From Priestia megaterium (GTDB taxonomy: Bacteria > Bacillota > Bacilli > Bacillales > Bacillaceae_H), in the NCBI RefSeq assembly GCF_009497655.1, contig NZ_CP023317.1, forward strand, positions 4,307,501-4,371,500: 64,000 bases of DNA, in the 5' to 3' direction. The position numbers and the translations under genes were made by a program. The stretch's first letter is position 1; each line of letters begins with the position of its first letter. This document shows positions 1 to 64,000 of the stretch, in pieces. The notes beneath the pieces were generated by a model, which saw only the letters and a program-made list of their open reading frames with translations, had not been told where the DNA came from and searched no databases.

Positions 1-557
1 TCTACATCGCTAATCTTCACTTGATCTTTCATCACATGATGAACGGCTGTAACTACAGCGTCTTTCGCAATCGATAAATCACTGTTAGAAGACTGAAGCA
101 GCTGCTTGATGGTATCCTTTGGCAAGTTTTTTTGAATGTCTTCAGGAAGCTTATCCTCTAGCATTTTTTGTTTGGTTTTTAATACGGCATCGATACTGTC
201 ATCTTCATGATCTTCTTTTTCATATTTTGTATTAACTTCCATCATCGCATCAAAAATAGATGCAACAAGATCGACTTGGTTCTGTGCGTATTCTGTTTTT
301 TGTGTATACACATCTTCAACGGCTTGTTCTGCCTCTGCCCGTTTTTTCTCTGTGCTCTCTTTATCTTCAATGGTAACGGGTGAGTAAATGGTTTGCGGGG
401 AAATAGACAGTAGTCTAAGATCTAATTCCTGCGGCTTTACATTGCTATACATAGACGCAAACATCATTATACCTAACAAGGCATATAACCCAATTTGAAT
501 TAACCGTAATCGCTCGATCTGTGCCATTGTTTGCTTGATTATCCGAAACGTTGACAC
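1..557 (-). CDS. pgpH: PgpH/YqfF-type 7TM-HD phosphohydrolase (N-terminal part)
   Basis: This is the 5' part of a gene that runs off the left edge; about 185 codons are visible. It starts at GTG (555-557) behind the ribosome-binding site AAAAGGGGG. The N-terminus has a short cytosolic segment, one membrane helix at about residues 18-38, and then a Glu/Lys-rich extracellular region starting around SPVTIEDKE. This is the layout of the 7TMR-HDED family. In Firmicutes these proteins are membrane cyclic-di-AMP phosphodiesterases, and the HD catalytic domain would lie outside the window. The position directly after phoH matches B. subtilis yqfF. The function is inferred from family and synteny. Confidence 0.88.
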   Translation of the reverse strand, partial: MSTFRIIKQTMAQIERLRLIQIGLYALLGIMMFASMYSNVKPQELDLRLLSISPQTIYSPVTIEDKESTEKKRAEAEQAVEDVYTQKTEYAQNQVDLVASIFDAMMEVNTKYEKEDHEDDSIDAVLKTKQKMLEDKLPEDIQKNLPKDTIKQLLQSSNSDLSIAKDAVVTAVHHVMKDQVKISDV

Positions 558-574
558 AAACGTACCCCCTTTTA

Positions 575-604
575 CAAAAAATAGACCCTATTAAGAAAGG
601 GTCT
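575..604 (-). terminator. Hairpin between phoH and pgpH, overlapping the phoH stop
   Basis: On the minus strand the arms AGACCC (599-604) and GGGTCT (583-588) flank a 10-base loop and are followed by ATTTTTTG. The 5' arm consists of the last codons of phoH. The stem is only 6 bp, so it may attenuate rather than block transcription into pgpH. Confidence 0.5.
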
Positions 605-1565
605 TTTGGTCAGCGTGTTCGTACGCTTGAATGATACGTCCCACAAGTGGATGGCGCACAACATCTGACTGTTCTAGATGAACAAACGAAATACCTTTAA
701 CATTGGTCAGGATTTTCGAGACAGCCGCTAGACCAGACTGAGCTCCTTTTGGTAAATCAATTTGTGAAATATCTCCTGTAATCACCATTTTAGACCCAAA
801 TCCTAGTCGTGTTAAAAACATCTTCATTTGCGCCATCGTGGTGTTTTGTGCTTCGTCTAAGATAACAAACGCATCATCTAGTGTACGACCTCGCATATAA
901 GCAAGGGGTGCTATTTCAATAACTCCGCGTTCGATTAGGCGTTGCGTATGTTCTGTTCCTAATACATCATGTAATGCATCGTACAGAGGCCGCAAGTACG
1001 GATCTACTTTTTCTTTCAAATCTCCTGGCAAGAAGCCAAGACTTTCACCTGCTTCAACAGCAGGACGTGTTAAAATAATACGCTGTACGTGACCATTTTT
1101 AAGAGCATTAACGGCCATGACAACGGCTAAATACGTTTTACCCGTACCAGCAGGCCCAATTCCAAATACCAAATCATTTTTCTTAATAGCAGAAATGTAG
1201 TGACTTTGTCCTAATGTCTTAACACGAATAGTCTTACCTTTTACGTTTTTACCAATCTCTTCTTCATATACATCTTCAAAAAACTCGAGAGAATTTTTCT
1301 TAGCTAATTGAATCGCATACACAACATCTCGTTCAGATATGGAAATATTTTTGCGGATAATGTTCAGTAACTTTTTAAGCATTTCTTCCACTAGCTGAAC
1401 ATTTTCTGTACTTCCGGAGACTACAACAGTCTCACCTCTTGAAATGATCGAGACCTGCATTTCTTCTTCAATTCGCTTTAAATTCGCATCTTGTACGCCA
1501 AATAATGAAATGGCTTCGTTTGAATCATCAAGTTGTACGTTAATTGTTACTAGCTGTTCTGACAT
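591..1565 (-). CDS. phoH: PhoH family ATPase
   Basis: A cytosolic P-loop ATPase of 324 residues, close to the usual family length. The N-terminal 75 residues look like a small nucleic-acid-binding domain. The helicase-like ATPase domain follows, with Walker A GPAGTGKT at about residues 137-144 and Walker B VILDEAQ at about 234-240. PhoH proteins are linked to RNA metabolism and ribosome maturation, and the B. subtilis gene lies in the same yqfC-yqfD-phoH-yqfF-ybeY order. The exact substrate is unknown. It starts 3 bases after yqfD ends, so the two are probably co-transcribed. Confidence 0.92.
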   Translation of the reverse strand: MSEQLVTINVQLDDSNEAISLFGVQDANLKRIEEEMQVSIISRGETVVVSGSTENVQLVEEMLKKLLNIIRKNISISERDVVYAIQLAKKNSLEFFEDVYEEEIGKNVKGKTIRVKTLGQSHYISAIKKNDLVFGIGPAGTGKTYLAVVMAVNALKNGHVQRIILTRPAVEAGESLGFLPGDLKEKVDPYLRPLYDALHDVLGTEHTQRLIERGVIEIAPLAYMRGRTLDDAFVILDEAQNTTMAQMKMFLTRLGFGSKMVITGDISQIDLPKGAQSGLAAVSKILTNVKGISFVHLEQSDVVRHPLVGRIIQAYEHADQKTLS

Positions 1566-1568
1566 TCA

Positions 1569-2756
1569 TCAATCTCCTTGAATAATTGGTTGAGTGTTCG
1601 CAATATTTTCTATAACTTGGTAATGTATTGATAATCTAACTTTACCATTGTCCTGTTCTTGGTGCAAAACTTTTTCACCTTTTATTTTAGCATCCTCACC
1701 TAAAGTTGATAGTAATTTTTTTCGACCGATTTCCAAAGCTTTTTCCACCGCCTCTTGTTTAGAATAGACGCGCTGCGAATTCTGTTCTTCTCGTACAGCA
1801 ACTTTCTCATACGACAGAGGTAATTTCCATTTAAAAAAATAGAGTGGATGCTCCACTTTTTCTGTCACCTTTGAGCCGTATTTCTCTTTGTTAAAAGCCC
1901 AAAGAGGCATTTTAAAAGCTTGAAAATCTAAATAGTGCTTCGTATATCCATTACCCGTTAATACTTGAAAATCAGTTTTTAAAGGCACTTCCACCTCAGA
2001 CTTATACCATGTTTCACCGTAGACTTTTCCTTTAGCAGCTACTACTTTTTTATTTTTTTCGTTTCCAATAATACCGGAAACTAAGACCTCGCCTTCGTTG
2101 ACAAAATCATTAACCTTGACTAAAGGTTGTCCTTTTTCGACAAACAAATTCGTAATAATAGCTTTCTTTTTAGCAATTAAATGTTGGTAAGGTGTTTTTT
2201 GCTGAGGCTTGGGCTCATTTTTTTCAACCACTTGGAAGTGATAAGAAGTGCCGCGCACTTCTACTCCCACCCAGGTAATATTGTTCATATTATCCGTTAA
2301 ATAGCGCTGAATTTTTTCAGGACTCTCTAACAGAAATTGAAACTCTCCTCTTTTTACACCTATTTTGGCCAGCTGCTTCGTCATTTGATGTTCTGTTTGT
2401 GGTTCTGCACCGCTAATTTCCACTTTCCACACCATGTTGGAAAGCAAACCAAGAATAATAAAAAAAGAAAGAAAACCTAAAGCAAATCCACTATTTTTAA
2501 TCACTCGTTTTGTTAAAAAAGGAAAACCTCGGCCTCTTATAAAATAAATTTTACAGTCTGCGTTGCGAATTAGTATACGAATTTTCTTTACATCTTTCAA
2601 TAATATCGTTGCTGTCGCTAGCTGACCGTCAACTTTATGGACATTCGAGATCATAATCTGTTGTCTCACACAATTATTTAAGAAACGTTCAATTCCTTTT
2701 CCAACAATTCGAATACGTACGGTACCAATAACAAAGTTTGTCCATCCATTCTTCAT
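1569..2756 (-). CDS. yqfD: Sporulation protein YqfD
   Basis: A 395-residue protein with a basic N-terminal domain of about 85 residues, one strong membrane helix at about 88-108, and a large domain that probably lies outside the cytosol. This is the architecture of the YqfD/SpoIV-like family (COG0561-unrelated, sporulation-associated). In B. subtilis yqfD is expressed in the mother cell under sigma-E together with yqfC. Here it starts 16 bases after yqfC, and both may depend on the candidate sigma-E promoter ahead of yqfC. The molecular role is not established. Confidence 0.88.
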
Positions 2757-2772
2757 TTTTTTCCTCCTTGTG

Positions 2773-3057
2773 TTATTGTTCTAAATAAAGAACTTGATTG
2801 ATTTTACCTTCTAAAACCAGTTCTTCTGGCAGTATTACTTTAATGACCAGTCCTTCACCTCGAATTAACATTTGTCCCTGTTTTAGTAACACGCGTATTT
2901 CAGTATCAGAAAAGGCTAATAAACCTTTATGATTTTCAATATAAATGTGTATTTGTCCAACTAACGTAATACGGGGAAGATCCATTAATACATCAGCGGG
3001 TAGTTCCATTGTTTTTGTCATCCATCTTTTCATTTGGTGTCTCCACTTTTTGCTCAT
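2773..3057 (-). CDS. yqfC: Sporulation protein YqfC (YabP family)
   Basis: A 94-residue protein with the YabP/YqfC fold region: repeated hydrophobic beta segments such as [21 protein letters not shown] and a closing VLYLEQ. It has no signal peptide. YabP-like proteins act in spore coat or cortex assembly. The start is ATG 3055-3057. Its ribosome-binding site AAAGGGGG is the 3' arm of a long hairpin (3064-3100), which suggests control of translation. The gene leads the yqfC-yqfD pair. Confidence 0.88.
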
Positions 3058-3063
3058 AAAAAG

Positions 3064-3100
3064 AACCCCCTTTCATCTCATGTTTATGAGAAAGGGGGTT
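3064..3100 (-). promoter_or_regulatory. Long hairpin sequestering the yqfC ribosome-binding site
   Basis: On the minus strand AACCCCCTTT (3091-3100) pairs with AAAGGGGGTT (3064-3073). An inner CTCAT/ATGAG stem (3086-3090 with 3077-3081) has a 4-base loop and a 3-base bulge. CTTTTT follows, so the element can act as a terminator for yqfB transcripts. The 3' arm is the yqfC Shine-Dalgarno sequence. Confidence 0.6.
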
Positions 3101-3109
3101 AATGTATCA
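3081..3109 (-). promoter_or_regulatory. Candidate sigma-E promoter for yqfC-yqfD
   Basis: The minus strand has TGATACA (3103-3109), a 14-base spacer, and CATAAACA (3081-3088), an imperfect match to the sigma-E consensus (CATACAnT at -10). Transcription would begin inside the hairpin loop or 3' half. It is supported mainly by the known sigma-E control of yqfC in B. subtilis. Confidence 0.35.
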
Positions 3110-3116
3110 CATCTAT

Positions 3117-3578
3117 TTATCGTTTATATTTACGTTGTTTCGATTTTGGCGGCCCTAGAATTTCGGACCATATCACTCCTTGAACAGCTTCTTTACGAGA
3201 AATGGGCTTAAAAACGTTTTTCTCATCAGTTGTTTTTGGTTTTTCAACTGCGATTTTCTTTTGAATAGAAGGTTCATGATACGAACGGTTTTTTAGCTCT
3301 TCCAGTTTTTCTTGCAAAGGATTTGTTTCTGCTGAAGGAGCGATTTCTGGCTCCATACGAGCTGTTTTTGGCTCTTCTTTGACAGGGCGATATCTAGGTC
3401 TTTCCCGCCTTGAAGGATTGTTTACAGGAGGCATAGGAGCTCTTTTAGAACGCTGCTGTTCTTCCTCTTTTGACTGAGCCATAAAACGCTGCACAACGTT
3501 AAAAATAATCCCTCCAATGATGACAAAAATGAAAGCATTATTAATAATTAGTTTAATAAGCGTTTCAACGATATTCAT
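3117..3578 (-). CDS. yqfB: YqfB-like membrane-anchored protein
   Basis: A 153-residue protein with one N-terminal membrane helix (about residues 8-30, IINNAFIFVIIGGIIFNVV). The rest is charged, Pro/Lys/Glu-rich and probably disordered, and cytosolic by the positive-inside rule. No enzymatic motif is visible. The position directly after floA matches yqfB of the sigma-W-controlled yqeZ-yqfA-yqfB operon in B. subtilis, suggesting an accessory role in the flotillin/NfeD membrane system. The symbol rests on synteny more than on sequence. Confidence 0.7.
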   Translation of the reverse strand: MNIVETLIKLIINNAFIFVIIGGIIFNVVQRFMAQSKEEEQQRSKRAPMPPVNNPSRRERPRYRPVKEEPKTARMEPEIAPSAETNPLQEKLEELKNRSYHEPSIQKKIAVEKPKTTDEKNVFKPISRKEAVQGVIWSEILGPPKSKQRKYKR

Positions 3579-3609
3579 TAGGAGAAAACCTCCTTGTTAA
3601 ACTGATTCA

Positions 3610-4593
3610 TTATTTCTCATCGTCTTCTTTAGACATTTTTCCAATTGAATCACGCATATCCGTATCAGCAGTCAAGTTTTGAATATTCATATAATCCATG
3701 ACGCCAATATTGCCAGAGCGCAGTGCTTCTGCCATCGCTAATGGTACTTCTGCTTCTGCTTCTACTACTTTTGCACGCATTTCTTCTACTTTTGCACGCA
3801 TTTCTTGTTCTTGAGCAACGGCCATAGCACGACGTTCTTCGGCTTTTGCTTGGGCAATATTTTTATCTGCTTCTGCTTGGTCTGTTTGAAGAACTGCCCC
3901 AATATTTTTACCAATGTCGATATCAGCAATATCAATGGATAAGATTTCAAACGCTGTTCCGGAATCCAACCCTTTTCCTAAAACCGTTTGAGAGATCATA
4001 TCAGGGTTTTCCAATACTTTTTTGTGATCTTTTTGTGAACCGATTGTAGAAACAATCCCCTCGCCAACACGGGCAATAATCGTTTCTTCTCCAGCTCCCC
4101 CTACTAGTCGATCAATGTTTGCACGAACGGTAATTCGGGCTTTTGCTTTGACTTCGATTCCATCCATAGCCACCCCTGCAATAAAAGGTGTTTCAATAAC
4201 TTTTGGATTAACGCTCATTTGTACAGCTTCTAGCACATCACGGCCCGCTAAGTCGATAGCTGCTCCGCGCTCAAATGTTAACTCAATATTTGCTCGGTGC
4301 GCTGCAATCAACGCATTTACCACGCGGTCCACGTTACCGCCTGCTAAATAGTGGCTTTCTAATTGATTAATGGTAATACCTAAACCGGCTTTACTTGCTT
4401 TAATTAACGGGTTCACAACGCGAGATGGTATCACTCGACGAAGTCTCATTCCGACCAGTGTGAAAATACTAATACGAACGCCTGCTGCTAATGCTGAGAT
4501 CCATAACATAATCGGTACAAAAGTGAAAAAAACAGCTAAAGCAATAATTGCTAGGCCAATAACTACAAAAAACAATACGCTACCTGCTTCCAT
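3610..4593 (-). CDS. floA: Flotillin-like protein FloA
   Basis: A 327-residue membrane-associated scaffold protein, close to the roughly 330 residues of B. subtilis YqfA/FloA. A hydrophobic N-terminal hairpin (about residues 5-50) is followed by an SPFH-type domain. A helical C-terminal region has the Ala/Glu-rich repeats typical of flotillins ([33 protein letters not shown]). FloA organises functional membrane microdomains. Its ATG overlaps the yqeZ stop (TAATG), so translation is coupled to the NfeD-family partner. The upstream sigma-W promoter predicts induction by envelope stress. Confidence 0.94.
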
Positions 4594-5924
4594 TAATTAA
4601 GGTCCTCCTTTTTCAAAGGCTCTGTGAGCTTCCGCACCACAACCCTTGATCCCTCTACTTTTATAATATTTACTAACACATCTTTGTCTAAATATCCGCC
4701 TTCAGTGACTACATCCACATACTCTTCATCGATGAGCACGGTGCCTGAAGGACGCAGCGGTGTTGTTGTTTTACCTTGTTTTCCTATTAATTCATACCGA
4801 TTTTGATTCGATACATAACCAGATTCGGTATTAAGTGAATCATTAAGCACCATTTTTTTGAAAGGTGTAAGCTTTCTTTTAAAAAATTTCATCATCACAA
4901 ACGCACCTCCCAGTGCCACCACTATTGCAATTACAAGAGAAATTCCCATTTCGACATTATTATCTGTTGACATAAAAAAACTTAAAATGATAGCTCCAAG
5001 CCCTAGCAGCCCTAAAACGCCGCCTGGCACTACAATCTCTAATAGAAGCAGTATAATTCCTGCTATAAATAAAACGAGGGCTTCCATTCCTGCTAATCCT
5101 GCTACCATATGACCATAGAAAAATAAAAGAAGTGAAGCTACTCCAATGGAGCCCGCAATACCAAATGAAGGCGTAAACAATTCAATTACAATTCCTAAAG
5201 CACCAATGGATAATAAAATGGGAACAACAAGCGGATGGGTAAGAAAACGAGCAATTTGTTCACTTACACTCATTTTTGCATACGTCAGTTTAGCATCTTC
5301 ATAGCCAAGCACGCTCAGGAGATCATCTAAATTTTTTACAGTTCCTTCTGAATAACCAACTTGCTCGGCTTGCTTCGGAGTTAGCGTCAACAATTCGTTT
5401 CCTTTTAAGTTGAGCTCAGGTATGACCATCTTTGTGTTTGCCATCGCTTCTGCATATTTAGGGTTTCGGTTATTTTGTTCTGCTGCGCTCTTCATAGCCG
5501 ATAACCAGTAGGACTGAGCTTTTTTTCCTGCTGCATTTCCCTGTTGGTCAATCACAGCTGCCGATCCCATTGTAGAGCCGGGTGTCATATAAATTTGATC
5601 GGCGTTAAGTGCAATATACGCTCCGGCCGATAATGCTTTTTTGTCGACAAAAGCAGCGGTAGGAATAGGTGTTGAGGTTAAGCTTTTAGCTATTTCAGAA
5701 GCTGCATCTACAGCTCCTCCAGGAGTATCTATGTCCAATATAATCAAATCTGCACCGTCATTTTCCGCATCTTCAATGGATCTGTTTAAAAAAGAAAGCA
5801 GTCCATTTTCTACCGTTTTATTGACAGGAATAATGTGTACACGCTTCACGTCAGCGGTGCTAATAGTGGGGAATAACCCAGTGGCTAAAATAAGAAAGCA
5901 CACGAAAGAAAATAAGGTTTTCAC
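4593..5924 (-). CDS. yqeZ: NfeD-family membrane serine protease YqeZ
   Basis: A large NfeD (NfeD1b) protein with three parts. First comes a signal peptide. Then a ClpP-like serine protease domain with a [10 protein letters not shown] motif, a catalytic-type Ser in [11 protein letters not shown] and [10 protein letters not shown]. Four or so membrane helices follow (about residues 230-355), then a C-terminal OB-like NfeD domain. It is encoded with its flotillin partner floA, the classic pairing. I prefer GTG at 5922-5924, because the GTG three codons upstream lies only 3 bases from the AAGGAGG ribosome-binding site. In B. subtilis the operon contributes to resistance to membrane-active compounds. 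Confidence 0.9.
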
Positions 5925-5973
5925 CGAATACACTTCCCTCCTTCCATAGATAGTATGAGTATGTATCTGTATA

Positions 5974-5999
5974 TACGAATAACTTTAACAATAGTTTCA
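5974..5999 (-). promoter_or_regulatory. Sigma-W-type promoter of yqeZ-floA-yqfB
   Basis: The minus strand reads TGAAAC (5994-5999), exactly 16 bases, then CGTA (5974-5977). This is a perfect match to the sigma-W consensus TGAAAC-N16-CGTA. The B. subtilis yqeZ-yqfA-yqfB operon is a known sigma-W target. Confidence 0.82.
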
Positions 6000-6071
6000 A
6001 ATTTTTTAAAATTTATCTATTTTATTCTTTGCACTAGAGAAACAAAACATACGTTCGGATATTATCTATAT

Positions 6072-6104
6072 AAAAAACACCTTACACAAGGTAAGGTGTT
6101 TTTT
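6072..6104 (-). terminator. Terminator after yqeY
   Basis: An AAAACACCTTAC stem with a 5-base loop and GTAAGGTGTTTTTT. The T-run follows directly. It separates rpsU-yqeY from the sigma-W operon downstream. Confidence 0.9.
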
Positions 6105-6546
6105 ATGATAAGTGTTGAAGGACAAGCTTATTAACAAGAGAGCCATCCGCTTTGCCTTTTACTTTCGGCATAAGCGCTCCCATAACTTTCCCCATATCAG
6201 CTTTAGAGGAAGACTGCGTTTCTTCAATCGTCGTTTTAATAATTTCAGATAACTCTTCTTCAGTTAGCTGTTTAGGAGCGTAAACTTCTAAAACCGCTAA
6301 TTCAGAATGAATTTTATCAACAAGATCTTGACGACCTGCTTTCTCAAATTCATGGAGGGAGTCTTTACGTTGTTTGAATTCGCGAGAAATAACCGTCAAC
6401 TCGTCTGCTTCAGTTAGGTCAGTGCCTAACTTAATGGCTTCGTTTTGAAGAGATGCTTTGACCATACGAATGACCCCAAGCTTCTCTTTCTCTTTGTTTT
6501 TCATCGCTTGTTTCATATCACTATTTAAACGCTCGAGAAGACTCAT
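6103..6546 (-). CDS. yqeY: GatB/YqeY domain protein YqeY
   Basis: A 147-residue, highly helical and charged protein of the GatB/YqeY family (start [20 protein letters not shown]). The family shares a domain with the tail of the GatB amidotransferase subunit. It is thought to bind tRNA or influence aminoacyl-tRNA amidation, but its role is not settled. It sits 15 bases after rpsU, as in B. subtilis, and a strong terminator overlaps its stop codon, so rpsU-yqeY is a two-gene unit. Confidence 0.92.
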
Positions 6547-6561
6547 AAATCCACCCTCTTA

Positions 6562-6735
6562 TTAGAACTTGCGTTTTCTAGCAGCTTCAGATTTCTTCTT
6601 ACGCTTTACGCTAGGCTTTTCATAGAATTCGCGCTTTCTTGCTTCTTGTAACGTACCAGTTTTTGAAACTGAACGTTTGAAGCGACGAAGAGCATCTTCA
6701 AGCGATTCGTTTTTACGAACAACTGTTCTTGACAT
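6562..6735 (-). CDS. rpsU: 30S ribosomal protein S21
   Basis: A 57-residue, strongly basic protein ([20 protein letters not shown]) with the typical Lys/Arg-rich tail ending [11 protein letters not shown]21 binds the small ribosomal subunit near the anti-Shine-Dalgarno end of 16S rRNA. I place the start at the ATG after GGAGGGAGGG; the longer open frame upstream crosses the leader. In spore-formers rpsU-yqeY expression is high in growth. The promoter at 6806-6834 is close to consensus. Confidence 0.97.
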
Positions 6736-6805
6736 TCTAATTCCCTCCCTCCGAACAAAACCACTAACATCATAATGAAATGACATGTTAGACATGTCTT
6801 TTGCA

Positions 6806-6834
6806 ATTATAATATAATGATTCCTTAAGGTCAA
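6806..6834 (-). promoter_or_regulatory. Sigma-A promoter of rpsU
   Basis: TTGACC (6829-6834), a 17-base spacer, and a perfect TATAAT (6806-6811). The transcript would start near 6799, just where a GACATG/CATGTC hairpin (6782-6798) could cap the 5' end. Confidence 0.85.
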
Positions 6835-6924
6835 CCGCTTTACATAAAGTAATGCAGTTATTCCCCCTTTATTTTATGAACTTTCTTGATAAAAGATTAC
6901 TCACTCAGCTGTTTTATACGTATG

Positions 6925-6951
6925 AAAAAAGCTGCGCAAACACGCAGCTTT
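6925..6951 (-). terminator. Terminator after mtaB
   Basis: AAAGCTGCG, a 6-base loop, CGCAGCTTTTTT on the minus strand. It ends the dnaJ-side gene cluster (prmA-rsmE-mtaB). Confidence 0.88.
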
Positions 6952-6961
6952 CCAATAAGTG

Positions 6962-8320
6962 TTATGAGCTCATTTTCACCTGATCTTGAAGATGAACCTC
7001 ATCTAGCACGCGAACAAACTCACCTTCATTATAAGGATATCCAGCTTTTGAAATTTTCACTTTTACAAGCTTTCCAACCATTTCTTCAGACGCTTTAAAC
7101 ACAACCTTTAAGTAGTTATCAGTATATCCTACATATAAACCACTTTCAGGATCTTCTTTATATTTTTCTTCCGGAATTACTTCTAGTACTTCTCCTTCAA
7201 ACGTTGAAGCATATTCTTTTGCCAATTGGTTTGAAAGTTCGATTAAACGGTGCACACGTTGATTTTTTACTTCTTCATCAATCTGGTCGGTCATACGAGC
7301 TGCTGGCGTACCTGTACGTTTAGAATACGGGAATACGTGAAGCTCTGAAAAACCGTGCTCTTTAATAAAGTTATACGTCTCCATAAACTCTTCTTCTGTC
7401 TCACCTGGGAACCCGACAATCACATCTGATGTAATCGCTAATCCAGGAAGAGCTTCTTTCAGACGGTTTAAGCGCTCGCCAAAGAACTCCATTGTATACT
7501 TACGACGCATGCGCTTCAATACCGTATTTGAACCTGATTGAAGAGGGATATGCAAATGACGTACAACCATTTCTGACTGATCTAGTACCTCTATCACTTC
7601 GTCCGTAATTTGACTTGCTTCAATTGACGAAATACGAATGCGTTTTAATCCTTTTACTTGAGACTCTAAATCACGAAGAAGCTGGGCAAGATTGTAATCT
7701 TTCATGTCTTCTCCGTATCCGCCAGTGTGAATACCTGTTAACACGATTTCTTTATAGCCTGCATCCACTAGCTGCTGTGCTTGTGCTACTACTTCTTTAG
7801 GATCACGAGATCGCATTAAACCGCGTGCCCATGGAATAATACAGAATGTACAGAAGTTGTTACAGCCTTCTTGAATTTTTAACGAAGCACGCGTACGGTC
7901 TGTAAATGCCGGTACATCTAGCTCTTCATATACGCGTGTTTTCATAATGTTTCCTACACCGTTAATCGGCTGACGCTCTTTTTTAAATTGTTCAATATAA
8001 TCAAGCATCTTAACACGATCTTGTGTACCTACTACGATATCAACACCAGGAATGGCCATAATTTCAGCTGGCGAAGTTTGAGCATAACATCCAGTTACAC
8101 AAATAACCGCATCTGGATTTTTTCGCACAGCTCTGCGAATAACTTGACGGCTCTTTTTATCTCCTGTATTTGTTACCGTACATGTATTAATTACATATAC
8201 ATCGGCAGTTTGTTCATATTCAACACGCTCATAGCCTTGGCCTTTGAACAATTGCCAAATTGCTTCTGTTTCATAGTGATTTACTTTACACCCTAGCGTG
8301 TGAAAAGCAACTGTTGACAT
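6962..8320 (-). CDS. mtaB: tRNA t6A37 methylthiotransferase MtaB
   Basis: A radical-SAM methylthiotransferase that converts t6A to ms2t6A at position 37 of tRNAs reading ANN codons. An N-terminal UPF0004 domain carries cluster-binding cysteines (TLGCKVN, INTCTVT, VTGCYAQ). The radical-SAM CNNFCTFC motif lies at about residues 150-157, and there is a C-terminal TRAM-like domain. The start is ATG 8318-8320, after GAGGTG; the GTG three codons upstream is part of the ribosome-binding site. It overlaps the rsmE end, as yqeU-yqeV do in B. subtilis. Confidence 0.95.
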   Translation of the reverse strand: MSTVAFHTLGCKVNHYETEAIWQLFKGQGYERVEYEQTADVYVINTCTVTNTGDKKSRQVIRRAVRKNPDAVICVTGCYAQTSPAEIMAIPGVDIVVGTQDRVKMLDYIEQFKKERQPINGVGNIMKTRVYEELDVPAFTDRTRASLKIQEGCNNFCTFCIIPWARGLMRSRDPKEVVAQAQQLVDAGYKEIVLTGIHTGGYGEDMKDYNLAQLLRDLESQVKGLKRIRISSIEASQITDEVIEVLDQSEMVVRHLHIPLQSGSNTVLKRMRRKYTMEFFGERLNRLKEALPGLAITSDVIVGFPGETEEEFMETYNFIKEHGFSELHVFPYSKRTGTPAARMTDQIDEEVKNQRVHRLIELSNQLAKEYASTFEGEVLEVIPEEKYKEDPESGLYVGYTDNYLKVVFKASEEMVGKLVKVKISKAGYPYNEGEFVRVLDEVHLQDQVKMSS

Positions 8321-8325
8321 AATCG

Positions 8326-9078
8326 TCACCTCATTAACTCAGTTTGATAAGATATAGCAGACAGCGCATATAATGGAGCTGTTTCTGCTCGTAAAATCCG
8401 CGGACCAAATCCGCTTATTGTAAATTCATTTTCTTCTAATACTTCTACTTCCTGCTCGGTCAAACCACCCTCGGGGCCTACAACCACAAGCACGGAATTG
8501 CCGGGTTTTAAAGCTGAAAGAACAGCGTGCAGATGAGATGTTTCTCCTTGCTTTGCTCTTTCTTCATAGGCTACAACTTTATGAGTATAGTCACCGCTAA
8601 TTTCTACTAGTTTCTTAAAAGAAATTGGGGCTTCTACTGCTGGTACAATCGTACGATGAGATTGTTCTGCAGCCTCTTTAGCAATCTTGTTCCAGCGATC
8701 TACTTTTTTTTGACTCTTTTTATCATCCCATTTAACAACTGAACGAGCCGCAATAAAAGGGATAAACCTATACGCTCCAAGTTCTGTCCCTTTTTGGATA
8801 ATAAGCTCGAGCTTATCCCCTTTAGGCAGACCGTTCACAATTGTAACATGGACTGGAAGCTCTTTTTCTTCGCTTATCCATTCTATAATAGATGCTTTCA
8901 CTTCGTTAGCGGAAATATTTTCAATTTCACACAAAGCAGCTTGCCCCTGTTCATTACAGGCAATAAACTGTGATCCTTCATTCATTCTCATGACGCGTGA
9001 GATATGATGGGCATCATCTTGTATCACTATGACACTTTGCTCTTGAAATTGATCATTTGGCAGAAAATAACGTTGCAT
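8326..9078 (-). CDS. rsmE: 16S rRNA m3U1498 methyltransferase RsmE
   Basis: A 250-residue SPOUT-class methyltransferase that modifies U1498 of 16S rRNA. An N-terminal PUA-like domain (MQRYFLPNDQF) is followed by the knotted SAM-binding region, seen as VVVGPEGGLTEQE and, near the end, GFGPRILRAETAPLYAL. The length is standard. It lies between prmA and mtaB, as in B. subtilis (yqeT-yqeU-yqeV), so it is one of three consecutive translation-modification genes. Confidence 0.95.
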   Translation of the reverse strand: MQRYFLPNDQFQEQSVIVIQDDAHHISRVMRMNEGSQFIACNEQGQAALCEIENISANEVKASIIEWISEEKELPVHVTIVNGLPKGDKLELIIQKGTELGAYRFIPFIAARSVVKWDDKKSQKKVDRWNKIAKEAAEQSHRTIVPAVEAPISFKKLVEISGDYTHKVVAYEERAKQGETSHLHAVLSALKPGNSVLVVVGPEGGLTEQEVEVLEENEFTISGFGPRILRAETAPLYALSAISYQTELMR

Positions 9079-9097
9079 CTTGACACCTTCTCACTTG

Positions 9098-10039
9098 TTA
9101 AGCTTGTTTTTGCGCAATAATTGCTACCCAATCTTCCATAAGCGTTACTTCTTGAATAACAAAGCCCGCTCCCGTTAACGCTTTTTTGACATCTTCTTTT
9201 TTCGCACTAATAATACCTGATGTAATGAACATGCCTCCTGGCTTTAATACCTTTGCAGCATCGTCTACAAAACGAACGATTACCTCAGCTAGAATATTCG
9301 CCACAACAATGTCAACCGGTCCTTCTATGCCTTGCAATAAGTTGTTTTGACCTACTGTTACGATATTTCCAACTTGATTCAGTTCAATATTTTCGCGGGC
9401 AGAACGTACGGCTACTTCATCAAGATCTAGAGCTTGTACATTACTTGCTCCTAACAGGGCTGCGCCAATACTTAGCACTCCTGAGCCTGTACCCACGTCA
9501 ATAACGGTATCTCCTGCTTTCACTGTTCTTTCCAATGCTTGAAGAGACATAACCGTCGTTGGATGCGTACCTGTACCAAAAGCCATTCCGGGATCAAGCT
9601 CGATAATCAATTCATCTGTGCTTACTTTCTCATAGTTTTCCCAAGTTGGTACAATCGTAAAACGCTCTGAAATTTTCACAGGGTGGTAATATTTTTTCCA
9701 AGCAGTGGCCCACTCTTCCTCGTTCACTTCACTGATCGTAACTTTGTTAGCTCCTAAATCAAAGTCGTAAACAAGCAGTCCATTAATTTCTTTTTTGATA
9801 CCATCCACAGTTTCTGCTAAAAAGCTGTTAACTGGAAGGTATGCTTTAATCACTACACCTTCCTCTGGGTAGTCTTCTACGTTTAAATCATAGATTTCAC
9901 CAAAAGTTGTATCTCTGTCCTTCACTAAATCAGCAGGATCTTCAATGACTACCCCGCTAGCTCCTGATTCATGTAAAATATGTGAGATGGGTTCAATTGC
10001 TTCTTGCGCTGTATGAATACAAATTTCAGACCATTTCAT
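9098..10039 (-). CDS. prmA: Ribosomal protein L11 methyltransferase PrmA
   Basis: A 313-residue SAM-dependent enzyme that trimethylates ribosomal protein L11. The C-terminal half carries the Rossmann methyltransferase motifs [13 protein letters not shown] and VVANILAEV. The N-terminal alpha/beta domain ([14 protein letters not shown]) binds L11. I start at ATG 10037-10039, matching the family start MKWSE; the upstream ATG would sit inside the AAAGGATG ribosome-binding region. It follows dnaJ, as in B. subtilis. Confidence 0.95.
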
Positions 10040-10102
10040 TGCTACCAACTTCATCCTTTCTGCCTTCAGTAATATAGGATTTTAAATATGAACATGACAG
10101 AT

Positions 10103-10135
10103 GACAGGTTGGCAAAGTACCTTTACCAACCTGTC
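10103..10135 (-). terminator. Hairpin after dnaJ
   Basis: A perfect 10-bp stem GACAGGTTGG/CCAACCTGTC with a 13-base loop. The sequence after the stem is not T-rich (ATCTGTC), so it may stabilise or process the dnaJ mRNA end rather than terminate it. Confidence 0.5.
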
Positions 10136-10156
10136 TCTGTTTATTATGAAAGACAA

Positions 10157-11287
10157 TTATTCTCCTTTAATTGCTCGTTTTACTTTTGCAAAAAAGGAAT
10201 CATGCTGCTCATCAACGGCTTCTTGACCGCTCAGTTCAGCGAACTCACGCAATAATTGTTTTTGTTTTTCTGATATTTTTGTTGGCGTTACAACGCGAAC
10301 GTGAATATGCTGATCTCCTTGACCATACCCTCGTACGTTTGCCACACCTTTTCCTTTTAAACGGAATTTCGTCCCCGTTTGTGTACCAGCAGGAATCTTC
10401 AGCTTCACCTTGCCGTGTAGAGTTGGTACTTCTACTTCATCACCTAGTGCTGCCTGAGCAAACGTTAAAGGCATTTCGCAGTAGATATCGTCTCCATCAC
10501 GTTCAAAGAATTCATGAGTGCGCACGTGGAACACTACGTATAAATCTCCCGGAGGACCACCATTTACCCCTGGTTCTCCTTGAGCACTAACGCGCAGCTG
10601 TTGACCATCATCTACACCAGCTGGGATTTTAACATTAATTTTACGTCGTTTTGTTACTTTACCGTCACCGTGGCACGTTGCACATTTGTCTTTAATGATT
10701 TTTCCCGTACCATTACAATGATGACACGCACGTCGATTTACCACGCGACCAAACGGCGTGTTTTGTTCAACGTTTAACTGACCTGAACCATTACAGTGCG
10801 AACATGTATCAACTTTTGTTCCAGGTTTTGCACCTGAACCGTGACATGTTTCACACGTTTCTTCACGTGGAATTTCAATTGTTGTTTCTTTTCCGAAAAC
10901 AGCTTCTTCAAAAGAAAGTGTCATCGTGTATTGTAAATCGGCACCTTGTCTCGGAGCATTAGGGTCACGTCTGCGACCACCACCACCAAAGATCGAGCTG
11001 AAAATATCTTCAAAGCCGAAGCCGCCAAAGTCTGAGCCGCCTCCACCAAAGCCGCCAAAGCCTTGATTTGGATCAGTATGACCAAATTGATCGTATTGTG
11101 CTTTTTTTTGGTCATCACTCAATACTTCATATGCTTCTTTTACTTCTTTAAATTTGTCAGCAGCATCTTCCGCTTTATTAATATCTGGATGATATTGTTT
11201 AGAAAGCTTGCGGTATGCTTTTTTTATTTCATCTTTTGTAGCGCTCTTACTGATACCGAGTACTTCATAGTAATCTCGCTTACTCAT
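10157..11287 (-). CDS. dnaJ: Co-chaperone DnaJ (Hsp40)
   Basis: A 376-residue class I Hsp40 that stimulates the DnaK ATPase and delivers clients. The J-domain is at about 1-70, with HPD in YHPDINK. A Gly/Phe-rich linker follows ([21 protein letters not shown]), then four CxxCxGxG zinc repeats at about 145-210 ([32 protein letters not shown]) and the C-terminal substrate domain. Start is ATG 11285-11287. It is the last heat-shock gene after hrcA-grpE-dnaK, but a terminator at 11429-11470 separates it from dnaK. Confidence 0.98.
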
Positions 11288-11428
11288 CAATACTCACTCC
11301 CGAATCGTTTCACATAAACGTAATTGTATCATTATTAATAATTCCATAGCAACATAAAAGTTACTTTCTATTGCTCACGTGCACGCAGAGAGCCAAGAGA
11401 AAAACTTCCCCTTTCGCTTTTCCACGTT

Positions 11429-11470
11429 AAAAAAGTCAAAGCCAAGAAATAAGCTTGACTTTGACTTTTT
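11429..11470 (-). terminator. Terminator between dnaK and dnaJ
   Basis: The arms AAAAAGTCAAAG (11430-11441 complement) and CTTTGACTTTTT form a 12-bp stem with a 17-base loop and a T-run. It should lower dnaJ output relative to dnaK. Confidence 0.82.
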
Positions 11471-11522
11471 AAAAAGATGTGAATCGCACCATGGCGTCAT
11501 TCACGTTAGTCGTCAAGATGCA

Positions 11523-13355
<1,833 letters not shown>

Positions 13356-13370
13356 TCATAATATGTAGTG

Positions 13371-13931
13371 TTATTGATTCACTTTAACCATCGCAGGGCG
13401 GATGATTTTATCTTTTAATTTGTAACCTTTTTGAAGCTCTTCTACTACCGTGTTCGGTTCGTATTCATCGTCTTCTACTTGCATCACTGCTTGATGCTCG
13501 TATGGATCAAATGTTTTCCCAACTGACTCAATTGCTTCAACACCTTCTTTTTGAAGTGCCTCTACCAATTGACGGTATACCATTTCTACACCTTGTAGCA
13601 CAGATTTGGTTTGTTCGTCCGCTGTGTTAACTTGTAATGCACGTTCAAAGTTATCAAGTGCTGGTAAAATATCCGCAACCAATGATTGAGCACGGTATTT
13701 TTGAGCAGCTTCTGCATCGAGACGTGAACGACGACGGAAATTATCGAAATCAGCTTGTAGACGTAAGTAGCGATTCTCTTCTTCTTCAAGCTGTTGCTTT
13801 AATTGATCATTTTCTTGTTGAAGAGGGTTTACTTCCTCAGACGCTTCAGCTTCAGTTGCTTCAGCAGCTTCTGTTTGAACTTCTTCAACCACTTCTTCGT
13901 TTTGTTCTTCTACTTGCTTTTCGTTTGACAA
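13371..13931 (-). CDS. grpE: Nucleotide exchange factor GrpE
   Basis: The DnaK nucleotide exchange factor, 186 residues. A long acidic N-terminal extension ([22 protein letters not shown] in two halves) leads into a coiled coil ([25 protein letters not shown]) and the beta domain ending with the family signature ([26 protein letters not shown]). I place the start at TTG 13929-13931, 8 bases from GGGAGG; upstream in-frame codons lie in or before the ribosome-binding site. Confidence 0.95.
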
Positions 13932-14036
13932 TTCATTCACCTCCCTTAAATGTTTACACACATTTTCACATTTTAAACAACGATTTTTATTTTATCACAG
14001 GGAAAGGATGGAAGTAATATATTCCACCCGATTCCT

Positions 14037-15065
14037 TTATTCTTTATACAAGTTTGTTAACACTTGAGACATATCTGATGATAGCAGTGTAAGCAAACTA
14101 ATCACACGCGCATATTCCATGCGGGTCGGTCCCAGTATAGCAATTGTGCCGAGCTGTTCGTGACCAAAAGAATAACTAGCTGTAATTAAGCTGCAGCCTA
14201 CCATTTCATTCAACTTATTTTCATGACCAATTTTCACGTGTATGCCAGCCTCATTTGGGCTTAGCAGCTTATAAAACTGCTGTTCATGTTCAATAATGTT
14301 GAACAGCCCGCGAATTTTATTAAGATCATGAAATTCCGGCTGAGCAAACATATTCGTTTTGCCGCCAACTACTAATTTGCCATTCATGTTGAGCTTTAAT
14401 GCATCATTGAGTATGTCCATCGTCTGCTCATACCCTTGAATGTGGCTTTTTAAGAGCGTCGCTACTTCTTTGTACATTTTATCATGTAAATCAGTAATGC
14501 GAACGCCGATGAGCTTTTCGTTCAAAATGTTAACCATCTTTTCAATATCGGAAGGTTGAATACTGCTCGGTAACGTAATCGTCCGACTTTCAACGTGTCC
14601 TGTATCAGTCACAATAATGGCAACAGCTGACTGAGCCGTTAAAGGTAAAATCTGCAGCTGTTTTAACTTATGGCTGACCGCTTTTGGCCCTAGCACAATG
14701 GACGTTAAACTCGTTAAATCAGATAAAATTTGCGCTGATTTTTGAACGAGCTGCTCCAGTTCTACAATGCGCTCAGCAAATACCGAACGTACTGTAGAAA
14801 CATCGCTTGCTTTCAAGTGCTGCGGGGACACTAGGTGATCAACATAATAACGATAGCCTTTCTCAGACGGAACGCGCCCTGAAGAAGTATGAGTTTTTTC
14901 AATAAATCCAAGTTCTTCTAGGTCTGACATCTCATTACGAATCGTAGCCGAACTAAAATTAAACTCTTCTTTCTTAGATAATGTTCGAGAGCCTACCGGC
15001 TGCGCAGATCGAATGAAATCATCAATAATGACTTGTAAAATTAATAACTGTCGATCAGTAAGCAC
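14037..15065 (-). CDS. hrcA: Heat-inducible transcription repressor HrcA
   Basis: A 342-residue repressor of class I heat-shock genes. The N-terminal winged helix-turn-helix (about residues 1-75, [18 protein letters not shown] and [18 protein letters not shown]) binds CIRCE. The middle GAF-like dimerisation domain has the usual insert. Start is GTG 15063-15065 behind GAGGTG. It leads the hrcA-grpE-dnaK(-dnaJ) operon and represses it. A CIRCE element at 15081-15107 lies just upstream, so the gene is autoregulated. HrcA activity depends on GroEL in B. subtilis. Confidence 0.97.
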
Positions 15066-15080
15066 GCTTCATCACCTCTG

Positions 15081-15107
15081 TTAGCACTCTAAAACTCTGA
15101 GTGCTAA
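15081..15107 (-). promoter_or_regulatory. CIRCE operator
   Basis: TTAGCACTC (15081-15089), 9 bases, GAGTGCTAA (15099-15107): a perfect CIRCE inverted repeat between the hrcA promoter and its start codon. Confidence 0.98.
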
Positions 15108-15117
15108 ATCTAATAAT

Positions 15118-15146
15118 AAATTACCAAATCACTATAGCGATGTCAA
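15118..15146 (-). promoter_or_regulatory. Sigma-A promoter of the hrcA operon
   Basis: TTGACA (15141-15146), a 17-base spacer, TAATTT (15118-15123). CIRCE begins 10 bases downstream of the -10. A 9-bp inverted repeat (15122-15130 with 15148-15156) encloses the -35. Confidence 0.78.
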
Positions 15147-15156
15147 CGATTTGGTA

Positions 15157-16296
15157 TTAGATTATCCCAATAAAGGCTTGAAAAACTTCATTCCCCAAAA
15201 ATCGACCATTGTGTGTTAAAAAGACGGAGCTATTGTCTTCACCCAGAAGTCCTTTCTCTTTGTATTCTTGAATAGGTTCTCCAAATACATCTTTTAATTC
15301 TCGATTGAATTTTTGCTTAAACTCCTCTTTTGAGACTCCTTTCGTTTTACGAAGGCCCAAAAACATTTCTTCTTCCATTTTTTCAGCCTCGGTCACGCTC
15401 ACTTCATTAAGATATGCATTTCCTTTTTGCTCGACTGAATCAATGTACTTTTTTAATGGTCCAATATTTGCTCGTCTTATTCCGTCAATATAGCTGTGTG
15501 CGCCTGCACCAATTCCGTAATAATCGTCGTTGTTCCAATATGTTAGATTATGAATACTCTCGTAGCCTGACTTTGCGAAATTACTGATTTCATATTGATG
15601 AAAACCTTGTTTGTCCATTTCTTTCATAAGCAGCTCATACATAGCTGCTTCTTCTTCTTGAGCAGGCAGCGGCAGCTTCCCTTTATTCATTAAATTATAA
15701 AATACCGTTTTAGGTTCAATAATTAACGAATAGGCAGACATATGCTCTACCTCTAATGAAAAAGCGGTTTGAAGCGTAGAAGAAAAATCAGCTACCGTTT
15801 GTTCCGGCAAGCTATAAATTAAGTCTAAGCTTATATTCGACATTCCAATCTTTCTCGCTTGCTCAATACAATCAAATACCTGCCTATTTGAATGCACACG
15901 TCCAATTTTCTCCAATAACCTTTCATTAAACGTTTGTACACCAATACTTAAACGATTCACGCCATAGTCATGGAGAAGCTGAAGCTTTTCTTTTGTCAAT
16001 TCATTCGGATTCGCTTCAAATGTAAACTCACCTTTCTCATCATAAGGAAGATACATACGAATGGATTCTAAAAAATACTCCAGCTGCTGTTCATCTAAGG
16101 CTGTGGGCGTTCCACCCCCAACGAATATCGTGTTCAAATTGGTCGTTGGATAACGTTCGACTGTTTGTTTCATTTCTTCTCGCATGCTTTTCAAATACGG
16201 CATAACGGGCTGATTTTTGAAAAACACTTTATTAAAGTCACAATAGTGACAAATATGATGACAAAACGGGATATGCAGATATGCTGCCTTCACCAT
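15157..16296 (-). CDS. hemW: Heme chaperone HemW (radical SAM)
   Basis: A 379-residue radical-SAM protein, shorter than true HemN and without its tail, as in HemW. The cluster motif CHHICHYCDF lies at about residues 12-21 and the glycine-rich GGGTPTAL follows. Bacterial HemW proteins bind heme and pass it to respiratory enzymes; older annotation calls them coproporphyrinogen III oxidase. The location between lepA and hrcA is conserved in Bacillus (B. subtilis yqeR/hemW). The start is supported by MVKAAYLHIPFC, the family N-terminus. Confidence 0.93.
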   Translation of the reverse strand: MVKAAYLHIPFCHHICHYCDFNKVFFKNQPVMPYLKSMREEMKQTVERYPTTNLNTIFVGGGTPTALDEQQLEYFLESIRMYLPYDEKGEFTFEANPNELTKEKLQLLHDYGVNRLSIGVQTFNERLLEKIGRVHSNRQVFDCIEQARKIGMSNISLDLIYSLPEQTVADFSSTLQTAFSLEVEHMSAYSLIIEPKTVFYNLMNKGKLPLPAQEEEAAMYELLMKEMDKQGFHQYEISNFAKSGYESIHNLTYWNNDDYYGIGAGAHSYIDGIRRANIGPLKKYIDSVEQKGNAYLNEVSVTEAEKMEEEMFLGLRKTKGVSKEEFKQKFNRELKDVFGEPIQEYKEKGLLGEDNSSVFLTHNGRFLGNEVFQAFIGII

Positions 16297-16328
16297 GGAC
16301 TTTCACCTCAATCACATTTATAAATGAT

Positions 16329-16361
16329 AAAAATACCGCAGAGTCTCTCTGCGGTATTTTT
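16329..16361 (-). terminator. Terminator after lepA
   Basis: A perfect 15-bp stem AAAAATACCGCAGAG/CTCTGCGGTATTTTT with a 3-base loop; it can work in both directions. Confidence 0.93.
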
Positions 16362-16471
16362 ATCTATGTTCGTTCACACTTATTTACAGCGCTCAAAACT
16401 CTTTACTATCGTATCAGATTCGCTTCATTTTCAAAACTAATTTGACATGTTAAATAATAGAATTTCAGCTA

Positions 16472-18295
16472 TTAATCTTCGTCCATGCGAAGCACAGCCA
16501 TGAATGCTTCCTGCGGTACTTCAACAGAACCGACCTGCTTCATACGTTTTTTACCTTCTTTTTGTTTTTCAAGAAGTTTACGTTTACGAGAGATATCTCC
16601 TCCGTAACATTTTGCTAAAACGTTTTTGCGAATGGCTTTAATTGTTGAACGCGCCACAATTTTTTGACCGATTGCCGCTTGAATCGGCACTTCGAACTGT
16701 TGACGTGGAATAAGCTCTTTAAGCTTTTCTACAATGACTTTACCACGATCGTAAGCTGAATCTCTGTGAACGATAAAGGACAGCGCATCGACCGTTTCAC
16801 CGTTTAAGAGAATATCCATCTTCACAAGCTTCGAAGGCTGATATCCGATAAGCTCGTAGTCAAACGACGCGTAGCCTTTTGTATTTGATTTTAGTTGATC
16901 AAAGAAATCATATACAATTTCAGCCAGCGGAATTTCGTATACAATACTCACGCGATTAGCATCCAAGTACTGCATATCAATAAAGTTGCCTCGCTTCTTC
17001 TGACAAAGCTCCATCACAGCACCAACATAATCGTTTGGTACCATCATTGTGGCCTTCACATACGGTTCTTCCACGCGTTCAATCTTTTGTGGGTCCGGCA
17101 TATTAGAAGGGTTATCTACAGACAGATGAGTCTCGTCTGTTAAATATACGTCATAAATAACGCTTGGAGCTGTTGTAATTAAATCGATTTTAAATTCACG
17201 CTCAATACGCTCTTGGATAATCTCCATGTGAAGCAGTCCTAAGAATCCACATCGGAAACCAAACCCTAAGGCCTGAGACGTCTCTGGCTCAAACTGAAGT
17301 GCAGAGTCATTTAGCTCTAACTTTTCTAGTGCTTCACGAAGATCGTTATACTTCGCTGTATCAATCGGATACAGTCCGCAGTATACCATTGGATTCAGAC
17401 GACGATAGCCAGGAAGAGGTTCACTTGCTCCGTTTTTGGCAAGAGTAATCGTGTCCCCTACTCGCGTATCTCCAACATTTTTAATAGCTGCTGTTAAAAA
17501 CCCTACGTCGCCAACAGAAAGTTCATCTTTAGCAACGGCTTTTGGGGTTAACACACCTAGCTCCGTTACCTCAAACTCTTTTCCTGTTGCCATCATTTTA
17601 ATTTTGTCGCCTACTTTTACTCGTCCCTGTACGATACGAATAGATGCAACTACACCTCGGTATGCATCATAAAATGAATCAAAGATTAGCGCTTGAAGCG
17701 GTGCATCTGGATCCCCTTCAGGAGCAGGAACTTTTTCAACAATTTGTTCTAAAATTTCTTCGATTCCAATTCCTGCTTTAGCTGAAGCTAATACTGCTTC
17801 TGACGCATCTAATCCAATTACGTCTTCAACCTCTTGGCGCACTCGCTCTGGCTCTGCGCTCGGCAGGTCAATCTTATTAATGACAGGTAAAATTTCAAGG
17901 TTGTTATCAAGCGCTAAATATACGTTTGCTAGTGTTTGAGCTTCAATACCTTGAGCTGCATCTACTACTAGAATAGCACCTTCACACGCGGCTAAACTTC
18001 GCGACACTTCATATGTAAAATCGACGTGTCCCGGTGTGTCAATTAGATGAAAAGTATACTCTTCTCCATCTTTTGCTTTGTATTGAAGCTGCACAGCATT
18101 TAATTTAATGGTAATTCCACGTTCACGTTCTAAATCCATCGAATCTAAAAGCTGAGCTTTCATTTCTCGCTGTGTTAACGCATTTGTTTTTTCTAAAATA
18201 CGGTCTGCTAATGTTGACTTACCGTGGTCTATATGAGCAATAATCGAAAAGTTTCTGATTTTCGATTGTCGTTTCAATCTTGCTTCTCTATCCAT
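16472..18295 (-). CDS. lepA: Translation elongation factor 4 (LepA)
   Basis: A 607-residue ribosomal GTPase resembling EF-G without domain IV. The G-domain shows G1 [10 protein letters not shown]3 DTPGHVDF and G4 NKIDLPSA within the first 150 residues. The LepA-specific C-terminal domain carries [21 protein letters not shown]. LepA helps translation under ionic stress and 30S biogenesis. I start at ATG 18293-18295 ([12 protein letters not shown]) after TAGGAGTG; the open frame extends 10 codons further without a ribosome-binding site. Confidence 0.97.
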
Positions 18296-18396
18296 ATTTT
18301 TTTCACTCCTACTGAAAATCGGCAAAATACACTAAACTAAATTATAACAACACATTCGTCAACATTCAATAAGCATTCCATTGGGGATTTTTCCAT

Positions 18397-18425
18397 ACAA
18401 AAAAGCAGAAAGAGATTCTGCTTTT
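18397..18425 (-). terminator. Terminator after yqxA
   Basis: AAAAGCAGAA/TTCTGCTTTT stem with a 5-base loop and T-run, overlapping the yqxA stop codon. It separates gpr-yqxA from lepA. Confidence 0.88.
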
Positions 18426-18759
18426 AATTAAGAAGATGATGGATAGCCTTAAAAGCTTTTCCTATTGTACTTTTCACGCCTTCTGCTAGACTTTGACCTA
18501 GCGAGGAGAAAAAGTTAAAAGCCTTTCGTTTTTCTAAAAGCTGCTGTTTTTCATCAATGTTCACAACTTTTTTTGAACCTAAAACAGCAGCTTCCACCTG
18601 ACCATCTGACGTTTTAGACACATTAATAACATGTTCAATCGAAGGATCATTATATCCCTTCATTTTAATCAACCCTTGCTGAGCCGTCTGCATTCCTAAA
18701 AATACGACGAACAGTAAAAAAATAGTTAGCACTACTGATTTTAAAGTAAATTTAATCAT
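18424..18759 (-). CDS. yqxA: YqxA-like protein (DUF3679)
   Basis: A 111-residue protein with an N-terminal signal anchor (about residues 7-25, KSVVLTIFLLFVVFLGMQ). A short region outside the membrane ends in an amphipathic helix (LGQSLAEGVKSTIGKAFKAIHHLLN). No catalytic motif is visible. It corresponds to YqxA, which in B. subtilis follows spoIIP between gpr and lepA and is expressed in the sporangium. Here it follows gpr directly with an 84-base gap, because spoIIP is absent. Confidence 0.85.
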   Translation of the reverse strand: MIKFTLKSVVLTIFLLFVVFLGMQTAQQGLIKMKGYNDPSIEHVINVSKTSDGQVEAAVLGSKKVVNIDEKQQLLEKRKAFNFFSSLGQSLAEGVKSTIGKAFKAIHHLLN

Positions 18760-18843
18760 ATTATTAGGCCCCTTACTTCTTTATCTTCTGTAGTACTAAC
18801 CATTATGACTATATTCTGAAGAACTCATTCATCTAAAAGCGTA

Positions 18844-19956
18844 TTAATGAGTATATGCCCCAAAGTTCTCTTGGTCCACTTCATGATGCAAAGCAGCGTT
18901 AAGTCCTCCTGCAACTACATTAGCCATATCTTCAATAAACATATCCACTTCTTTTGGCGTAACCATCAAATTATGACCTAAAGGTGCAAGCACTTCATGA
19001 ATAAGACGTCTTTTTTCTTCATCGGGAAGAGTGCCAATCATACCGAGGTACGTTTGACGCTGCTCTTCATTGGGTAAATCATCCTCCGTGAGCTTCTTTT
19101 TTTCTCCAAACGTCATACCGGACGGAAGCAGCGACTTAGACGGCTTTCCCTGCTCTTTCATTTCTCGGCCGAAATGTTTTAGGATAAAGTCAATTGTATC
19201 GCTTGTAATGGACACAGCATCCACCACCGTTGGAATACCTATTGCAATAACTGGAATGCCAAGTGTTTCATAACTGATTTCTTTGCGCTTGTTTCCAACC
19301 CCAGACCCAGGATGAATACCTGAATCTGAAATTTGAATGGTAGCATTTACCCGTTCAATCGAGCGAGCGGCCAGCGCATCGATTGCAATAATAAAATCTG
19401 GATTCACTTTCTTTACAACGCCAAAGATAATATCACTTGTCTCAATACCCGTCATTCCCATTACTCCCGGAACAATGGCGCTAACGGGTCTAAAGCCATC
19501 TTGCACGCTTTCAGGCTGTAACTCAAACAAATGTCTTGTAATCAACAAATTATCTACTGCCTTTGGTCCAAGCGCATCTGGTGTCACACTTAAGTTTCCA
19601 AGACCTACTACAAGACAGCTAGCATCATCTGGAATGTTGAGGCTTTTAATAAAAAAATTCAGCTCTTTAGCAAATACTTCTTCCATAGCCTCTTGCTTTT
19701 CAGTATCCTGCTCGCGAATGCCTACCGATTCAAGGGTTACATATCGGCCTTTTTTCTTACCGATTGCTTCTGCGCCCTCTTCCGTAATTTCTACCATTGA
19801 AATTTTGACACCTTGTTCTTCTTTTTCTTTTACAATTACGCCGTTGATTTCTGACTGGTTATTCGGTTTAGGCTGATTTTCTAACGCTATGTCTTTTGCT
19901 TCGACAGCTAAATCCGTGCGCACGCTATATTGACTTAAATCAAGTTCTTTTTCCAT
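18844..19956 (-). CDS. gpr: Germination protease GPR (zymogen)
   Basis: A 370-residue endoprotease that cleaves the small acid-soluble proteins (SASP) of spores during germination. The sequence matches, as far as I recall it, the crystallised B. megaterium GPR. Autoprocessing removes 15 N-terminal residues ([15 protein letters not shown] before LAVEAKD). The A25 family lacks classical catalytic signatures; the region [17 protein letters not shown] and the conserved DALAARS lie in the core. It is made in the forespore under sigma-F/G. GCATG at 20014-20018 with CAATAAT at 19987-19993 is a weak candidate promoter with a rather long spacer. Confidence 0.98.
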
Positions 19957-20109
19957 TTCTTAACCTCCTAGACAATCTTTGTTGAAATTATTGTCACCGA
20001 GGACTGGCAGATTCATGCATTTAAGAAATGAAAAGTAGAAGGAAGGGCGCAATATCAGCTACAAGCTTTTAAAGAGAGGTCTGTCATATAAAATTCCTTG
20101 TCAAGGCTA

Positions 20110-20138
20110 TTGCATTCTGTCCTTGTGTTTGATAAAAT
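20110..20138 (+). promoter_or_regulatory. Sigma-A promoter of rpsT
   Basis: TTGCAT (20110-20115), a 17-base spacer, TAAAAT (20133-20138). The leader that follows has a short TCGAG/CTCGA hairpin (20165-20185). Confidence 0.65.
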
Positions 20139-20212
20139 ATCTTTTGTTCTTATTGTGAAGAATGTCGAGTTCTATATAATCTCGATTGTTATCATTTCGG
20201 GAGGTGAAACGG

Positions 20213-20479
20213 ATGCCAAACATTAAATCAGCTATCAAACGTGTAAAAACTACTGAAGCTCGCCGTGCTCATAACATTCAAGCTAAATCAGCTATGCGTA
20301 CTGCAATCAAAAACTTTGAAGCTTTAGTTGAAAACAACGATGTAGATAACGCAAAAGCAGCATTTGCTGTTGCTTCTAAAAAATTAGACAAAGCCGCACA
20401 ATCTGGTCTTATCCACAAAAATGCTGCAGCTCGTCAAAAATCTCGCTTAGCAGTAAAACTTAACGGTTTATCTGCATAA
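20213..20479 (+). CDS. rpsT: 30S ribosomal protein S20
   Basis: An 88-residue, helical and very basic ribosomal protein ([21 protein letters not shown]) that binds 16S rRNA early in 30S assembly. Start is ATG 20213-20215 after GGGAGGTG; upstream codons have no ribosome-binding site. It is one of the few plus-strand genes, divergent from gpr and convergent with holA, as in B. subtilis. Confidence 0.97.
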
Positions 20480-20486
20480 TTGAGAC

Positions 20487-20513
20487 AAAAACGATCCCAT
20501 TAGGATCGTTTTT
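20487..20513. terminator. Bidirectional terminator between rpsT and holA
   Basis: AAAACGATCC, 5-base loop, GGATCGTTTT followed by T-runs on both strands; serves the convergent rpsT and holA genes. Confidence 0.92.
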
Positions 20514-21530
20514 TTATTGCGCTCTTTTTAATAAAAACAGCTGTAAAATAAGCGCTTTATCCATTTTCCCCGTCTTCATTTCATAATCCGCCTCTGCTAA
20601 ATCCTTTAAAATTTCTTTAAGCTGCTGTTCCTCAAAACTTCGGCTCTGCTGCAAAGCAATTTTCACACGAAACGGATGAACTTTAATCGTTTGAGCAATT
20701 TGCTGCTGACCGTACCCTTGGCTAGACAGCTGCTTCGTATGATAAATTAAACGAAACTGCGTCGCTAACAAAGATAAAATTTTAATAGGCTCTTCGTTGT
20801 TACGCAGCAAATCCTGATACATATTTAAAGCGATAGAAACCTTTCGCTGAATAACAGCGTCAATAAGCGTAAATACGTTTTGTTCAAGCGTTTTTGCCAC
20901 AAGCTTAAGCACTACTTCTTTTGTAATGACTCCTCCTTGTCCAACGTATAACACCATTTTTTCAATTTCATTTGTCACAAGCGTTACATTAAGCCCCACA
21001 AGCTGAATAAGCAGCGTTTCAGCATCTTCATCCATATTCACTCCATCTTTTGAAAGCAAATTATGAATCCACTGCTTCATTTCTTTTTCACCAAATTCGT
21101 TCGCTTCGATGTAAGCTGCTTGTTTTTTTAATAATTTTGTTATTTTTTTTCTTTCATCCAGCTTTTCATAAGGGGCTAGAAGAATTAACGTTGAAAAAGA
21201 CGGGGGCTGTTCGACATATTGCTGAAGTTTTGCCAGATCATGCTCAACTTTATCTTTTGATTTTTCAGCCGTTAAAAATGCTGCATTTTTCGCAACCACT
21301 ACACGCTTGTCTCCTAAAAAAGGAAGCGTTTCAGCATCTTCTAGAACTTGATCAATCGATGTCTCTTCTAAATCGTATAGGGACAAGTTAAATTCTTTAT
21401 CTTCTTCATTCAACGTATAGTCGACGATTTTATCTCTAATCTTTTTACTCATAAATGCATTAACCCCGTGTATTAAATAAACGGGGGCGATATTATTTTT
21501 GGTAATACTTTTTAAGCTATCAACTGCCAA
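20514..21530 (-). CDS. holA: DNA polymerase III delta subunit HolA
   Basis: A 338-residue delta subunit of the clamp loader (B. subtilis YqeN), which opens the beta clamp. The N-terminal AAA-like domain starts with PVYLIHGVNAFMSKK, a degenerate Walker region without the lysine signature, as expected for delta. The C-terminal collar domain is helical. Start is TTG 21528-21530 behind AGGAGCG. It is adjacent to the comE cluster and rpsT, as in B. subtilis. Confidence 0.93.
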   Translation of the reverse strand: MAVDSLKSITKNNIAPVYLIHGVNAFMSKKIRDKIVDYTLNEEDKEFNLSLYDLEETSIDQVLEDAETLPFLGDKRVVVAKNAAFLTAEKSKDKVEHDLAKLQQYVEQPPSFSTLILLAPYEKLDERKKITKLLKKQAAYIEANEFGEKEMKQWIHNLLSKDGVNMDEDAETLLIQLVGLNVTLVTNEIEKMVLYVGQGGVITKEVVLKLVAKTLEQNVFTLIDAVIQRKVSIALNMYQDLLRNNEEPIKILSLLATQFRLIYHTKQLSSQGYGQQQIAQTIKVHPFRVKIALQQSRSFEEQQLKEILKDLAEADYEMKTGKMDKALILQLFLLKRAQ

Positions 21531-21857
21531 CGTATATACGCTCCTCTTTTTTTATTCATCTATATTGATTATGTATAGTTACTGATAAACAAAATACAAT
21601 TTCTATCGTAAAGGTGTTATGAGTTTTTGGCAACAATACAAAAGGAATTGTCTTAAAACGACAATTCCTCAGTTTATGATAAACATCAACAATATAAGCC
21701 CTAGGTTACTTATTTGTTAATGATTAAACCCTTATCTCTATTTTCTCCTCATGCTCATAAAGTATAGTTGTTAACTGTTGTCAGTTTGTGAAAACGCTTT
21801 TAAATTGTCTAGATTTTTAAAAAAAGTTAGATTATACTGTAAACAGGAGGGGTGTTA
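21531..21857. other. Intergenic region upstream of yqzM
   Basis: This 327-base AT-rich stretch between holA and yqzM holds no convincing ORF. It contains an inverted repeat (21643-21669), a cre-like site (21789-21802) and the yqzM ribosome-binding site AGGAGGGG. No clean sigma-A promoter for yqzM was found by eye. Confidence 0.6.
21643..21669 (-). terminator. Inverted repeat, likely terminator of comEC transcription
   Basis: Perfect 10-bp arms AGGAATTGTC/GACAATTCCT with a 7-base loop. On the minus strand TTTTGTATTGTTG follows, a moderate U-tract; on the plus strand there is none. Confidence 0.5.
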
Positions 21858-21992
21858 ATGAACCAATTTGAAGAAAGTGTCCAAAGTAAACGAAACGACG
21901 CTGTCGATTCTGCCGTAGGATTTGGTGTTTCATTTGGCTTTTTCACTGCCTTATTTGTTATTGCAACTGTGATTCACTACTTGGGTTCGTAA
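21858..21992 (+). CDS. yqzM: YqzM-like small membrane protein
   Basis: A 44-residue protein: a charged N-terminus (MNQFEESVQSKRNDAVDSAV) followed by one membrane helix (about residues 20-43). It has a strong ribosome-binding site (AGGAGGGG). Length and sequence match the B. subtilis YqzM family as I remember it, at the same place between comEC and holA. The function is unknown. A terminator at 22002-22026 follows. Confidence 0.85.
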   Translation: MNQFEESVQSKRNDAVDSAVGFGVSFGFFTALFVIATVIHYLGS

Positions 21993-22001
21993 AATTGCTT
22001 C

Positions 22002-22026
22002 AAGGCTGCTTCTTAGCAGTCTTTTT
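22002..22026 (+). terminator. Terminator of yqzM
   Basis: AGGCTGC, 6-base loop, GCAGTCT with one wobble, then TTTTT. Confidence 0.65.
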
Positions 22027-22049
22027 CAGTTCGTTTTTCTTACTATAGA

Positions 22050-24341
22050 CTATGGAAGTTGCTGCGAAAACGTTCCTGACTTTTTTGTAAATTCATACAT
22101 TACCCCACCATCTTCATCCGTTCGGTAAATGTACACCCCGTAGCTTTTCAGAAGCTCTAATATTTCTTGATGGGGATGACCATAACGATTTTTTTGCCCC
22201 GCTGAAACAAGCGCTACTTTAGGGTTTAAATGTTGAACAAACTCTTCTGAAGTTGAGGTTTTACTGCCATGATGACCCACTTTTAATACATCTGCTTTAA
22301 GGTTGGGAAAGTCTTTCAATATTCTTTGTTCTCCTTCCTTTTCTAAATCTCCGGTGAATAGCCATCTTAAATTTCCTAACTTAGCGTCTATTACAATTGA
22401 GCCGTTGTTGCTCGTTTCTTCGAAACCTGTCGGAGAAATAACCTGAAATAAGACACCTCCTTCTTGCCAGCTATCTCCTTGTTGAACAATTTGAACAGGC
22501 ACGCTTTGTTTTTGAGCAGCGATCACCAAGCCAGTCTCTACGTCATTTAATTCGGCTTTTTTTCCAAGCACCAGCTCTCCGACAGCCACTTGTGAAAATA
22601 AATGTTGTGCCGCCCCTGCGTGATCATAATCGCCGTGTGTGATAATCATTTTATCTACCTTTGTCATTCCTTTTGAATGCAAAAAGGGAACAAGTACGTC
22701 TTCTCCCACGTCAAAAGAAGAACGGCGTTTTTGCCATGGTTCTTTTGGAAATGAAACGGTTCCTCCGGTATCGATCATATACACGCCTTTTCGATAAGGA
22801 AGCTCAATGATAAAGCAGTCTCCTTGTCCTACATCGACCATTGTGACCGTTCCTTTTGGATTCAAATAAGGATACATACATTGTGCGGCTAACAATGCCG
22901 CGAGAAGAAACATATAGCGAACGAAAAATTTCCCTGCTTCGACCGCCACAAATAAAGCATAAATGCATAGGTACATGCCCAAAAACAGCAAAATATGGGG
23001 TTTTCCCGTTACGAAATCAGCGGGAATCCACTCAAAAAAATCAAGCAATTTTTCACAAGCAAGTAAAAGAACATGAAGAATTTGCTCCAGCAATTCACTC
23101 ACTCCCGGCAAGATGATACGAACAAAAAGAATGAGCAAACAAAGAGGTAATACAACAAGAGAAAACAACGGTACAAAAACCATATTTAATGGCAAACTGA
23201 GGAGAGATACTCCATAAAAATAGTACAACAATAAAGGAAGTGAACTGACTTGTGCAATCGCTGAAACAGCCATGAGCTGGCTGAAAGAAGAATGAAAACG
23301 AGGTAAAATTGTCTGACTCGATAAAATCAAGGCAAAACTAACGGCAAAAGAAAGCTGAAATCCTACATCAAATAAATAGTACGGTTTGAAAAGAAGCATG
23401 CTCATAAAAGCAAGGCTGATGCTATCAACCAAAAGAATTTTTCTTTGTATTTTTATCGATATAAGCATCAGCATACTCATAAAAACAGCTCGGACAACTG
23501 AAGCGCTGCCACCGGCCAAAACCATGTATACAGGAAGAAGCAAAAGTAAAAGCATAATGGCTCGCTCGCGCGTTATTCCAATCCGAATAAGCAAATAAAA
23601 ACACATCGCTGTCAGCAGTCCAACATGAAGACCTGATATGGCAAGCAAGTGTATTAAACCAAATTGCTGATAGCGCTTGATACTCTCTTCTTCGATCCCA
23701 GTACGCTCGCCGTAAATTAGTGCCTGCATAAATCCAGCGCCTGGATCCGACATGTTTTGTTGAATATAATTAATTCCTTTTTGAAGAATAAAGGTAAGGT
23801 ACGTAAGTGGAGTTAAGGTGGGGAGCTGGCATTTTGCCAAATCAAGTCTCTTGACGTTAAGCTGCCAATGAATAGACTGATGGTATAAATATTGCTGATA
23901 ATCAAATGCATGAAGGTTGCGAGCAGCTGAAGGAGAAGTTAATTGCCCTGCTAGTTGACAAACTTGATGAATCGTTAGCTTTTCGAGCTGCTGTTTCTCT
24001 TCCAGCGTTTTTAGTTTATAAAAAGCCATGACTTCTTCATTTTGAACCGTAAACTTAAAAGTAAGCTTGTCGCCGTCACTATGCGGAACAGATGAAATTT
24101 CGCCTATAAAAGTAGAAGATTCAGCTAAAAGAACCGTTTTGTTATGGTTATTTGCCTCAGCTAATAGGTAGACGCACAAAACGCTCAACAGTGCAGAAGC
24201 AATAACCACTTTCCTCGGACATTGTAGCCATTGAAAAATGAAAAGCACGATTAGCAAAAACAGGCTTACAGCGGAATGATTATCATATACATATAAGGCT
24301 AGCATCATGCTAAAAGCACAGTAAATATAATATCCTTTCAC
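22050..24341 (-). CDS. comEC: DNA uptake channel protein ComEC
   Basis: A 763-residue polytopic membrane protein that forms the channel for single-stranded DNA during transformation. A short N-terminal hydrophobic region is followed by an OB-like extracellular domain, then the competence domain with about 7-9 helices (GLIHLLAISGLHVGLL at about residue 230). A C-terminal metallo-beta-lactamase-like domain has GDYDHAGA and VGHHGSKTSTSEEF. Start is GTG 24339-24341 after AAAGGAG. All three domains look intact. Whether the host is naturally competent is not known from the sequence. Confidence 0.95.
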   Translation of the reverse strand: MKGYYIYCAFSMMLALYVYDNHSAVSLFLLIVLFIFQWLQCPRKVVIASALLSVLCVYLLAEANNHNKTVLLAESSTFIGEISSVPHSDGDKLTFKFTVQNEEVMAFYKLKTLEEKQQLEKLTIHQVCQLAGQLTSPSAARNLHAFDYQQYLYHQSIHWQLNVKRLDLAKCQLPTLTPLTYLTFILQKGINYIQQNMSDPGAGFMQALIYGERTGIEEESIKRYQQFGLIHLLAISGLHVGLLTAMCFYLLIRIGITRERAIMLLLLLLPVYMVLAGGSASVVRAVFMSMLMLISIKIQRKILLVDSISLAFMSMLLFKPYYLFDVGFQLSFAVSFALILSSQTILPRFHSSFSQLMAVSAIAQVSSLPLLLYYFYGVSLLSLPLNMVFVPLFSLVVLPLCLLILFVRIILPGVSELLEQILHVLLLACEKLLDFFEWIPADFVTGKPHILLFLGMYLCIYALFVAVEAGKFFVRYMFLLAALLAAQCMYPYLNPKGTVTMVDVGQGDCFIIELPYRKGVYMIDTGGTVSFPKEPWQKRRSSFDVGEDVLVPFLHSKGMTKVDKMIITHGDYDHAGAAQHLFSQVAVGELVLGKKAELNDVETGLVIAAQKQSVPVQIVQQGDSWQEGGVLFQVISPTGFEETSNNGSIVIDAKLGNLRWLFTGDLEKEGEQRILKDFPNLKADVLKVGHHGSKTSTSEEFVQHLNPKVALVSAGQKNRYGHPHQEILELLKSYGVYIYRTDEDGGVMYEFTKKSGTFSQQLP

Positions 24342-24364
24342 TTTTAGCTCCTTTCTTCCTTAAA

Positions 24365-24406
24365 AGAAAGAGGCTTCTTACTGTTACCAAGTAAAAAACC
24401 TCTTTT
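24365..24406 (-). terminator. Terminator-like hairpin between comEB and comEC
   Basis: AAAGAGG (complement 24399-24405) pairs with CCTCTTT (complement 24367-24373), with inner paired bases and a TTCTTTTA tail. It would reduce read-through from comEB into comEC. Confidence 0.6.
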
Positions 24407-24410
24407 ACCT

Positions 24411-24977
24411 TTAATTTGCCGTAAACAAAGCGAGAGCTTCACGCTGTAAATTCATCACTTCTGCTTCGTCAGCTCCGCTTTTTTCTAAACGAGCGAGAAC
24501 ATCCGTTACAAATTGAAGCTTCTCTTTACTTTTTAAGTCAATGATTGCTTCATCAAGTTCAACTTTTGCTGTTTTCACTCCCGCCTGTTCAAATAACTCA
24601 ACAGCATACGGATGATTTTTGTAATCATTAGCATAATATACTGTTTTAATTCCCGCTTGAATAAGAGCTTTACAGCAGTTTAAACAAGGAAAATGCGTGA
24701 CGTATACTTCCGCATCTTCTGTCTTTACACCAAACTTAGCACACTGCAAGAGTGCATTCACTTCTGCATGGACAGTTCTTACGCAGTGGCCATCAATTAC
24801 ATAGCAGCCTTCGTCAGCACAATGCACGCCTCCGCTGATCGAACCGTTGTATCCTCCAGCTATAATACGTTTATCACGCACCACTGTAGCTCCAACAGCC
24901 AGACGTTCACAAGTGCTTCTTAAAGCTAGCAAATGGCTTTGTGCCATAAAATATTGATCCCATGAAATCCGGTTCAT
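24411..24977 (-). CDS. comEB: dCMP deaminase family protein ComEB
   Basis: A 188-residue zinc-dependent deaminase. The catalytic HAEVNALL motif lies at about residues 71-78 and the zinc cysteines in PCLNCCKAL at about 98-106, matching dCMP deaminase (HxE plus PCxxC). It converts dCMP to dUMP. It lies inside the comE operon, but transformation in B. subtilis does not require it as an enzyme. Start MNRISWDQYFM follows GGGAATGAG, a weak ribosome-binding site. Confidence 0.94.
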   Translation of the reverse strand: MNRISWDQYFMAQSHLLALRSTCERLAVGATVVRDKRIIAGGYNGSISGGVHCADEGCYVIDGHCVRTVHAEVNALLQCAKFGVKTEDAEVYVTHFPCLNCCKALIQAGIKTVYYANDYKNHPYAVELFEQAGVKTAKVELDEAIIDLKSKEKLQFVTDVLARLEKSGADEAEVMNLQREALALFTAN

Positions 24978-25067
24978 CTCATTCCCTGCCTTTTTATTTA
25001 AAACTGAATAATGATACTTTTCTCTTTCATAGTGTAGCGTTTTTTTTCCTTTTTCGTCAATAAGTCT

Positions 25068-25703
25068 CTACTGTACTGTAATTTGAGCTTTGATTTTTTC
25101 TAGCGACTTCTCGCCAATACCTGATACTTTTCCCAAATCCTCTACTGTTTGAAACAAGCCATTTTCCTCTCGATATGAAACGATGGCACTGGCTTTTGAA
25201 GGTCCAATGCCATTTAACGTTTGCAGTTCATCAGTGTTCGCTGTATTGATATTAACAAGGGGCTGATCATTTGAAGTTCCTGAGGAAGAAATTGAAGAAA
25301 CTGGAGATGAAGGGGGGATTTCTTCTCCAGCAGCTGGAATATACACAGCCATTTCATCTTGTAGCTTGCTAGCTAAATTGAGCTGTCTTAAGTCCGCTTC
25401 TTTCGTAGCGCCTCCGGCTTGTGCTAGAGCATCTTTTACCCTTGCATCTTTCGGAAGCTGGTATACACCAGGCTTCTGAACAGCTCCTTTAATATCCACC
25501 ATCACAAACGGGGAATCTTGGCTTGAAATTACTTGATTAGACGACTCTCCTTCTTTTTTTGTACCAGAAGATTCTGCCTTGATTATATCTGAGGTTTGAA
25601 GAGAACTTTCCGGTTTCTCTCCGCCTGTGCGATAGATATAAAAAGCCAACCCAACTGCTAAGCAAATACACCCAATTAGCCATTGTTTTTTTGAAAAAGT
25701 CAA
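25068..25703 (-). CDS. comEA: DNA-binding competence protein ComEA
   Basis: About 211 residues: an N-terminal membrane anchor (WLIGCICLAVGLAFYIY), a linker rich in Ser, an SLBB domain (VDIKGAVQKPGVYQLP), and a C-terminal helix-hairpin-helix pair (INTANTDELQTLNGIGPSKASAIVSYR in two parts). It is the surface receptor that hands double-stranded DNA to the uptake machinery. I prefer TTG 25701-25703, 8 bases from AAAGGAG; the GTG three codons upstream overlaps that site. I saw no ComK box pair (AAAA-N5-TTTT) upstream. Confidence 0.93.
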   Translation of the reverse strand: MTFSKKQWLIGCICLAVGLAFYIYRTGGEKPESSLQTSDIIKAESSGTKKEGESSNQVISSQDSPFVMVDIKGAVQKPGVYQLPKDARVKDALAQAGGATKEADLRQLNLASKLQDEMAVYIPAAGEEIPPSSPVSSISSSGTSNDQPLVNINTANTDELQTLNGIGPSKASAIVSYREENGLFQTVEDLGKVSGIGEKSLEKIKAQITVQ

Positions 25704-25799
25704 CTTGTACACTCCTTTGAATTTTGAAGTAACGTCATAAATTCCATTACGTCTTCATAGTGTTTAGAAGAAAAGGCTTTTGAAGGAGGGAATGAATCA

Positions 25800-26630
25800 G
25801 TGAACATAGGGTTTATCGGAACAGGAAACATGGGGAAAATATTAATTGATGCGTTTATTGAATCAAAAGCCGTACGTCCTTCTAAAATTACTATTATGAA
25901 TCGTACAAAAAAAAGGGCCAAAGAGATTCAACAGCAGCATAAAAAAATTCATGTTGCTGATACAGCTGAAGAAGTTGTTCACGCATCCAAAGTCATTTTT
26001 ATTTGTGTTAAGCCATTGGATATTCACCCCCTTTTAATAAAATTAGAACCACTGCTGACGAAAGATCACTGCATTGTATCCATTACCAGTCCAATTAGCG
26101 TAGAACAAATCGAACGCCTCATTCCGAGTCAAGCAGCTAGAATTATCCCTAGCATTACGAATCGGGCATTAGCAGGTGTTTCTCTTTTCACGTTTGGAGA
26201 AAGATGTACGCCTTTTTACCAAAATTATTTACATGAATTATTTTCATCTATGTCAAAGCCTGTGGCTATTGATCAAACGATTACCCGCGTATCATCCGAT
26301 ATCGTAAGCTGCGGTCCTGCATTCTTCAGCTTTTTGCTTCAACGCTTTATTGATGCAGCAGTTCAAGAAACAAATATTTCTGAAGAAGAAGCTACCGTCA
26401 TGGCCAGCGATATGATTATTGGAATGGGAAAACTGTTGGAAAAAGAAATATTTACGCTTCCTACCTTGCAGGATAAAGTATGCGTAAAAGGCGGTGTAAC
26501 CGGAGAAGGTATTAAAGTTTTAGAAGCTGAACTCGGAGAGATGTTTGTGCACGTATTTCAAAAAACACACGAAAAATTTGACGAAGACATTGAGCTTGTT
26601 CACAATCAGTTTGATAGTCTTATTCCATAA
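25800..26630 (+). CDS. comER: ComER, pyrroline-5-carboxylate reductase-like
   Basis: A 276-residue NAD(P)-dependent oxidoreductase related to ProC. The Rossmann motif IGFIGTGNMG is at residues 3-12, and the C-terminal half carries the ProC-like helical dimerisation region. It is divergent from comEABC, as in B. subtilis, where it is not needed for competence; in B. cereus it affects sporulation and biofilm. Start is GTG 25800-25802 after AAGGAGGG. The substrate is not proven. Confidence 0.93.
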   Translation: MNIGFIGTGNMGKILIDAFIESKAVRPSKITIMNRTKKRAKEIQQQHKKIHVADTAEEVVHASKVIFICVKPLDIHPLLIKLEPLLTKDHCIVSITSPISVEQIERLIPSQAARIIPSITNRALAGVSLFTFGERCTPFYQNYLHELFSSMSKPVAIDQTITRVSSDIVSCGPAFFSFLLQRFIDAAVQETNISEEEATVMASDMIIGMGKLLEKEIFTLPTLQDKVCVKGGVTGEGIKVLEAELGEMFVHVFQKTHEKFDEDIELVHNQFDSLIP

Positions 26631-26670
26631 TTTCTGTAGAAATCCTGCTTTGAAACAAAAAAAGAAGCCT

Positions 26671-27429
26671 CTACTCGGCTTCTTTTTTTTGCGCAGAGAA
26701 AAAGATGCGCTCACTGTTTGAAGTAGGCTTACTCATTTTGAAATCTGCACTTACTTCTATATTTATAAAACCAGCTTGGCTCAACCATGATTGATAATGG
26801 TCAATCGACCAAGTGCGCTGAGCATGCACCTCATCAAAGCGATGATATGCATCGATTTCTTCATCATAAGCAAAAAACGTAATATCATGCTCTACACGCA
26901 TGTCTGTATCGTCATAGGTGCAGTTCCAAATATATGACACGTCTTCATCTACATAAGAAAAAGATTGATTTCCAAATACGTCCTTCATCTTGTGCACTGA
27001 ATGAACATCAAATATAAAGAGCCCACCTGGTTTTAAGTGTTTATATACACGTTGAATGGTTTCTTGAACTTCTTTATCACTTTGCAAATAGTTCAAAGAA
27101 TCACAAAAGATTACTACACAATCAAACTCTTTCAATAACTCAAGTTCCGCCATGTTTTGCTGAAAAAGAGATAGCGTTACCCCTGCTTCTGCTGCCTTCT
27201 CTTGAGCTACCATAAGCATATCATCAGACAAATCAACGCCGACTACGGAGAAACCTTCTTTTGCAAATCGAACGGAGAGTTCTCCCGTGCCGCAGGCAAG
27301 GTCTAATATACTGTTAGGCTTTGTTTTTGCTTTTGCCACCTGCTGATTAAAAAATTCAGCCCAATCGTCATACGGAACGTCTGCCATTAGCTGATCATAT
27401 ACGTAGGCAAATTCTCCGTACCTGCTCAT
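26671..27429 (-). CDS. yqeM: SAM-dependent methyltransferase YqeM
   Basis: A class I methyltransferase of about 252 residues with motif I ILDLACGTGELSVRF at about 40-54. The start is ATG 27427-27429 (MSRYGEFAYVYDQLM), which overlaps the rsfS stop by 4 bases (ATGA). The open frame extends 14 codons upstream only within rsfS. It closes the yqeG-yqeM operon, conserved in Bacillus. The substrate is unknown; the neighbourhood suggests ribosome or RNA metabolism. Confidence 0.92.
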   Translation of the reverse strand: MSRYGEFAYVYDQLMADVPYDDWAEFFNQQVAKAKTKPNSILDLACGTGELSVRFAKEGFSVVGVDLSDDMLMVAQEKAAEAGVTLSLFQQNMAELELLKEFDCVVIFCDSLNYLQSDKEVQETIQRVYKHLKPGGLFIFDVHSVHKMKDVFGNQSFSYVDEDVSYIWNCTYDDTDMRVEHDITFFAYDEEIDAYHRFDEVHAQRTWSIDHYQSWLSQAGFINIEVSADFKMSKPTSNSERIFFSAQKKEAE

Positions 27430-27779
27430 AGCTGTAGCTCTTCTGAACTTACAAATGGTGCATCTCCCCATAAGCGTTCTAAGTTATAATATCCGCGCTC
27501 ATCTTTATGGAAAATGTGAACCACAACATCTCCAAGATCAACAAGCACCCACTTAGCCTGCTCAAACCCTTCTAAACGCTTCACAGAAATGCCTTGTTCG
27601 TGTGCTTTTTCTTTAATTTCACGAGCAATTGCCTGCACTTGTTTATCTGAGTTACCGTGACAAATAACAAAATAATCTGCCACAAGTGAGATTCCTTCCA
27701 TATTTAACGCTACGATATCGATTGCTTTTTTATCATCGGCTGCTTCTACAACAAGAGATAGCAATTCACGTTCAGTCAT
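27426..27779 (-). CDS. rsfS: Ribosome silencing factor RsfS
   Basis: A 117-residue protein of the RsfS/Iojap family (B. subtilis YqeL). It binds L14 on the 50S subunit and blocks subunit joining in slow growth. Conserved segments are visible: MEGISLVADYFVICHGNS, VKRLEGFEQAKWVLVDLGDVVVHIF and YYNLERLW. Translation is coupled to yqeM through an ATGA overlap. It also overlaps the end of yqeK by 8 bases. Confidence 0.96.
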   Translation of the reverse strand: MTERELLSLVVEAADDKKAIDIVALNMEGISLVADYFVICHGNSDKQVQAIAREIKEKAHEQGISVKRLEGFEQAKWVLVDLGDVVVHIFHKDERGYYNLERLWGDAPFVSSEELQL

Positions 27780-28344
27780 GTGTTTGACCTCCTAAGATTA
27801 AATCATTATATGTCATCATCGTATCGGGATAAACGGCCTGATGTTTGGTCATTAAAAAAGAAATAGTATTCTTTAATGATTGAATAAGTGCTGCATTTAA
27901 GTCGGTTTTAGCTAACTCCCGCACTTCATCAACACCTGGAAATCTCCTTCCAGGTTCAATATAATCAGCAACGTACACAATTTTTTCAAGTAACGTCATG
28001 CCAGGTCTTCCGGATGTATGGTAAGCAATTGCATCCAATACTTCCTTATCCGTAATCCCTACTTCATTTCTCACTAAAAACGCGCCTACTGGAGCATGCC
28101 ATAATTCGGTATTGTATTCCAATAAAGAAGGGTTCATGTTTTGATCAATAATAATTTGCTTCATCTCTTCCTTTGGACGAAACTTGGCATAGTCATGAAA
28201 AATAGCAGCCAGTTCTGCTTTTTTTTCGTCTGCTTCAAAACGTTTAGCTAATTCAATTGCTGTTTCCATTACCCCGACAGTATGAATATAACGACGTTCT
28301 GTTAACTGTTTCTTTACGATTTCTAATGCCTCAGTTCGATTCAT
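27772..28344 (-). CDS. yqeK: HD-domain Ap4A hydrolase YqeK
   Basis: A 190-residue HD-domain metal phosphohydrolase. The key residues are in [16 protein letters not shown] and [10 protein letters not shown], with a further H in YHTSGRPGM. The YqeK family cleaves diadenosine tetraphosphate symmetrically into two ADP. I start at ATG 28342-28344 ([10 protein letters not shown]), 8 bases after GAGGAGA, which makes the gene overlap the nadD end by 14 bases. Confidence 0.94.
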
Positions 28345-28906
28345 ATAATTGATTCTCCTCGATATATTGTTTAACACCAGCAGGTATAAAATAACGAATG
28401 GTTTCTTTCTTTACTACTCGTTCGCGAATAAAGGAAGAGGAGACATCAAACTGCGGAACTTCTACTTCTTTTATCGGGTAAGGGGACGTAATGGTATACC
28501 CCGGGCGCTTTACACCTACAAATGTAACCAAATTGACTAATTCATCAATTTCATACCACTTCGGCAAATATTCTACCATATCAGCACCAATGATGAAATG
28601 AAACTGATACGTTGGATATTTCTCTGTTAGTATTCTCATCGTATCATATGTATATGAAGGCTCTTTGCGCTCAAATTCAATCGGCTGCAGGGTGAATTGA
28701 TCATGTTCTTCAATAGCTAGCTTTAGCATTTGTAAACGATGATATGGCTCAATAGGCTCTTTGATTGTTTTATGAGGTGGAATATATGACGGCATGAACC
28801 ATATCTCATCTAATTTCAAGGCATGCAAAACCTCATTTGCCATCATTAAATGCCCCAAATGAGGCGGATTGAACGTTCCACCTAAAATTCCAATACTCTT
28901 CAACAA
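28331..28906 (-). CDS. nadD: Nicotinate-nucleotide adenylyltransferase NadD
   Basis: A 191-residue nucleotidyltransferase that makes nicotinic acid adenine dinucleotide in NAD synthesis. The [12 protein letters not shown] motif at residues 9-20 contains the HxGH signature, and the C-terminal SSSFIRERV is the ISSTxxR-type motif. Start is TTG (28906 or one codon later), about 7 bases from AAAGGAG. It is followed by overlapping yqeK. Confidence 0.96.
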
Positions 28907-28936
28907 TCCCCGACTCCTTTAATTTACTTCATTTTT

Positions 28937-28964
28937 AAATAGAGCGGGTTTCCCCGCTCTATTT
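28937..28964 (-). terminator. Hairpin between yqeI and nadD
   Basis: A perfect 12-bp stem AAATAGAGCGGG/CCCGCTCTATTT with a 4-base loop. The tail is T-poor after the stem (AAAAATG), so it may be a processing or partial termination site inside the operon. Confidence 0.55.
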
Positions 28965-29263
28965 CATTTCACTTTTGGAAGCATTAACTGCTTATTTTCA
29001 CGTGATTCTTTATATAACACAATTGTATTTCCAATCACTTGTACAAGCTCTGCTTTTGTTCCTTTTGTTAATCGAGCAGCAACCGTGTCACGATCTTCGT
29101 CACAGTTTTGCAGAATGCTTACTTTTAATAATTCTCTTGCTTCTAATGCATCAGCAATTTGACCAATCATATTTTCATTGACTCCACCTTTTCCTACTTG
29201 GAAAATTGGATTTAAATGATGTGCTTTTGAACGTAAAAAACGTTTTTGTTTACCTGTTAACAT
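28964..29263 (-). CDS. yqeI: CRM-domain RNA-binding protein YqeI (YhbY family)
   Basis: A 99-residue protein with a single CRM/YhbY domain, including GKGGVNENMIG and LEARELLKVSILQN. YhbY associates with pre-50S particles. It starts MLTGKQKRFLRSKAHH, basic as expected for RNA binding. It lies between aroE and nadD in the conserved yqe operon, where several genes act in ribosome assembly. Confidence 0.95.
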   Translation of the reverse strand: MLTGKQKRFLRSKAHHLNPIFQVGKGGVNENMIGQIADALEARELLKVSILQNCDEDRDTVAARLTKGTKAELVQVIGNTIVLYKESRENKQLMLPKVK

Positions 29264-29281
29264 AAAAACCTCCGTTGTATC

Positions 29282-30121
29282 TTATCTCTTAGTTAGTGTT
29301 GAAAGAACAATGTGTTCCATTGCCTCTTCGTCAGGACGGACCTTCGTCCATTTTTCAAATGCAAGTGCACCTTGCAGTACAAACATACCGACACCGTTAT
29401 GAGTGCCTGCCCCTTTTGCTTCAGCCTCTTTCAAAAGCTTTGTTTTTAAAGGGTTGTAAATAATATCGCTGACTACCGCTTCTTTTTGCAATAAAGTAAG
29501 TGCTAAAGGCAGCTCATCAACGTTAGGATACATCCCCACCGAAGTGGTATTAATAATAATATCGAATGTATCTAGTTGTTTTTCCGCATCAGAAATAGAC
29601 ATCGCCGCCGTTTTCGTCGAAAAAGGCAGCTCGTTAGCTAGTAAAGCTGCTTTTTCGACGGTACGATTGCATATCGCAATTACATCGGGAGCGTGCTGAG
29701 CTGCAATTGTATAAAAAATAGCTTTTGCAGCTCCTCCAGCTCCAATAATTAAAATTCTTTTTTGGGATAAGCCGCCTTCTACTGCTTTGAGTAAAGAAGT
29801 CACATACCCCTCTCCGTCGGTATTGTATCCAATATAACGGCCATCTTGATTAACAACTGTATTTACAGCGCCAATTGCCTTTGCTAATGAATCGACTTCA
29901 TCCAAATGATTCATAATATCAACTTTATACGGAATCGTGACATTAAATCCTTGAATGTTTTTATCTTTTAGCTCTCCAATAGCTGACTCAAAATGAACAG
30001 GTTCAATTGGAAAAGCCTCATAATGCGCATCCATGTTCAGACGTTTAAAGGCATCATTTTGCATCAATGGCGATAGTGAATGCCCAAGCGGATAACCAAC
30101 TAGCCCATATAATGTACTCAA
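29282..30121 (-). CDS. aroE: Shikimate dehydrogenase AroE
   Basis: A 279-residue NADPH-dependent enzyme that reduces 3-dehydroshikimate in aromatic amino acid synthesis. The N-terminal substrate domain has GYPLGHSLSP and FNVTIPYKVDIMNHLD, with the catalytic Lys. The Rossmann motif is GAGGAAKAI at about residues 128-136, and NTDGEGY is present. It follows yqeH by 19 bases, as in B. subtilis. Confidence 0.97.
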   Translation of the reverse strand: MSTLYGLVGYPLGHSLSPLMQNDAFKRLNMDAHYEAFPIEPVHFESAIGELKDKNIQGFNVTIPYKVDIMNHLDEVDSLAKAIGAVNTVVNQDGRYIGYNTDGEGYVTSLLKAVEGGLSQKRILIIGAGGAAKAIFYTIAAQHAPDVIAICNRTVEKAALLANELPFSTKTAAMSISDAEKQLDTFDIIINTTSVGMYPNVDELPLALTLLQKEAVVSDIIYNPLKTKLLKEAEAKGAGTHNGVGMFVLQGALAFEKWTKVRPDEEAMEHIVLSTLTKR

Positions 30122-30140
30122 GATTTTTTCCCCTTTTTGT

Positions 30141-31247
30141 TTAAATTAAAGAATCGCGCACAAATACGCCGACTCCTTTTGGTGCATGCGCCACAACTTT
30201 TGAACCTGACTCATTAACCGTCACCCAGCCAAGCCCTGAAAAAACAATATCCGTCTTTTCATTTTTGATTGTAAATTCATGTGCAACAAGTTCAGGAAAC
30301 TCACTCATTTGCTCTGGGCGCGGCGGCTGAAGCAGTTCACCTGCTTGCTTTTCATACAACTCATCTGCTTTTTCAAGCTTTGTACGATGGATATGCAAAT
30401 CATTCGATACATAACATGTTAACGACTTGCGGCCTCCCTGTACATAATCTAAGCGCGCCAGTCCTCCAAAGTATAGCGTTTGCCCTTCGTTTAGCTGATA
30501 AACCTTCGGCTTTATTTCTTTTTTAGGAGAAATTAACTTTAAGTCTCGTTTATCTACATAGTGAGCCATTTGATGATGATTAATAATGCCAGGCGTATCA
30601 TATAAAGACGCGCCGTTATCAAGCGGGATATCAATCATATCAAGCGTTGTGCCCGGATATTGAGACGTAGTAATAATATCTTTTTCTCCCGTTACTTCTT
30701 TAATAATGGCATTAATAAATGTCGATTTACCAACGTTTGTACATCCAACAACATATACATCTTTACCTTCGCGATAATGTTCAATGGCTTCGGCAATTTC
30801 TCGAATTCCTTGTCCTTTTTGCGCGCTCATGAGGAACACATCCACTGATTTTAGGCCAAGCTCTTTCGCTTCTCGCTTCATCCAATGAATTAGTTTATTT
30901 TTCTTTATAGACTTCGGCAGTAAATCTGCTTTATTTCCCACTAAAAGAACCTTATTATTTCCAACAAATCGATGCAAACCAGGTAACCAGCTGCCGTTAA
31001 AGTCAAAGATATCTACAACTTTTACAACCAAACCGTCCGTTTGACCAATTCCATTTAAGATTTTTAAAAAATCATCGTCTGTTAAGGAAACATCTTGTAC
31101 TTCATTATAATGCTTCAAGCGAAAGCATCGCTGGCAAATAATAGCTTCTTTTTCTAATGCTGATTTTGGAGCGTAGCCAAGTTCATTCGGTCGTTCTGTT
31201 TGAATCTCCACTCCGCATCCTACGCACTGTATTTTTTCTTCACTCAC
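30141..31247 (-). CDS. yqeH: Circularly permuted ribosome-assembly GTPase YqeH
   Basis: A 368-residue GTPase needed for 30S assembly. An N-terminal zinc finger (CVGCGVEIQ and ICQRCFRLKHYN) precedes a circularly permuted G-domain: G4 NKADLLPKS comes before G1 GCTNVGKSTF and G3 DTPG. A C-terminal RNA-binding domain follows. Start is GTG 31245-31247 after GGGAGG, which itself spans the end of yqeG. It is the second gene of the yqeG operon. Confidence 0.96.
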   Translation of the reverse strand: MSEEKIQCVGCGVEIQTERPNELGYAPKSALEKEAIICQRCFRLKHYNEVQDVSLTDDDFLKILNGIGQTDGLVVKVVDIFDFNGSWLPGLHRFVGNNKVLLVGNKADLLPKSIKKNKLIHWMKREAKELGLKSVDVFLMSAQKGQGIREIAEAIEHYREGKDVYVVGCTNVGKSTFINAIIKEVTGEKDIITTSQYPGTTLDMIDIPLDNGASLYDTPGIINHHQMAHYVDKRDLKLISPKKEIKPKVYQLNEGQTLYFGGLARLDYVQGGRKSLTCYVSNDLHIHRTKLEKADELYEKQAGELLQPPRPEQMSEFPELVAHEFTIKNEKTDIVFSGLGWVTVNESGSKVVAHAPKGVGVFVRDSLI

Positions 31248-31250
31248 GTT

Positions 31251-31766
31251 TTAATCCTCCCAGTTAATCATACCTTTTCGTTTCATCCAACCTAAAATTC
31301 TTCGTTCCATTTTACGGTTAAATTTCGTTACAAATCCATCTGTTTGCGCAACTGGTACAACCAAAACCGTATATACGCCTAGGCGATTTCCTCCTAATAC
31401 ATCCGTTAAAAGCTGGTCGCCAATGACCACAACCTCATCTTTTTGCAGCTCCATATCACGAAGAGCTCTTCTAAATGCTTTACGCATCGGTTTGCGTGCT
31501 TTATATACAAATGGAAGTCCAACTGGATCTGAAAACAGCTTGACTCGTTTCTCCACATTATTCGATACAATCGTAATTTTAATTCCACTATCTTTCATTA
31601 ACTGAAACCACTCAATTAATTCCGGAGTGGCATCAGGGCGATCCCATTCCACCAACGTGTTATCTAAGTCGGTAATAATTCCTTTTATCCCGCGCTCTTT
31701 CAAATCGTCTGGCTTAATTTGAAACACGTTTTTCACATGTTCATTTGGTAAAAAAAGTTTCAACAC
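31251..31766 (-). CDS. yqeG: HAD-superfamily phosphatase YqeG
   Basis: A 171-residue HAD IIIA phosphatase with the nucleophile motif DLDNTLVEWD at about residues 33-42 and GDQLLTDVLGGN near 116. The family includes Gep4-like phosphatidylglycerophosphatases, so a lipid or nucleotide phosphate substrate is possible but unproven. Start is TTG behind GAGGTG. It leads the eight-gene operon yqeG-yqeH-aroE-yqeI-nadD-yqeK-rsfS-yqeM. Confidence 0.94.
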   Translation of the reverse strand: MLKLFLPNEHVKNVFQIKPDDLKERGIKGIITDLDNTLVEWDRPDATPELIEWFQLMKDSGIKITIVSNNVEKRVKLFSDPVGLPFVYKARKPMRKAFRRALRDMELQKDEVVVIGDQLLTDVLGGNRLGVYTVLVVPVAQTDGFVTKFNRKMERRILGWMKRKGMINWED

Positions 31767-31818
31767 GTATCATGCACCTCGAATATATAGTTACATACTA
31801 AAATTAACGCCGTCTATC

Positions 31819-31846
31819 ATTATAACGACTTCTTGTTATTTTCCAA
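31819..31846 (-). promoter_or_regulatory. Sigma-A promoter of the yqeG operon
   Basis: TTGGAA (31841-31846), a 16-base spacer, TATAAT (31819-31824). Confidence 0.65.
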
Positions 31847-31849
31847 CCT

Positions 31850-32100
31850 AAAATTTTATTCTCTTCAAAAACAGGTCTTTTCTTAGTATAAAGGATATGC
31901 CTTGTGAATGCTTTAACTTTATACAGAAAGTTATTGACAAAAGGCAGTAAACCTCCATTTGTTCGTGAGCTTACGATATATTTACCCACTGCAAACTTAA
32001 AATAAAAAATAGTGCAGAAAACGTTTATTACTTATCAAATAGGGTAAGTGGTAAACAAATTCTGTTAAAAGTTTTCGACAAAAAATGATAACCCCAACTA
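31850..32100. other. Intergenic stretch without a supported gene
   Basis: This AT-rich stretch lies between the yqeG promoter and the sda DnaA boxes. A 61-codon open frame across it lacks a ribosome-binding site and covers the promoter. I see nothing else in it. Confidence 0.55.
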
Positions 32101-32200
32101 TGTGGATAAGGTTATACACATTATCCTCTGTTATAGTTCAGCAATTAATGGTAATTATAAACAACATACCCACATTTTATCCACCGAAAGCTGTGGATAA
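32101..32200. promoter_or_regulatory. DnaA-box cluster upstream of sda
   Basis: Four DnaA boxes lie within 100 bases: TGTGGATAA (32101-32109), TTATACACA (32112-32120), TTATCCACC (32177-32185, one mismatch), TGTGGATAA (32192-32200). In B. subtilis DnaA controls sda in this way. Confidence 0.88.
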
Positions 32201-32208
32201 CAGAACGA

Positions 32209-32237
32209 TTGTTCCTTTATTTGATTCATGTTAGATT
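32209..32237 (+). promoter_or_regulatory. Candidate sigma-A promoter of sda
   Basis: TTGTTC (32209-32214), a 17-base spacer, TAGATT (32232-32237). It lies directly downstream of the DnaA boxes. The match is moderate. Confidence 0.45.
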
Positions 32238-32312
32238 ATAAATAAGGAATTTATTAGCATTTAAATATAACTTTTTAGGATATTTATTTTAGTAGGAGGT
32301 GGCGGCAATCTT

Positions 32313-32453
32313 ATGAGAAAATTATCAGATGAGCTGCTTATTGAGTCATACAGCAAAGCAACCGAACTGCAATTAAGCCCTGATTTTATAAAATTAATTG
32401 AAGAGGAAATTGAAAGAAGATCATTAAAGATTAGCATACAAATTCCTTCTTAA
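32313..32453 (+). CDS. sda: Sporulation checkpoint protein Sda
   Basis: A 46-residue helical-hairpin protein ([20 protein letters not shown]...) that inhibits the KinA sporulation kinase when replication is blocked or newly initiated. It starts at ATG 32313-32315, behind AGGAGGTGG. The N-terminal motif [10 protein letters not shown] is the KinA-contacting region in B. subtilis Sda. The DnaA boxes upstream link its expression to replication. Confidence 0.96.
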
Positions 32454-32526
32454 CGAATAAAAGAGCCTTCTTAATAAAAGAAAGCTGCATCTTCATTTAT
32501 CTATCTACTCTTTTATTATATAGGCT

Positions 32527-33309
32527 CTATTTTTTCAAATGAGCAATTGGTTCTCCACATTTTACGTAAGAACCTGAGTGGACGTTAGAATCAAAAGTGA
32601 TTGAGTTCTTCTCAAATAATAAAATGACAGTCGAGCCAAACGTGAAGTAAGCCATTTCTTCCCCTTTTTCGACTACTTCTTTTTTAGAAACCGCTTCAAT
32701 GCTGTTTATAAACATGGCTCCTACTTTTACCATCAGCATGTGACCATTTTCAAATGTTAACTCCGTGAGCTTCCGGAAATTTTTCACAAGCGGTTCTTTC
32801 CCATACTTGATTCCTAATGAATTTACTGGATAAGACTTTTGTCCAACGGTCCACGTATTCCCTACTTGTGCTTTAAGAGGACTGTGAATGCGATGATAGT
32901 CTTTTGGACTAAGATAGAGGATGATAAACTGTCCTTCTATATATTTTTCAAGAATGAGATCATTTGAAACCATTTCCTGTATAGAATAAGGTTTGTTTTT
33001 TACAATCATTTCTTTTTGAGGCGTAATGACTCCATATGCTTCTATCTTTGCATCTACAGGACTGACAACGCTGTCTTTCTGCTGATCGACCGGACGGGCA
33101 GAAGGCTTCAAACGACGAATAAATAGCTCGTGTAAGTTTTGATAATGATGCAGAGGCTTGTCCATTTCTTCTTTATTTACTTTAAAAACTTTTGTATAGG
33201 AGGGTATAATAAACCGACTCCATTTAGAGAAAGTGAATTTTCGAATGAGCTTCGATGATCCCTGGTGATTCGTAAGCTCAATAAACGTTCGATACAGGTG
33301 CTGCAACAA
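32527..33309 (-). CDS. psd: Phosphatidylserine decarboxylase proenzyme
   Basis: About 260 residues. It converts phosphatidylserine to phosphatidylethanolamine at the membrane. Self-cleavage is expected at the Gly-Ser of FGSTVILLFE near the C-terminus, giving a pyruvoyl alpha chain; HSPL and VSPVDAKI match conserved sites. I favour TTG 33307-33309, 8 bases after GGAGG, because the GTG of the longer frame overlaps that site. It is divergent from pssA, whose product makes its substrate. Confidence 0.93.
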   Translation of the reverse strand: MLQHLYRTFIELTNHQGSSKLIRKFTFSKWSRFIIPSYTKVFKVNKEEMDKPLHHYQNLHELFIRRLKPSARPVDQQKDSVVSPVDAKIEAYGVITPQKEMIVKNKPYSIQEMVSNDLILEKYIEGQFIILYLSPKDYHRIHSPLKAQVGNTWTVGQKSYPVNSLGIKYGKEPLVKNFRKLTELTFENGHMLMVKVGAMFINSIEAVSKKEVVEKGEEMAYFTFGSTVILLFEKNSITFDSNVHSGSYVKCGEPIAHLKK

Positions 33310-33423
33310 TAATTTTACCTCCACATACTGAATAGTTCTTTACTAGAATAAGGTTTGCGTCTACAATGAAATTACCATTATTTTTACCTTTAGTTCATTC
33401 CATCCTTTAAAGGAGTGAGGAAA

Positions 33424-33963
33424 TTGTTTTTATTAGACTATCTAGATCATACAATTAAAAAGCTGAGATCCCAAGCGGCAAACTCCTTAACGATTGTTAA
33501 TTTAAGTTTAGGAAGCTTTGCTATTTTATTTGTCATGAAAAATGAATTGAACTTAAGTTTATTACTAATTTTTTTAGCAGCGTTAGCAGACCGATTCGAC
33601 GGCATGGTAGCCAGAAAGCTGCAAATTGAATCTGAACTTGGAAAACAACTGGACTCCATGTGCGATATTATATCATTTGGCATCGCTCCAGCTCTACTAC
33701 TTTATCAAAGTATTTTATCTCACTTTGGTGCTGCAGGTTCAATTGTTACCATCTGTTACATTGCTTGCGGAGCACTTCGTCTTGCCCGCTTTAACATCAC
33801 AGAAAATACTGGGTATTTTACAGGGCTCCCTATTACCGCAGCAGGTTGTTTATTAACTCTTAGCTACTTGGGCGTCCCTTATTTGCCTTCACACTTTTAT
33901 ATGTTTTTAATTATCGTACTCGCTTGCTTGATGATTAGTACGTTCAAGCTAAAAAAAGTATAG
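33424..33963 (+). CDS. pssA: CDP-diacylglycerol-serine O-phosphatidyltransferase
   Basis: A 179-residue polytopic membrane enzyme that makes phosphatidylserine from CDP-diacylglycerol and serine. The CDP-alcohol phosphotransferase motif D-x2-D-G-x2-A-R-x8-G-x3-D-x3-D is seen in ADRFDGMVARKLQIESELG and LDSMCD. I start at TTG 33424-33426, 8 bases after AAAGGAG; the GTG at 33415 lies inside that site. It is divergent from psd, so consecutive steps of one pathway share a 114-base region. Confidence 0.93.
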   Translation: MFLLDYLDHTIKKLRSQAANSLTIVNLSLGSFAILFVMKNELNLSLLLIFLAALADRFDGMVARKLQIESELGKQLDSMCDIISFGIAPALLLYQSILSHFGAAGSIVTICYIACGALRLARFNITENTGYFTGLPITAAGCLLTLSYLGVPYLPSHFYMFLIIVLACLMISTFKLKKV

Positions 33964-34107
33964 AGCTCCATTTACTTTTACAAAGGAATATTATCATCTT
34001 GCTTCTTTTCTTAATTATAGAATAAATCATCTTCTTTAAGAAACAAAGCGAAAATTCCTTAAGAATTCTTAAAAATGAATGGTTCTATTCGGTAGGATAT
34101 GTCATCT

Positions 34108-34140
34108 AAAAAAAACTCATGCACATGCATGAGTTTTTTT
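34108..34140. terminator. Bidirectional terminator between pssA and the YjcZ-like gene
   Basis: An AAAAACTCATGC stem with a 4-base loop and GCATGAGTTTTTTTT; T-runs on both strands serve the two convergent genes. Confidence 0.92.
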
Positions 34141-34289
34141 TAACACCAGCAGCTAAAAAACCAATAGAAGCTTCCGAAAATTAATAACAGAACAAATAGA
34201 ACAATCAACAATCCAAGTCCCCAGCCGAACCCTCCTCCACATGGGTAAGCTGGATAATTAGGATAACAGCAGCCTCCGTAACCGTACAT
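34140..34289 (-). CDS. Small YjcZ-like sporulation protein
   Basis: A 49-residue protein with a Gly/Tyr/Cys/Pro-rich head (MYGYGGCCYPNYPAYPCGGG) and a hydrophobic tail of about 25 residues ending FFSCWC. This is the pattern of the YjcZ family of small spore proteins. It has a strong ribosome-binding site (AAGGAGGGAG) and a sigma-K-type promoter at 34320-34346. Both fit late mother-cell expression and coat assembly. The family name is from composition, not a search. Confidence 0.78.
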   Translation of the reverse strand: MYGYGGCCYPNYPAYPCGGGFGWGLGLLIVLFVLLLIFGSFYWFFSCWC

Positions 34290-34319
34290 ACTCTCCCTCC
34301 TTACACTATGAACTACTAC

Positions 34320-34346
34320 TAGCGTATGTACATACTTTTTCTCTGT
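34320..34346 (-). promoter_or_regulatory. Sigma-K-type promoter of the YjcZ-like gene
   Basis: AC (34345-34346), 16 bases, CATACGCTA (34320-34328), matching the sigma-K consensus AC-N16-CATAnnnTA. Confidence 0.65.
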
Positions 34347-34505
34347 ATAGGCTGGTAACTATCTCTAAAGAAAAATCTGTGGACTTTTTCAAACTCTCTT
34401 GTCCCTGGGGGGAATTTTAAACGTACAGGCAAAGACATCCTTCTTTTTACATATAGTGTAATGTTAGTCTCTCACAGGTTGATATCCCCTTATGGAGGTG
34501 AAGAG

Positions 34506-35234
34506 ATGTCTGCATTATTTACCGCACTAGGCTATTTCTTTAAAGAATTGGTTTTCCTTGTTTCCTACGTAAAAAACAATGCGTTTCCTCAACCCTTGTC
34601 TGCTGCTGAAGAAAAGAGATATTTATCTTTAATGGAACAAGGAGATCAAGAAGCGCGAAACCTTCTTATTGAACACAATCTCCGACTCGTTGCGCATATT
34701 GTTAAAAAGTTTGAAAACACGGGAGAGGATGCGGAAGATTTAATTTCAATTGGGACAATCGGTTTAATTAAAGCAATCGAAAGTTATTCGCAAGGAAAAG
34801 GAACAAAATTAGCTACTTATGCCGCACGCTGTATTGAAAATGAAATATTGATGCACTTGCGAGCGCTCAAAAAAACAAAAAAAGATGTGTCGCTGCATGA
34901 TCCAATTGGCCAGGATAAAGAAGGAAATGAAATCAGTTTGATTGATGTATTAAAATCAGAATCAGACGATGTAATTGATATGATTCAACTAAATATGGAA
35001 TTAGAAAAAATAAAAGAATACATCGATATCCTCGATGATCGAGAAAAAGAAGTAATTGTTGGCCGCTTCGGTTTGGATTTGCAGGATGAAAAAACCCAGC
35101 GAGAAATTGCAAAGGAATTAAATATTTCAAGAAGTTATGTTTCGCGAATTGAAAAGCGAGCGCTGATGAAAATGTTTCACGAATTTTACAGAGCCGAAAA
35201 AGAGAAAAAAAAGAGCGGAAAGAAGGAGAATTAA
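34506..35234 (+). CDS. sigK: Sporulation sigma factor K (intact pro-sigma-K)
   Basis: The late mother-cell sigma factor, 242 residues, one continuous frame. Residues 1-20 form the hydrophobic pro-sequence; by analogy with B. subtilis, SpoIVFB would cut after Ser20, before YVKNNAF. Region 2 ([30 protein letters not shown] in two parts) and region 4 helix-turn-helix ([22 protein letters not shown]) are clear. There is no skin-type insertion. Start is ATG 34506-34508 after TGGAGGTG. CATATAGT at 34469-34476 resembles a sigma-E -10. Confidence 0.97.
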
Positions 35235-35257
35235 TCCTTCTTTCCGCTCTTTTTTTA
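35209..35257. terminator. Terminator at the sigK 3' end
   Basis: A long AAAGAGCGGAAAGAAGGA stem, 7-base loop and its complement followed by T-runs. It overlaps the last sigK codons and can serve transcripts from both sides. Confidence 0.93.
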
Positions 35258-35315
35258 AAATAATTTCCAAATGATAATCCGCAGCAAACACATCATTACT
35301 CCCCCTACTAGTCAT

Positions 35316-35378
35316 TTAGGTGGAATCTTTCTCCACAAGCAGCCATACAACGATATATCCTTTTTGATTAATCATCAT
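35316..35378 (-). CDS. Possible 20-residue ORF downstream of yrzI
   Basis: ATG 35376-35378 lies 7 bases after a good ribosome-binding site (AAAGGAG, about 35386-35392) and opens 20 codons: MMINQKGYIVVWLLVEKDST. It lies 26 bases after yrzI and before the sigK terminator. No family is recognised. Only the ribosome-binding site and position support it. Confidence 0.35.
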   Translation of the reverse strand: MMINQKGYIVVWLLVEKDST

Positions 35379-35404
35379 TCATCCACTCCTTTCCACTATT
35401 CAAA

Positions 35405-35545
35405 TTAGAAATGACGATAAAATTCATACTTGCGGTCTTTTATTTCTTCTTCTAATTGTCTTACATACTGTTCATGCTTAATTTCTTCCTCTGAGTATTG
35501 ACGGGACTTTATGGTAATAGTTAAAAAGAAAATATTCAGTGTCAT
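35405..35545 (-). CDS. yrzI: YrzI family small protein
   Basis: A 46-residue protein with a hydrophobic head (MTLNIFFLTITIKSRQ) and a charged helical tail (YSEEEIKHEQYVRQLEEEIK). Length and N-terminus match the YrzI small-protein family of Bacillus. It has a strong ribosome-binding site (AAGGAGGTG). No promoter fits between it and the terminator hairpin directly upstream, so expression probably depends on read-through. The function is unknown. Confidence 0.8.
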   Translation of the reverse strand: MTLNIFFLTITIKSRQYSEEEIKHEQYVRQLEEEIKDRKYEFYRHF

Positions 35546-35564
35546 TCCAATCACCTCCTTATAC

Positions 35565-35599
35565 AAAAAAAACCACAGTTATGCATAAGCATCCTGTGG
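35565..35599 (-). terminator. Second tandem terminator, upstream of yrzI
   Basis: CCACAG (complement 35594-35599), an inner ATGC/GCAT stem, CTGTGG (complement 35573-35578) and eight T residues. It ends only about 5 bases before the yrzI ribosome-binding region. Its arms repeat those of the hairpin at 35612-35643. Confidence 0.85.
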
Positions 35600-35611
35600 C
35601 TGAAAGACAAT

Positions 35612-35643
35612 AAAAACCACAGGGCTACTATTCGCACCTGTGG
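35612..35643 (-). terminator. First tandem terminator, after the 32-residue ORF
   Basis: CCACAGG (complement 35637-35643), a 13-base loop, CCTGTGG (complement 35617-35623), then TTTTTATT. Confidence 0.82.
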
Positions 35644-35678
35644 TGAATTAACGTGTTTTAACGATCAAGGTAAGAAAG

Positions 35679-35777
35679 TTACTTGATACAGGAACACGGC
35701 CGAATAGTATACATATATAGACGATTTTTGAACATAGCCCAAACTGAATGATCCATACCTGATAAACGTCTTAACAT
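35679..35777 (-). CDS. Small ORF or leader peptide, 32 residues
   Basis: ATG 35775-35777 lies behind AAAGGAGGTCG and opens 32 codons, beginning MLRRLSGMDHSVWAMFKNRL and ending IRPCSCIK. It is basic, with two Cys codons close to the stop. It has its own consensus-like promoter (35822-35850) and is followed by tandem terminators, so it forms a complete transcription unit of about 200 bases. No family is recognised. It could be a small protein or the leader peptide of an attenuator controlling yrzI. Confidence 0.6.
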   Translation of the reverse strand: MLRRLSGMDHSVWAMFKNRLYMYTIRPCSCIK

Positions 35778-35821
35778 ATGACTCGACCTCCTTTTAATAA
35801 AGTATTTTCCTTACAATGGTA

Positions 35822-35850
35822 ATTATATCCACGAACTTATAAAAAGTAAA
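35822..35850 (-). promoter_or_regulatory. Sigma-A promoter of the small-ORF/yrzI unit
   Basis: TTTACT (35845-35850), a 17-base spacer, TATAAT (35822-35827). Confidence 0.72.
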
Positions 35851-35894
35851 CTGTTTTTTTGAAAAATAGGGAATTTTTTTATTTTTTTAACCCT

Positions 35895-35928
35895 CATAAA
35901 AAAAAGACGATGGATCATCGCCTTTTTG
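35895..35928 (-). terminator. Terminator after yrhC
   Basis: AAAAAGGCGATG, 3-base loop, CATCGTCTTTTTTTT on the minus strand; ends the yrrT-mtnN-mccAB-yrhC operon. Confidence 0.88.
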
Positions 35929-35934
35929 TATCTA

Positions 35935-36165
35935 TTATTCTTTTTCTTTCATTAATTCTTTTTTTAGTTTTTTAGTTTGATAACTAAAATAAAAAGCAAG
36001 GGCGGTAAAAAGAATAACGATCGCTTCCATTATTCCAAGCTGCATATCACTTTTTTCACCTTGGCCAATCATAACACCAATATACAAGAATGTACTTACG
36101 GCTAGAAGGACGTAAATAAAGCGGCTGTAATCTTCAATTTTTGCTTTGATGTGTTGAGCTTTCAT
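35935..36165 (-). CDS. yrhC: YrhC-like small membrane protein
   Basis: A 76-residue protein with two membrane helices (about residues 15-33 and 43-62) and a basic C-terminus (KKLKKELMKEKE). It matches YrhC, the last gene of the B. subtilis yrrT-mtnN-mccA-mccB-yrhC operon. The function is unknown; the operon context suggests a link to sulfur amino acid metabolism or transport. Confidence 0.87.
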   Translation of the reverse strand: MKAQHIKAKIEDYSRFIYVLLAVSTFLYIGVMIGQGEKSDMQLGIMEAIVILFTALAFYFSYQTKKLKKELMKEKE

Positions 36166-36246
36166 ACAATCACCTTCTCAGTAGAATGTTATAACTCTAC
36201 TCTATCATAGATCTATAGGTCTATAAAAATCCTATTTTTACCACCT

Positions 36247-38305
<2,059 letters not shown>

Positions 38306-38372
38306 AATCTTGAACACCTCGCTATCGAAATAATATAACTTAACCTATAAATAAAGTAGGAATTAAGATGAA

Positions 38373-38401
38373 AATATAGTCTACACCCCATGTTATGACA
38401 A
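38373..38401 (-). promoter_or_regulatory. Candidate internal promoter of mccA-mccB-yrhC
   Basis: TTGTCA (38396-38401), a 17-base spacer, TATATT (38373-38378), interleaved with the dyad GTCTACAC/GTGTAGAC (38379-38386 with 38412-38419). Confidence 0.5.
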
Positions 38402-38448
38402 ACGATGCAGAGTGTAGACGAAAACAAACTCTATATTTTATGAACAGC

Positions 38449-39144
38449 TTATTTTAATTTTGTAATAAAATTCAATACTAATTTTGTTGAATTAACAGCT
38501 GCTTTTTCTAAAAATTGCTCAAAAGAAACATTTGATTCTTTGCCGGCGATGTCAGAAAGAGCACGAAGAATAACGAACGGTACGCCAAATTGATAGCATA
38601 CTTGAGCAACAGCCGCTGCTTCCATTTCAGCTGCATAAAGGTCTGGAAACTTAGAGCGAACAAACTCTACGCGCACAGGATCGTTCATGAACGAATCTCC
38701 TGTAGCAATTAATCCTTTTACAATTTTCATATCCGTTACTTCAAGAGCGCTTTCTTCAGCAAGACGAACTAGTTTTTCATCTGCTTTAAAAGCTGCAGGC
38801 AAGTTTGGCACTTGACCGTATTCATAGTTGAATACCGTTACATCTACATCATGATGACGAACTTCTGTTGAAATAACCGCATCCCCTACGTTTAACTCTG
38901 GATGGAAACCGCCTGCTGATCCTGTGTTAATAACGTAATCAGGTTTGAACTTCTCTAGTAAGATGGCTGTAGATAACGCCGCATTTACTTTTCCAATACC
39001 TGATTTTAATAATACAACCTCCACGCCGCTGATTGTTCCTGTTGAGTATTCACATCCTGCGATTACTGTTTCTTGACGATTCTCAATTTTATCGCGTAAA
39101 ATCGTCACTTCTTCTTCCATTGCTCCAATGATTGCTACTTTCAT
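38449..39144 (-). CDS. mtnN: MTA/SAH nucleosidase MtnN
   Basis: A 231-residue nucleosidase that hydrolyses S-adenosylhomocysteine and methylthioadenosine, supplying S-ribosylhomocysteine and methylthioribose for recycling. Conserved segments: [13 protein letters not shown] at the N-terminus, [22 protein letters not shown] and the catalytic Asp in [11 protein letters not shown]. Start is ATG 39142-39144 after AGAGG. It follows yrrT by 17 bases. Confidence 0.97.
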
Positions 39145-39161
39145 TTTAAAACCTCTTTCTA

Positions 39162-39803
39162 CTATTGTTTCGTTGCCTCCAATACCCACACAAAGTGATT
39201 AAATTGTGTAAAGGTTATGTGAAAACCATTGCTTTCAAAGATTTGCTTTAAGACAGGGATCGTTGTATAGTATTCCCTCTCTAGATCTTCTGCTAGTTGC
39301 GTATACCCTTTTTGTTTTGCCTGAACAATGGTATCAGCAAATGAATCCGCTGTTTCAAACATTGTATCGGCAAACACTATTTTACCACCGGTTTGAAGTA
39401 ACTTTCCATAGTTTATCACAGCTTCTTCTTTTTCTTTATCTGTTAAATGATGAAATGCATACGTACTAACTAAGCTCTCTGCTGGAAACAACGATGTATC
39501 AAACTGTAAAAAGTCTCCCGGTGTGACTAAAACATCTGCTCCTAATTTCTGGTGTGCCAATTGTCTCATTGGCACTGACGGCTCAATTCCTACTACCGTA
39601 AGTTCTTTTTCTAAAAGTTTTTTTGTTAAGTTTCCAGTCCCTGTTCCAAATTCGATCACATGCCCTATTGAACGATTTGCTACATACTCTAAGATTTCAT
39701 TATAATTGCGAAACACTTCTTTATACTGTTCATCTTTCCCGCTTACCGATGCATCATACTCATTCGCCCACTTTTCAAAGATATCTAAAAACTCTAGACC
39801 CAT
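39162..39803 (-). CDS. yrrT: SAM-dependent methyltransferase YrrT
   Basis: A 213-residue class I methyltransferase (motif [16 protein letters not shown] at about residues 49-63), first gene of the methionine-to-cysteine operon. In B. subtilis the operon is repressed by CymR when cysteine is plentiful. Here an AT-rich region with ATATCCATAAGAATTGTTAG lies upstream (about 39820-39845) and could hold the CymR site. The substrate is unknown. Confidence 0.92.
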
Positions 39804-39941
39804 AAAAAACGCCTCCTTATAACTAACAATTCTTATGGATATAGTATGTTTTTAACTATCGTTTGTTCTTCATTTACAAATATTTTAAGCTTTTAACTTT
39901 CTATTTGCTATACTATAGTAATGAGGTAAGGAGGTCGTAAG

Positions 39942-40157
39942 ATGAATTTTGAATTTGAAATGATTGAAGATAAAATAGAATTTTTTGAAGCGCCTGATGT
40001 TAAAATGCTTGAGAAACAAATTGCGGAAAAAATTGATCAAAATAAGGCGATTTTGCTTGAGGTGCACAGCGTATCTCATCAAATGTCTGTGGACTATGAA
40101 CAAGGTAAAAAACTGTACTCTGCAGTTGTTCATTTCAAATTAAAAAAGCAGCGCTAG
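39942..40157 (+). CDS. yrzA: YrzA-like protein (DUF2536)
   Basis: A 71-residue protein (MNFEFEMIEDKIEFFEAPDV...) of alternating beta and helix segments with no membrane helix. It matches YrzA of B. subtilis, which lies at the same place next to yrrS. It starts behind AAGGAGGTC, and a terminator overlaps its last codons. It is divergent from yrrT. The function is unknown. Confidence 0.87.
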   Translation: MNFEFEMIEDKIEFFEAPDVKMLEKQIAEKIDQNKAILLEVHSVSHQMSVDYEQGKKLYSAVVHFKLKKQR

Positions 40158-40171
40158 CGCGCTGCTTTTCT
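40142..40171. terminator. Bidirectional terminator between yrzA and yrrS
   Basis: AAAAGCAGCGC, 4-base loop, GCGCTGCTTTT, overlapping the yrzA stop codon. Confidence 0.92.
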
Positions 40172-40836
40172 TATTGAAGCTTATCCACTACTGCGGGCTT
40201 CCAGCCTTCTCCATCTACCCATTCAATTTGAACGCGGTATTTTGTTGATGAGTTGCCTTTAGGACTAACCGTAGCTACGGCTTTACCTACGCCACCGTTA
40301 TTCCCTAAACGCCATACGGTCATATTGCTTGGGCTAATGCCTGATCCTTCGCCTACAGCTTTTAGCATTTCGTTCCAATCCGTTGATCCTTTTTTATAAG
40401 TTGCTGCAGGTGCATCTTGTGACGTACCTACTGAATCCCATGAAGGATCTACCTTGCGTTCTGCCACGCCAGGCTCTGGATTTTTCTCTACTTCAGCCTG
40501 TGAATCTGAGTCATTTGATTCTTCATCTGTTGCTTGATCATCTTCAGAGCTTTGGTCATCTTCAGAACTTTGATCGTCCGTTGCTTGATCATCTGTTGCT
40601 TGATCATCTTTCGAAGAATCATCGTCTTTTTTAGCCGTCTTGTCCGTTTTTTGGTCATTTGTTTGCGGATTGTTTTGAGTTGTTTCCGCTTGGTTATCCG
40701 ATTTATCCTTGTTTCCAAGAATCATCGTACCACCGACAAATACAATTAAAACTGCTACGACAGCAATTAACAGATTATATAATCGGTTTACTTTTTTTTC
40801 TTTGTTTTCGTGTCTTGAAGAACGATTGTTATTCAT
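40171..40836 (-). CDS. yrrS: YrrS-like membrane-anchored protein (DUF1510)
   Basis: A 221-residue protein with an N-terminal membrane helix (about residues 20-41). A long acidic, repetitive linker follows (repeats of DDQATDDQ and EDDQSSEDDQ), then a compact C-terminal DUF1510 domain outside the membrane (DPSWDSVGTSQD to PAVVDKLQ). Start is ATG 40834-40836 after GGAGG. It lies directly after pbpI, as in B. subtilis, suggesting an envelope role with that transpeptidase. The linker is unusually repetitive. Confidence 0.9.
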   Translation of the reverse strand: MNNNRSSRHENKEKKVNRLYNLLIAVVAVLIVFVGGTMILGNKDKSDNQAETTQNNPQTNDQKTDKTAKKDDDSSKDDQATDDQATDDQSSEDDQSSEDDQATDEESNDSDSQAEVEKNPEPGVAERKVDPSWDSVGTSQDAPAATYKKGSTDWNEMLKAVGEGSGISPSNMTVWRLGNNGGVGKAVATVSPKGNSSTKYRVQIEWVDGEGWKPAVVDKLQ

Positions 40837-40953
40837 TGCTACAATTTCCTCCAACTTTTATAATGCTTTATTCTAACATGTGTTTTCTTATACATGAAGC
40901 ATCAAAATTTATTTGAAGTATATTTGTAATATTTTTTACAAATTCTTCTTATT

Positions 40954-42720
40954 TTAACGTGTATTTAAGTCATACATCCCTTTAACAATATCATAAAATA
41001 CGCTGTTTGTGGGAGATATCGCACTTTTTGTATTTAAATCCACTACTACCATTGCGTATTTTGGATCATCTGCCGGAAAGTAACCCGCAAACCATTTATT
41101 GACGATATCGGCCTTCACATTGATTTCAGCAGTTCCTGACTTTCCTGCCACTTCATAAGGAAGCGTTTGAAATCTTCTTCCTGTTCCTTTTTCGCTCTGT
41201 ACGACGCCTTTTAAAAGCTGCTGCATAGAAGCAGCTGTGGCTTCATTAATCGTATCTCCTTTTAGCTCATGCTCTTTAAACGTATACAGTGACGTATTGT
41301 TCTTATAGTCCAGCGCATCTACCGCTTTTACCTGCTTCTTTTCTCCTCCCCGTGCAATTGTCGCCATCATATTTGCTACTGCAAGCGGAGTCACTTTTAC
41401 GTCAAGCTGTCCAATTGCTGTTTGCGCTACAGCATTTGGTACTTTTTTTTCTCTATCATTTGTCCAAACTCTTCCCGATTTTTCTCCTAAAAACTGCTTA
41501 AAATGTTCAAAGTGAAACACATCACCCGTCCATCCTACAGGCTGAAGAAGCCCTAACTTATCAGCATATTGTTCAATGATATCCGGATTAGATATTATCA
41601 TTTCTTTTGCTAGCTGGGCAAACGTTGCATTACAACTTTGCGCAAAGCTTTCTTCAAACGTCAGCTGCCCTTTTTGATGATCTTCTTCTACATTATTGCC
41701 ATAAATACTTTTATCGCAGTTATAGGTAAAAGAAGGCTGAATTTTATTTTGTTCAAGCGCTGCAGCTGCTGTTACGGTTTTAAATATAGATCCAGGAGTT
41801 TGCGGCGTCAGCAAACGATTTTCTACGCTGTCTGAACCGTTTTGCTTTTTAAATGGATCTTTCTTATTAATCGAAGGCCTGCTGGCCATCGCAATTACTT
41901 TATTGTTTTTTATATCAATTAAGACGGCTCCTCCGTCTTTTAACTTATAATGATTCAATGTATTCTCCACTAGCTCCTGAGCAGACAAATCAAGCGTCGT
42001 ACGCACACTGACTGGATAATAAGGGTTAGCTGTGCCCGTATATTTTACATCGATGCCAAACATAGGTCCACCTAGGCGATCAACATGATAAAGGAGCTTA
42101 GACTCTTGTTCAGGCAGCAAAAACTCGTCAAAAGCCCTCTGCATCCCTGAGATACCTACAGGCGTAGTTGATTTAATAGCTCCATTTTTCAATTTATCAC
42201 TGTACTTCTCTTCAATTATTTGTTTGCTTTGTGCTTCTAGTCCGATTAAATGTTCAGCAAGAGGAACTGGACGCTCATCTTTTAGAGGAATTCCAAACAC
42301 GCCAGGTACCTTTAATGCATTTATTTTTTCGACTTGTGCATGTGATAATTCTTTTGTAATAACAACCGGTGTTTTAGCATTTGCTAGTCTGTTCGTTAAT
42401 TCCTGTGGTTGCATTCCCACAATTTCGCTTACTTGCTGAACGGGCCACTTCATTTTTTCTAAAAACGGAAATAGGACTAAGCGATTATGCGTGATAGATG
42501 TTAAAGACTGCCCATTTTTATCTTCAAATTTCCCTCGCCCGTCGTCTACCACCATTTCCTGCGTACGCTGTTTTACGCTTCCTTCAATTAAGTTAATATT
42601 TTTATCAGTAAAAGATTCTGTGCTGACAAGCTGGAGTTGAACAAGCCGTGCTCCCAGTCCACTAATTAATAATAAAATAAAAATAAGAGTAATATAAATT
42701 CGCTTGTGAATTATTTTCAT
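40954..42720 (-). CDS. pbpI: Penicillin-binding protein PbpI (PBP4b)
   Basis: A 588-residue class B penicillin-binding protein. An N-terminal anchor (about 8-27) is followed by a dimerisation domain and a transpeptidase domain with SxxK in GSIFKTV (about 315), SxN in SCN (about 370) and KSGTA (about 535). It crosslinks cell-wall peptidoglycan. B. subtilis PbpI is made in the forespore under sigma-F. It lies upstream of yrrS with 117 bases between. Confidence 0.95.
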   Translation of the reverse strand: MKIIHKRIYITLIFILLLISGLGARLVQLQLVSTESFTDKNINLIEGSVKQRTQEMVVDDGRGKFEDKNGQSLTSITHNRLVLFPFLEKMKWPVQQVSEIVGMQPQELTNRLANAKTPVVITKELSHAQVEKINALKVPGVFGIPLKDERPVPLAEHLIGLEAQSKQIIEEKYSDKLKNGAIKSTTPVGISGMQRAFDEFLLPEQESKLLYHVDRLGGPMFGIDVKYTGTANPYYPVSVRTTLDLSAQELVENTLNHYKLKDGGAVLIDIKNNKVIAMASRPSINKKDPFKKQNGSDSVENRLLTPQTPGSIFKTVTAAAALEQNKIQPSFTYNCDKSIYGNNVEEDHQKGQLTFEESFAQSCNATFAQLAKEMIISNPDIIEQYADKLGLLQPVGWTGDVFHFEHFKQFLGEKSGRVWTNDREKKVPNAVAQTAIGQLDVKVTPLAVANMMATIARGGEKKQVKAVDALDYKNNTSLYTFKEHELKGDTINEATAASMQQLLKGVVQSEKGTGRRFQTLPYEVAGKSGTAEINVKADIVNKWFAGYFPADDPKYAMVVVDLNTKSAISPTNSVFYDIVKGMYDLNTR

Positions 42721-42808
42721 GACTACACCTCACTCTTTACAAGTGTCGACGTTGCCATTACTTTTAAAACCATTATCTTAAGAAATATTCATTCTTTTTT
42801 TCATTCCA

Positions 42809-42839
42809 TAAAAAAACTTGCTGATTCAGCAAGTTTTTA
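42809..42839 (-). terminator. Terminator after the isochorismatase-like gene
   Basis: AAAAACTTGCTG, 3-base loop, CAGCAAGTTTTTTT on the minus strand. Confidence 0.92.
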
Positions 42840-43394
42840 TTATTCATTTTCCGTTAAAAATTGTTGAGTTGTTCGTAGCTTTCCTATTTTCGGAAAGATG
42901 TAAGAAAGAGTGGCCTCATGCTCTTCTTTTGTAAATGTCGCCATGGCATCCGTGATAAAAATTTGGTTATATCCATACTGAAATGCTTCACGAGCTGTGC
43001 TTTCCACACCAATGTTTGTTGCAATTCCGCAAAGGACAATTGTATCAATTCCTCTTCGGCGAAGCTGAAGGTCTAAATCTGTCCCAAAAAAGGCTCCCCA
43101 CTGACGTTTTGTCACAATGTAATCAGTCTCTTGAACATTAAGTCTTGGATCGAATTCTGCCCAGTCTGCAGGTCTTTCTTGAGGAGCAGATGGCTTTTGA
43201 TCCGTTTCTGGCGTCAACGCATCTTTTCCATCTTGAAAATCTACTCGTACAAAGCTAATAAATCCATTTTGTTCGCGGAAATGATTCACAAGCTGAACAG
43301 ATTTTTCTACAATTTCGTCTCCTCCAATTGGCACAATCCCTTTTTGTAAATCAATTAAAACAAGCGCTGTTTTAGTAAAATCGATATCTTTCAT
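42840..43394 (-). CDS. Isochorismatase-like cysteine hydrolase
   Basis: A 184-residue alpha/beta hydrolase of the isochorismatase/cysteine-hydrolase family. Catalytic Asp in LVLIDLQKG (about residue 15), Lys in VTKRQWGAFFG and Cys in VLCGIATNIGVESTAREA are all present. The substrate cannot be told from sequence (nicotinamide, isochorismate or another amide). It has its own terminators on both sides, so it is an independent insertion between greA and pbpI. I take ATG 43392-43394; the ATG two codons upstream is close to the AAAGGA site. Confidence 0.88.
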   Translation of the reverse strand: MKDIDFTKTALVLIDLQKGIVPIGGDEIVEKSVQLVNHFREQNGFISFVRVDFQDGKDALTPETDQKPSAPQERPADWAEFDPRLNVQETDYIVTKRQWGAFFGTDLDLQLRRRGIDTIVLCGIATNIGVESTAREAFQYGYNQIFITDAMATFTKEEHEATLSYIFPKIGKLRTTQQFLTENE

Positions 43395-43451
43395 CTTCAT
43401 CTTTCCTTTCCTACATATCTTTTCTATTCTCTCCGTTTTTTTAAATCATAT

Positions 43452-43480
43452 AAAAAAAGCTGACGCGTGTCAGCTTTTTT
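43452..43480 (-). terminator. Terminator after greA
   Basis: AAAAAAGCTGAC, 4-base loop, GTCAGCTTTTTT. Confidence 0.93.
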
Positions 43481-43519
43481 ACTTACGAGCATTCAGTAGA
43501 ACGCTTCCAACCATATGTT

Positions 43520-43996
43520 TTACTTAACAGATACAATTTTCACTGACATATCTCCACCAGGAGTTTGAACAGTTACTTGATCTCCAATTTGTTTGCCCAT
43601 TAGACTTTTAGCAATTGGCGAATCATTTGAAATTTTCCCTTCAAATGGATCTGCTTCTGCACTACCTACAATTGTATACGTTTCTTCGTCACCATCTGGC
43701 AACTCTACAAATGTTACAGATTTACCTAATGATACGATAGAAGAATTTTCTACATCTTCTTCAATAATTTTCGCATTGCGAATCATATTCTCAAGCGTTG
43801 TAATACGTCCTTCCACGAAAGCCTGCTCGTCTTTTGCAGAATCGTACTCAGAGTTCTCCGATAAATCTCCAAAACTGCGGGCGATCTTGATACGCTCTAC
43901 AACTTCTTTACGTTTTACTGTTTTTAAATATTCTAGCTCTTGCTCTAGCTTTAGCTTTCCTTCTTCTGTCATTGGAAATACTTTTTCTTGTGCCAT
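43520..43996 (-). CDS. greA: Transcription elongation factor GreA
   Basis: A 158-residue factor that rescues backtracked RNA polymerase by stimulating transcript cleavage. The N-terminal coiled coil holds the functional tip ([32 protein letters not shown] with the acidic DxxE-like tip). The C-terminal FKBP-like domain ends with [12 protein letters not shown]. Start is ATG 43994-43996 after AAGGAGTG; nine upstream codons are ignored. A promoter lies at 44033-44060. Confidence 0.97.
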
Positions 43997-44032
43997 AATC
44001 CCTTCACTCCTTCTTGAACTCAAAATCTCTAG

Positions 44033-44060
44033 TGTATACAGTCGATTTCTGTATGTACAA
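44033..44060 (-). promoter_or_regulatory. Sigma-A promoter of greA
   Basis: TTGTAC (44055-44060), a 16-base spacer, TATACA (44033-44038), immediately after the udk terminator. Confidence 0.5.
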
Positions 44061-44083
44061 AAAATTTTCCACTCTGTGGAAAA
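44061..44083 (-). terminator. Terminator of the trmR-trhP1-trhP2-udk operon
   Basis: TTTTCCAC, 3-base loop, GTGGAAAA with a T-run (TTTTTTG). A second, larger hairpin with AGAGAAA outer and CAGCTTC/GAAGCTG inner arms precedes it at about 44094-44135. Confidence 0.8.
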
Positions 44084-44214
44084 ATCAGTTAATAGAGAAA
44101 TGACAGCTTCAAAATAGAAGCTGCTCGTTTCTCTATTCTTTATAATGTTTGTGTTTAGTTAGCAGAATATGTCTGCATTGTCTTCAAAAAAATTCCTGCA
44201 TCTATGCTATGTTA

Positions 44215-44850
44215 TTATAAAATGGCATTTTGTTCAAGAATTGTTTGAATTTTAGTGACCATCAAGTCAATCGCTACGTGGTTTTGACCGCCTTCAGGAA
44301 TGATAATATCTGCATAGCGTTTTGTTGGTTCAACAAACTGATTATGCATCGGGCGAACGACAGATACGTATTGATCAACAACTGACTCAAGCGTACGCTC
44401 TCGTTCTTTAATATCACGAAGCATACGACGAATGATACGAAGATCCGCATCTGTATCTACGTATAGCTTGATATCCATTAAATTACGCAAGCGCTGATCT
44501 TCTAGTACAAGAATACCTTCTAAGATAATAACATCTTTTGGTTCTTCTTTAATTACCTTCTCAGAGCGCGTATGAATTGCGTAATCATATACCGGTTTGT
44601 CAATGCTCTCATAATTTAATAAGTTTTGCAAGTGTTCAATCAGCAAATCATTATCAAATGCTAGAGGATGATCGTAATTTGTTTGCAAACGCTGTTCAAA
44701 CGGTACATCGCTTTGATCTTTATAATAATAGTCTTGCTCAAGAAGCATAATAGAATGCCCTTTAAAATACTCATAAATAGCTTTGGTTACAGTTGTTTTA
44801 CCAGAACCGGATCCACCAGCGATACCGATTACAACGGGCTTTTTCCCCAT
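44215..44850 (-). CDS. udk: Uridine kinase Udk
   Basis: A 211-residue P-loop kinase that phosphorylates uridine and cytidine for pyrimidine salvage. Walker [15 protein letters not shown] is at residues 9-22. Uridine-kinase segments include [14 protein letters not shown] and NYDHPLAFD. It follows trhP2 by 7 bases in the same operon, as in B. subtilis (yrrO-udk). Confidence 0.97.
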
Positions 44851-44857
44851 TTTATAT

Positions 44858-46120
44858 TTAAATCCCCTTTCGCATCATGTTATATGAAAATAGAGGTTGG
44901 TCCACTTTAAATTTCACAATTTGCAGCGGATGACGCGCAGCATCTAGTTCATTGCCATCTTCGTCCCAAATTTTATCTATTTTTTGCGTAAAGTTTTTAA
45001 TTTCCGGACCAAAAAATTCCACTTCTTCTCCCGGTTTAAAATAGTTACGCTGTTGCAATGTCACGATGCTTTTTTCTTCATCATAATTCAATACTAAACC
45101 AGCAAAATCAAATTTTGTTTTCTTGCCGTGTACGCCAAACATTTGTTCATCCACTCCAGGAACCCCTTCAAAAAAGGCGGGAGCCGTATCGCGGTTCGCA
45201 CATTTGTCTAGCTCATCAAGCCATTCTTTTTGAATCACAAAATTCTCAGGATCTGCACAGTATGCGTCAATCACTTTGCGATATACGCTCACCACTGTTG
45301 CAATATAGTGGATCGACTTCATACGTCCTTCAATTTTCAAGCTATCAATACCCAGCTCAATCATTTGAGGGATAGATTGAATTAAATTTAAATCTTTTGG
45401 ACTCATTGCAAACGGATCGTCTTGCTCATCAAATAAAGGCGTTTCCGTTTTACCGTCTTCTACTTTAAATAAATCATAGTCCCAACGGCATGATTGACAG
45501 CAGCCTCCACGGTTTGAATCACGCGCTGTCATGTGGTTACTTAGCACGCAGCGGCCTGAATAAGCAATACACATCGCTCCGTGAATAAAAGCTTCAATTT
45601 CAATATCCACTTTTTCTTTCATTTCGCGCATTTCTTCAGCACCCGTTTCACGAGCAAGTACAACACGTTCTAATCCTTCTTCTTTCCAGAATTGAACGGC
45701 TTTCCAGTTTGAAAGTGATTGCTGCGTACTTAAGTGTACTTCAAGCTTAGGTGCAACGCGTCGACAGGTTTCGATAATTAACGGATCAGCTACGATGATT
45801 CCAGAAACGCCAGCGCGCTCTAATCCCATTAAATAATCTTCAAGTCCGTCCATATTTTCATTGTGAGCAAAAATGTTTGTTGTAACATAAATACGTGCGC
45901 CGTATTTGTTTGCAAACTGAACACCTTCTGCCATTTCTTCAAATGTAAAGTTATCTGCATTTGAACGAAGGCCAAACTCTTTTCCTCCGATAAACACAGC
46001 ATCTGCTCCATAGTGTACGGCAACTTTTAATTTTTCAAGGTTACCGGCTGGAGCTAACAACTCAGGCTTTTTCGTAATAACTCGTTTACCTTCTACTACA
46101 GTATCGATTTGAACAGCCAT
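44858..46120 (-). CDS. trhP2: tRNA 5-hydroxyuridine synthesis protein TrhP2 (U32 family)
   Basis: A 420-residue U32 peptidase-family protein (B. subtilis YrrO). It begins with [17 protein letters not shown] and carries the cysteine region [19 protein letters not shown] followed by CCQSCRWDY. Family work shows TrhP1/TrhP2 act in prephenate-dependent hydroxylation of the wobble uridine (ho5U34) of tRNA. TrmR, encoded upstream, methylates the product. The older label was collagenase-like protease. Confidence 0.92.
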
Positions 46121-46159
46121 CGTTTGTACCTCCTTTGTTTATCTTTCTTTGCATGCTTT

Positions 46160-47089
46160 TTAATATACAGTTTCTTTAAAGAAAAACCCTGTGTCTAACG
46201 GGCGGTTAATTGGCTGCAAGCTTTCAATTTCTTCTAACAAATCGTCTTTAACGTTTTCGTATTCTTCACGGTCATCTACACATAAATCAATCGCTTGACG
46301 ATATTTTTTTGTTACTTCTAAAATATATTGCGGTGACTTTAATACGCCGTCAATTTTAAATACATCTACTTCAGCGTCAATCATTTCGGAAAGCTCATCG
46401 ATAATGCACATATCATTTGGACTCATAATGTGCGTTCCATTTTCATCTTCGAAAATTGGATACTTATTGTTTCGCTCATTATCAAGTAAAAACATATCTT
46501 TTTCTACTTTACGATTTTCAATTTCCATGACTTTTCCTTGATACTCAAAGTAGTTGCCAAGAAGTGAACGTTTCGATTGGAACATACACGTCATGCCATG
46601 CACCTGAACTTCAATTTCTACTTCGGCTTTTTCTTTGATATCAATGATGCTATCCATGCTTAGCTCACGAGCAAGAACTGCACGCTTAGCTCCTTTGCGG
46701 CCCCAGTAGTTACATGAATACCAGTTTGTTCCCGTTGTTTCAGTACTCCAGTGCATCTTCATTTCTGGAGCTGTTTCACGCACTGCCATTAATACAGCCG
46801 GATCTCCAAATACAATCGCATCCACGCTTGCTTCTTTTAAGAATAAAATATATTCATTTAATTCGGCGATTTTATCATTGTGAAATAATCCGTTCATCGC
46901 TACGTAGACTTTTGCATCATGCTGATGAGCAATATTTACAGCTTCTACGATATCTTCACGTTTGAATTCACCTGCTAAACGCAAACCGTAGCGCTGTTCA
47001 CCAACCATAATAGCCGTTGCTCCAGCTTGTAGTAATGATTCGATTTCCGAAACTGCAGTTGGTGTCACTAATAGTTCTGGTTTTTTCAT
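46160..47089 (-). CDS. trhP1: tRNA 5-hydroxyuridine synthesis protein TrhP1 (U32 family)
   Basis: A 309-residue U32-family paralogue of the next gene (B. subtilis YrrN), shorter and with fewer cysteines; MTCMFQSKRSLLGNY replaces the Cys-rich loop. The N-terminus MKKPELLVTPTAVSEIESLL aligns with the TrhP fold. It overlaps the trmR stop by 4 bases (ATGA), so translation is coupled. Together with TrhP2 it is expected to form ho5U34 in tRNA. Confidence 0.9.
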   Translation of the reverse strand: MKKPELLVTPTAVSEIESLLQAGATAIMVGEQRYGLRLAGEFKREDIVEAVNIAHQHDAKVYVAMNGLFHNDKIAELNEYILFLKEASVDAIVFGDPAVLMAVRETAPEMKMHWSTETTGTNWYSCNYWGRKGAKRAVLARELSMDSIIDIKEKAEVEIEVQVHGMTCMFQSKRSLLGNYFEYQGKVMEIENRKVEKDMFLLDNERNNKYPIFEDENGTHIMSPNDMCIIDELSEMIDAEVDVFKIDGVLKSPQYILEVTKKYRQAIDLCVDDREEYENVKDDLLEEIESLQPINRPLDTGFFFKETVY

Positions 47090-47742
47090 TCTTGGTCACC
47101 TCTTTTAATACTAATCGCGATTCCGTCTCCAATAGGGAGAATAGTTGTATAATAATCGGGATGATTCATCAGCCACGTATTGTATGCCTGAATTTTTTTA
47201 ATTAAGCTGCGGCGTCGACGTGTTTCTACTTCCGCCAAATCGGTCGCTACGTCACCTTTAAATAGTACGTTATCCGAAATAATCATTCCTTTAGAAGATA
47301 GCATCGGCTCATAATGTTCGAAAAAACGCTGATACTGACCTTTAGCTGCATCGATAAAGACTGCATCATAAGGACCATGACGTTCAATTTCATCTCTAAG
47401 CTCAAGTGCATCTCCAAACAACGACACAATTTTATCTTGTTTTCCCGCCCGTTCAATAAACTCTTGCGCTTTTTGGTAACGCTCTTCATTTCGTTCTACC
47501 GTAACCACTCGTGCCTCTGGAAGCGCATGGGTGATTCGAATAGACGAATATGCAATCGCTGTTCCAATTTCTAATATATGTTTTGGCTGATGAAGACGAA
47601 GAATTTGCAATAGCGTTTCAACACCAATCAATTCCATAATCGGAACGTGATGTTCTTCTGCATAAGCTTCCATTTCTTCAATAAGCTCCTGGCGCTTAGG
47701 AATAAGCTTTTCCACATACTGCTCTACGTTTTGTAAAAGCAA
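47086..47742 (-). CDS. trmR: tRNA 5-hydroxyuridine methyltransferase TrmR
   Basis: A 218-residue O-methyltransferase (B. subtilis YrrM) that converts 5-hydroxyuridine to 5-methoxyuridine at the tRNA wobble position. SAM motifs: ILEIGTAIAYSSIRIT and YDAVFIDAAKGQYQRF. Start is TTG 47740-47742, 7 bases after GGAGG. It leads the operon trmR-trhP1-trhP2-udk; the three modification genes form a complete ho5U/mo5U pathway. Confidence 0.94.
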   Translation of the reverse strand: MLLQNVEQYVEKLIPKRQELIEEMEAYAEEHHVPIMELIGVETLLQILRLHQPKHILEIGTAIAYSSIRITHALPEARVVTVERNEERYQKAQEFIERAGKQDKIVSLFGDALELRDEIERHGPYDAVFIDAAKGQYQRFFEHYEPMLSSKGMIISDNVLFKGDVATDLAEVETRRRRSLIKKIQAYNTWLMNHPDYYTTILPIGDGIAISIKRGDQE

Positions 47743-47826
47743 AACACTTCCTCCGTTCTCAGAAGTACATTTTACATTATGTTTTCATAACGTTTCATTA
47801 CTGCAAAATAGTAAGACAACTAGTCT

Positions 47827-47855
47827 ATTATAAGTTTTTTTCGTTTTTACGTAAA
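47827..47855 (-). promoter_or_regulatory. Sigma-A promoter of the trmR operon
   Basis: TTTACG (47850-47855), a 17-base spacer, TATAAT (47827-47832). Confidence 0.65.
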
Positions 47856-47880
47856 CCCGATATATTTTAACATAAAAGAT

Positions 47881-47907
47881 GGGGAATGCGAAGTATCGCG
47901 ATTCCCC
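47881..47907 (-). terminator. Terminator of mltG
   Basis: A GGGGAAT stem with inner GC pairs, one bulge and ATTCCCC, followed by ATCTTTTATG. Confidence 0.68.
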
Positions 47908-47923
47908 AATTTTAAATTTCCAA

Positions 47924-49027
47924 TTATTTTTCGGTATTTTGCTTTTCTTTACCTGTAATATGCTTGGCTTTTTCTTTGTTATGTTCTTCTAACGTTTTGG
48001 TAAAAATAACTTTTCCTTCAGGTGTAGCCAAGAAGTATAAATAATCTGTATTGGCTGGATGTAACGCAGCTTTGATTGACATCAATCCAGAGCTGGCAAT
48101 TGGTCCTGGAGGCAACCCCTTTACTTTATACGTATTGTAAGGAGAGTCCACTTCTAAATGCTTATAGAACACCCGGTCTTTATGCTCTCCTAAGGCATAT
48201 AATACGGTTGGATCCGTTTGAAGAGGCATGTTTTTTTCAAGGCGATTATAAAAGACGCTGGCAATTTTTTCTCGGTCGACTTTCGCAGTCGCTTCCTCTT
48301 CAATTAGAGAAGACATGGTTAACAATTTATGTGCACTGAATTTTTTCTTTTCCATTTGCCCACTGTACTGACCTAATACATTATTTGTTTTCCCTACCAT
48401 TTTATCCAATATTTCATCTAACGACACATTTTTATCATAAAAATCATACGTAACGGGATATAAATAACCTTCTAGCGGATGTTTAATATCTTTTTGCATC
48501 ACTTCATCCGTTACTAAATCTGGATACTTTTCTTTCATTTTATTGATGAATGCCTTATCGTCTAGCTTTTTCATGACTTCGTCTTTTGTAAACTTTGTAT
48601 TTTTAGCAATGATATCAGCAATTTCGACAAGCTGGCGTCCTTCTGGAATGGTGACACGAATATCAGGTTGTTTTGAAACCTCGCCTTTTTCCATTTTTTC
48701 AACCATTTCCCCTAAGCTCATGGAAGGAGAAAATAAATACGTTCCAGCTTGAAATCCAGATACATGGGTTAATTTTACGTAATAGCGAAAGGCACTTTTA
48801 CTTTTAATTAAATCTTCTTTTTTCAATACCGTACCAATCGATTGAACGGAAGAACCTTGTGGAATGGTCACATTTACTTTTTTATTGCTGTTTCGATCCA
48901 CGGGTGTTAAGCGGGATTGAGCATAGAAAAATGCACCGCCAACAAGTAAAAGAAGTACGATAATTGTAATAAAAATAACTCGTTTTTTCCTTGAACGATT
49001 AGGTGGTAAAAATGTTTGTTGCGACAA
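47924..49027 (-). CDS. mltG: Endolytic murein transglycosylase MltG (YrrL)
   Basis: A 367-residue YceG/MltG-family enzyme that cuts nascent glycan strands at the membrane. A basic N-terminus and one membrane helix (about 16-36) precede a LysM-like region (VNVTIPQGSSVQSIGTVL) and the catalytic core with the Glu in MSSLIEEEATAKVDREK (about 242). Start is TTG 49025-49027, with an in-frame stop just upstream and the weak site AGGAAG. It follows a long leader of roughly 260 bases. Confidence 0.92.
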   Translation of the reverse strand: MSQQTFLPPNRSRKKRVIFITIIVLLLLVGGAFFYAQSRLTPVDRNSNKKVNVTIPQGSSVQSIGTVLKKEDLIKSKSAFRYYVKLTHVSGFQAGTYLFSPSMSLGEMVEKMEKGEVSKQPDIRVTIPEGRQLVEIADIIAKNTKFTKDEVMKKLDDKAFINKMKEKYPDLVTDEVMQKDIKHPLEGYLYPVTYDFYDKNVSLDEILDKMVGKTNNVLGQYSGQMEKKKFSAHKLLTMSSLIEEEATAKVDREKIASVFYNRLEKNMPLQTDPTVLYALGEHKDRVFYKHLEVDSPYNTYKVKGLPPGPIASSGLMSIKAALHPANTDYLYFLATPEGKVIFTKTLEEHNKEKAKHITGKEKQNTEK

Positions 49028-49398
49028 GCAGCTTCCTGGTTAAATCTACTTCTGTAAAAGAAGATACAACCAGTTTCACCTCTTTTCTTCTTGATTTTTT
49101 GTAAGTATGAACAGAGAGGATACATGAGATTGCGATTCATTCGTATCTCCTATAGGTGTGAGATGGTATCGCTTCCTTAAACTATCGCCTCTCCTAAATT
49201 TTTTCCATGATTTATGTTATTGTCTGCCCAAAGTCTAGTTTCATCCGTTCAAACAATGAATTCTTTTATTAAAATGCACTCTCACACGCAGGAATTATTA
49301 TACTACAATTTATCTCATTTTTCGTCATTATCATACAATCTCCCCTAAGAATGCAAGGAAAAACCTTTTTTATATCTAAAAAGAACGGCCGCTATGTA
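49028..49398 (-). promoter_or_regulatory. Long leader region of mltG
   Basis: This stretch between the yrzB terminator and mltG has a TATAAT-like -10 (49297-49302) with a weak -35, giving a leader of about 260 bases. An upstream ORF starts at 49140 (ATG behind AGGAGA) and overlaps the mltG start. No known riboswitch was recognised. Confidence 0.4.
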
Positions 49399-49432
49399 AA
49401 AAAAAGCTGATAACGATTGTCATCAGCTTTTT
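49399..49432 (-). terminator. Terminator after yrzB
   Basis: AAAAGCTGAT, 10-base loop, ATCAGCTTTT followed by T residues. Confidence 0.9.
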
Positions 49433-49440
49433 CACTATAA

Positions 49441-49725
49441 TTATTCGCCTTCTTCGTCAAGGAATGTGTTAACCATTTCCTCAACCATGTCCCACTCTTC
49501 TTCTGTTTCAATCGGTTGAAGCTCGCCGTCTTGACCGTCTTCACTTGGTGTGAAAGCAGATGCATGAATTTCAATTTCTTCTTCATCATCTTGGTCTGCT
49601 CCGATTGGATAGTAAATTACATATGATTTGTTATATTGATCAGAATCAAATGTGAATAAAATTTCGCATAGCTGCTCATTTCCATTCTCATCGACGATTG
49701 TAATTTTATTTTCTTCTACGCTCAT
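49441..49725 (-). CDS. yrzB: YrzB-like acidic protein (DUF1292)
   Basis: A 94-residue, strongly acidic protein ([20 protein letters not shown], then many Asp/Glu) of the DUF1292 family. It has no membrane helix. It is the last gene of the alaS-yrzL-ruvX-yrzB cluster conserved in Bacilli. The function is unknown. Confidence 0.93.
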
Positions 49726-49802
49726 GTTTGCACCTCATTTTATATTGTAAGCTCTTAGCTTAACTTTTTCTTCAGCGAAAAGCAAGCTGTTCAGTTATTT
49801 CA

Positions 49803-49841
49803 CTTCCCTTTTACGTACGAAAGAATATGTAAAAGGGAAAG
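49803..49841 (-). repeat. Inverted repeat between ruvX and yrzB
   Basis: CTTCCCTTTTAC (49803-49814) and GTAAAAGGGA (49829-49838) form a stem of at least 10 bp without a T-tail. It is more likely an mRNA processing or stability element than a terminator. Confidence 0.5.
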
Positions 49842-49879
49842 TCATAACTTGTCAGCTTAAGCAAAGCCTGCTGCTTTTC

Positions 49880-50296
49880 TTATTGCTTGCTGTCTAAGTA
49901 TCCTTGAAGAATCATAACAGCTGCCATTTTATCGATTACTTTTTTGCGTTTCTTGCGGCTTACGTCGGCAGACAGCAGTACTCGCTCTGCTGCCATCGTT
50001 GACAAGCGCTCGTCCCACATCATCGTTTCAATGTTAAGTTTTTCTTTGACGTTGTCAGCAAACTCGATGCACGCTTCGCCTCGAGGGCCAATCGTACCAT
50101 TCATATTTTTAGGAAGACCCACTACGATTTTCTCTACGGAATATTCGTCAATTAACTGCTGTAAACGAGGATATGATTGCTCCATCTGCTCATCTGCAAT
50201 TTTAATTGTTTCAATTCCTTGCGCTGTCCATCCCATTTCATCACTAACTGCCACACCAATTGTTTTGGTTCCTACATCTAATCCTAATACGCGCAT
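49880..50296 (-). CDS. ruvX: Holliday junction resolvase-like RuvX (YqgF)
   Basis: A 138-residue RNase H-fold nuclease (B. subtilis YrrK). It begins [19 protein letters not shown], with the catalytic Asp, and contains [15 protein letters not shown] and [15 protein letters not shown]. The family acts in pre-16S rRNA 5' processing and as a possible Holliday junction resolvase. Its ATG directly follows the yrzL stop. Confidence 0.95.
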
Positions 50297-50566
50297 TTAT
50301 GAATCCTTTCGATGCTGTTGTAAATAAGATTTAACAAGTTCTTCAATGAGCTCGTCTCGCTCTAACTGGCGAATTGTGTTTCTCGCATCGTTATGACGAG
50401 GAATGTAAGCAGGGTCTCCTGATAACAAATACCCAACGATTTGGTTAATCGGGTTGTAGCCTTTTTCTTGCAGTGCGTCATAAACCGTAAACAATACTTC
50501 ATGTACGTTTGTTTCAGCTGGCTCATCTTGAAAATTAAATTGCATGGTTTTATCAAATGAACTCAC
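50297..50566 (-). CDS. yrzL: IreB-family regulatory phosphoprotein YrzL
   Basis: An 89-residue UPF0297 protein ([20 protein letters not shown]). In Enterococcus the homologue IreB is phosphorylated by the Ser/Thr kinase IreK and affects cephalosporin resistance; the Thr in the N-terminal segment (KTMQF) is the type of site involved. It lies between alaS and ruvX as in all Bacilli. Confidence 0.95.
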
Positions 50567-50650
50567 GGTCCCACCTCACTCTCTTAATTTGTGAACACAT
50601 TGTGCACTATGCTAAGTCTTATTTATATTGTACACCAAGAAAGAGGAGAA

Positions 50651-53284
50651 TTAAACGGATTTAACCCATTCTTCTACAGTGCTAAGTGCTTTTTCAATTT
50701 GGCTAGCGTCTTTTCCTCCAGCTTGCGCCATGTCAGGGCGTCCGCCTCCGCCTCCGCCGCAAATCGTTGCTACTTCTTTAACAAGTTTGCCAGCATGATG
50801 GCCTTTAGCAATTAAATCTTTTGTTACACCTGCAATAATATTTACCTTTTCACCTTGTGGAGAAGCTAATACGATCACAGCAGATTCTAATTTTTGTTTT
50901 AAATCATCAACCATTGCACGAAGGTTATTCATATCCGTTGCATTCACTTTTGCTGCTAGGACATTTACACCATTAATGTTTTGTACGCGGTCAACAAGAT
51001 TGCCAGCTTCAATATTGCCAAGCTTTGTAGATAGTGAATCATTTTCACGCTGAAGATTACGAATTTCTTCTAGTAATCCTTCAACGCGCCCTACTAAATC
51101 GCGCGGGTTGGATTTTACTTTTGCCGCAACTTCTTTTAGTAAACCTACTTGATCATTCATTAACTGATAGGCAGCTTTTCCAGTTACAGCTTCAATACGT
51201 CGAGTACCTGCACCGATTCCAGATTCTGATACAATTTTAAATAAACCGATAACAGATGTATTTGGTACGTGACATCCACCACATAATTCTAAGCTGTAGT
51301 CGCCTACTTGTACTACGCGCACGATATCTCCGTATTTCTCACCAAATAGTGCCATTGCACCCATCGCTTTTGCTTCGTCAATTGCTTTGTTTTCAATTTG
51401 TACAGAGATGCTGTCCCAAATCTTTTCATTAACGATTTGTTCAATTTTCTCAATCTCTTCTTGTGTCACTTGACCAAAGTGAGAGAAGTCAAAGCGCAAG
51501 CGATCCGCTGTTACTAAAGAACCCGCTTGATTAACATGCGTTCCTAACGTATCTTTTAATGCTTGATGCAATAAATGCGTTGCCGTATGGTTTTTCACAA
51601 TCGCACTGCGGTTTTCTTCATCAAGCGTTGCCATGTATGTTTCACCTTTTACAAGCTCACCGCTTGTTACAGATACCGTTTGGACATTTTGACCATTTGG
51701 CGCTTTTTGAACGTCTTTTACTTCCGCTTTTCCTGAAGCACTTTGGATCGTACCTTGGTCCGCAATTTGACCGCCGCTTTCTGCGTAGAATGGCGTGTGG
51801 CTTAAGATGACTTGCGCTTCTGTTCCAGCTTCAGCACGGTCAACAAGCTCACCGTCTACAATAATTGCTTCAACAACTGTTTCTACTTCATTTTTATCAT
51901 AGCCCACAAACTCACTTGCAACCGTTACTTCACCAAGTACGCCGCCTTGAACTTGCATAGAACTAGAATCTTGACGAGCAGCACGCGCACGCTCACGCTG
52001 TGCTTCCATTTCACGTTCAAAACCTGCATGATCGATTTTCATGTTCTCATCTTCTGCGTATTCTTCCGTTAATTCAACAGGGAAGCCATACGTATCATAT
52101 AGACGGAAAACATCTTCGCCTTGTACCGTATCACTGTTTTGCGCTTTTTCTTTTTTAATAACAGTTGCCAAGATAGCTAGTCCGTCATTTAACGTTTCGT
52201 GAAAACGCTCTTCTTCATTTTTGACTACGCGCTGGATAAAATCCGTTTTTTCCTTTACTTCCGGATAGAAATCAACCATGATTTCACCTACTACCGGCAC
52301 TAGGTCGTACATGAACGGACGATTAATGTTTAACTTTTTAGCATAGCGAACTGCTCGGCGTAACAAACGACGCAGCACATACCCGCGGCCTTCATTTGAA
52401 GGAAGAGCACCATCACCTACAGCAAATGTTACCGTACGAATGTGGTCAGCAATGACTTTAAATGCCGTATCTTGCTCATCATTTGTACGATATTTAGCGC
52501 CTGAAATATTTTCTGTTGCTTCAATAATTGGCATAAACAAATCTGTATCAAAGTTTGTTTGCACATCTTGAATAACAGAAACCATACGCTCTAAGCCCAT
52601 TCCTGTATCAATATTTTTCTTTGGAAGCGGCGTGTACGTATTATCAGGATTATGATTAAACTGAGAAAATACAAGGTTCCAAATTTCTAAATAACGCTCA
52701 TTTTCTCCACCTGGATATAATTCCGGATCAGTTAGGTCATTTCCATATGCTTCTCCGCGATCATAAAAGATCTCTGTATTTGGACCACTCGGACCTTCTC
52801 CAATATCCCAGAAGTTACCTTCTAAACGAATGATACGCTCTTTAGGCACGCCCATTTTTTCATTCCAGATCTTAAATGCTTCTTCATCTTCAGGGTGAAC
52901 TGTTACAGATAGCTTATCTGCGTCGAATCCAATCCATTTATCGCTCGTTAAGAATTCCCATGCCCATTGGATTGCTTCTTCTTTGAAATAATCACCGATA
53001 GAGAAGTTACCAAGCATTTCAAAAAACGTATGATGGCGAGCCGTTTTACCTACGTTTTCGATATCGTTTGTACGAATAGATTTTTGTGCGTTACAAATAC
53101 GCGGATTTTGAGGAATAACACGACCATCAAAATATTTTTTTAATGTAGCTACTCCACTGTTAATCCATAATAAAGATGGATCTTCATGCGGAACTAAAGA
53201 TGCGCTTGGTTCTACATCATGGCCTTTTTCTTTAAAGAAATCTAAATACATTTGACGAACTTGTGCTGACGTCAGTTTTTTCAT
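50651..53284 (-). CDS. alaS: Alanyl-tRNA synthetase AlaS
   Basis: An 877-residue class II synthetase that charges tRNA-Ala and edits mischarged Ser/Gly. Order: catalytic domain with [20 protein letters not shown] in its start and [16 protein letters not shown]; editing domain with [11 protein letters not shown] and CGGCHVPNT zinc residues; C-terminal DHHA1 with Gly-rich [16 protein letters not shown]. Start is ATG 53282-53284 after AAAGGAGG. A T-box leader upstream controls it by uncharged tRNA-Ala. Confidence 0.97.
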
Positions 53285-53389
53285 GATTGGTCCTCCTTTA
53301 ATACTCTTCTTATTTATAGACAAAAAAATGATGACATAAAAGCATCTATTTTGCCTGTGTCCAAAAGTAATTGCTAGTTATTTGCACAC

Positions 53390-53426
53390 AAAAAAACTCT
53401 CATCCCTGTAGCAGGGACGAGAGTTG
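53390..53426 (-). terminator. T-box intrinsic terminator of alaS
   Basis: AACTCTCGTCCCTG paired with CAGGGATGAGAGTT and a run of seven T on the minus strand. It overlaps the strand that would form the T-box antiterminator. Confidence 0.92.
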
Positions 53427-53641
53427 AACTCGCGGTACCACCCTGATTATAAATGCCAAAAGCATTTATCACCTTCATAGCGTTAACGTTGCTGACACGG
53501 CAGGTTTTAGCCTGCACTCTGGACTAGCGTTCAGCTGCTCTTTGTTTAGCGCTTCTTTCAGCCAAGGAAGCCCTTCTCTAAAAACCAGTGTGCAACGTAC
53601 TCGATCCATCATTGTGTTCAAAATATGTAGCGTTTTCTTAT
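53390..53641 (-). promoter_or_regulatory. T-box riboswitch leader of alaS
   Basis: The T-box sequence AGGGTGGTACCGCGAG is at 53429-53444 (complement), followed by the terminator at 53390-53426. A long stem I region lies upstream, with GAGTA (about 53600) and AGAGAAGGGC. GCT in GAACGCTAG (complement of 53526-53528) is the probable specifier, reading tRNA-Ala. Uncharged tRNA should favour read-through into alaS. Confidence 0.94.
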
Positions 53642-53647
53642 GGCGAT

Positions 53648-53676
53648 ATTATGACAAATTAACCGCTCTTTGTCAA
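53648..53676 (-). promoter_or_regulatory. Sigma-A promoter of the alaS leader
   Basis: TTGACA (53671-53676), a 17-base spacer, CATAAT (53648-53653). The -35 contains the TGA stop of yrrI. Inverted repeat arms CCGCTCTT and AAGAGCGG flank the -35. Confidence 0.85.
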
Positions 53677-54734
53677 TGTTTGAGCGTATAAGAGCGGATA
53701 TGCAAAATAGATATTTTAACGACTGCTAAAATTGGCACAGCCAAAATGAGACCCAATACTCCTCCAAACTCTCCTCCTAAAAGGAGCGCAAGCATGATAA
53801 ACAAAGGATGAATATGAAGGCTCTTTCCTACGATAAGCGGAGACAGCACATTTCCTTCTAGAAACTGCAGCACAAAGATAATAATGACAATGGTAATAAC
53901 CAACTTTATCGAGATAGTTGCTGCAATAATAGCTGCTGGAACCGCACCAATAATCGGGCCAAAATACGGAATGATATTCGTTACGCCAATAATAAAGCCT
54001 AAAAGAAGTGCATAAGGTACATGAAAGAACCAAAGTGCTGCTGTGGCAATCACACCAATAATGAGACAAACAAAAAATTGTCCTCTAATATAATTGCCAA
54101 GCGATTCATTCACATCCGATAAAAAACGTTCGCCTGGTTTGTGCCACTTTTTAGGTGTGACATAAGCTGTTGCTTTCTTAATAGAGGAAAAATCCTTCAG
54201 CATATAAAAAACAATAAATGGAATAATGATTAAAATCAAAAAAGAGGTAATCAATGATTTTAATCCTTCCGCCACTTTTGTAAGCCACACGTTGAGCGTA
54301 GCCTCTACATCATCAATGCTGCCTTCAATTTTCTCATGTACACCGTTTGGAAGTGAAGTTGTACGATCATGAATCGATTCTACCCAATGTCTATATGTAT
54401 TCGTAAAATGAGGCAGCTGTTCATTTAAATCTTTTACTTGTTCCACAAAAATAGGATACGACTTATAGGCTCCGAACCCGATTCCTCCAAAAAAGATAAT
54501 GTAGATCAGTAAAATAGCTAGAGGACGAGGCACGCCTTTATCATGCGTTTTTTCAATAAGCGGATGAAGTAAATATGTAATGAATGCTGCAATAAAAAAA
54601 GGCAGCAGTGCTTTTAAAAACATGTAAATAACAGGCAGCCATAAAAACTGGACTTTAAAAAAGACTAATATGCACAGCAGTGCTAATAACAGCAGTCCGA
54701 ATCTATAGAACCATTTGAATGAACTATCTTTCAA
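53673..54734 (-). CDS. yrrI: AI-2E family transporter YrrI
   Basis: A 353-residue polytopic membrane protein of the AI-2E/YdiK exporter family, with about 7-8 helices in the typical grouping: a helical block, an extracellular loop (about 95-160), and then GNYIRGQFFVCLIIG and the IIPYFGPIIGAVPAAI signature. The substrate is not known. Start is TTG 54732-54734 after GAGGAGG; this gives the same length as I recall for B. subtilis YrrI. It lies upstream of alaS, whose promoter overlaps its stop codon. Confidence 0.92.
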   Translation of the reverse strand: MKDSSFKWFYRFGLLLLALLCILVFFKVQFLWLPVIYMFLKALLPFFIAAFITYLLHPLIEKTHDKGVPRPLAILLIYIIFFGGIGFGAYKSYPIFVEQVKDLNEQLPHFTNTYRHWVESIHDRTTSLPNGVHEKIEGSIDDVEATLNVWLTKVAEGLKSLITSFLILIIIPFIVFYMLKDFSSIKKATAYVTPKKWHKPGERFLSDVNESLGNYIRGQFFVCLIIGVIATAALWFFHVPYALLLGFIIGVTNIIPYFGPIIGAVPAAIIAATISIKLVITIVIIIFVLQFLEGNVLSPLIVGKSLHIHPLFIMLALLLGGEFGGVLGLILAVPILAVVKISILHIRSYTLKH

Positions 54735-54806
54735 CGTAAACTCCTCCTCTCTTCTATTTTTTGATAAAGAAAGGAGTTTATACATGCAGTTGTATCTTCT
54801 GCCTGC

Positions 54807-54846
54807 AAAAAAGCACTATTGCAGCTCAGTGCAATAGTGCTTTTTT
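54807..54846. terminator. Terminator between yrzQ and yrrI
   Basis: AAAAAAGCACTATTGC, 8-base loop, GCAATAGTGCTTTTTT. A strong, nearly perfect stem that can act in both directions. Confidence 0.94.
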
Positions 54847-54847
54847 A

Positions 54848-54982
54848 TTAGTGAATAGCTTTCATCATACGTTTACGCATTTTTTTCATATTTCTTTTTG
54901 TAAACATCTCTCGATCATCTGCCATTTTAAATGCATAAGCTCCAAGACCGAAAGCGACTACTGACGGAATGATTCTGCCCAT
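54848..54982 (-). CDS. yrzQ: YrzQ-like small protein (DUF3918)
   Basis: A 44-residue protein with a hydrophobic N-terminal stretch (MGRIIPSVVAFGLGAYAF) and a very basic tail (RNMKKMRKRMMKAIH). It matches the YrzQ/DUF3918 family of Bacillus. Start is ATG 54980-54982 after GGGAGG. The function is unknown; the shape suggests a membrane-associated helix. Confidence 0.8.
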   Translation of the reverse strand: MGRIIPSVVAFGLGAYAFKMADDREMFTKRNMKKMRKRMMKAIH

Positions 54983-55007
54983 TGCTCTTCCTCCCGGTAA
55001 AAAAGAA

Positions 55008-55199
55008 TTAGAAATTGATTGTGCGCTCGTCATCTGAGAACAAATCATCAAGCGAGCTCAATGTTCCATCTTCTTCTACTTGGTGAGTATTAATTTGTCC
55101 TTTTGAAATAGTCATTTCAATAAAACAATTCCAGCAGTAATACTGATTTACACCAATTTTGCCAACGTCAATACTTTTACAGTTTGGACATTTAAACAA
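55008..55199 (-). CDS. yrzR: Zinc-ribbon protein, YrzR-like
   Basis: A 63-residue protein with two CxxC motifs (CPNCKSIDVG and YYCWNCFIEM) forming a zinc ribbon, followed by an acidic tail (SLSSLDDLFSDDERTINF is near this form). It lies between recD2 and yrzQ, the position of yrzR in B. subtilis; the symbol rests on that. I favour TTG 55197-55199, 8 bases after AAAGAGG. The function is unknown. Confidence 0.72.
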   Translation of the reverse strand: MFKCPNCKSIDVGKIGVNQYYCWNCFIEMTISKGQINTHQVEEDGTLSSLDDLFSDDERTINF

Positions 55200-55340
55200 A
55201 GTCGACACCTCTTTATACGTTCTACTTATATAAACGCATTATGTCCACTTTTTTTCACGCCCATACTTTATTTTCTGACAATTAGCAAAGAAGGATGGCA
55301 ACAAAGGAGTTTATTTAACTCTTTGTTAGCATGCGAAAGG

Positions 55341-57698
55341 TTACATGAAATCATACGGCGTAACGTTTTCCATCCCAATATTTGCATCTTTCATAAATGG
55401 AATTTCGGGATCTTCTATGTCGTTATCCAAGCTTTCTCGAAGCAGGGGCTGTAAATTCGTTTGTCGAACGCTGTCTTCATTCCGGCTGACTCCAAGCTGA
55501 AACGCTTCGTCTTCGCCGCATAAAATTAAAAACTGTTTACTTCGCGTAACGGCGGTATAAAGTAAATTGCGTCGCAGCATCCGGTAATAGCTTTTGACAA
55601 TTGGAAGCACAACAATGGGAAATTCACTTCCCTGCGATTTATGAATGGAACAGCAGTATGCATGAGTTATTTGATTAAAGTCTTGCTTTGTATAAGTTAC
55701 TTCGTTTCCTTCATATGAAATAACCAGCATATCCTGTTTTTCCGTATTTTCTTTGGCAAAGAAAACTGAGACGATTTCTCCCATATCTCCGTTAAATACG
55801 TTGCTATCCGGCTGATTTACAAGCTGCAGCACTTTATCTCCGACTCGGTACGTAATATCTCCGTGCTTAAGCTCTCTTCTTTGCTCAGAAGCCGGGTTAA
55901 ATAATTCCTGAAGAACTTCATTCAGTTTATCAATCCCTGCAGGACCTTTATACATAGGAGCTAGAACTTGAATATCTTTAGCCGTATAGCCTTTTTTTAA
56001 CGCATTCCCGCAAACTTGTTGCACGACATTCGTGATGTGCTGTCCGTGACAGCGAATAAAGGAACGATCTCCTTGCTGCCTCGATAAGTCTTCCGGAAGC
56101 TTTCCTTTTTTTATTTCATGAGCCAAATCAATAATCGATGACCCTTCCGCTTGCCGGTATACATCTGTCAGACGGACGGTAGGAACTACTTCTGAACTCA
56201 GTAAATCTTTTAACACCTGTCCCGGACCTACTGAAGGAAGCTGGTCTTCGTCTCCAACTAAAATAACCTGTAAATTAGCAGGAAGAGACTTAAACAGCTG
56301 ATGAGCAAGCCACAAATCTACCATCGATACTTCATCCACAATCAATAATTTTCCGTCAATTGGATTCTCCTCATTATGGTCAAATCCTTCTTGTCCGTTC
56401 CATTTTAATAATCTGTGAATCGTAACTGCCGGAAGTCCGGTCGCTTCGCTCATTCGTTTAGCAGCGCGTCCAGTAGGTGCCACAAGTAAAACAGGAAAAG
56501 CTTCATCTTTTTTATAATCCCCTGGATTTAACGAACATCCGTGAAGTTCTGCATAGAGTTCGACTATTCCTTTAATAACCGTTGTTTTCCCTGTACCTGG
56601 TCCACCTGTTAAAAGAAGCATTGGAGACATTAAAGCAGTTTGTATGCCCTTGCGCTGAGACGGTGCATATTGCACGTCTAATCGCTCTTCTAGTTCACCT
56701 AAAGCTAGTAAAAATTCTGATTCTGGAAACTGCTCTTCGTATTGCGTTTGGGCCATAATTTTTTGAATAGCTTTAACCAGCCCTTTTTCAGCATAGAAAA
56801 GGGGAGGAAAATAAATTTTTTCGTCTTGAATGATAAGCTTTTTGTCTGCTTTTAATGCGTCCACTTCTCTTGTAAGATCCATTTCAGACAGATTCTCATG
56901 CCTGCTTTTTCGAAGAAGCTCTGCTGTTTTTCCATACAGCTGATCTGCCGTGACGTATACATGTCCCATTTGATTACATTCTTGCTCAATGACGTATAAA
57001 ATACCTGCACGCAAACGATCAGGATGGTTGGTTGCCATACCAAGCCTCTTTCCAAGTTCATCGGCCCTGCTAAAACCAATACCTTGAATATCTTCTACGA
57101 GCTGATAAGGATTATTTTGAACAATTTCAAGCGCTTCTTGTTTGTACGCTTGGAAAATCTTCATCGAAAGCTGCGGTCCAAACCCGAGGTCTGTCAGCTT
57201 TACCATTACTTCTTCTAACCCTTGATGTTCACGAAGCTGCGTTACTAAAGCCTCTGCCTTGTCGGCTGAAAGCCTCGGAACCTCTTTTAGCACGGACTCA
57301 TTTTGCAAAATACGAAAAATAGCGCGTTCTCCTAGGGCGTCCACAATATTTTCAGCGGTTTTTTTACCGATTCCGTGAAATAAATCGCTTGATAGGTACT
57401 GAACAACCCCTTGCCTTGATTGCGGAAGTTCTTTTTTAAACTGCTCAACATGAAATTGCAGACCAAACTTTGGATGCTCTTTGAAGTCCCCGTAAAATGT
57501 GTATACTTCATCTTCATTAAGCTTAGGAAAATAGCCTGTAACGACCGTTTCTTTATCTTCAATCTCTAAATTTGTTTTTTTGATCCGTATCCGCGTAACG
57601 TTATATAAGTTTTCTTCGTTATGAAAAACCGTTACAATTGACGTGCCGCTTATATAATGACGTTCTGGCTGTGAAGGGTTCACTAGTTCTTCGTTCAT
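55341..57698 (-). CDS. recD2: ATP-dependent DNA helicase RecD2
   Basis: A 785-residue superfamily 1B 5'-3' helicase (B. subtilis YrrC) that acts without RecBC in repair and replication-fork maintenance. The N-terminal OB and helix-hairpin-helix region (LFHGIGKKTAENIVDALG) is typical of RecD2. Helicase motifs: Walker A LTGGPGTGKTTVI, Walker B LLIVDEVSMVD, motif III GDEDQLPSVGPG, motif VI YTAVTRSKQFL. Start is ATG 57696-57698 after AAGGAAGG. Confidence 0.96.
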   Translation of the reverse strand: MNEELVNPSQPERHYISGTSIVTVFHNEENLYNVTRIRIKKTNLEIEDKETVVTGYFPKLNEDEVYTFYGDFKEHPKFGLQFHVEQFKKELPQSRQGVVQYLSSDLFHGIGKKTAENIVDALGERAIFRILQNESVLKEVPRLSADKAEALVTQLREHQGLEEVMVKLTDLGFGPQLSMKIFQAYKQEALEIVQNNPYQLVEDIQGIGFSRADELGKRLGMATNHPDRLRAGILYVIEQECNQMGHVYVTADQLYGKTAELLRKSRHENLSEMDLTREVDALKADKKLIIQDEKIYFPPLFYAEKGLVKAIQKIMAQTQYEEQFPESEFLLALGELEERLDVQYAPSQRKGIQTALMSPMLLLTGGPGTGKTTVIKGIVELYAELHGCSLNPGDYKKDEAFPVLLVAPTGRAAKRMSEATGLPAVTIHRLLKWNGQEGFDHNEENPIDGKLLIVDEVSMVDLWLAHQLFKSLPANLQVILVGDEDQLPSVGPGQVLKDLLSSEVVPTVRLTDVYRQAEGSSIIDLAHEIKKGKLPEDLSRQQGDRSFIRCHGQHITNVVQQVCGNALKKGYTAKDIQVLAPMYKGPAGIDKLNEVLQELFNPASEQRRELKHGDITYRVGDKVLQLVNQPDSNVFNGDMGEIVSVFFAKENTEKQDMLVISYEGNEVTYTKQDFNQITHAYCCSIHKSQGSEFPIVVLPIVKSYYRMLRRNLLYTAVTRSKQFLILCGEDEAFQLGVSRNEDSVRQTNLQPLLRESLDNDIEDPEIPFMKDANIGMENVTPYDFM

Positions 57699-57722
57699 GT
57701 TATCCTTCCTTTACCCGCTTTC

Positions 57723-58382
57723 TTAATGTTCTAATGTAGACAGAACTTGTTTAGCATTTGCTGCCATTACGTGATCTGGCTGCACGTTTAAAGCTTCATC
57801 TAACATCTCAATTGCTTTGTCCTTATCATCTTTCATGGCATACGCTACGCCCAAATTATAGAAAGCATCGGCATGTTCTGGCTCTTGATTTACTACCTTA
57901 AGAAATTCAGCAATCGCTTCATCTACCATTTCGAGCTGTGCTAAACAAAGACCGTACTGAAATTTTGCTTCTACATCATGTTCGTTTAGTTCTACCGCTC
58001 GCTGCAGATAAGGCATCGCAAAACGAATTTCTTCCATATGAAACAGCGTTAAACCAAGCATAAAGTAGGCATCGGATGAATCTAAGCCTTTTTTGATTGC
58101 TAAATCAAAGTAGTGCTTTGCCTGCTCAAGCTGCTCTGCATTAAAATAAATATTTCCTGCTCCGTAATACGCTGTTGCCGTTTCTTCATCTAATTCAATC
58201 GCACGTTCATAAAATTTCAAAGCACGATCCATCTCACTAACAGCCGCTAACAAATTGCCAAAATTCACATACACAATTGGATCTTTTGGATTATCTTCAA
58301 TTGCTTCTGAAAATGTTTTAGCAGCCTCTTCAAATTTCCCTTCCTGCATATACTGAATTCCTAGCTGATTTTTATCTGTCAT
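57723..58382 (-). CDS. yrrB: TPR repeat protein YrrB
   Basis: A 219-residue protein built almost wholly of about six tetratricopeptide repeats (YMQEGKFEEAAKTFSEAIED, AYYGAGNIYFNAEQLEQAKHYF, AFYNLGVAYAMKDDKDKAIEML). TPRs serve as protein-binding scaffolds. It lies between recD2 and mnmA, as in B. subtilis. Start is ATG 58380-58382; the GTG four codons upstream overlaps the GGAG ribosome-binding site. The partner is unknown. Confidence 0.92.
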   Translation of the reverse strand: MTDKNQLGIQYMQEGKFEEAAKTFSEAIEDNPKDPIVYVNFGNLLAAVSEMDRALKFYERAIELDEETATAYYGAGNIYFNAEQLEQAKHYFDLAIKKGLDSSDAYFMLGLTLFHMEEIRFAMPYLQRAVELNEHDVEAKFQYGLCLAQLEMVDEAIAEFLKVVNQEPEHADAFYNLGVAYAMKDDKDKAIEMLDEALNVQPDHVMAANAKQVLSTLEH

Positions 58383-58488
58383 TTTTTCGTTCACTCCACT
58401 GTTTTAGTTATGATTTAAAAGATTTTCACATCATGAAAATCTAGAATATGTAAGTTATTAGTTTACCCAATAAGTAAAGTATATCATA

Positions 58489-58522
58489 GAAAAACCTCAG
58501 CTATATACAGCTGAGGTTTTTC
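58489..58522 (-). terminator. Terminator after mnmA
   Basis: A perfect 14-bp stem GAAAAACCTCAGCT/AGCTGAGGTTTTTC with a 6-base loop, ending the cymR-iscS-mnmA operon. Confidence 0.94.
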
Positions 58523-58539
58523 GTTCTTGCTTATATAAA

Positions 58540-59754
<1,215 letters not shown>

Positions 59755-59758
59755 CTAT

Positions 59759-60901
59759 TTACATCGTTAGTCGCTTAACGATGTTTGCTGTTTGACGTGC
59801 GGTTTTTTCAATTTGCTCAGCAGAGTTTCCTAGGCCAAAGCTAAATCGAATAGAAGTTGTTAAACGCTCAGACCCTTTTCCAAACATAGCAACAAGCACA
59901 TGAGAAGGATCGATTGCTCCCGCTGTGCAAGCTGAACCGCTCGATGCCGCAATTCCTGCTAAGTCTAAATTTACGAGCATCGATTCAACATTTGTTTTTG
60001 GAAATGATAAATTTAACACATGTGGCAGAGCATTTTCAAGATGTCCGTTAATTTCAAATGAAATACCTTCTTCTTTCAACACAGCTACCATTATTTCTTT
60101 GTATCTTCTATATTCATCTGCACGTGTTTGCAGCGTTTGTTGCGAAATTTTCACAGCTTCTTCAAACCCGACGATACTTGTCATGTTCTCAGTTCCAGCT
60201 CGTCGTTTGCGCTCTTGTTCTCCTCCAAATAGCAAAGGAGACAGTGAAACGTGAGCAGCTGCATATAAAAAGCCCATCCCTTTTGGTCCGTTAATTTTAT
60301 GAGCCGAAACGGATAAAAGATCGACACCTAATTGTTGCACATTTAACGGAATTAATCCATAAGCTTGCACTGCATCCGTGTGGAAATATGCTCCATGCTC
60401 TTTTAATAGAACTCCAATTTCTCCAATTGGCTGAATAGCACCTACTTCATTATTTCCAAACATCACCGACACAAGAATTGTTTGATCCGTTAGGGCTGAT
60501 TTTATTTCATCCACAGATACTTGTCCGTACTCATTAACTGGTAGGTAAGTCACTTCAAAGCCCTGTGTTTCTAAATATTCACACGTATGAAGCACAGCGT
60601 GGTGTTCAATTTGCGTGGTAATAATATGATTTCCTTTATGGCGGTTTGCAAGAGCGACTCCGATCAGTGCCATATTATCTGCTTCTGTCCCACCACTTGT
60701 AAAAATCAGTTCATTTTCGTGTGCTCCAATACTTGCTGCAATCGTTTGGCGAGCTTCGTCTAAATAGCGTCGACTTTCCCGCCCGTAGTGATGAATACTA
60801 GACGGATTTCCAAAGTACTCATGCATAAAAGTCGTCATTTTCTCAACGACTGCTGGATGTATTGGAGACGTTGCTGCATGATCAACATAAATACGTTCCA
60901 A
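59759..60901 (-). CDS. yrvO: Cysteine desulfurase (YrvO/IscS-type)
   Basis: A 380-residue PLP enzyme that takes sulfur from cysteine and passes it as persulfide. The PLP lysine is in LLSVSAHKINGPKG (about 203) and the catalytic Cys in SSGSACTAGAIDPSH (about 326). It is the NifS/IscS-like desulfurase that in B. subtilis serves MnmA, its neighbour, for tRNA thiolation. Start is TTG 60899-60901 after GGAGGCG. It follows cymR by 23 bases. Confidence 0.95.
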   Translation of the reverse strand: MERIYVDHAATSPIHPAVVEKMTTFMHEYFGNPSSIHHYGRESRRYLDEARQTIAASIGAHENELIFTSGGTEADNMALIGVALANRHKGNHIITTQIEHHAVLHTCEYLETQGFEVTYLPVNEYGQVSVDEIKSALTDQTILVSVMFGNNEVGAIQPIGEIGVLLKEHGAYFHTDAVQAYGLIPLNVQQLGVDLLSVSAHKINGPKGMGFLYAAAHVSLSPLLFGGEQERKRRAGTENMTSIVGFEEAVKISQQTLQTRADEYRRYKEIMVAVLKEEGISFEINGHLENALPHVLNLSFPKTNVESMLVNLDLAGIAASSGSACTAGAIDPSHVLVAMFGKGSERLTTSIRFSFGLGNSAEQIEKTARQTANIVKRLTM

Positions 60902-60924
60902 AATAAACGCCTCCTAGCTCATTA

Positions 60925-61341
60925 TTAAATATAAAACATATAAGACGCTTGATCATCATCAGAATGATTTGCTAAATCTTCAAGCGTTGTGCTATCTAGC
61001 ACTTCTTTAACTGCATCTCGAATACGAATCCACAGCTCGCGTTTTGCAGGCTCTTCATCTTCAATTCCTTCTACAGGACTAATAGGACCTTCTAAAACGG
61101 AAATAATATCGCCAGAAGTAATGTTAGCAGGTTCATGTGCCAAGATGTAACCTCCATAAGCTCCGCGCACGCTTTTTACAAGCCCAGCGTTACGCAGCGG
61201 TGAAATAAGCTGTTCTAAATAATGTTCAGATAAATCATGCGTTTGAGCAATAGTTTTAAGCGAGATAGGACCTTCTCCAAAGCGCTTCGCAAGCTCAATC
61301 ATAATCGTTAAACCGTAGCGTCCTTTTGTTGAAATTTTCAT
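60925..61341 (-). CDS. cymR: Cysteine metabolism repressor CymR (Rrf2 family)
   Basis: A 138-residue Rrf2-type winged-helix repressor (MKISTKGRYGLTIMIELAKRFG, with LKTIAQTHDLSEHYLEQLISPLRNAGLVKS as the helix-turn-helix in two parts). It lacks the iron-sulfur cysteines of IscR, as CymR does. In B. subtilis it binds CysK as co-repressor and controls the yrrT-mccAB operon, also in this window. Start is ATG 61339-61341 after AAAGGAG. Its leader holds a terminator-like hairpin. Confidence 0.96.
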   Translation of the reverse strand: MKISTKGRYGLTIMIELAKRFGEGPISLKTIAQTHDLSEHYLEQLISPLRNAGLVKSVRGAYGGYILAHEPANITSGDIISVLEGPISPVEGIEDEEPAKRELWIRIRDAVKEVLDSTTLEDLANHSDDDQASYMFYI

Positions 61342-61377
61342 ACGATACACTCCTTTAATACACTTTTTTTATTTATG

Positions 61378-61422
61378 AAAAAAATAAGACCCTCACGTTG
61401 TCACTGAATGCTGTGATGAGTC
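61378..61422 (-). terminator. Terminator-like hairpin in the cymR leader
   Basis: On the minus strand GACTCATCAC (61413-61422) pairs with GTGAGGGTC (61388-61396) with one bulge and one wobble, followed by TTATTTTTTT. It lies 37 bases upstream of the cymR start, so it could attenuate the operon. Confidence 0.55.
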
Positions 61423-61462
61423 GTTTTTTACTAAGCTATATGAACTTCTCTATACGCGTTTC

Positions 61463-61490
61463 TTGCAAATGTAACTGTTGATATTATAAC
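61463..61490 (+). promoter_or_regulatory. Candidate sigma-A promoter of rarA
   Basis: TTGCAA (61463-61468), a 16-base spacer, TATAAC (61485-61490). Confidence 0.45.
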
Positions 61491-61567
61491 ATACTATGCC
61501 TATAAGATAAATTTCCACCACCTATTCACCTCTTGTGATACAGTGAAAGAAAAGAAAGGAGAAAAAC

Positions 61568-62845
61568 ATGTCTACAAAACCTCTCGCATTTCGAATGCGT
61601 CCGACTCATTTAGATGACGTTATCGGGCAGCAGCATTTAGTTGGCAAAGATAAAATGATTTATCGAATGGTAAAAGCAAATCACTTAAGCTCGATGATTT
61701 TATATGGGCCTCCAGGCGTCGGGAAAACAACAATTGCCACAGCTATTGCAAAAACAACCAACACGGCGTTTCGTCAGTTAAATGCCGTTGTAAACAATAA
61801 AAAAGATATGGAAATTGTCGCCGAAGAGGCCAAAATGTCAGGCAAAGTAATTCTTCTGCTAGATGAAGTTCATCGCCTTGACAAAGCCAAGCAAGACTTT
61901 TTGCTTCCTTATTTAGAAAACGGCATGATCATTCTAATCGGAGCGACAACAAGCAATCCTTATCACGCGATTAATCCTGCTATTCGAAGCAGATGCCAAA
62001 TCTTCGAATTAAAATCTCTTACGCCAGATGATATCAAAATGGCGCTAACAAGAGCACTCAACGACTCATCCAATGGATTTGGGGATAGAAAAATTGTCGT
62101 AGAAGATGACGCCATGAACCACTTTGCCAACAGCTGTAACGGTGACGTGCGCTCGGCTTTGAATGCTCTGGAACTAGCTGTTTTATCAACAAGTGAAAGC
62201 GATGGTAAAATCGTTATTACCTTACAAACGGCAGAAGAATGTCTGCAGCAAAAGTATTTTTCACATGATAAAAATGGTGACGCTCACTATGATGTATTAT
62301 CGGCTTTTCAAAAATCGATTCGCGGGAGCGACGTAAATGCCGCTCTTCATTATTTGGGACGGCTAATTGAAGCAGGAGACTTGATCAGCATCAATCGTCG
62401 CCTTTTAGTCATTGCCTATGAAGACATTGGACTAGCTGATCCGGATGCCGGCATGAGGACACTAGCAGCTATTCAAGCAACTGAGCGATTAGGACTTCCA
62501 GAAGCACGCATCCCGCTTGCAAACGCCGTTATTGAGCTTTGCCTATCACCGAAGTCCAACGCTGCTTACAAAGCATTAGATGAAGCGATAAGTGATATTA
62601 AAAAAGGGTTGTCCGGCGACGTTCCCATTCATTTGAAGGATGCTCATTACAAAGGAGCAGAGAACCTTGGACGAGGCGTTGAATATCAATACCCGCATGA
62701 TTTTGATAACGGATGGGTCCTTCAACAGTATTTACCGGATCGCATCAAAAACAAACAATATTTTCATCCTAAACAAAATGGACAAGAAAAATACTTTTCA
62801 AAAGTTTTCAATCGTTTAGAGACATTAAAAAAAGAAAATGGCTGA
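61568..62845 (+). CDS. rarA: Replication-associated recombination protein RarA
   Basis: A 425-residue AAA+ ATPase (B. subtilis YrvN/MgsA) that acts at stalled replication forks. It starts MSTKPLAFRMRPTHLDDVIGQ; Walker A GPPGVGKTTIAT is at about residues 45-56 and Walker B LLLDEVHRL at about 95-103. A C-terminal tetramerisation domain is seen, with ERLGLPEARIPLANAVIELCLSPKSN in two parts. It starts behind AAAGGAG. It is divergent from cymR. Confidence 0.96.
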   Translation: MSTKPLAFRMRPTHLDDVIGQQHLVGKDKMIYRMVKANHLSSMILYGPPGVGKTTIATAIAKTTNTAFRQLNAVVNNKKDMEIVAEEAKMSGKVILLLDEVHRLDKAKQDFLLPYLENGMIILIGATTSNPYHAINPAIRSRCQIFELKSLTPDDIKMALTRALNDSSNGFGDRKIVVEDDAMNHFANSCNGDVRSALNALELAVLSTSESDGKIVITLQTAEECLQQKYFSHDKNGDAHYDVLSAFQKSIRGSDVNAALHYLGRLIEAGDLISINRRLLVIAYEDIGLADPDAGMRTLAAIQATERLGLPEARIPLANAVIELCLSPKSNAAYKALDEAISDIKKGLSGDVPIHLKDAHYKGAENLGRGVEYQYPHDFDNGWVLQQYLPDRIKNKQYFHPKQNGQEKYFSKVFNRLETLKKENG

Positions 62846-62880
62846 AACTGTTGCTCAGTTTCAAAGCCATTTTCTTTTTT
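62831..62880. terminator. Terminator between rarA and pstA
   Basis: A GAAAATGGCT/AGCCATTTTC outer stem, a GAAACTG/CAGTTTC inner stem and T-runs on both sides. It overlaps the rarA stop and serves the convergent pst operon too. Confidence 0.92.
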
Positions 62881-62891
62881 GTCTTTATCTA

Positions 62892-63821
62892 TTAAGCTGC
62901 ACTTTTAACGTCTTTTCGTTTTTTCGTTTTTGTTGAACCTTTAAAGTAGCTGTCTAAAAGTTTTGCTACTAAACGAGCGATTATATTAAACAACAGAACC
63001 ATAATGATTAGAATAGCAGCTGACTTTGTTGCAATCAATCTCGCATCAGGTACAATTCCTTCAGAGTTTAATTTCCAAATGTGGACGGCAAGCGTCTCCG
63101 CTGGTCGAAAAATATTAAACGGGTTTACAGGACTCGTTAAGTCGGCATTTGAATTTAACATCGGCGTCGTTAAGCCAGCTGTATAAATCAGCGCAGCTGC
63201 CTCTCCAAAGATTCGTCCCGCTGTTAAAATAACGCCCGTGATAATTTGTTGAATCGCTGATGGAATCACTACTTTGACAATTGTTTGCCATTTAGTCGCA
63301 CCCAAGCCTAAACTCGCTTCTTTTACACTCGCAGGAACAGATGCAATCGCACTTTCACATACGCGCGTTAAACCCGGTAAATTTAAAATTGTAATCACAA
63401 GTGCTCCGCCGATAAGCGTATAGCCCCAGCCTGAAAATGTGACGAAAATTAATAATCCAAATAAACCAACTACAATGGACGGTAATGACGCCATTGTCTC
63501 AATACATAAGCGGACGAAATTTAGGAAACGACCTTGCTTCGCGTACTCCGCTAAGTAAATTCCGGCTCCTAAACCAAGAGGAATAGAAATGATCAGCGTT
63601 AAAACAAGCATGTAAAACGAGTTAAACAGCTGCGGTCCAATACCGCCACCTGCCATCGTATTGCTTGGCTTTCCAAATAAAAAGTTCGGATCCCAAAATC
63701 CCCAGCCCTTGGCGATAATTTCAACAACTAAATACACTAATAGCGCCACAACTAGAGCGGCAATGCCATAAAAAATACCTGTCCATATATTATTTACTGT
63801 GCGTGCATTTTTGTTTCTCAT
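62892..63821 (-). CDS. pstA: Phosphate ABC transporter permease PstA
   Basis: A 309-residue membrane permease of the high-affinity phosphate transporter. About six helices are seen, and the EAA cytoplasmic loop is near VKEASLGLGATKWQTIVKVVIP. The N-terminus MRNKNARTVNN is short and basic. Start is ATG 63819-63821, overlapping the pstC stop (ATGA), so translation is coupled. The rest of the pst operon would lie to the right, outside the window. PhoP control is expected but its site is not visible here. Confidence 0.95.
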   Translation of the reverse strand: MRNKNARTVNNIWTGIFYGIAALVVALLVYLVVEIIAKGWGFWDPNFLFGKPSNTMAGGGIGPQLFNSFYMLVLTLIISIPLGLGAGIYLAEYAKQGRFLNFVRLCIETMASLPSIVVGLFGLLIFVTFSGWGYTLIGGALVITILNLPGLTRVCESAIASVPASVKEASLGLGATKWQTIVKVVIPSAIQQIITGVILTAGRIFGEAAALIYTAGLTTPMLNSNADLTSPVNPFNIFRPAETLAVHIWKLNSEGIVPDARLIATKSAAILIIMVLLFNIIARLVAKLLDSYFKGSTKTKKRKDVKSAA

Positions 63822-64000
63822 TGATGAGCACCTCGTTTCCCAATTGCTCGGATAATTAAAATGAACACGAAAGAAATAAGCAGTAAAATCATGGCTAACG
63901 TCCACAATGCGTTATTCCATGCCGTTCCGTTTAACGTATTAGACATATCCATTGTTAAAATACCTGTTAATGTTGCCGTTGGGCTGTATAAGCTTTCAGG
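63818..64000 (-). CDS. pstC: Phosphate ABC transporter permease PstC (C-terminal part)
   Basis: The last 60 codons of a permease gene that enters from the right edge (ends ...ILIIRAIGKRGAHQ). A final membrane helix (ALWTLAMILLLISFVFILII) follows a periplasmic stretch with SPTATLTGILTMDMSNT. Overlap with pstA and the shape fit PstC. Only the end is visible, so domain content cannot be checked. Confidence 0.88.
   Translation of the reverse strand, partial: PESLYSPTATLTGILTMDMSNTLNGTAWNNALWTLAMILLLISFVFILIIRAIGKRGAHQ

Follow-up and report, generated by a model that had tools for sequence, protein, structure and literature searches.

A candidate attenuator ahead of yrzI in Priestia megaterium and its relatives that may sense ribosomes held at the beginning of a leader ORF

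The window, the 64,000-nucleotide stretch of Priestia megaterium DNA analysed here, carries on its minus strand a yrzI gene (35405..35545; 46 aa, ATG at 35545), which was taken from the ORF list and matches the profile PF09501 (E 5.9e-22). It is followed on the same strand by a small ORF, MMINQKGYIVVWLLVEKDST (35316..35378), whose C-terminal VEKDST is an EKD with two further residues and which has similar counterparts in relatives, and by a possible second small ORF, MMCLLRIIIWKLF (35255..35296). An uninterrupted sigma-factor gene with Sigma70 regions 2 and 4, probably sigK, heads towards this operon on the plus strand (34461-35234), and a strong hairpin with a T-run (35254-35208) lies between the two. 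Upstream of yrzI, the first-pass annotation had placed four hairpin arms and read them as two intrinsic terminators in tandem, and both points hold on the minus strand. Terminator 1 (35616..35644), CCACAGG-loop-CCTGTGG, consists of arm 1 (35643-35637) and arm 2 (35623-35617) followed by the T-rich run TTTTTATT, and terminator 2 (35572..35600), CCACAG-loop-CTGTGG, consists of arm 3 (CCACAGG, 35599-35593) and arm 4 (CTGTGG, 35578-35573) followed by eight T, with 27 nt between arm 4 and the yrzI ATG. The minimum-energy fold contains both hairpins. Arms 2 and 3 can instead form an alternative hairpin of 7 checked pairs (35593..35623, minus strand), which excludes both terminators and which we return to below with its conservation and folding. 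The promoter-like site, the leader ORF and the two elements A and A' described next were missing from that annotation, whose four arms make up the downstream half of a larger leader.

All leader features lie on the minus strand. A promoter-like site found by a consensus scan, TTTACT-17 nt-TATAAT, is located at 35822..35850; the scanned 2.5 kb held 5 such sites against 7.8 expected, which makes it weak evidence when taken alone, and a similar TTTACA...GGATATAATTACC was seen by eye ahead of the leader in relatives. The transcript probably starts near 35815, about 170 nt upstream of the hairpins. Between the promoter-like site and the leader ORF lies AAAGGAGGTCGAGT. The ORF itself (35679..35777; 32 codons, MLRRLSGMDHSVWAMFKNRLYMYTIRPCSCIK), which has equivalent short ORFs in relatives, is preceded by a strong Shine-Dalgarno (SD) sequence, AAAGGAGG (35794-35787), and the overlapping SD-region element GGTCGAGT (35781..35788) is the first partner of element A, as indicated by sequence, pairing in the free fold and covariation. 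Element A, ACTATTCGGCC (35698..35708), lies within the last codons of the ORF and was defined by sequence, folding and covariation; its part ATTCGGCC is complementary to GGTCGAGT with two G-U pairs, and its part ACTATTCG is complementary to A', CGAATAGT (35627..35634), the loop of terminator 1 and second partner of A by folding and covariation. A hairpin around the leader stop codon, CGTGTT...AACACG (35652..35698), was seen in the folds between A and terminator 1. The fold energy of the 263-nt leader is 3.84 s.d. below that of shuffled sequences, and that of its 160-nt 3' part 3.41 s.d. below, with 0 of 200 shuffles as low in either case. A simple terminator scan reported neither hairpin, probably because it permitted only loops of 3-8. 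On another replicon of the same genome, a weak match (C2:12913-12962) showed no similar leader on reading.

Of 397 genomes of the order, 193 contain PF09501 matches. We assembled 114 yrzI loci, 34 from the searches and 80 fetched, taken with the best scores first and so not a random sample, and applied a single script to their upstream regions. A short SD-led ORF followed by a terminator was present in 107 of the 114 loci, an SD:A score of at least 16 in 101, an A:A' score of at least 12 as well in 72, and both pairings with the usual spacing and at least two terminators in 62. At the same four levels, the script found 4, 1, 0 and 0 among the reverse complements of the 114 and 5, 1, 0 and 0 among their shuffles, while stretches downstream of yrzI gave 54, 6, 1 and 0 of 110. 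The automatic choice of the leader is apparently wrong in some loci (e.g. L095, L120, Cytobacillus). Removing 6 rows with SD:A below 16 and 6 near-duplicates from the 107 left the 95 leaders used below. In a looser test that ignored terminators, SD:A reached at least 16 in 70 of 80 named loci, in which B. subtilis itself is represented by B. spizizenii, B. halotolerans, B. mojavensis and others. A strict pattern made of SD, A and arm 1 occurred in 81 of the 397 genomes, never more than once in any of them, and had 0 hits in the backward control; the window itself is not matched because it has TTCGGCC. Of these 81 loci, 36 were examined, among them six from genera in which the family search was weak or silent, and all 36 have a YrzI-family ORF within 1 kb 3' of the pattern. 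Two of the ten genomes of the genus (G002 and G004) have neither a DNA match to the leader-yrzI region nor a YrzI match, i.e. leader and yrzI are absent together. Upstream of yrzI in L031, L043, L044 and L045, three tandem terminators with similar stems stand in place of two.

To examine whether the pairings are maintained, we compared each leader's own partners with partners exchanged between species, using one representative per genus. The SD:A pairing scored 20.0 with its own partners and 17.8 with swapped ones, and 0 of 1000 draws were as good (36 genera); for A and the loop of terminator 1, the scores were 14.5 and 12.5, again with 0 of 1000 draws as good. Tested against the complete 5' half of terminator 1, A did as well with exchanged partners in 5 of 1000 draws, and the control pairing of A with terminator 2 showed no preference for its own partner in the same swap by genus (457 of 1000). 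With one leader per family (20 leaders), the numbers became 1 of 1000 for SD:A, 13 for A:loop and 199 for A:5' half. Two-sided changes were seen in SD:A (GGTCGAAT/ATTCGACC, GGCTGAAT/ATTCAGCC, GGTTGAAC/GTTCAACC, GGGAAGG/CCTTCCC and GCTGAACGAA/TTCGTTCGGT) and in A:A' (ACTATTCG/CGAATAGT, CATCCG/CGGATG, CAATTC/GAATTG and CGTTCAACC/GGTTGAACG). In B. spizizenii, B. halotolerans, B. mojavensis and B. inaquosorum, the partner of A is the 5' arm of terminator 1 and not its loop (GCCTGTGG/CCGCAGGC), which would make a plain antiterminator in the B. subtilis group and supports the reading of A:A' elsewhere. In L238-L242, AGGTCG from the SD region (AGGTCGA) recurs in the 5' half of terminator 1, which apparently imitates the SD as a partner of A.

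Folding was modelled for transcripts of increasing length, each with and without the footprint of a ribosome. Once the terminator 1 loop had been transcribed, but before arm 2, A:SD exceeded 0.3 in 75 of the 95 leaders when no ribosome was present; A:loop exceeded 0.3 in 59 of 95 with the leader start masked and in 4 of 95 without. In the window leader transcribed through arm 3, masking the start lowered terminator 1 from 1.00 to 0.01 and raised arm 2:arm 3 from 0.00 to 0.99, but when A was shuffled terminator 1 stayed at 0.99 under the same mask; in energy, terminator 1 was 8.9 kcal/mol better than its alternative without a ribosome and 3.4 kcal/mol worse with one. Over 82 leaders, masking lowered the mean of terminator 1 from 0.81 to 0.36 (0.77 with A shuffled) and raised that of arm 2:arm 3 from 0.19 to 0.62. 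Not all leaders behave in this way: at the arm 3 stage, terminator 1 did not exceed 0.5 even in the ribosome-free fold in 11 of the 82, with arm 2:arm 3 dominant in examples such as L018, L019, L023 and L034, and it remained above 0.5 with a masked start in 28 of the 82. When the ribosome was slid along the window leader, the ON state was firm only for P-site codons 1-3; in the mean of 40 leaders, codons 1 and 3 were the only ones of ten positions tried with low terminator 1. One isolated ON state in the window leader, with the P site of the ribosome on the final sense codon (codon 32) and A:A' at 0.7, counts against the model, which does not account for it. The weak point of the model is the first U-tract, where terminator 1 is still predicted to win at equilibrium. 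In a transcript of the window leader ending at arm 2, terminator 1 was favoured by 2.3 kcal/mol with the start masked and by 15.3 kcal/mol without, and over the 95 leaders its mean hardly shifted on masking (0.89 to 0.84). Escape at this U-tract must therefore be kinetic in the model, with A:A' formed first.

From these results we consider it likely that the leader is an attenuator governed by whether a ribosome occupies the beginning of its ORF. Three features of a ribosome-mediated attenuator are found here: the SD-led short ORF lies upstream of an intrinsic terminator; the antiterminator A:A' covaries and excludes terminator 1 in the nested folds, though not at equilibrium at its own U-tract; and the anti-antiterminator SD:A covaries and is removed in the model by masking the start. 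With no ribosome on the leader, or with one past about codon 4, A would pair with the leader's own SD region, and terminator 1 and then terminator 2 would form (OFF); a ribosome sitting on A itself would likewise leave terminator 1 free. A ribosome held at the leader start, by an early stall or by a queue reaching back to the start from slow elongation, would mask the SD region, so that A would be free when A' emerges and A:A' could form. This pairing would delay arm 1:arm 2 long enough for the polymerase to clear the first U-tract, after which arm 2 would capture arm 3, no terminator 2 would form, and yrzI and its small ORFs would be transcribed (ON). That a ribosome does the masking in the cell, that polymerase escapes terminator 1 kinetically and that the steps follow in this order are inferences. 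Most likely, transcription of the yrzI genes is thus confined to conditions of impaired protein synthesis, in which ribosomes are held up at the beginning of this throw-away mini-gene.

The leader peptide gives little room to the more classical possibility that a stop at particular codons or on the nascent peptide, such as an IRP stretch or Cys codons, sets the switch. Such a stall is suggested by YxIRPxC, common to close relatives at the end of the leader, and by the bmrB and vmlR leaders, which answer to drug-stalled ribosomes. However, the A core TTCGRCC is read as IRP in 17 of 95 leaders, as ST in 44 and as FD-type residues in 14, with another core in 20, and neither a conserved nascent-peptide motif nor conserved sensor codons was found among the 95 leaders. 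In the model, moreover, a ribosome near the end of the ORF covers A and gives OFF. We therefore dropped peptide-specific stalling at IRP or Cys codons, the same RNA core being read in three frames, and regard a stalling leader of this type as unlikely. The length of the ORF is restricted, with 21-35 codons in 93 of 95 leaders, and in 87 of 95 the distance from the 3' end of A to the last letter of the stop codon is 13-28 nt. As judged from these sequences, the RNA is kept and so is an ORF of restricted length, but the peptide is not conserved.

The pairing of arm 2 with arm 3, on which the first-pass annotation built its attenuator, is supported in two ways. Across 32 genera, own partners scored 20.1 and swapped partners 16.9, with 0 of 1000 draws as good, and in the folds the pairing appears once the leader start is masked. 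Taken alone, this conservation is not proof, as any pair of terminators with a common stem sequence would show it; over 83 loci, arm 1:arm 4 (21.2 own, 16.9 swapped) is conserved along with arm 2:arm 3 (20.1 and 17.3), since shared stems imply both, and we dropped the conservation of arm 2:arm 3 as sole proof. The attenuator logic of the annotation is thus upheld in its alternative pairing, but the four arms alone make no switch, and control would come from element A. Duplication of a stem would yield the two cross-pairings alike, as observed, and could mean that two plain terminators insulate yrzI from the leader promoter and the upstream genes, with the pairings as by-products and yrzI expressed by read-through; the equilibrium preference for terminator 1 at its own U-tract fits this as well. 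Insulation would leave the leader ORF, SD:A, A:A' and their covariation unaccounted for, and also the association of leader and yrzI in all 36 pattern loci examined, and we find it quite improbable.

The leader could also act chiefly in trans as a small RNA, termination marking merely its 3' end. The B. subtilis candidate is ncr2184/ncr60, a 234-nt RNA between yrzI and yrhG that is Hfq-bound, with a co-immunoprecipitation RPKM ratio of 22.2 (PMC3574147). A terminated leader would show up as a small RNA all the same, and the leader remains ahead of yrzI across genera with its conserved pairs internal, which makes a main role in trans very unlikely. That a ligand or protein masks the SD region or A, with the ORF incidental, is as remote: the model requires only masking of the SD region, whatever the agent, but an Rfam 15 search of 34900-36500 gave 26 weak matches up to E 1, all below the gathering score, and the short ORF with its SD (107 of 114 loci) keeps its narrow range of lengths.

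In trp-type amino-acid leaders, which PMC4191407 also mentions, segments 1:2 and 3:4 are set against 2:3. The attenuator proposed for yrzI has this four-segment logic in common with them, but its segment 1 is the SD region of the leader and not a set of sensor codons, and its peptide is not conserved. An anti-antiterminator, antiterminator and terminator under the control of a ribosome on a leader ORF are a known kind, as in vmlR and bmrB. According to PMC9226507, the vmlR leader of B. subtilis has a uORF within the anti-antiterminator, an antiterminator and an intrinsic terminator, a ribosome on the uORF blocks the anti-antiterminator and causes antitermination, and the SD and start codon of the uORF are needed, a requirement that is predicted for the yrzI leader. 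The same paper describes a three-codon uORF (MIN) inside one hairpin and sequestration of the gene's own SD as well, whereas the yrzI leader has an ORF of 21-35 codons whose end pairs with the SD region, its antiterminator uses the loop of a terminator as partner, and arm 2:arm 3 takes care of a second terminator. The bmrB leader of the B. subtilis bmrCD operon is similarly induced by drugs that hit protein synthesis and is co-regulated with yrzI in two data sets (PMC10100781, PMC10714963), but PMC4191407 places its terminator within a 53-aa ORF and calls its anti-anti-terminator function unclear, while in the yrzI leader both terminators lie beyond a shorter ORF and SD:A is backed by covariation. 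Searches of the literature for yrzI, S1025 with Rae1, S1027 and ncr2184/ncr60 and of Rfam gave no description of the yrzI leader, although an earlier mention in studies of Rae1 is possible. As far as we searched, the new elements are this leader itself, a first segment formed by the leader SD region that acts across a whole ORF, a terminator loop as the partner of the antiterminator, a freed arm that disables a second terminator, and a leader ORF whose peptide is not conserved.

The first-pass annotation had called the switching signal unknown, and this can be improved to translation. A review table (PMC7604286) lists yrzI-luciferase as a B. subtilis reporter for protein-synthesis inhibition, so the literature supports a response of B. 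subtilis yrzI to translation inhibition, as the model predicts; this response, as given in the table, could lie in the promoter. Expression of yrzI is also up together with bmrCD on depletion of a tRNA maturase (PMC10100781) and together with bmrBCD in a whiA mutant (PMC10714963). Against this, yrzI is altered in sigW and yhfW mutants as well.

The content of the operon may bear on its role. A short downstream ORF ending in EKD, EKG or similar is present at 69 of the 95 leader loci, with EKD or EKG itself at 52, and the stretch GTGGAGAARGAYTCCACCTAA, which could fold on itself, at 26. In B. subtilis, the S1025 ORF is cut by the ribosome-associated nuclease Rae1. The window ORF at 35378-35316 (minus strand) resembles S1025 in its position and its EKD ending, and yrzI is listed as a candidate Rae1 target in B. 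subtilis. In some genera (L237-L242), this leader stands ahead of operons that hold several divergent YrzI-like ORFs, some hardly detected by the Pfam model, and several EKD/EKG mini-ORFs.

We suggest tentatively, as a reading that may well prove wrong, that the leader is a sensor of start-codon occupancy, in which the SD region of a content-free ORF would report the dwell time of initiating ribosomes, whatever prolongs it, without being tuned to any one codon, drug or metabolite. The tiny-protein operon would then be a general translation-distress operon kept through much of the order, and its EKD mini-ORFs might allow one signal both to switch on the operon and to clear its message. If the attenuator works as proposed, a defined switch would explain the yrzI reporter, the rule of the leader would be start-codon occupancy, and a single upstream pairing would be seen to disable two consecutive terminators. 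For the many members of the order that carry yrzI genes, this would suggest that the role of the operon is a response to translation trouble.
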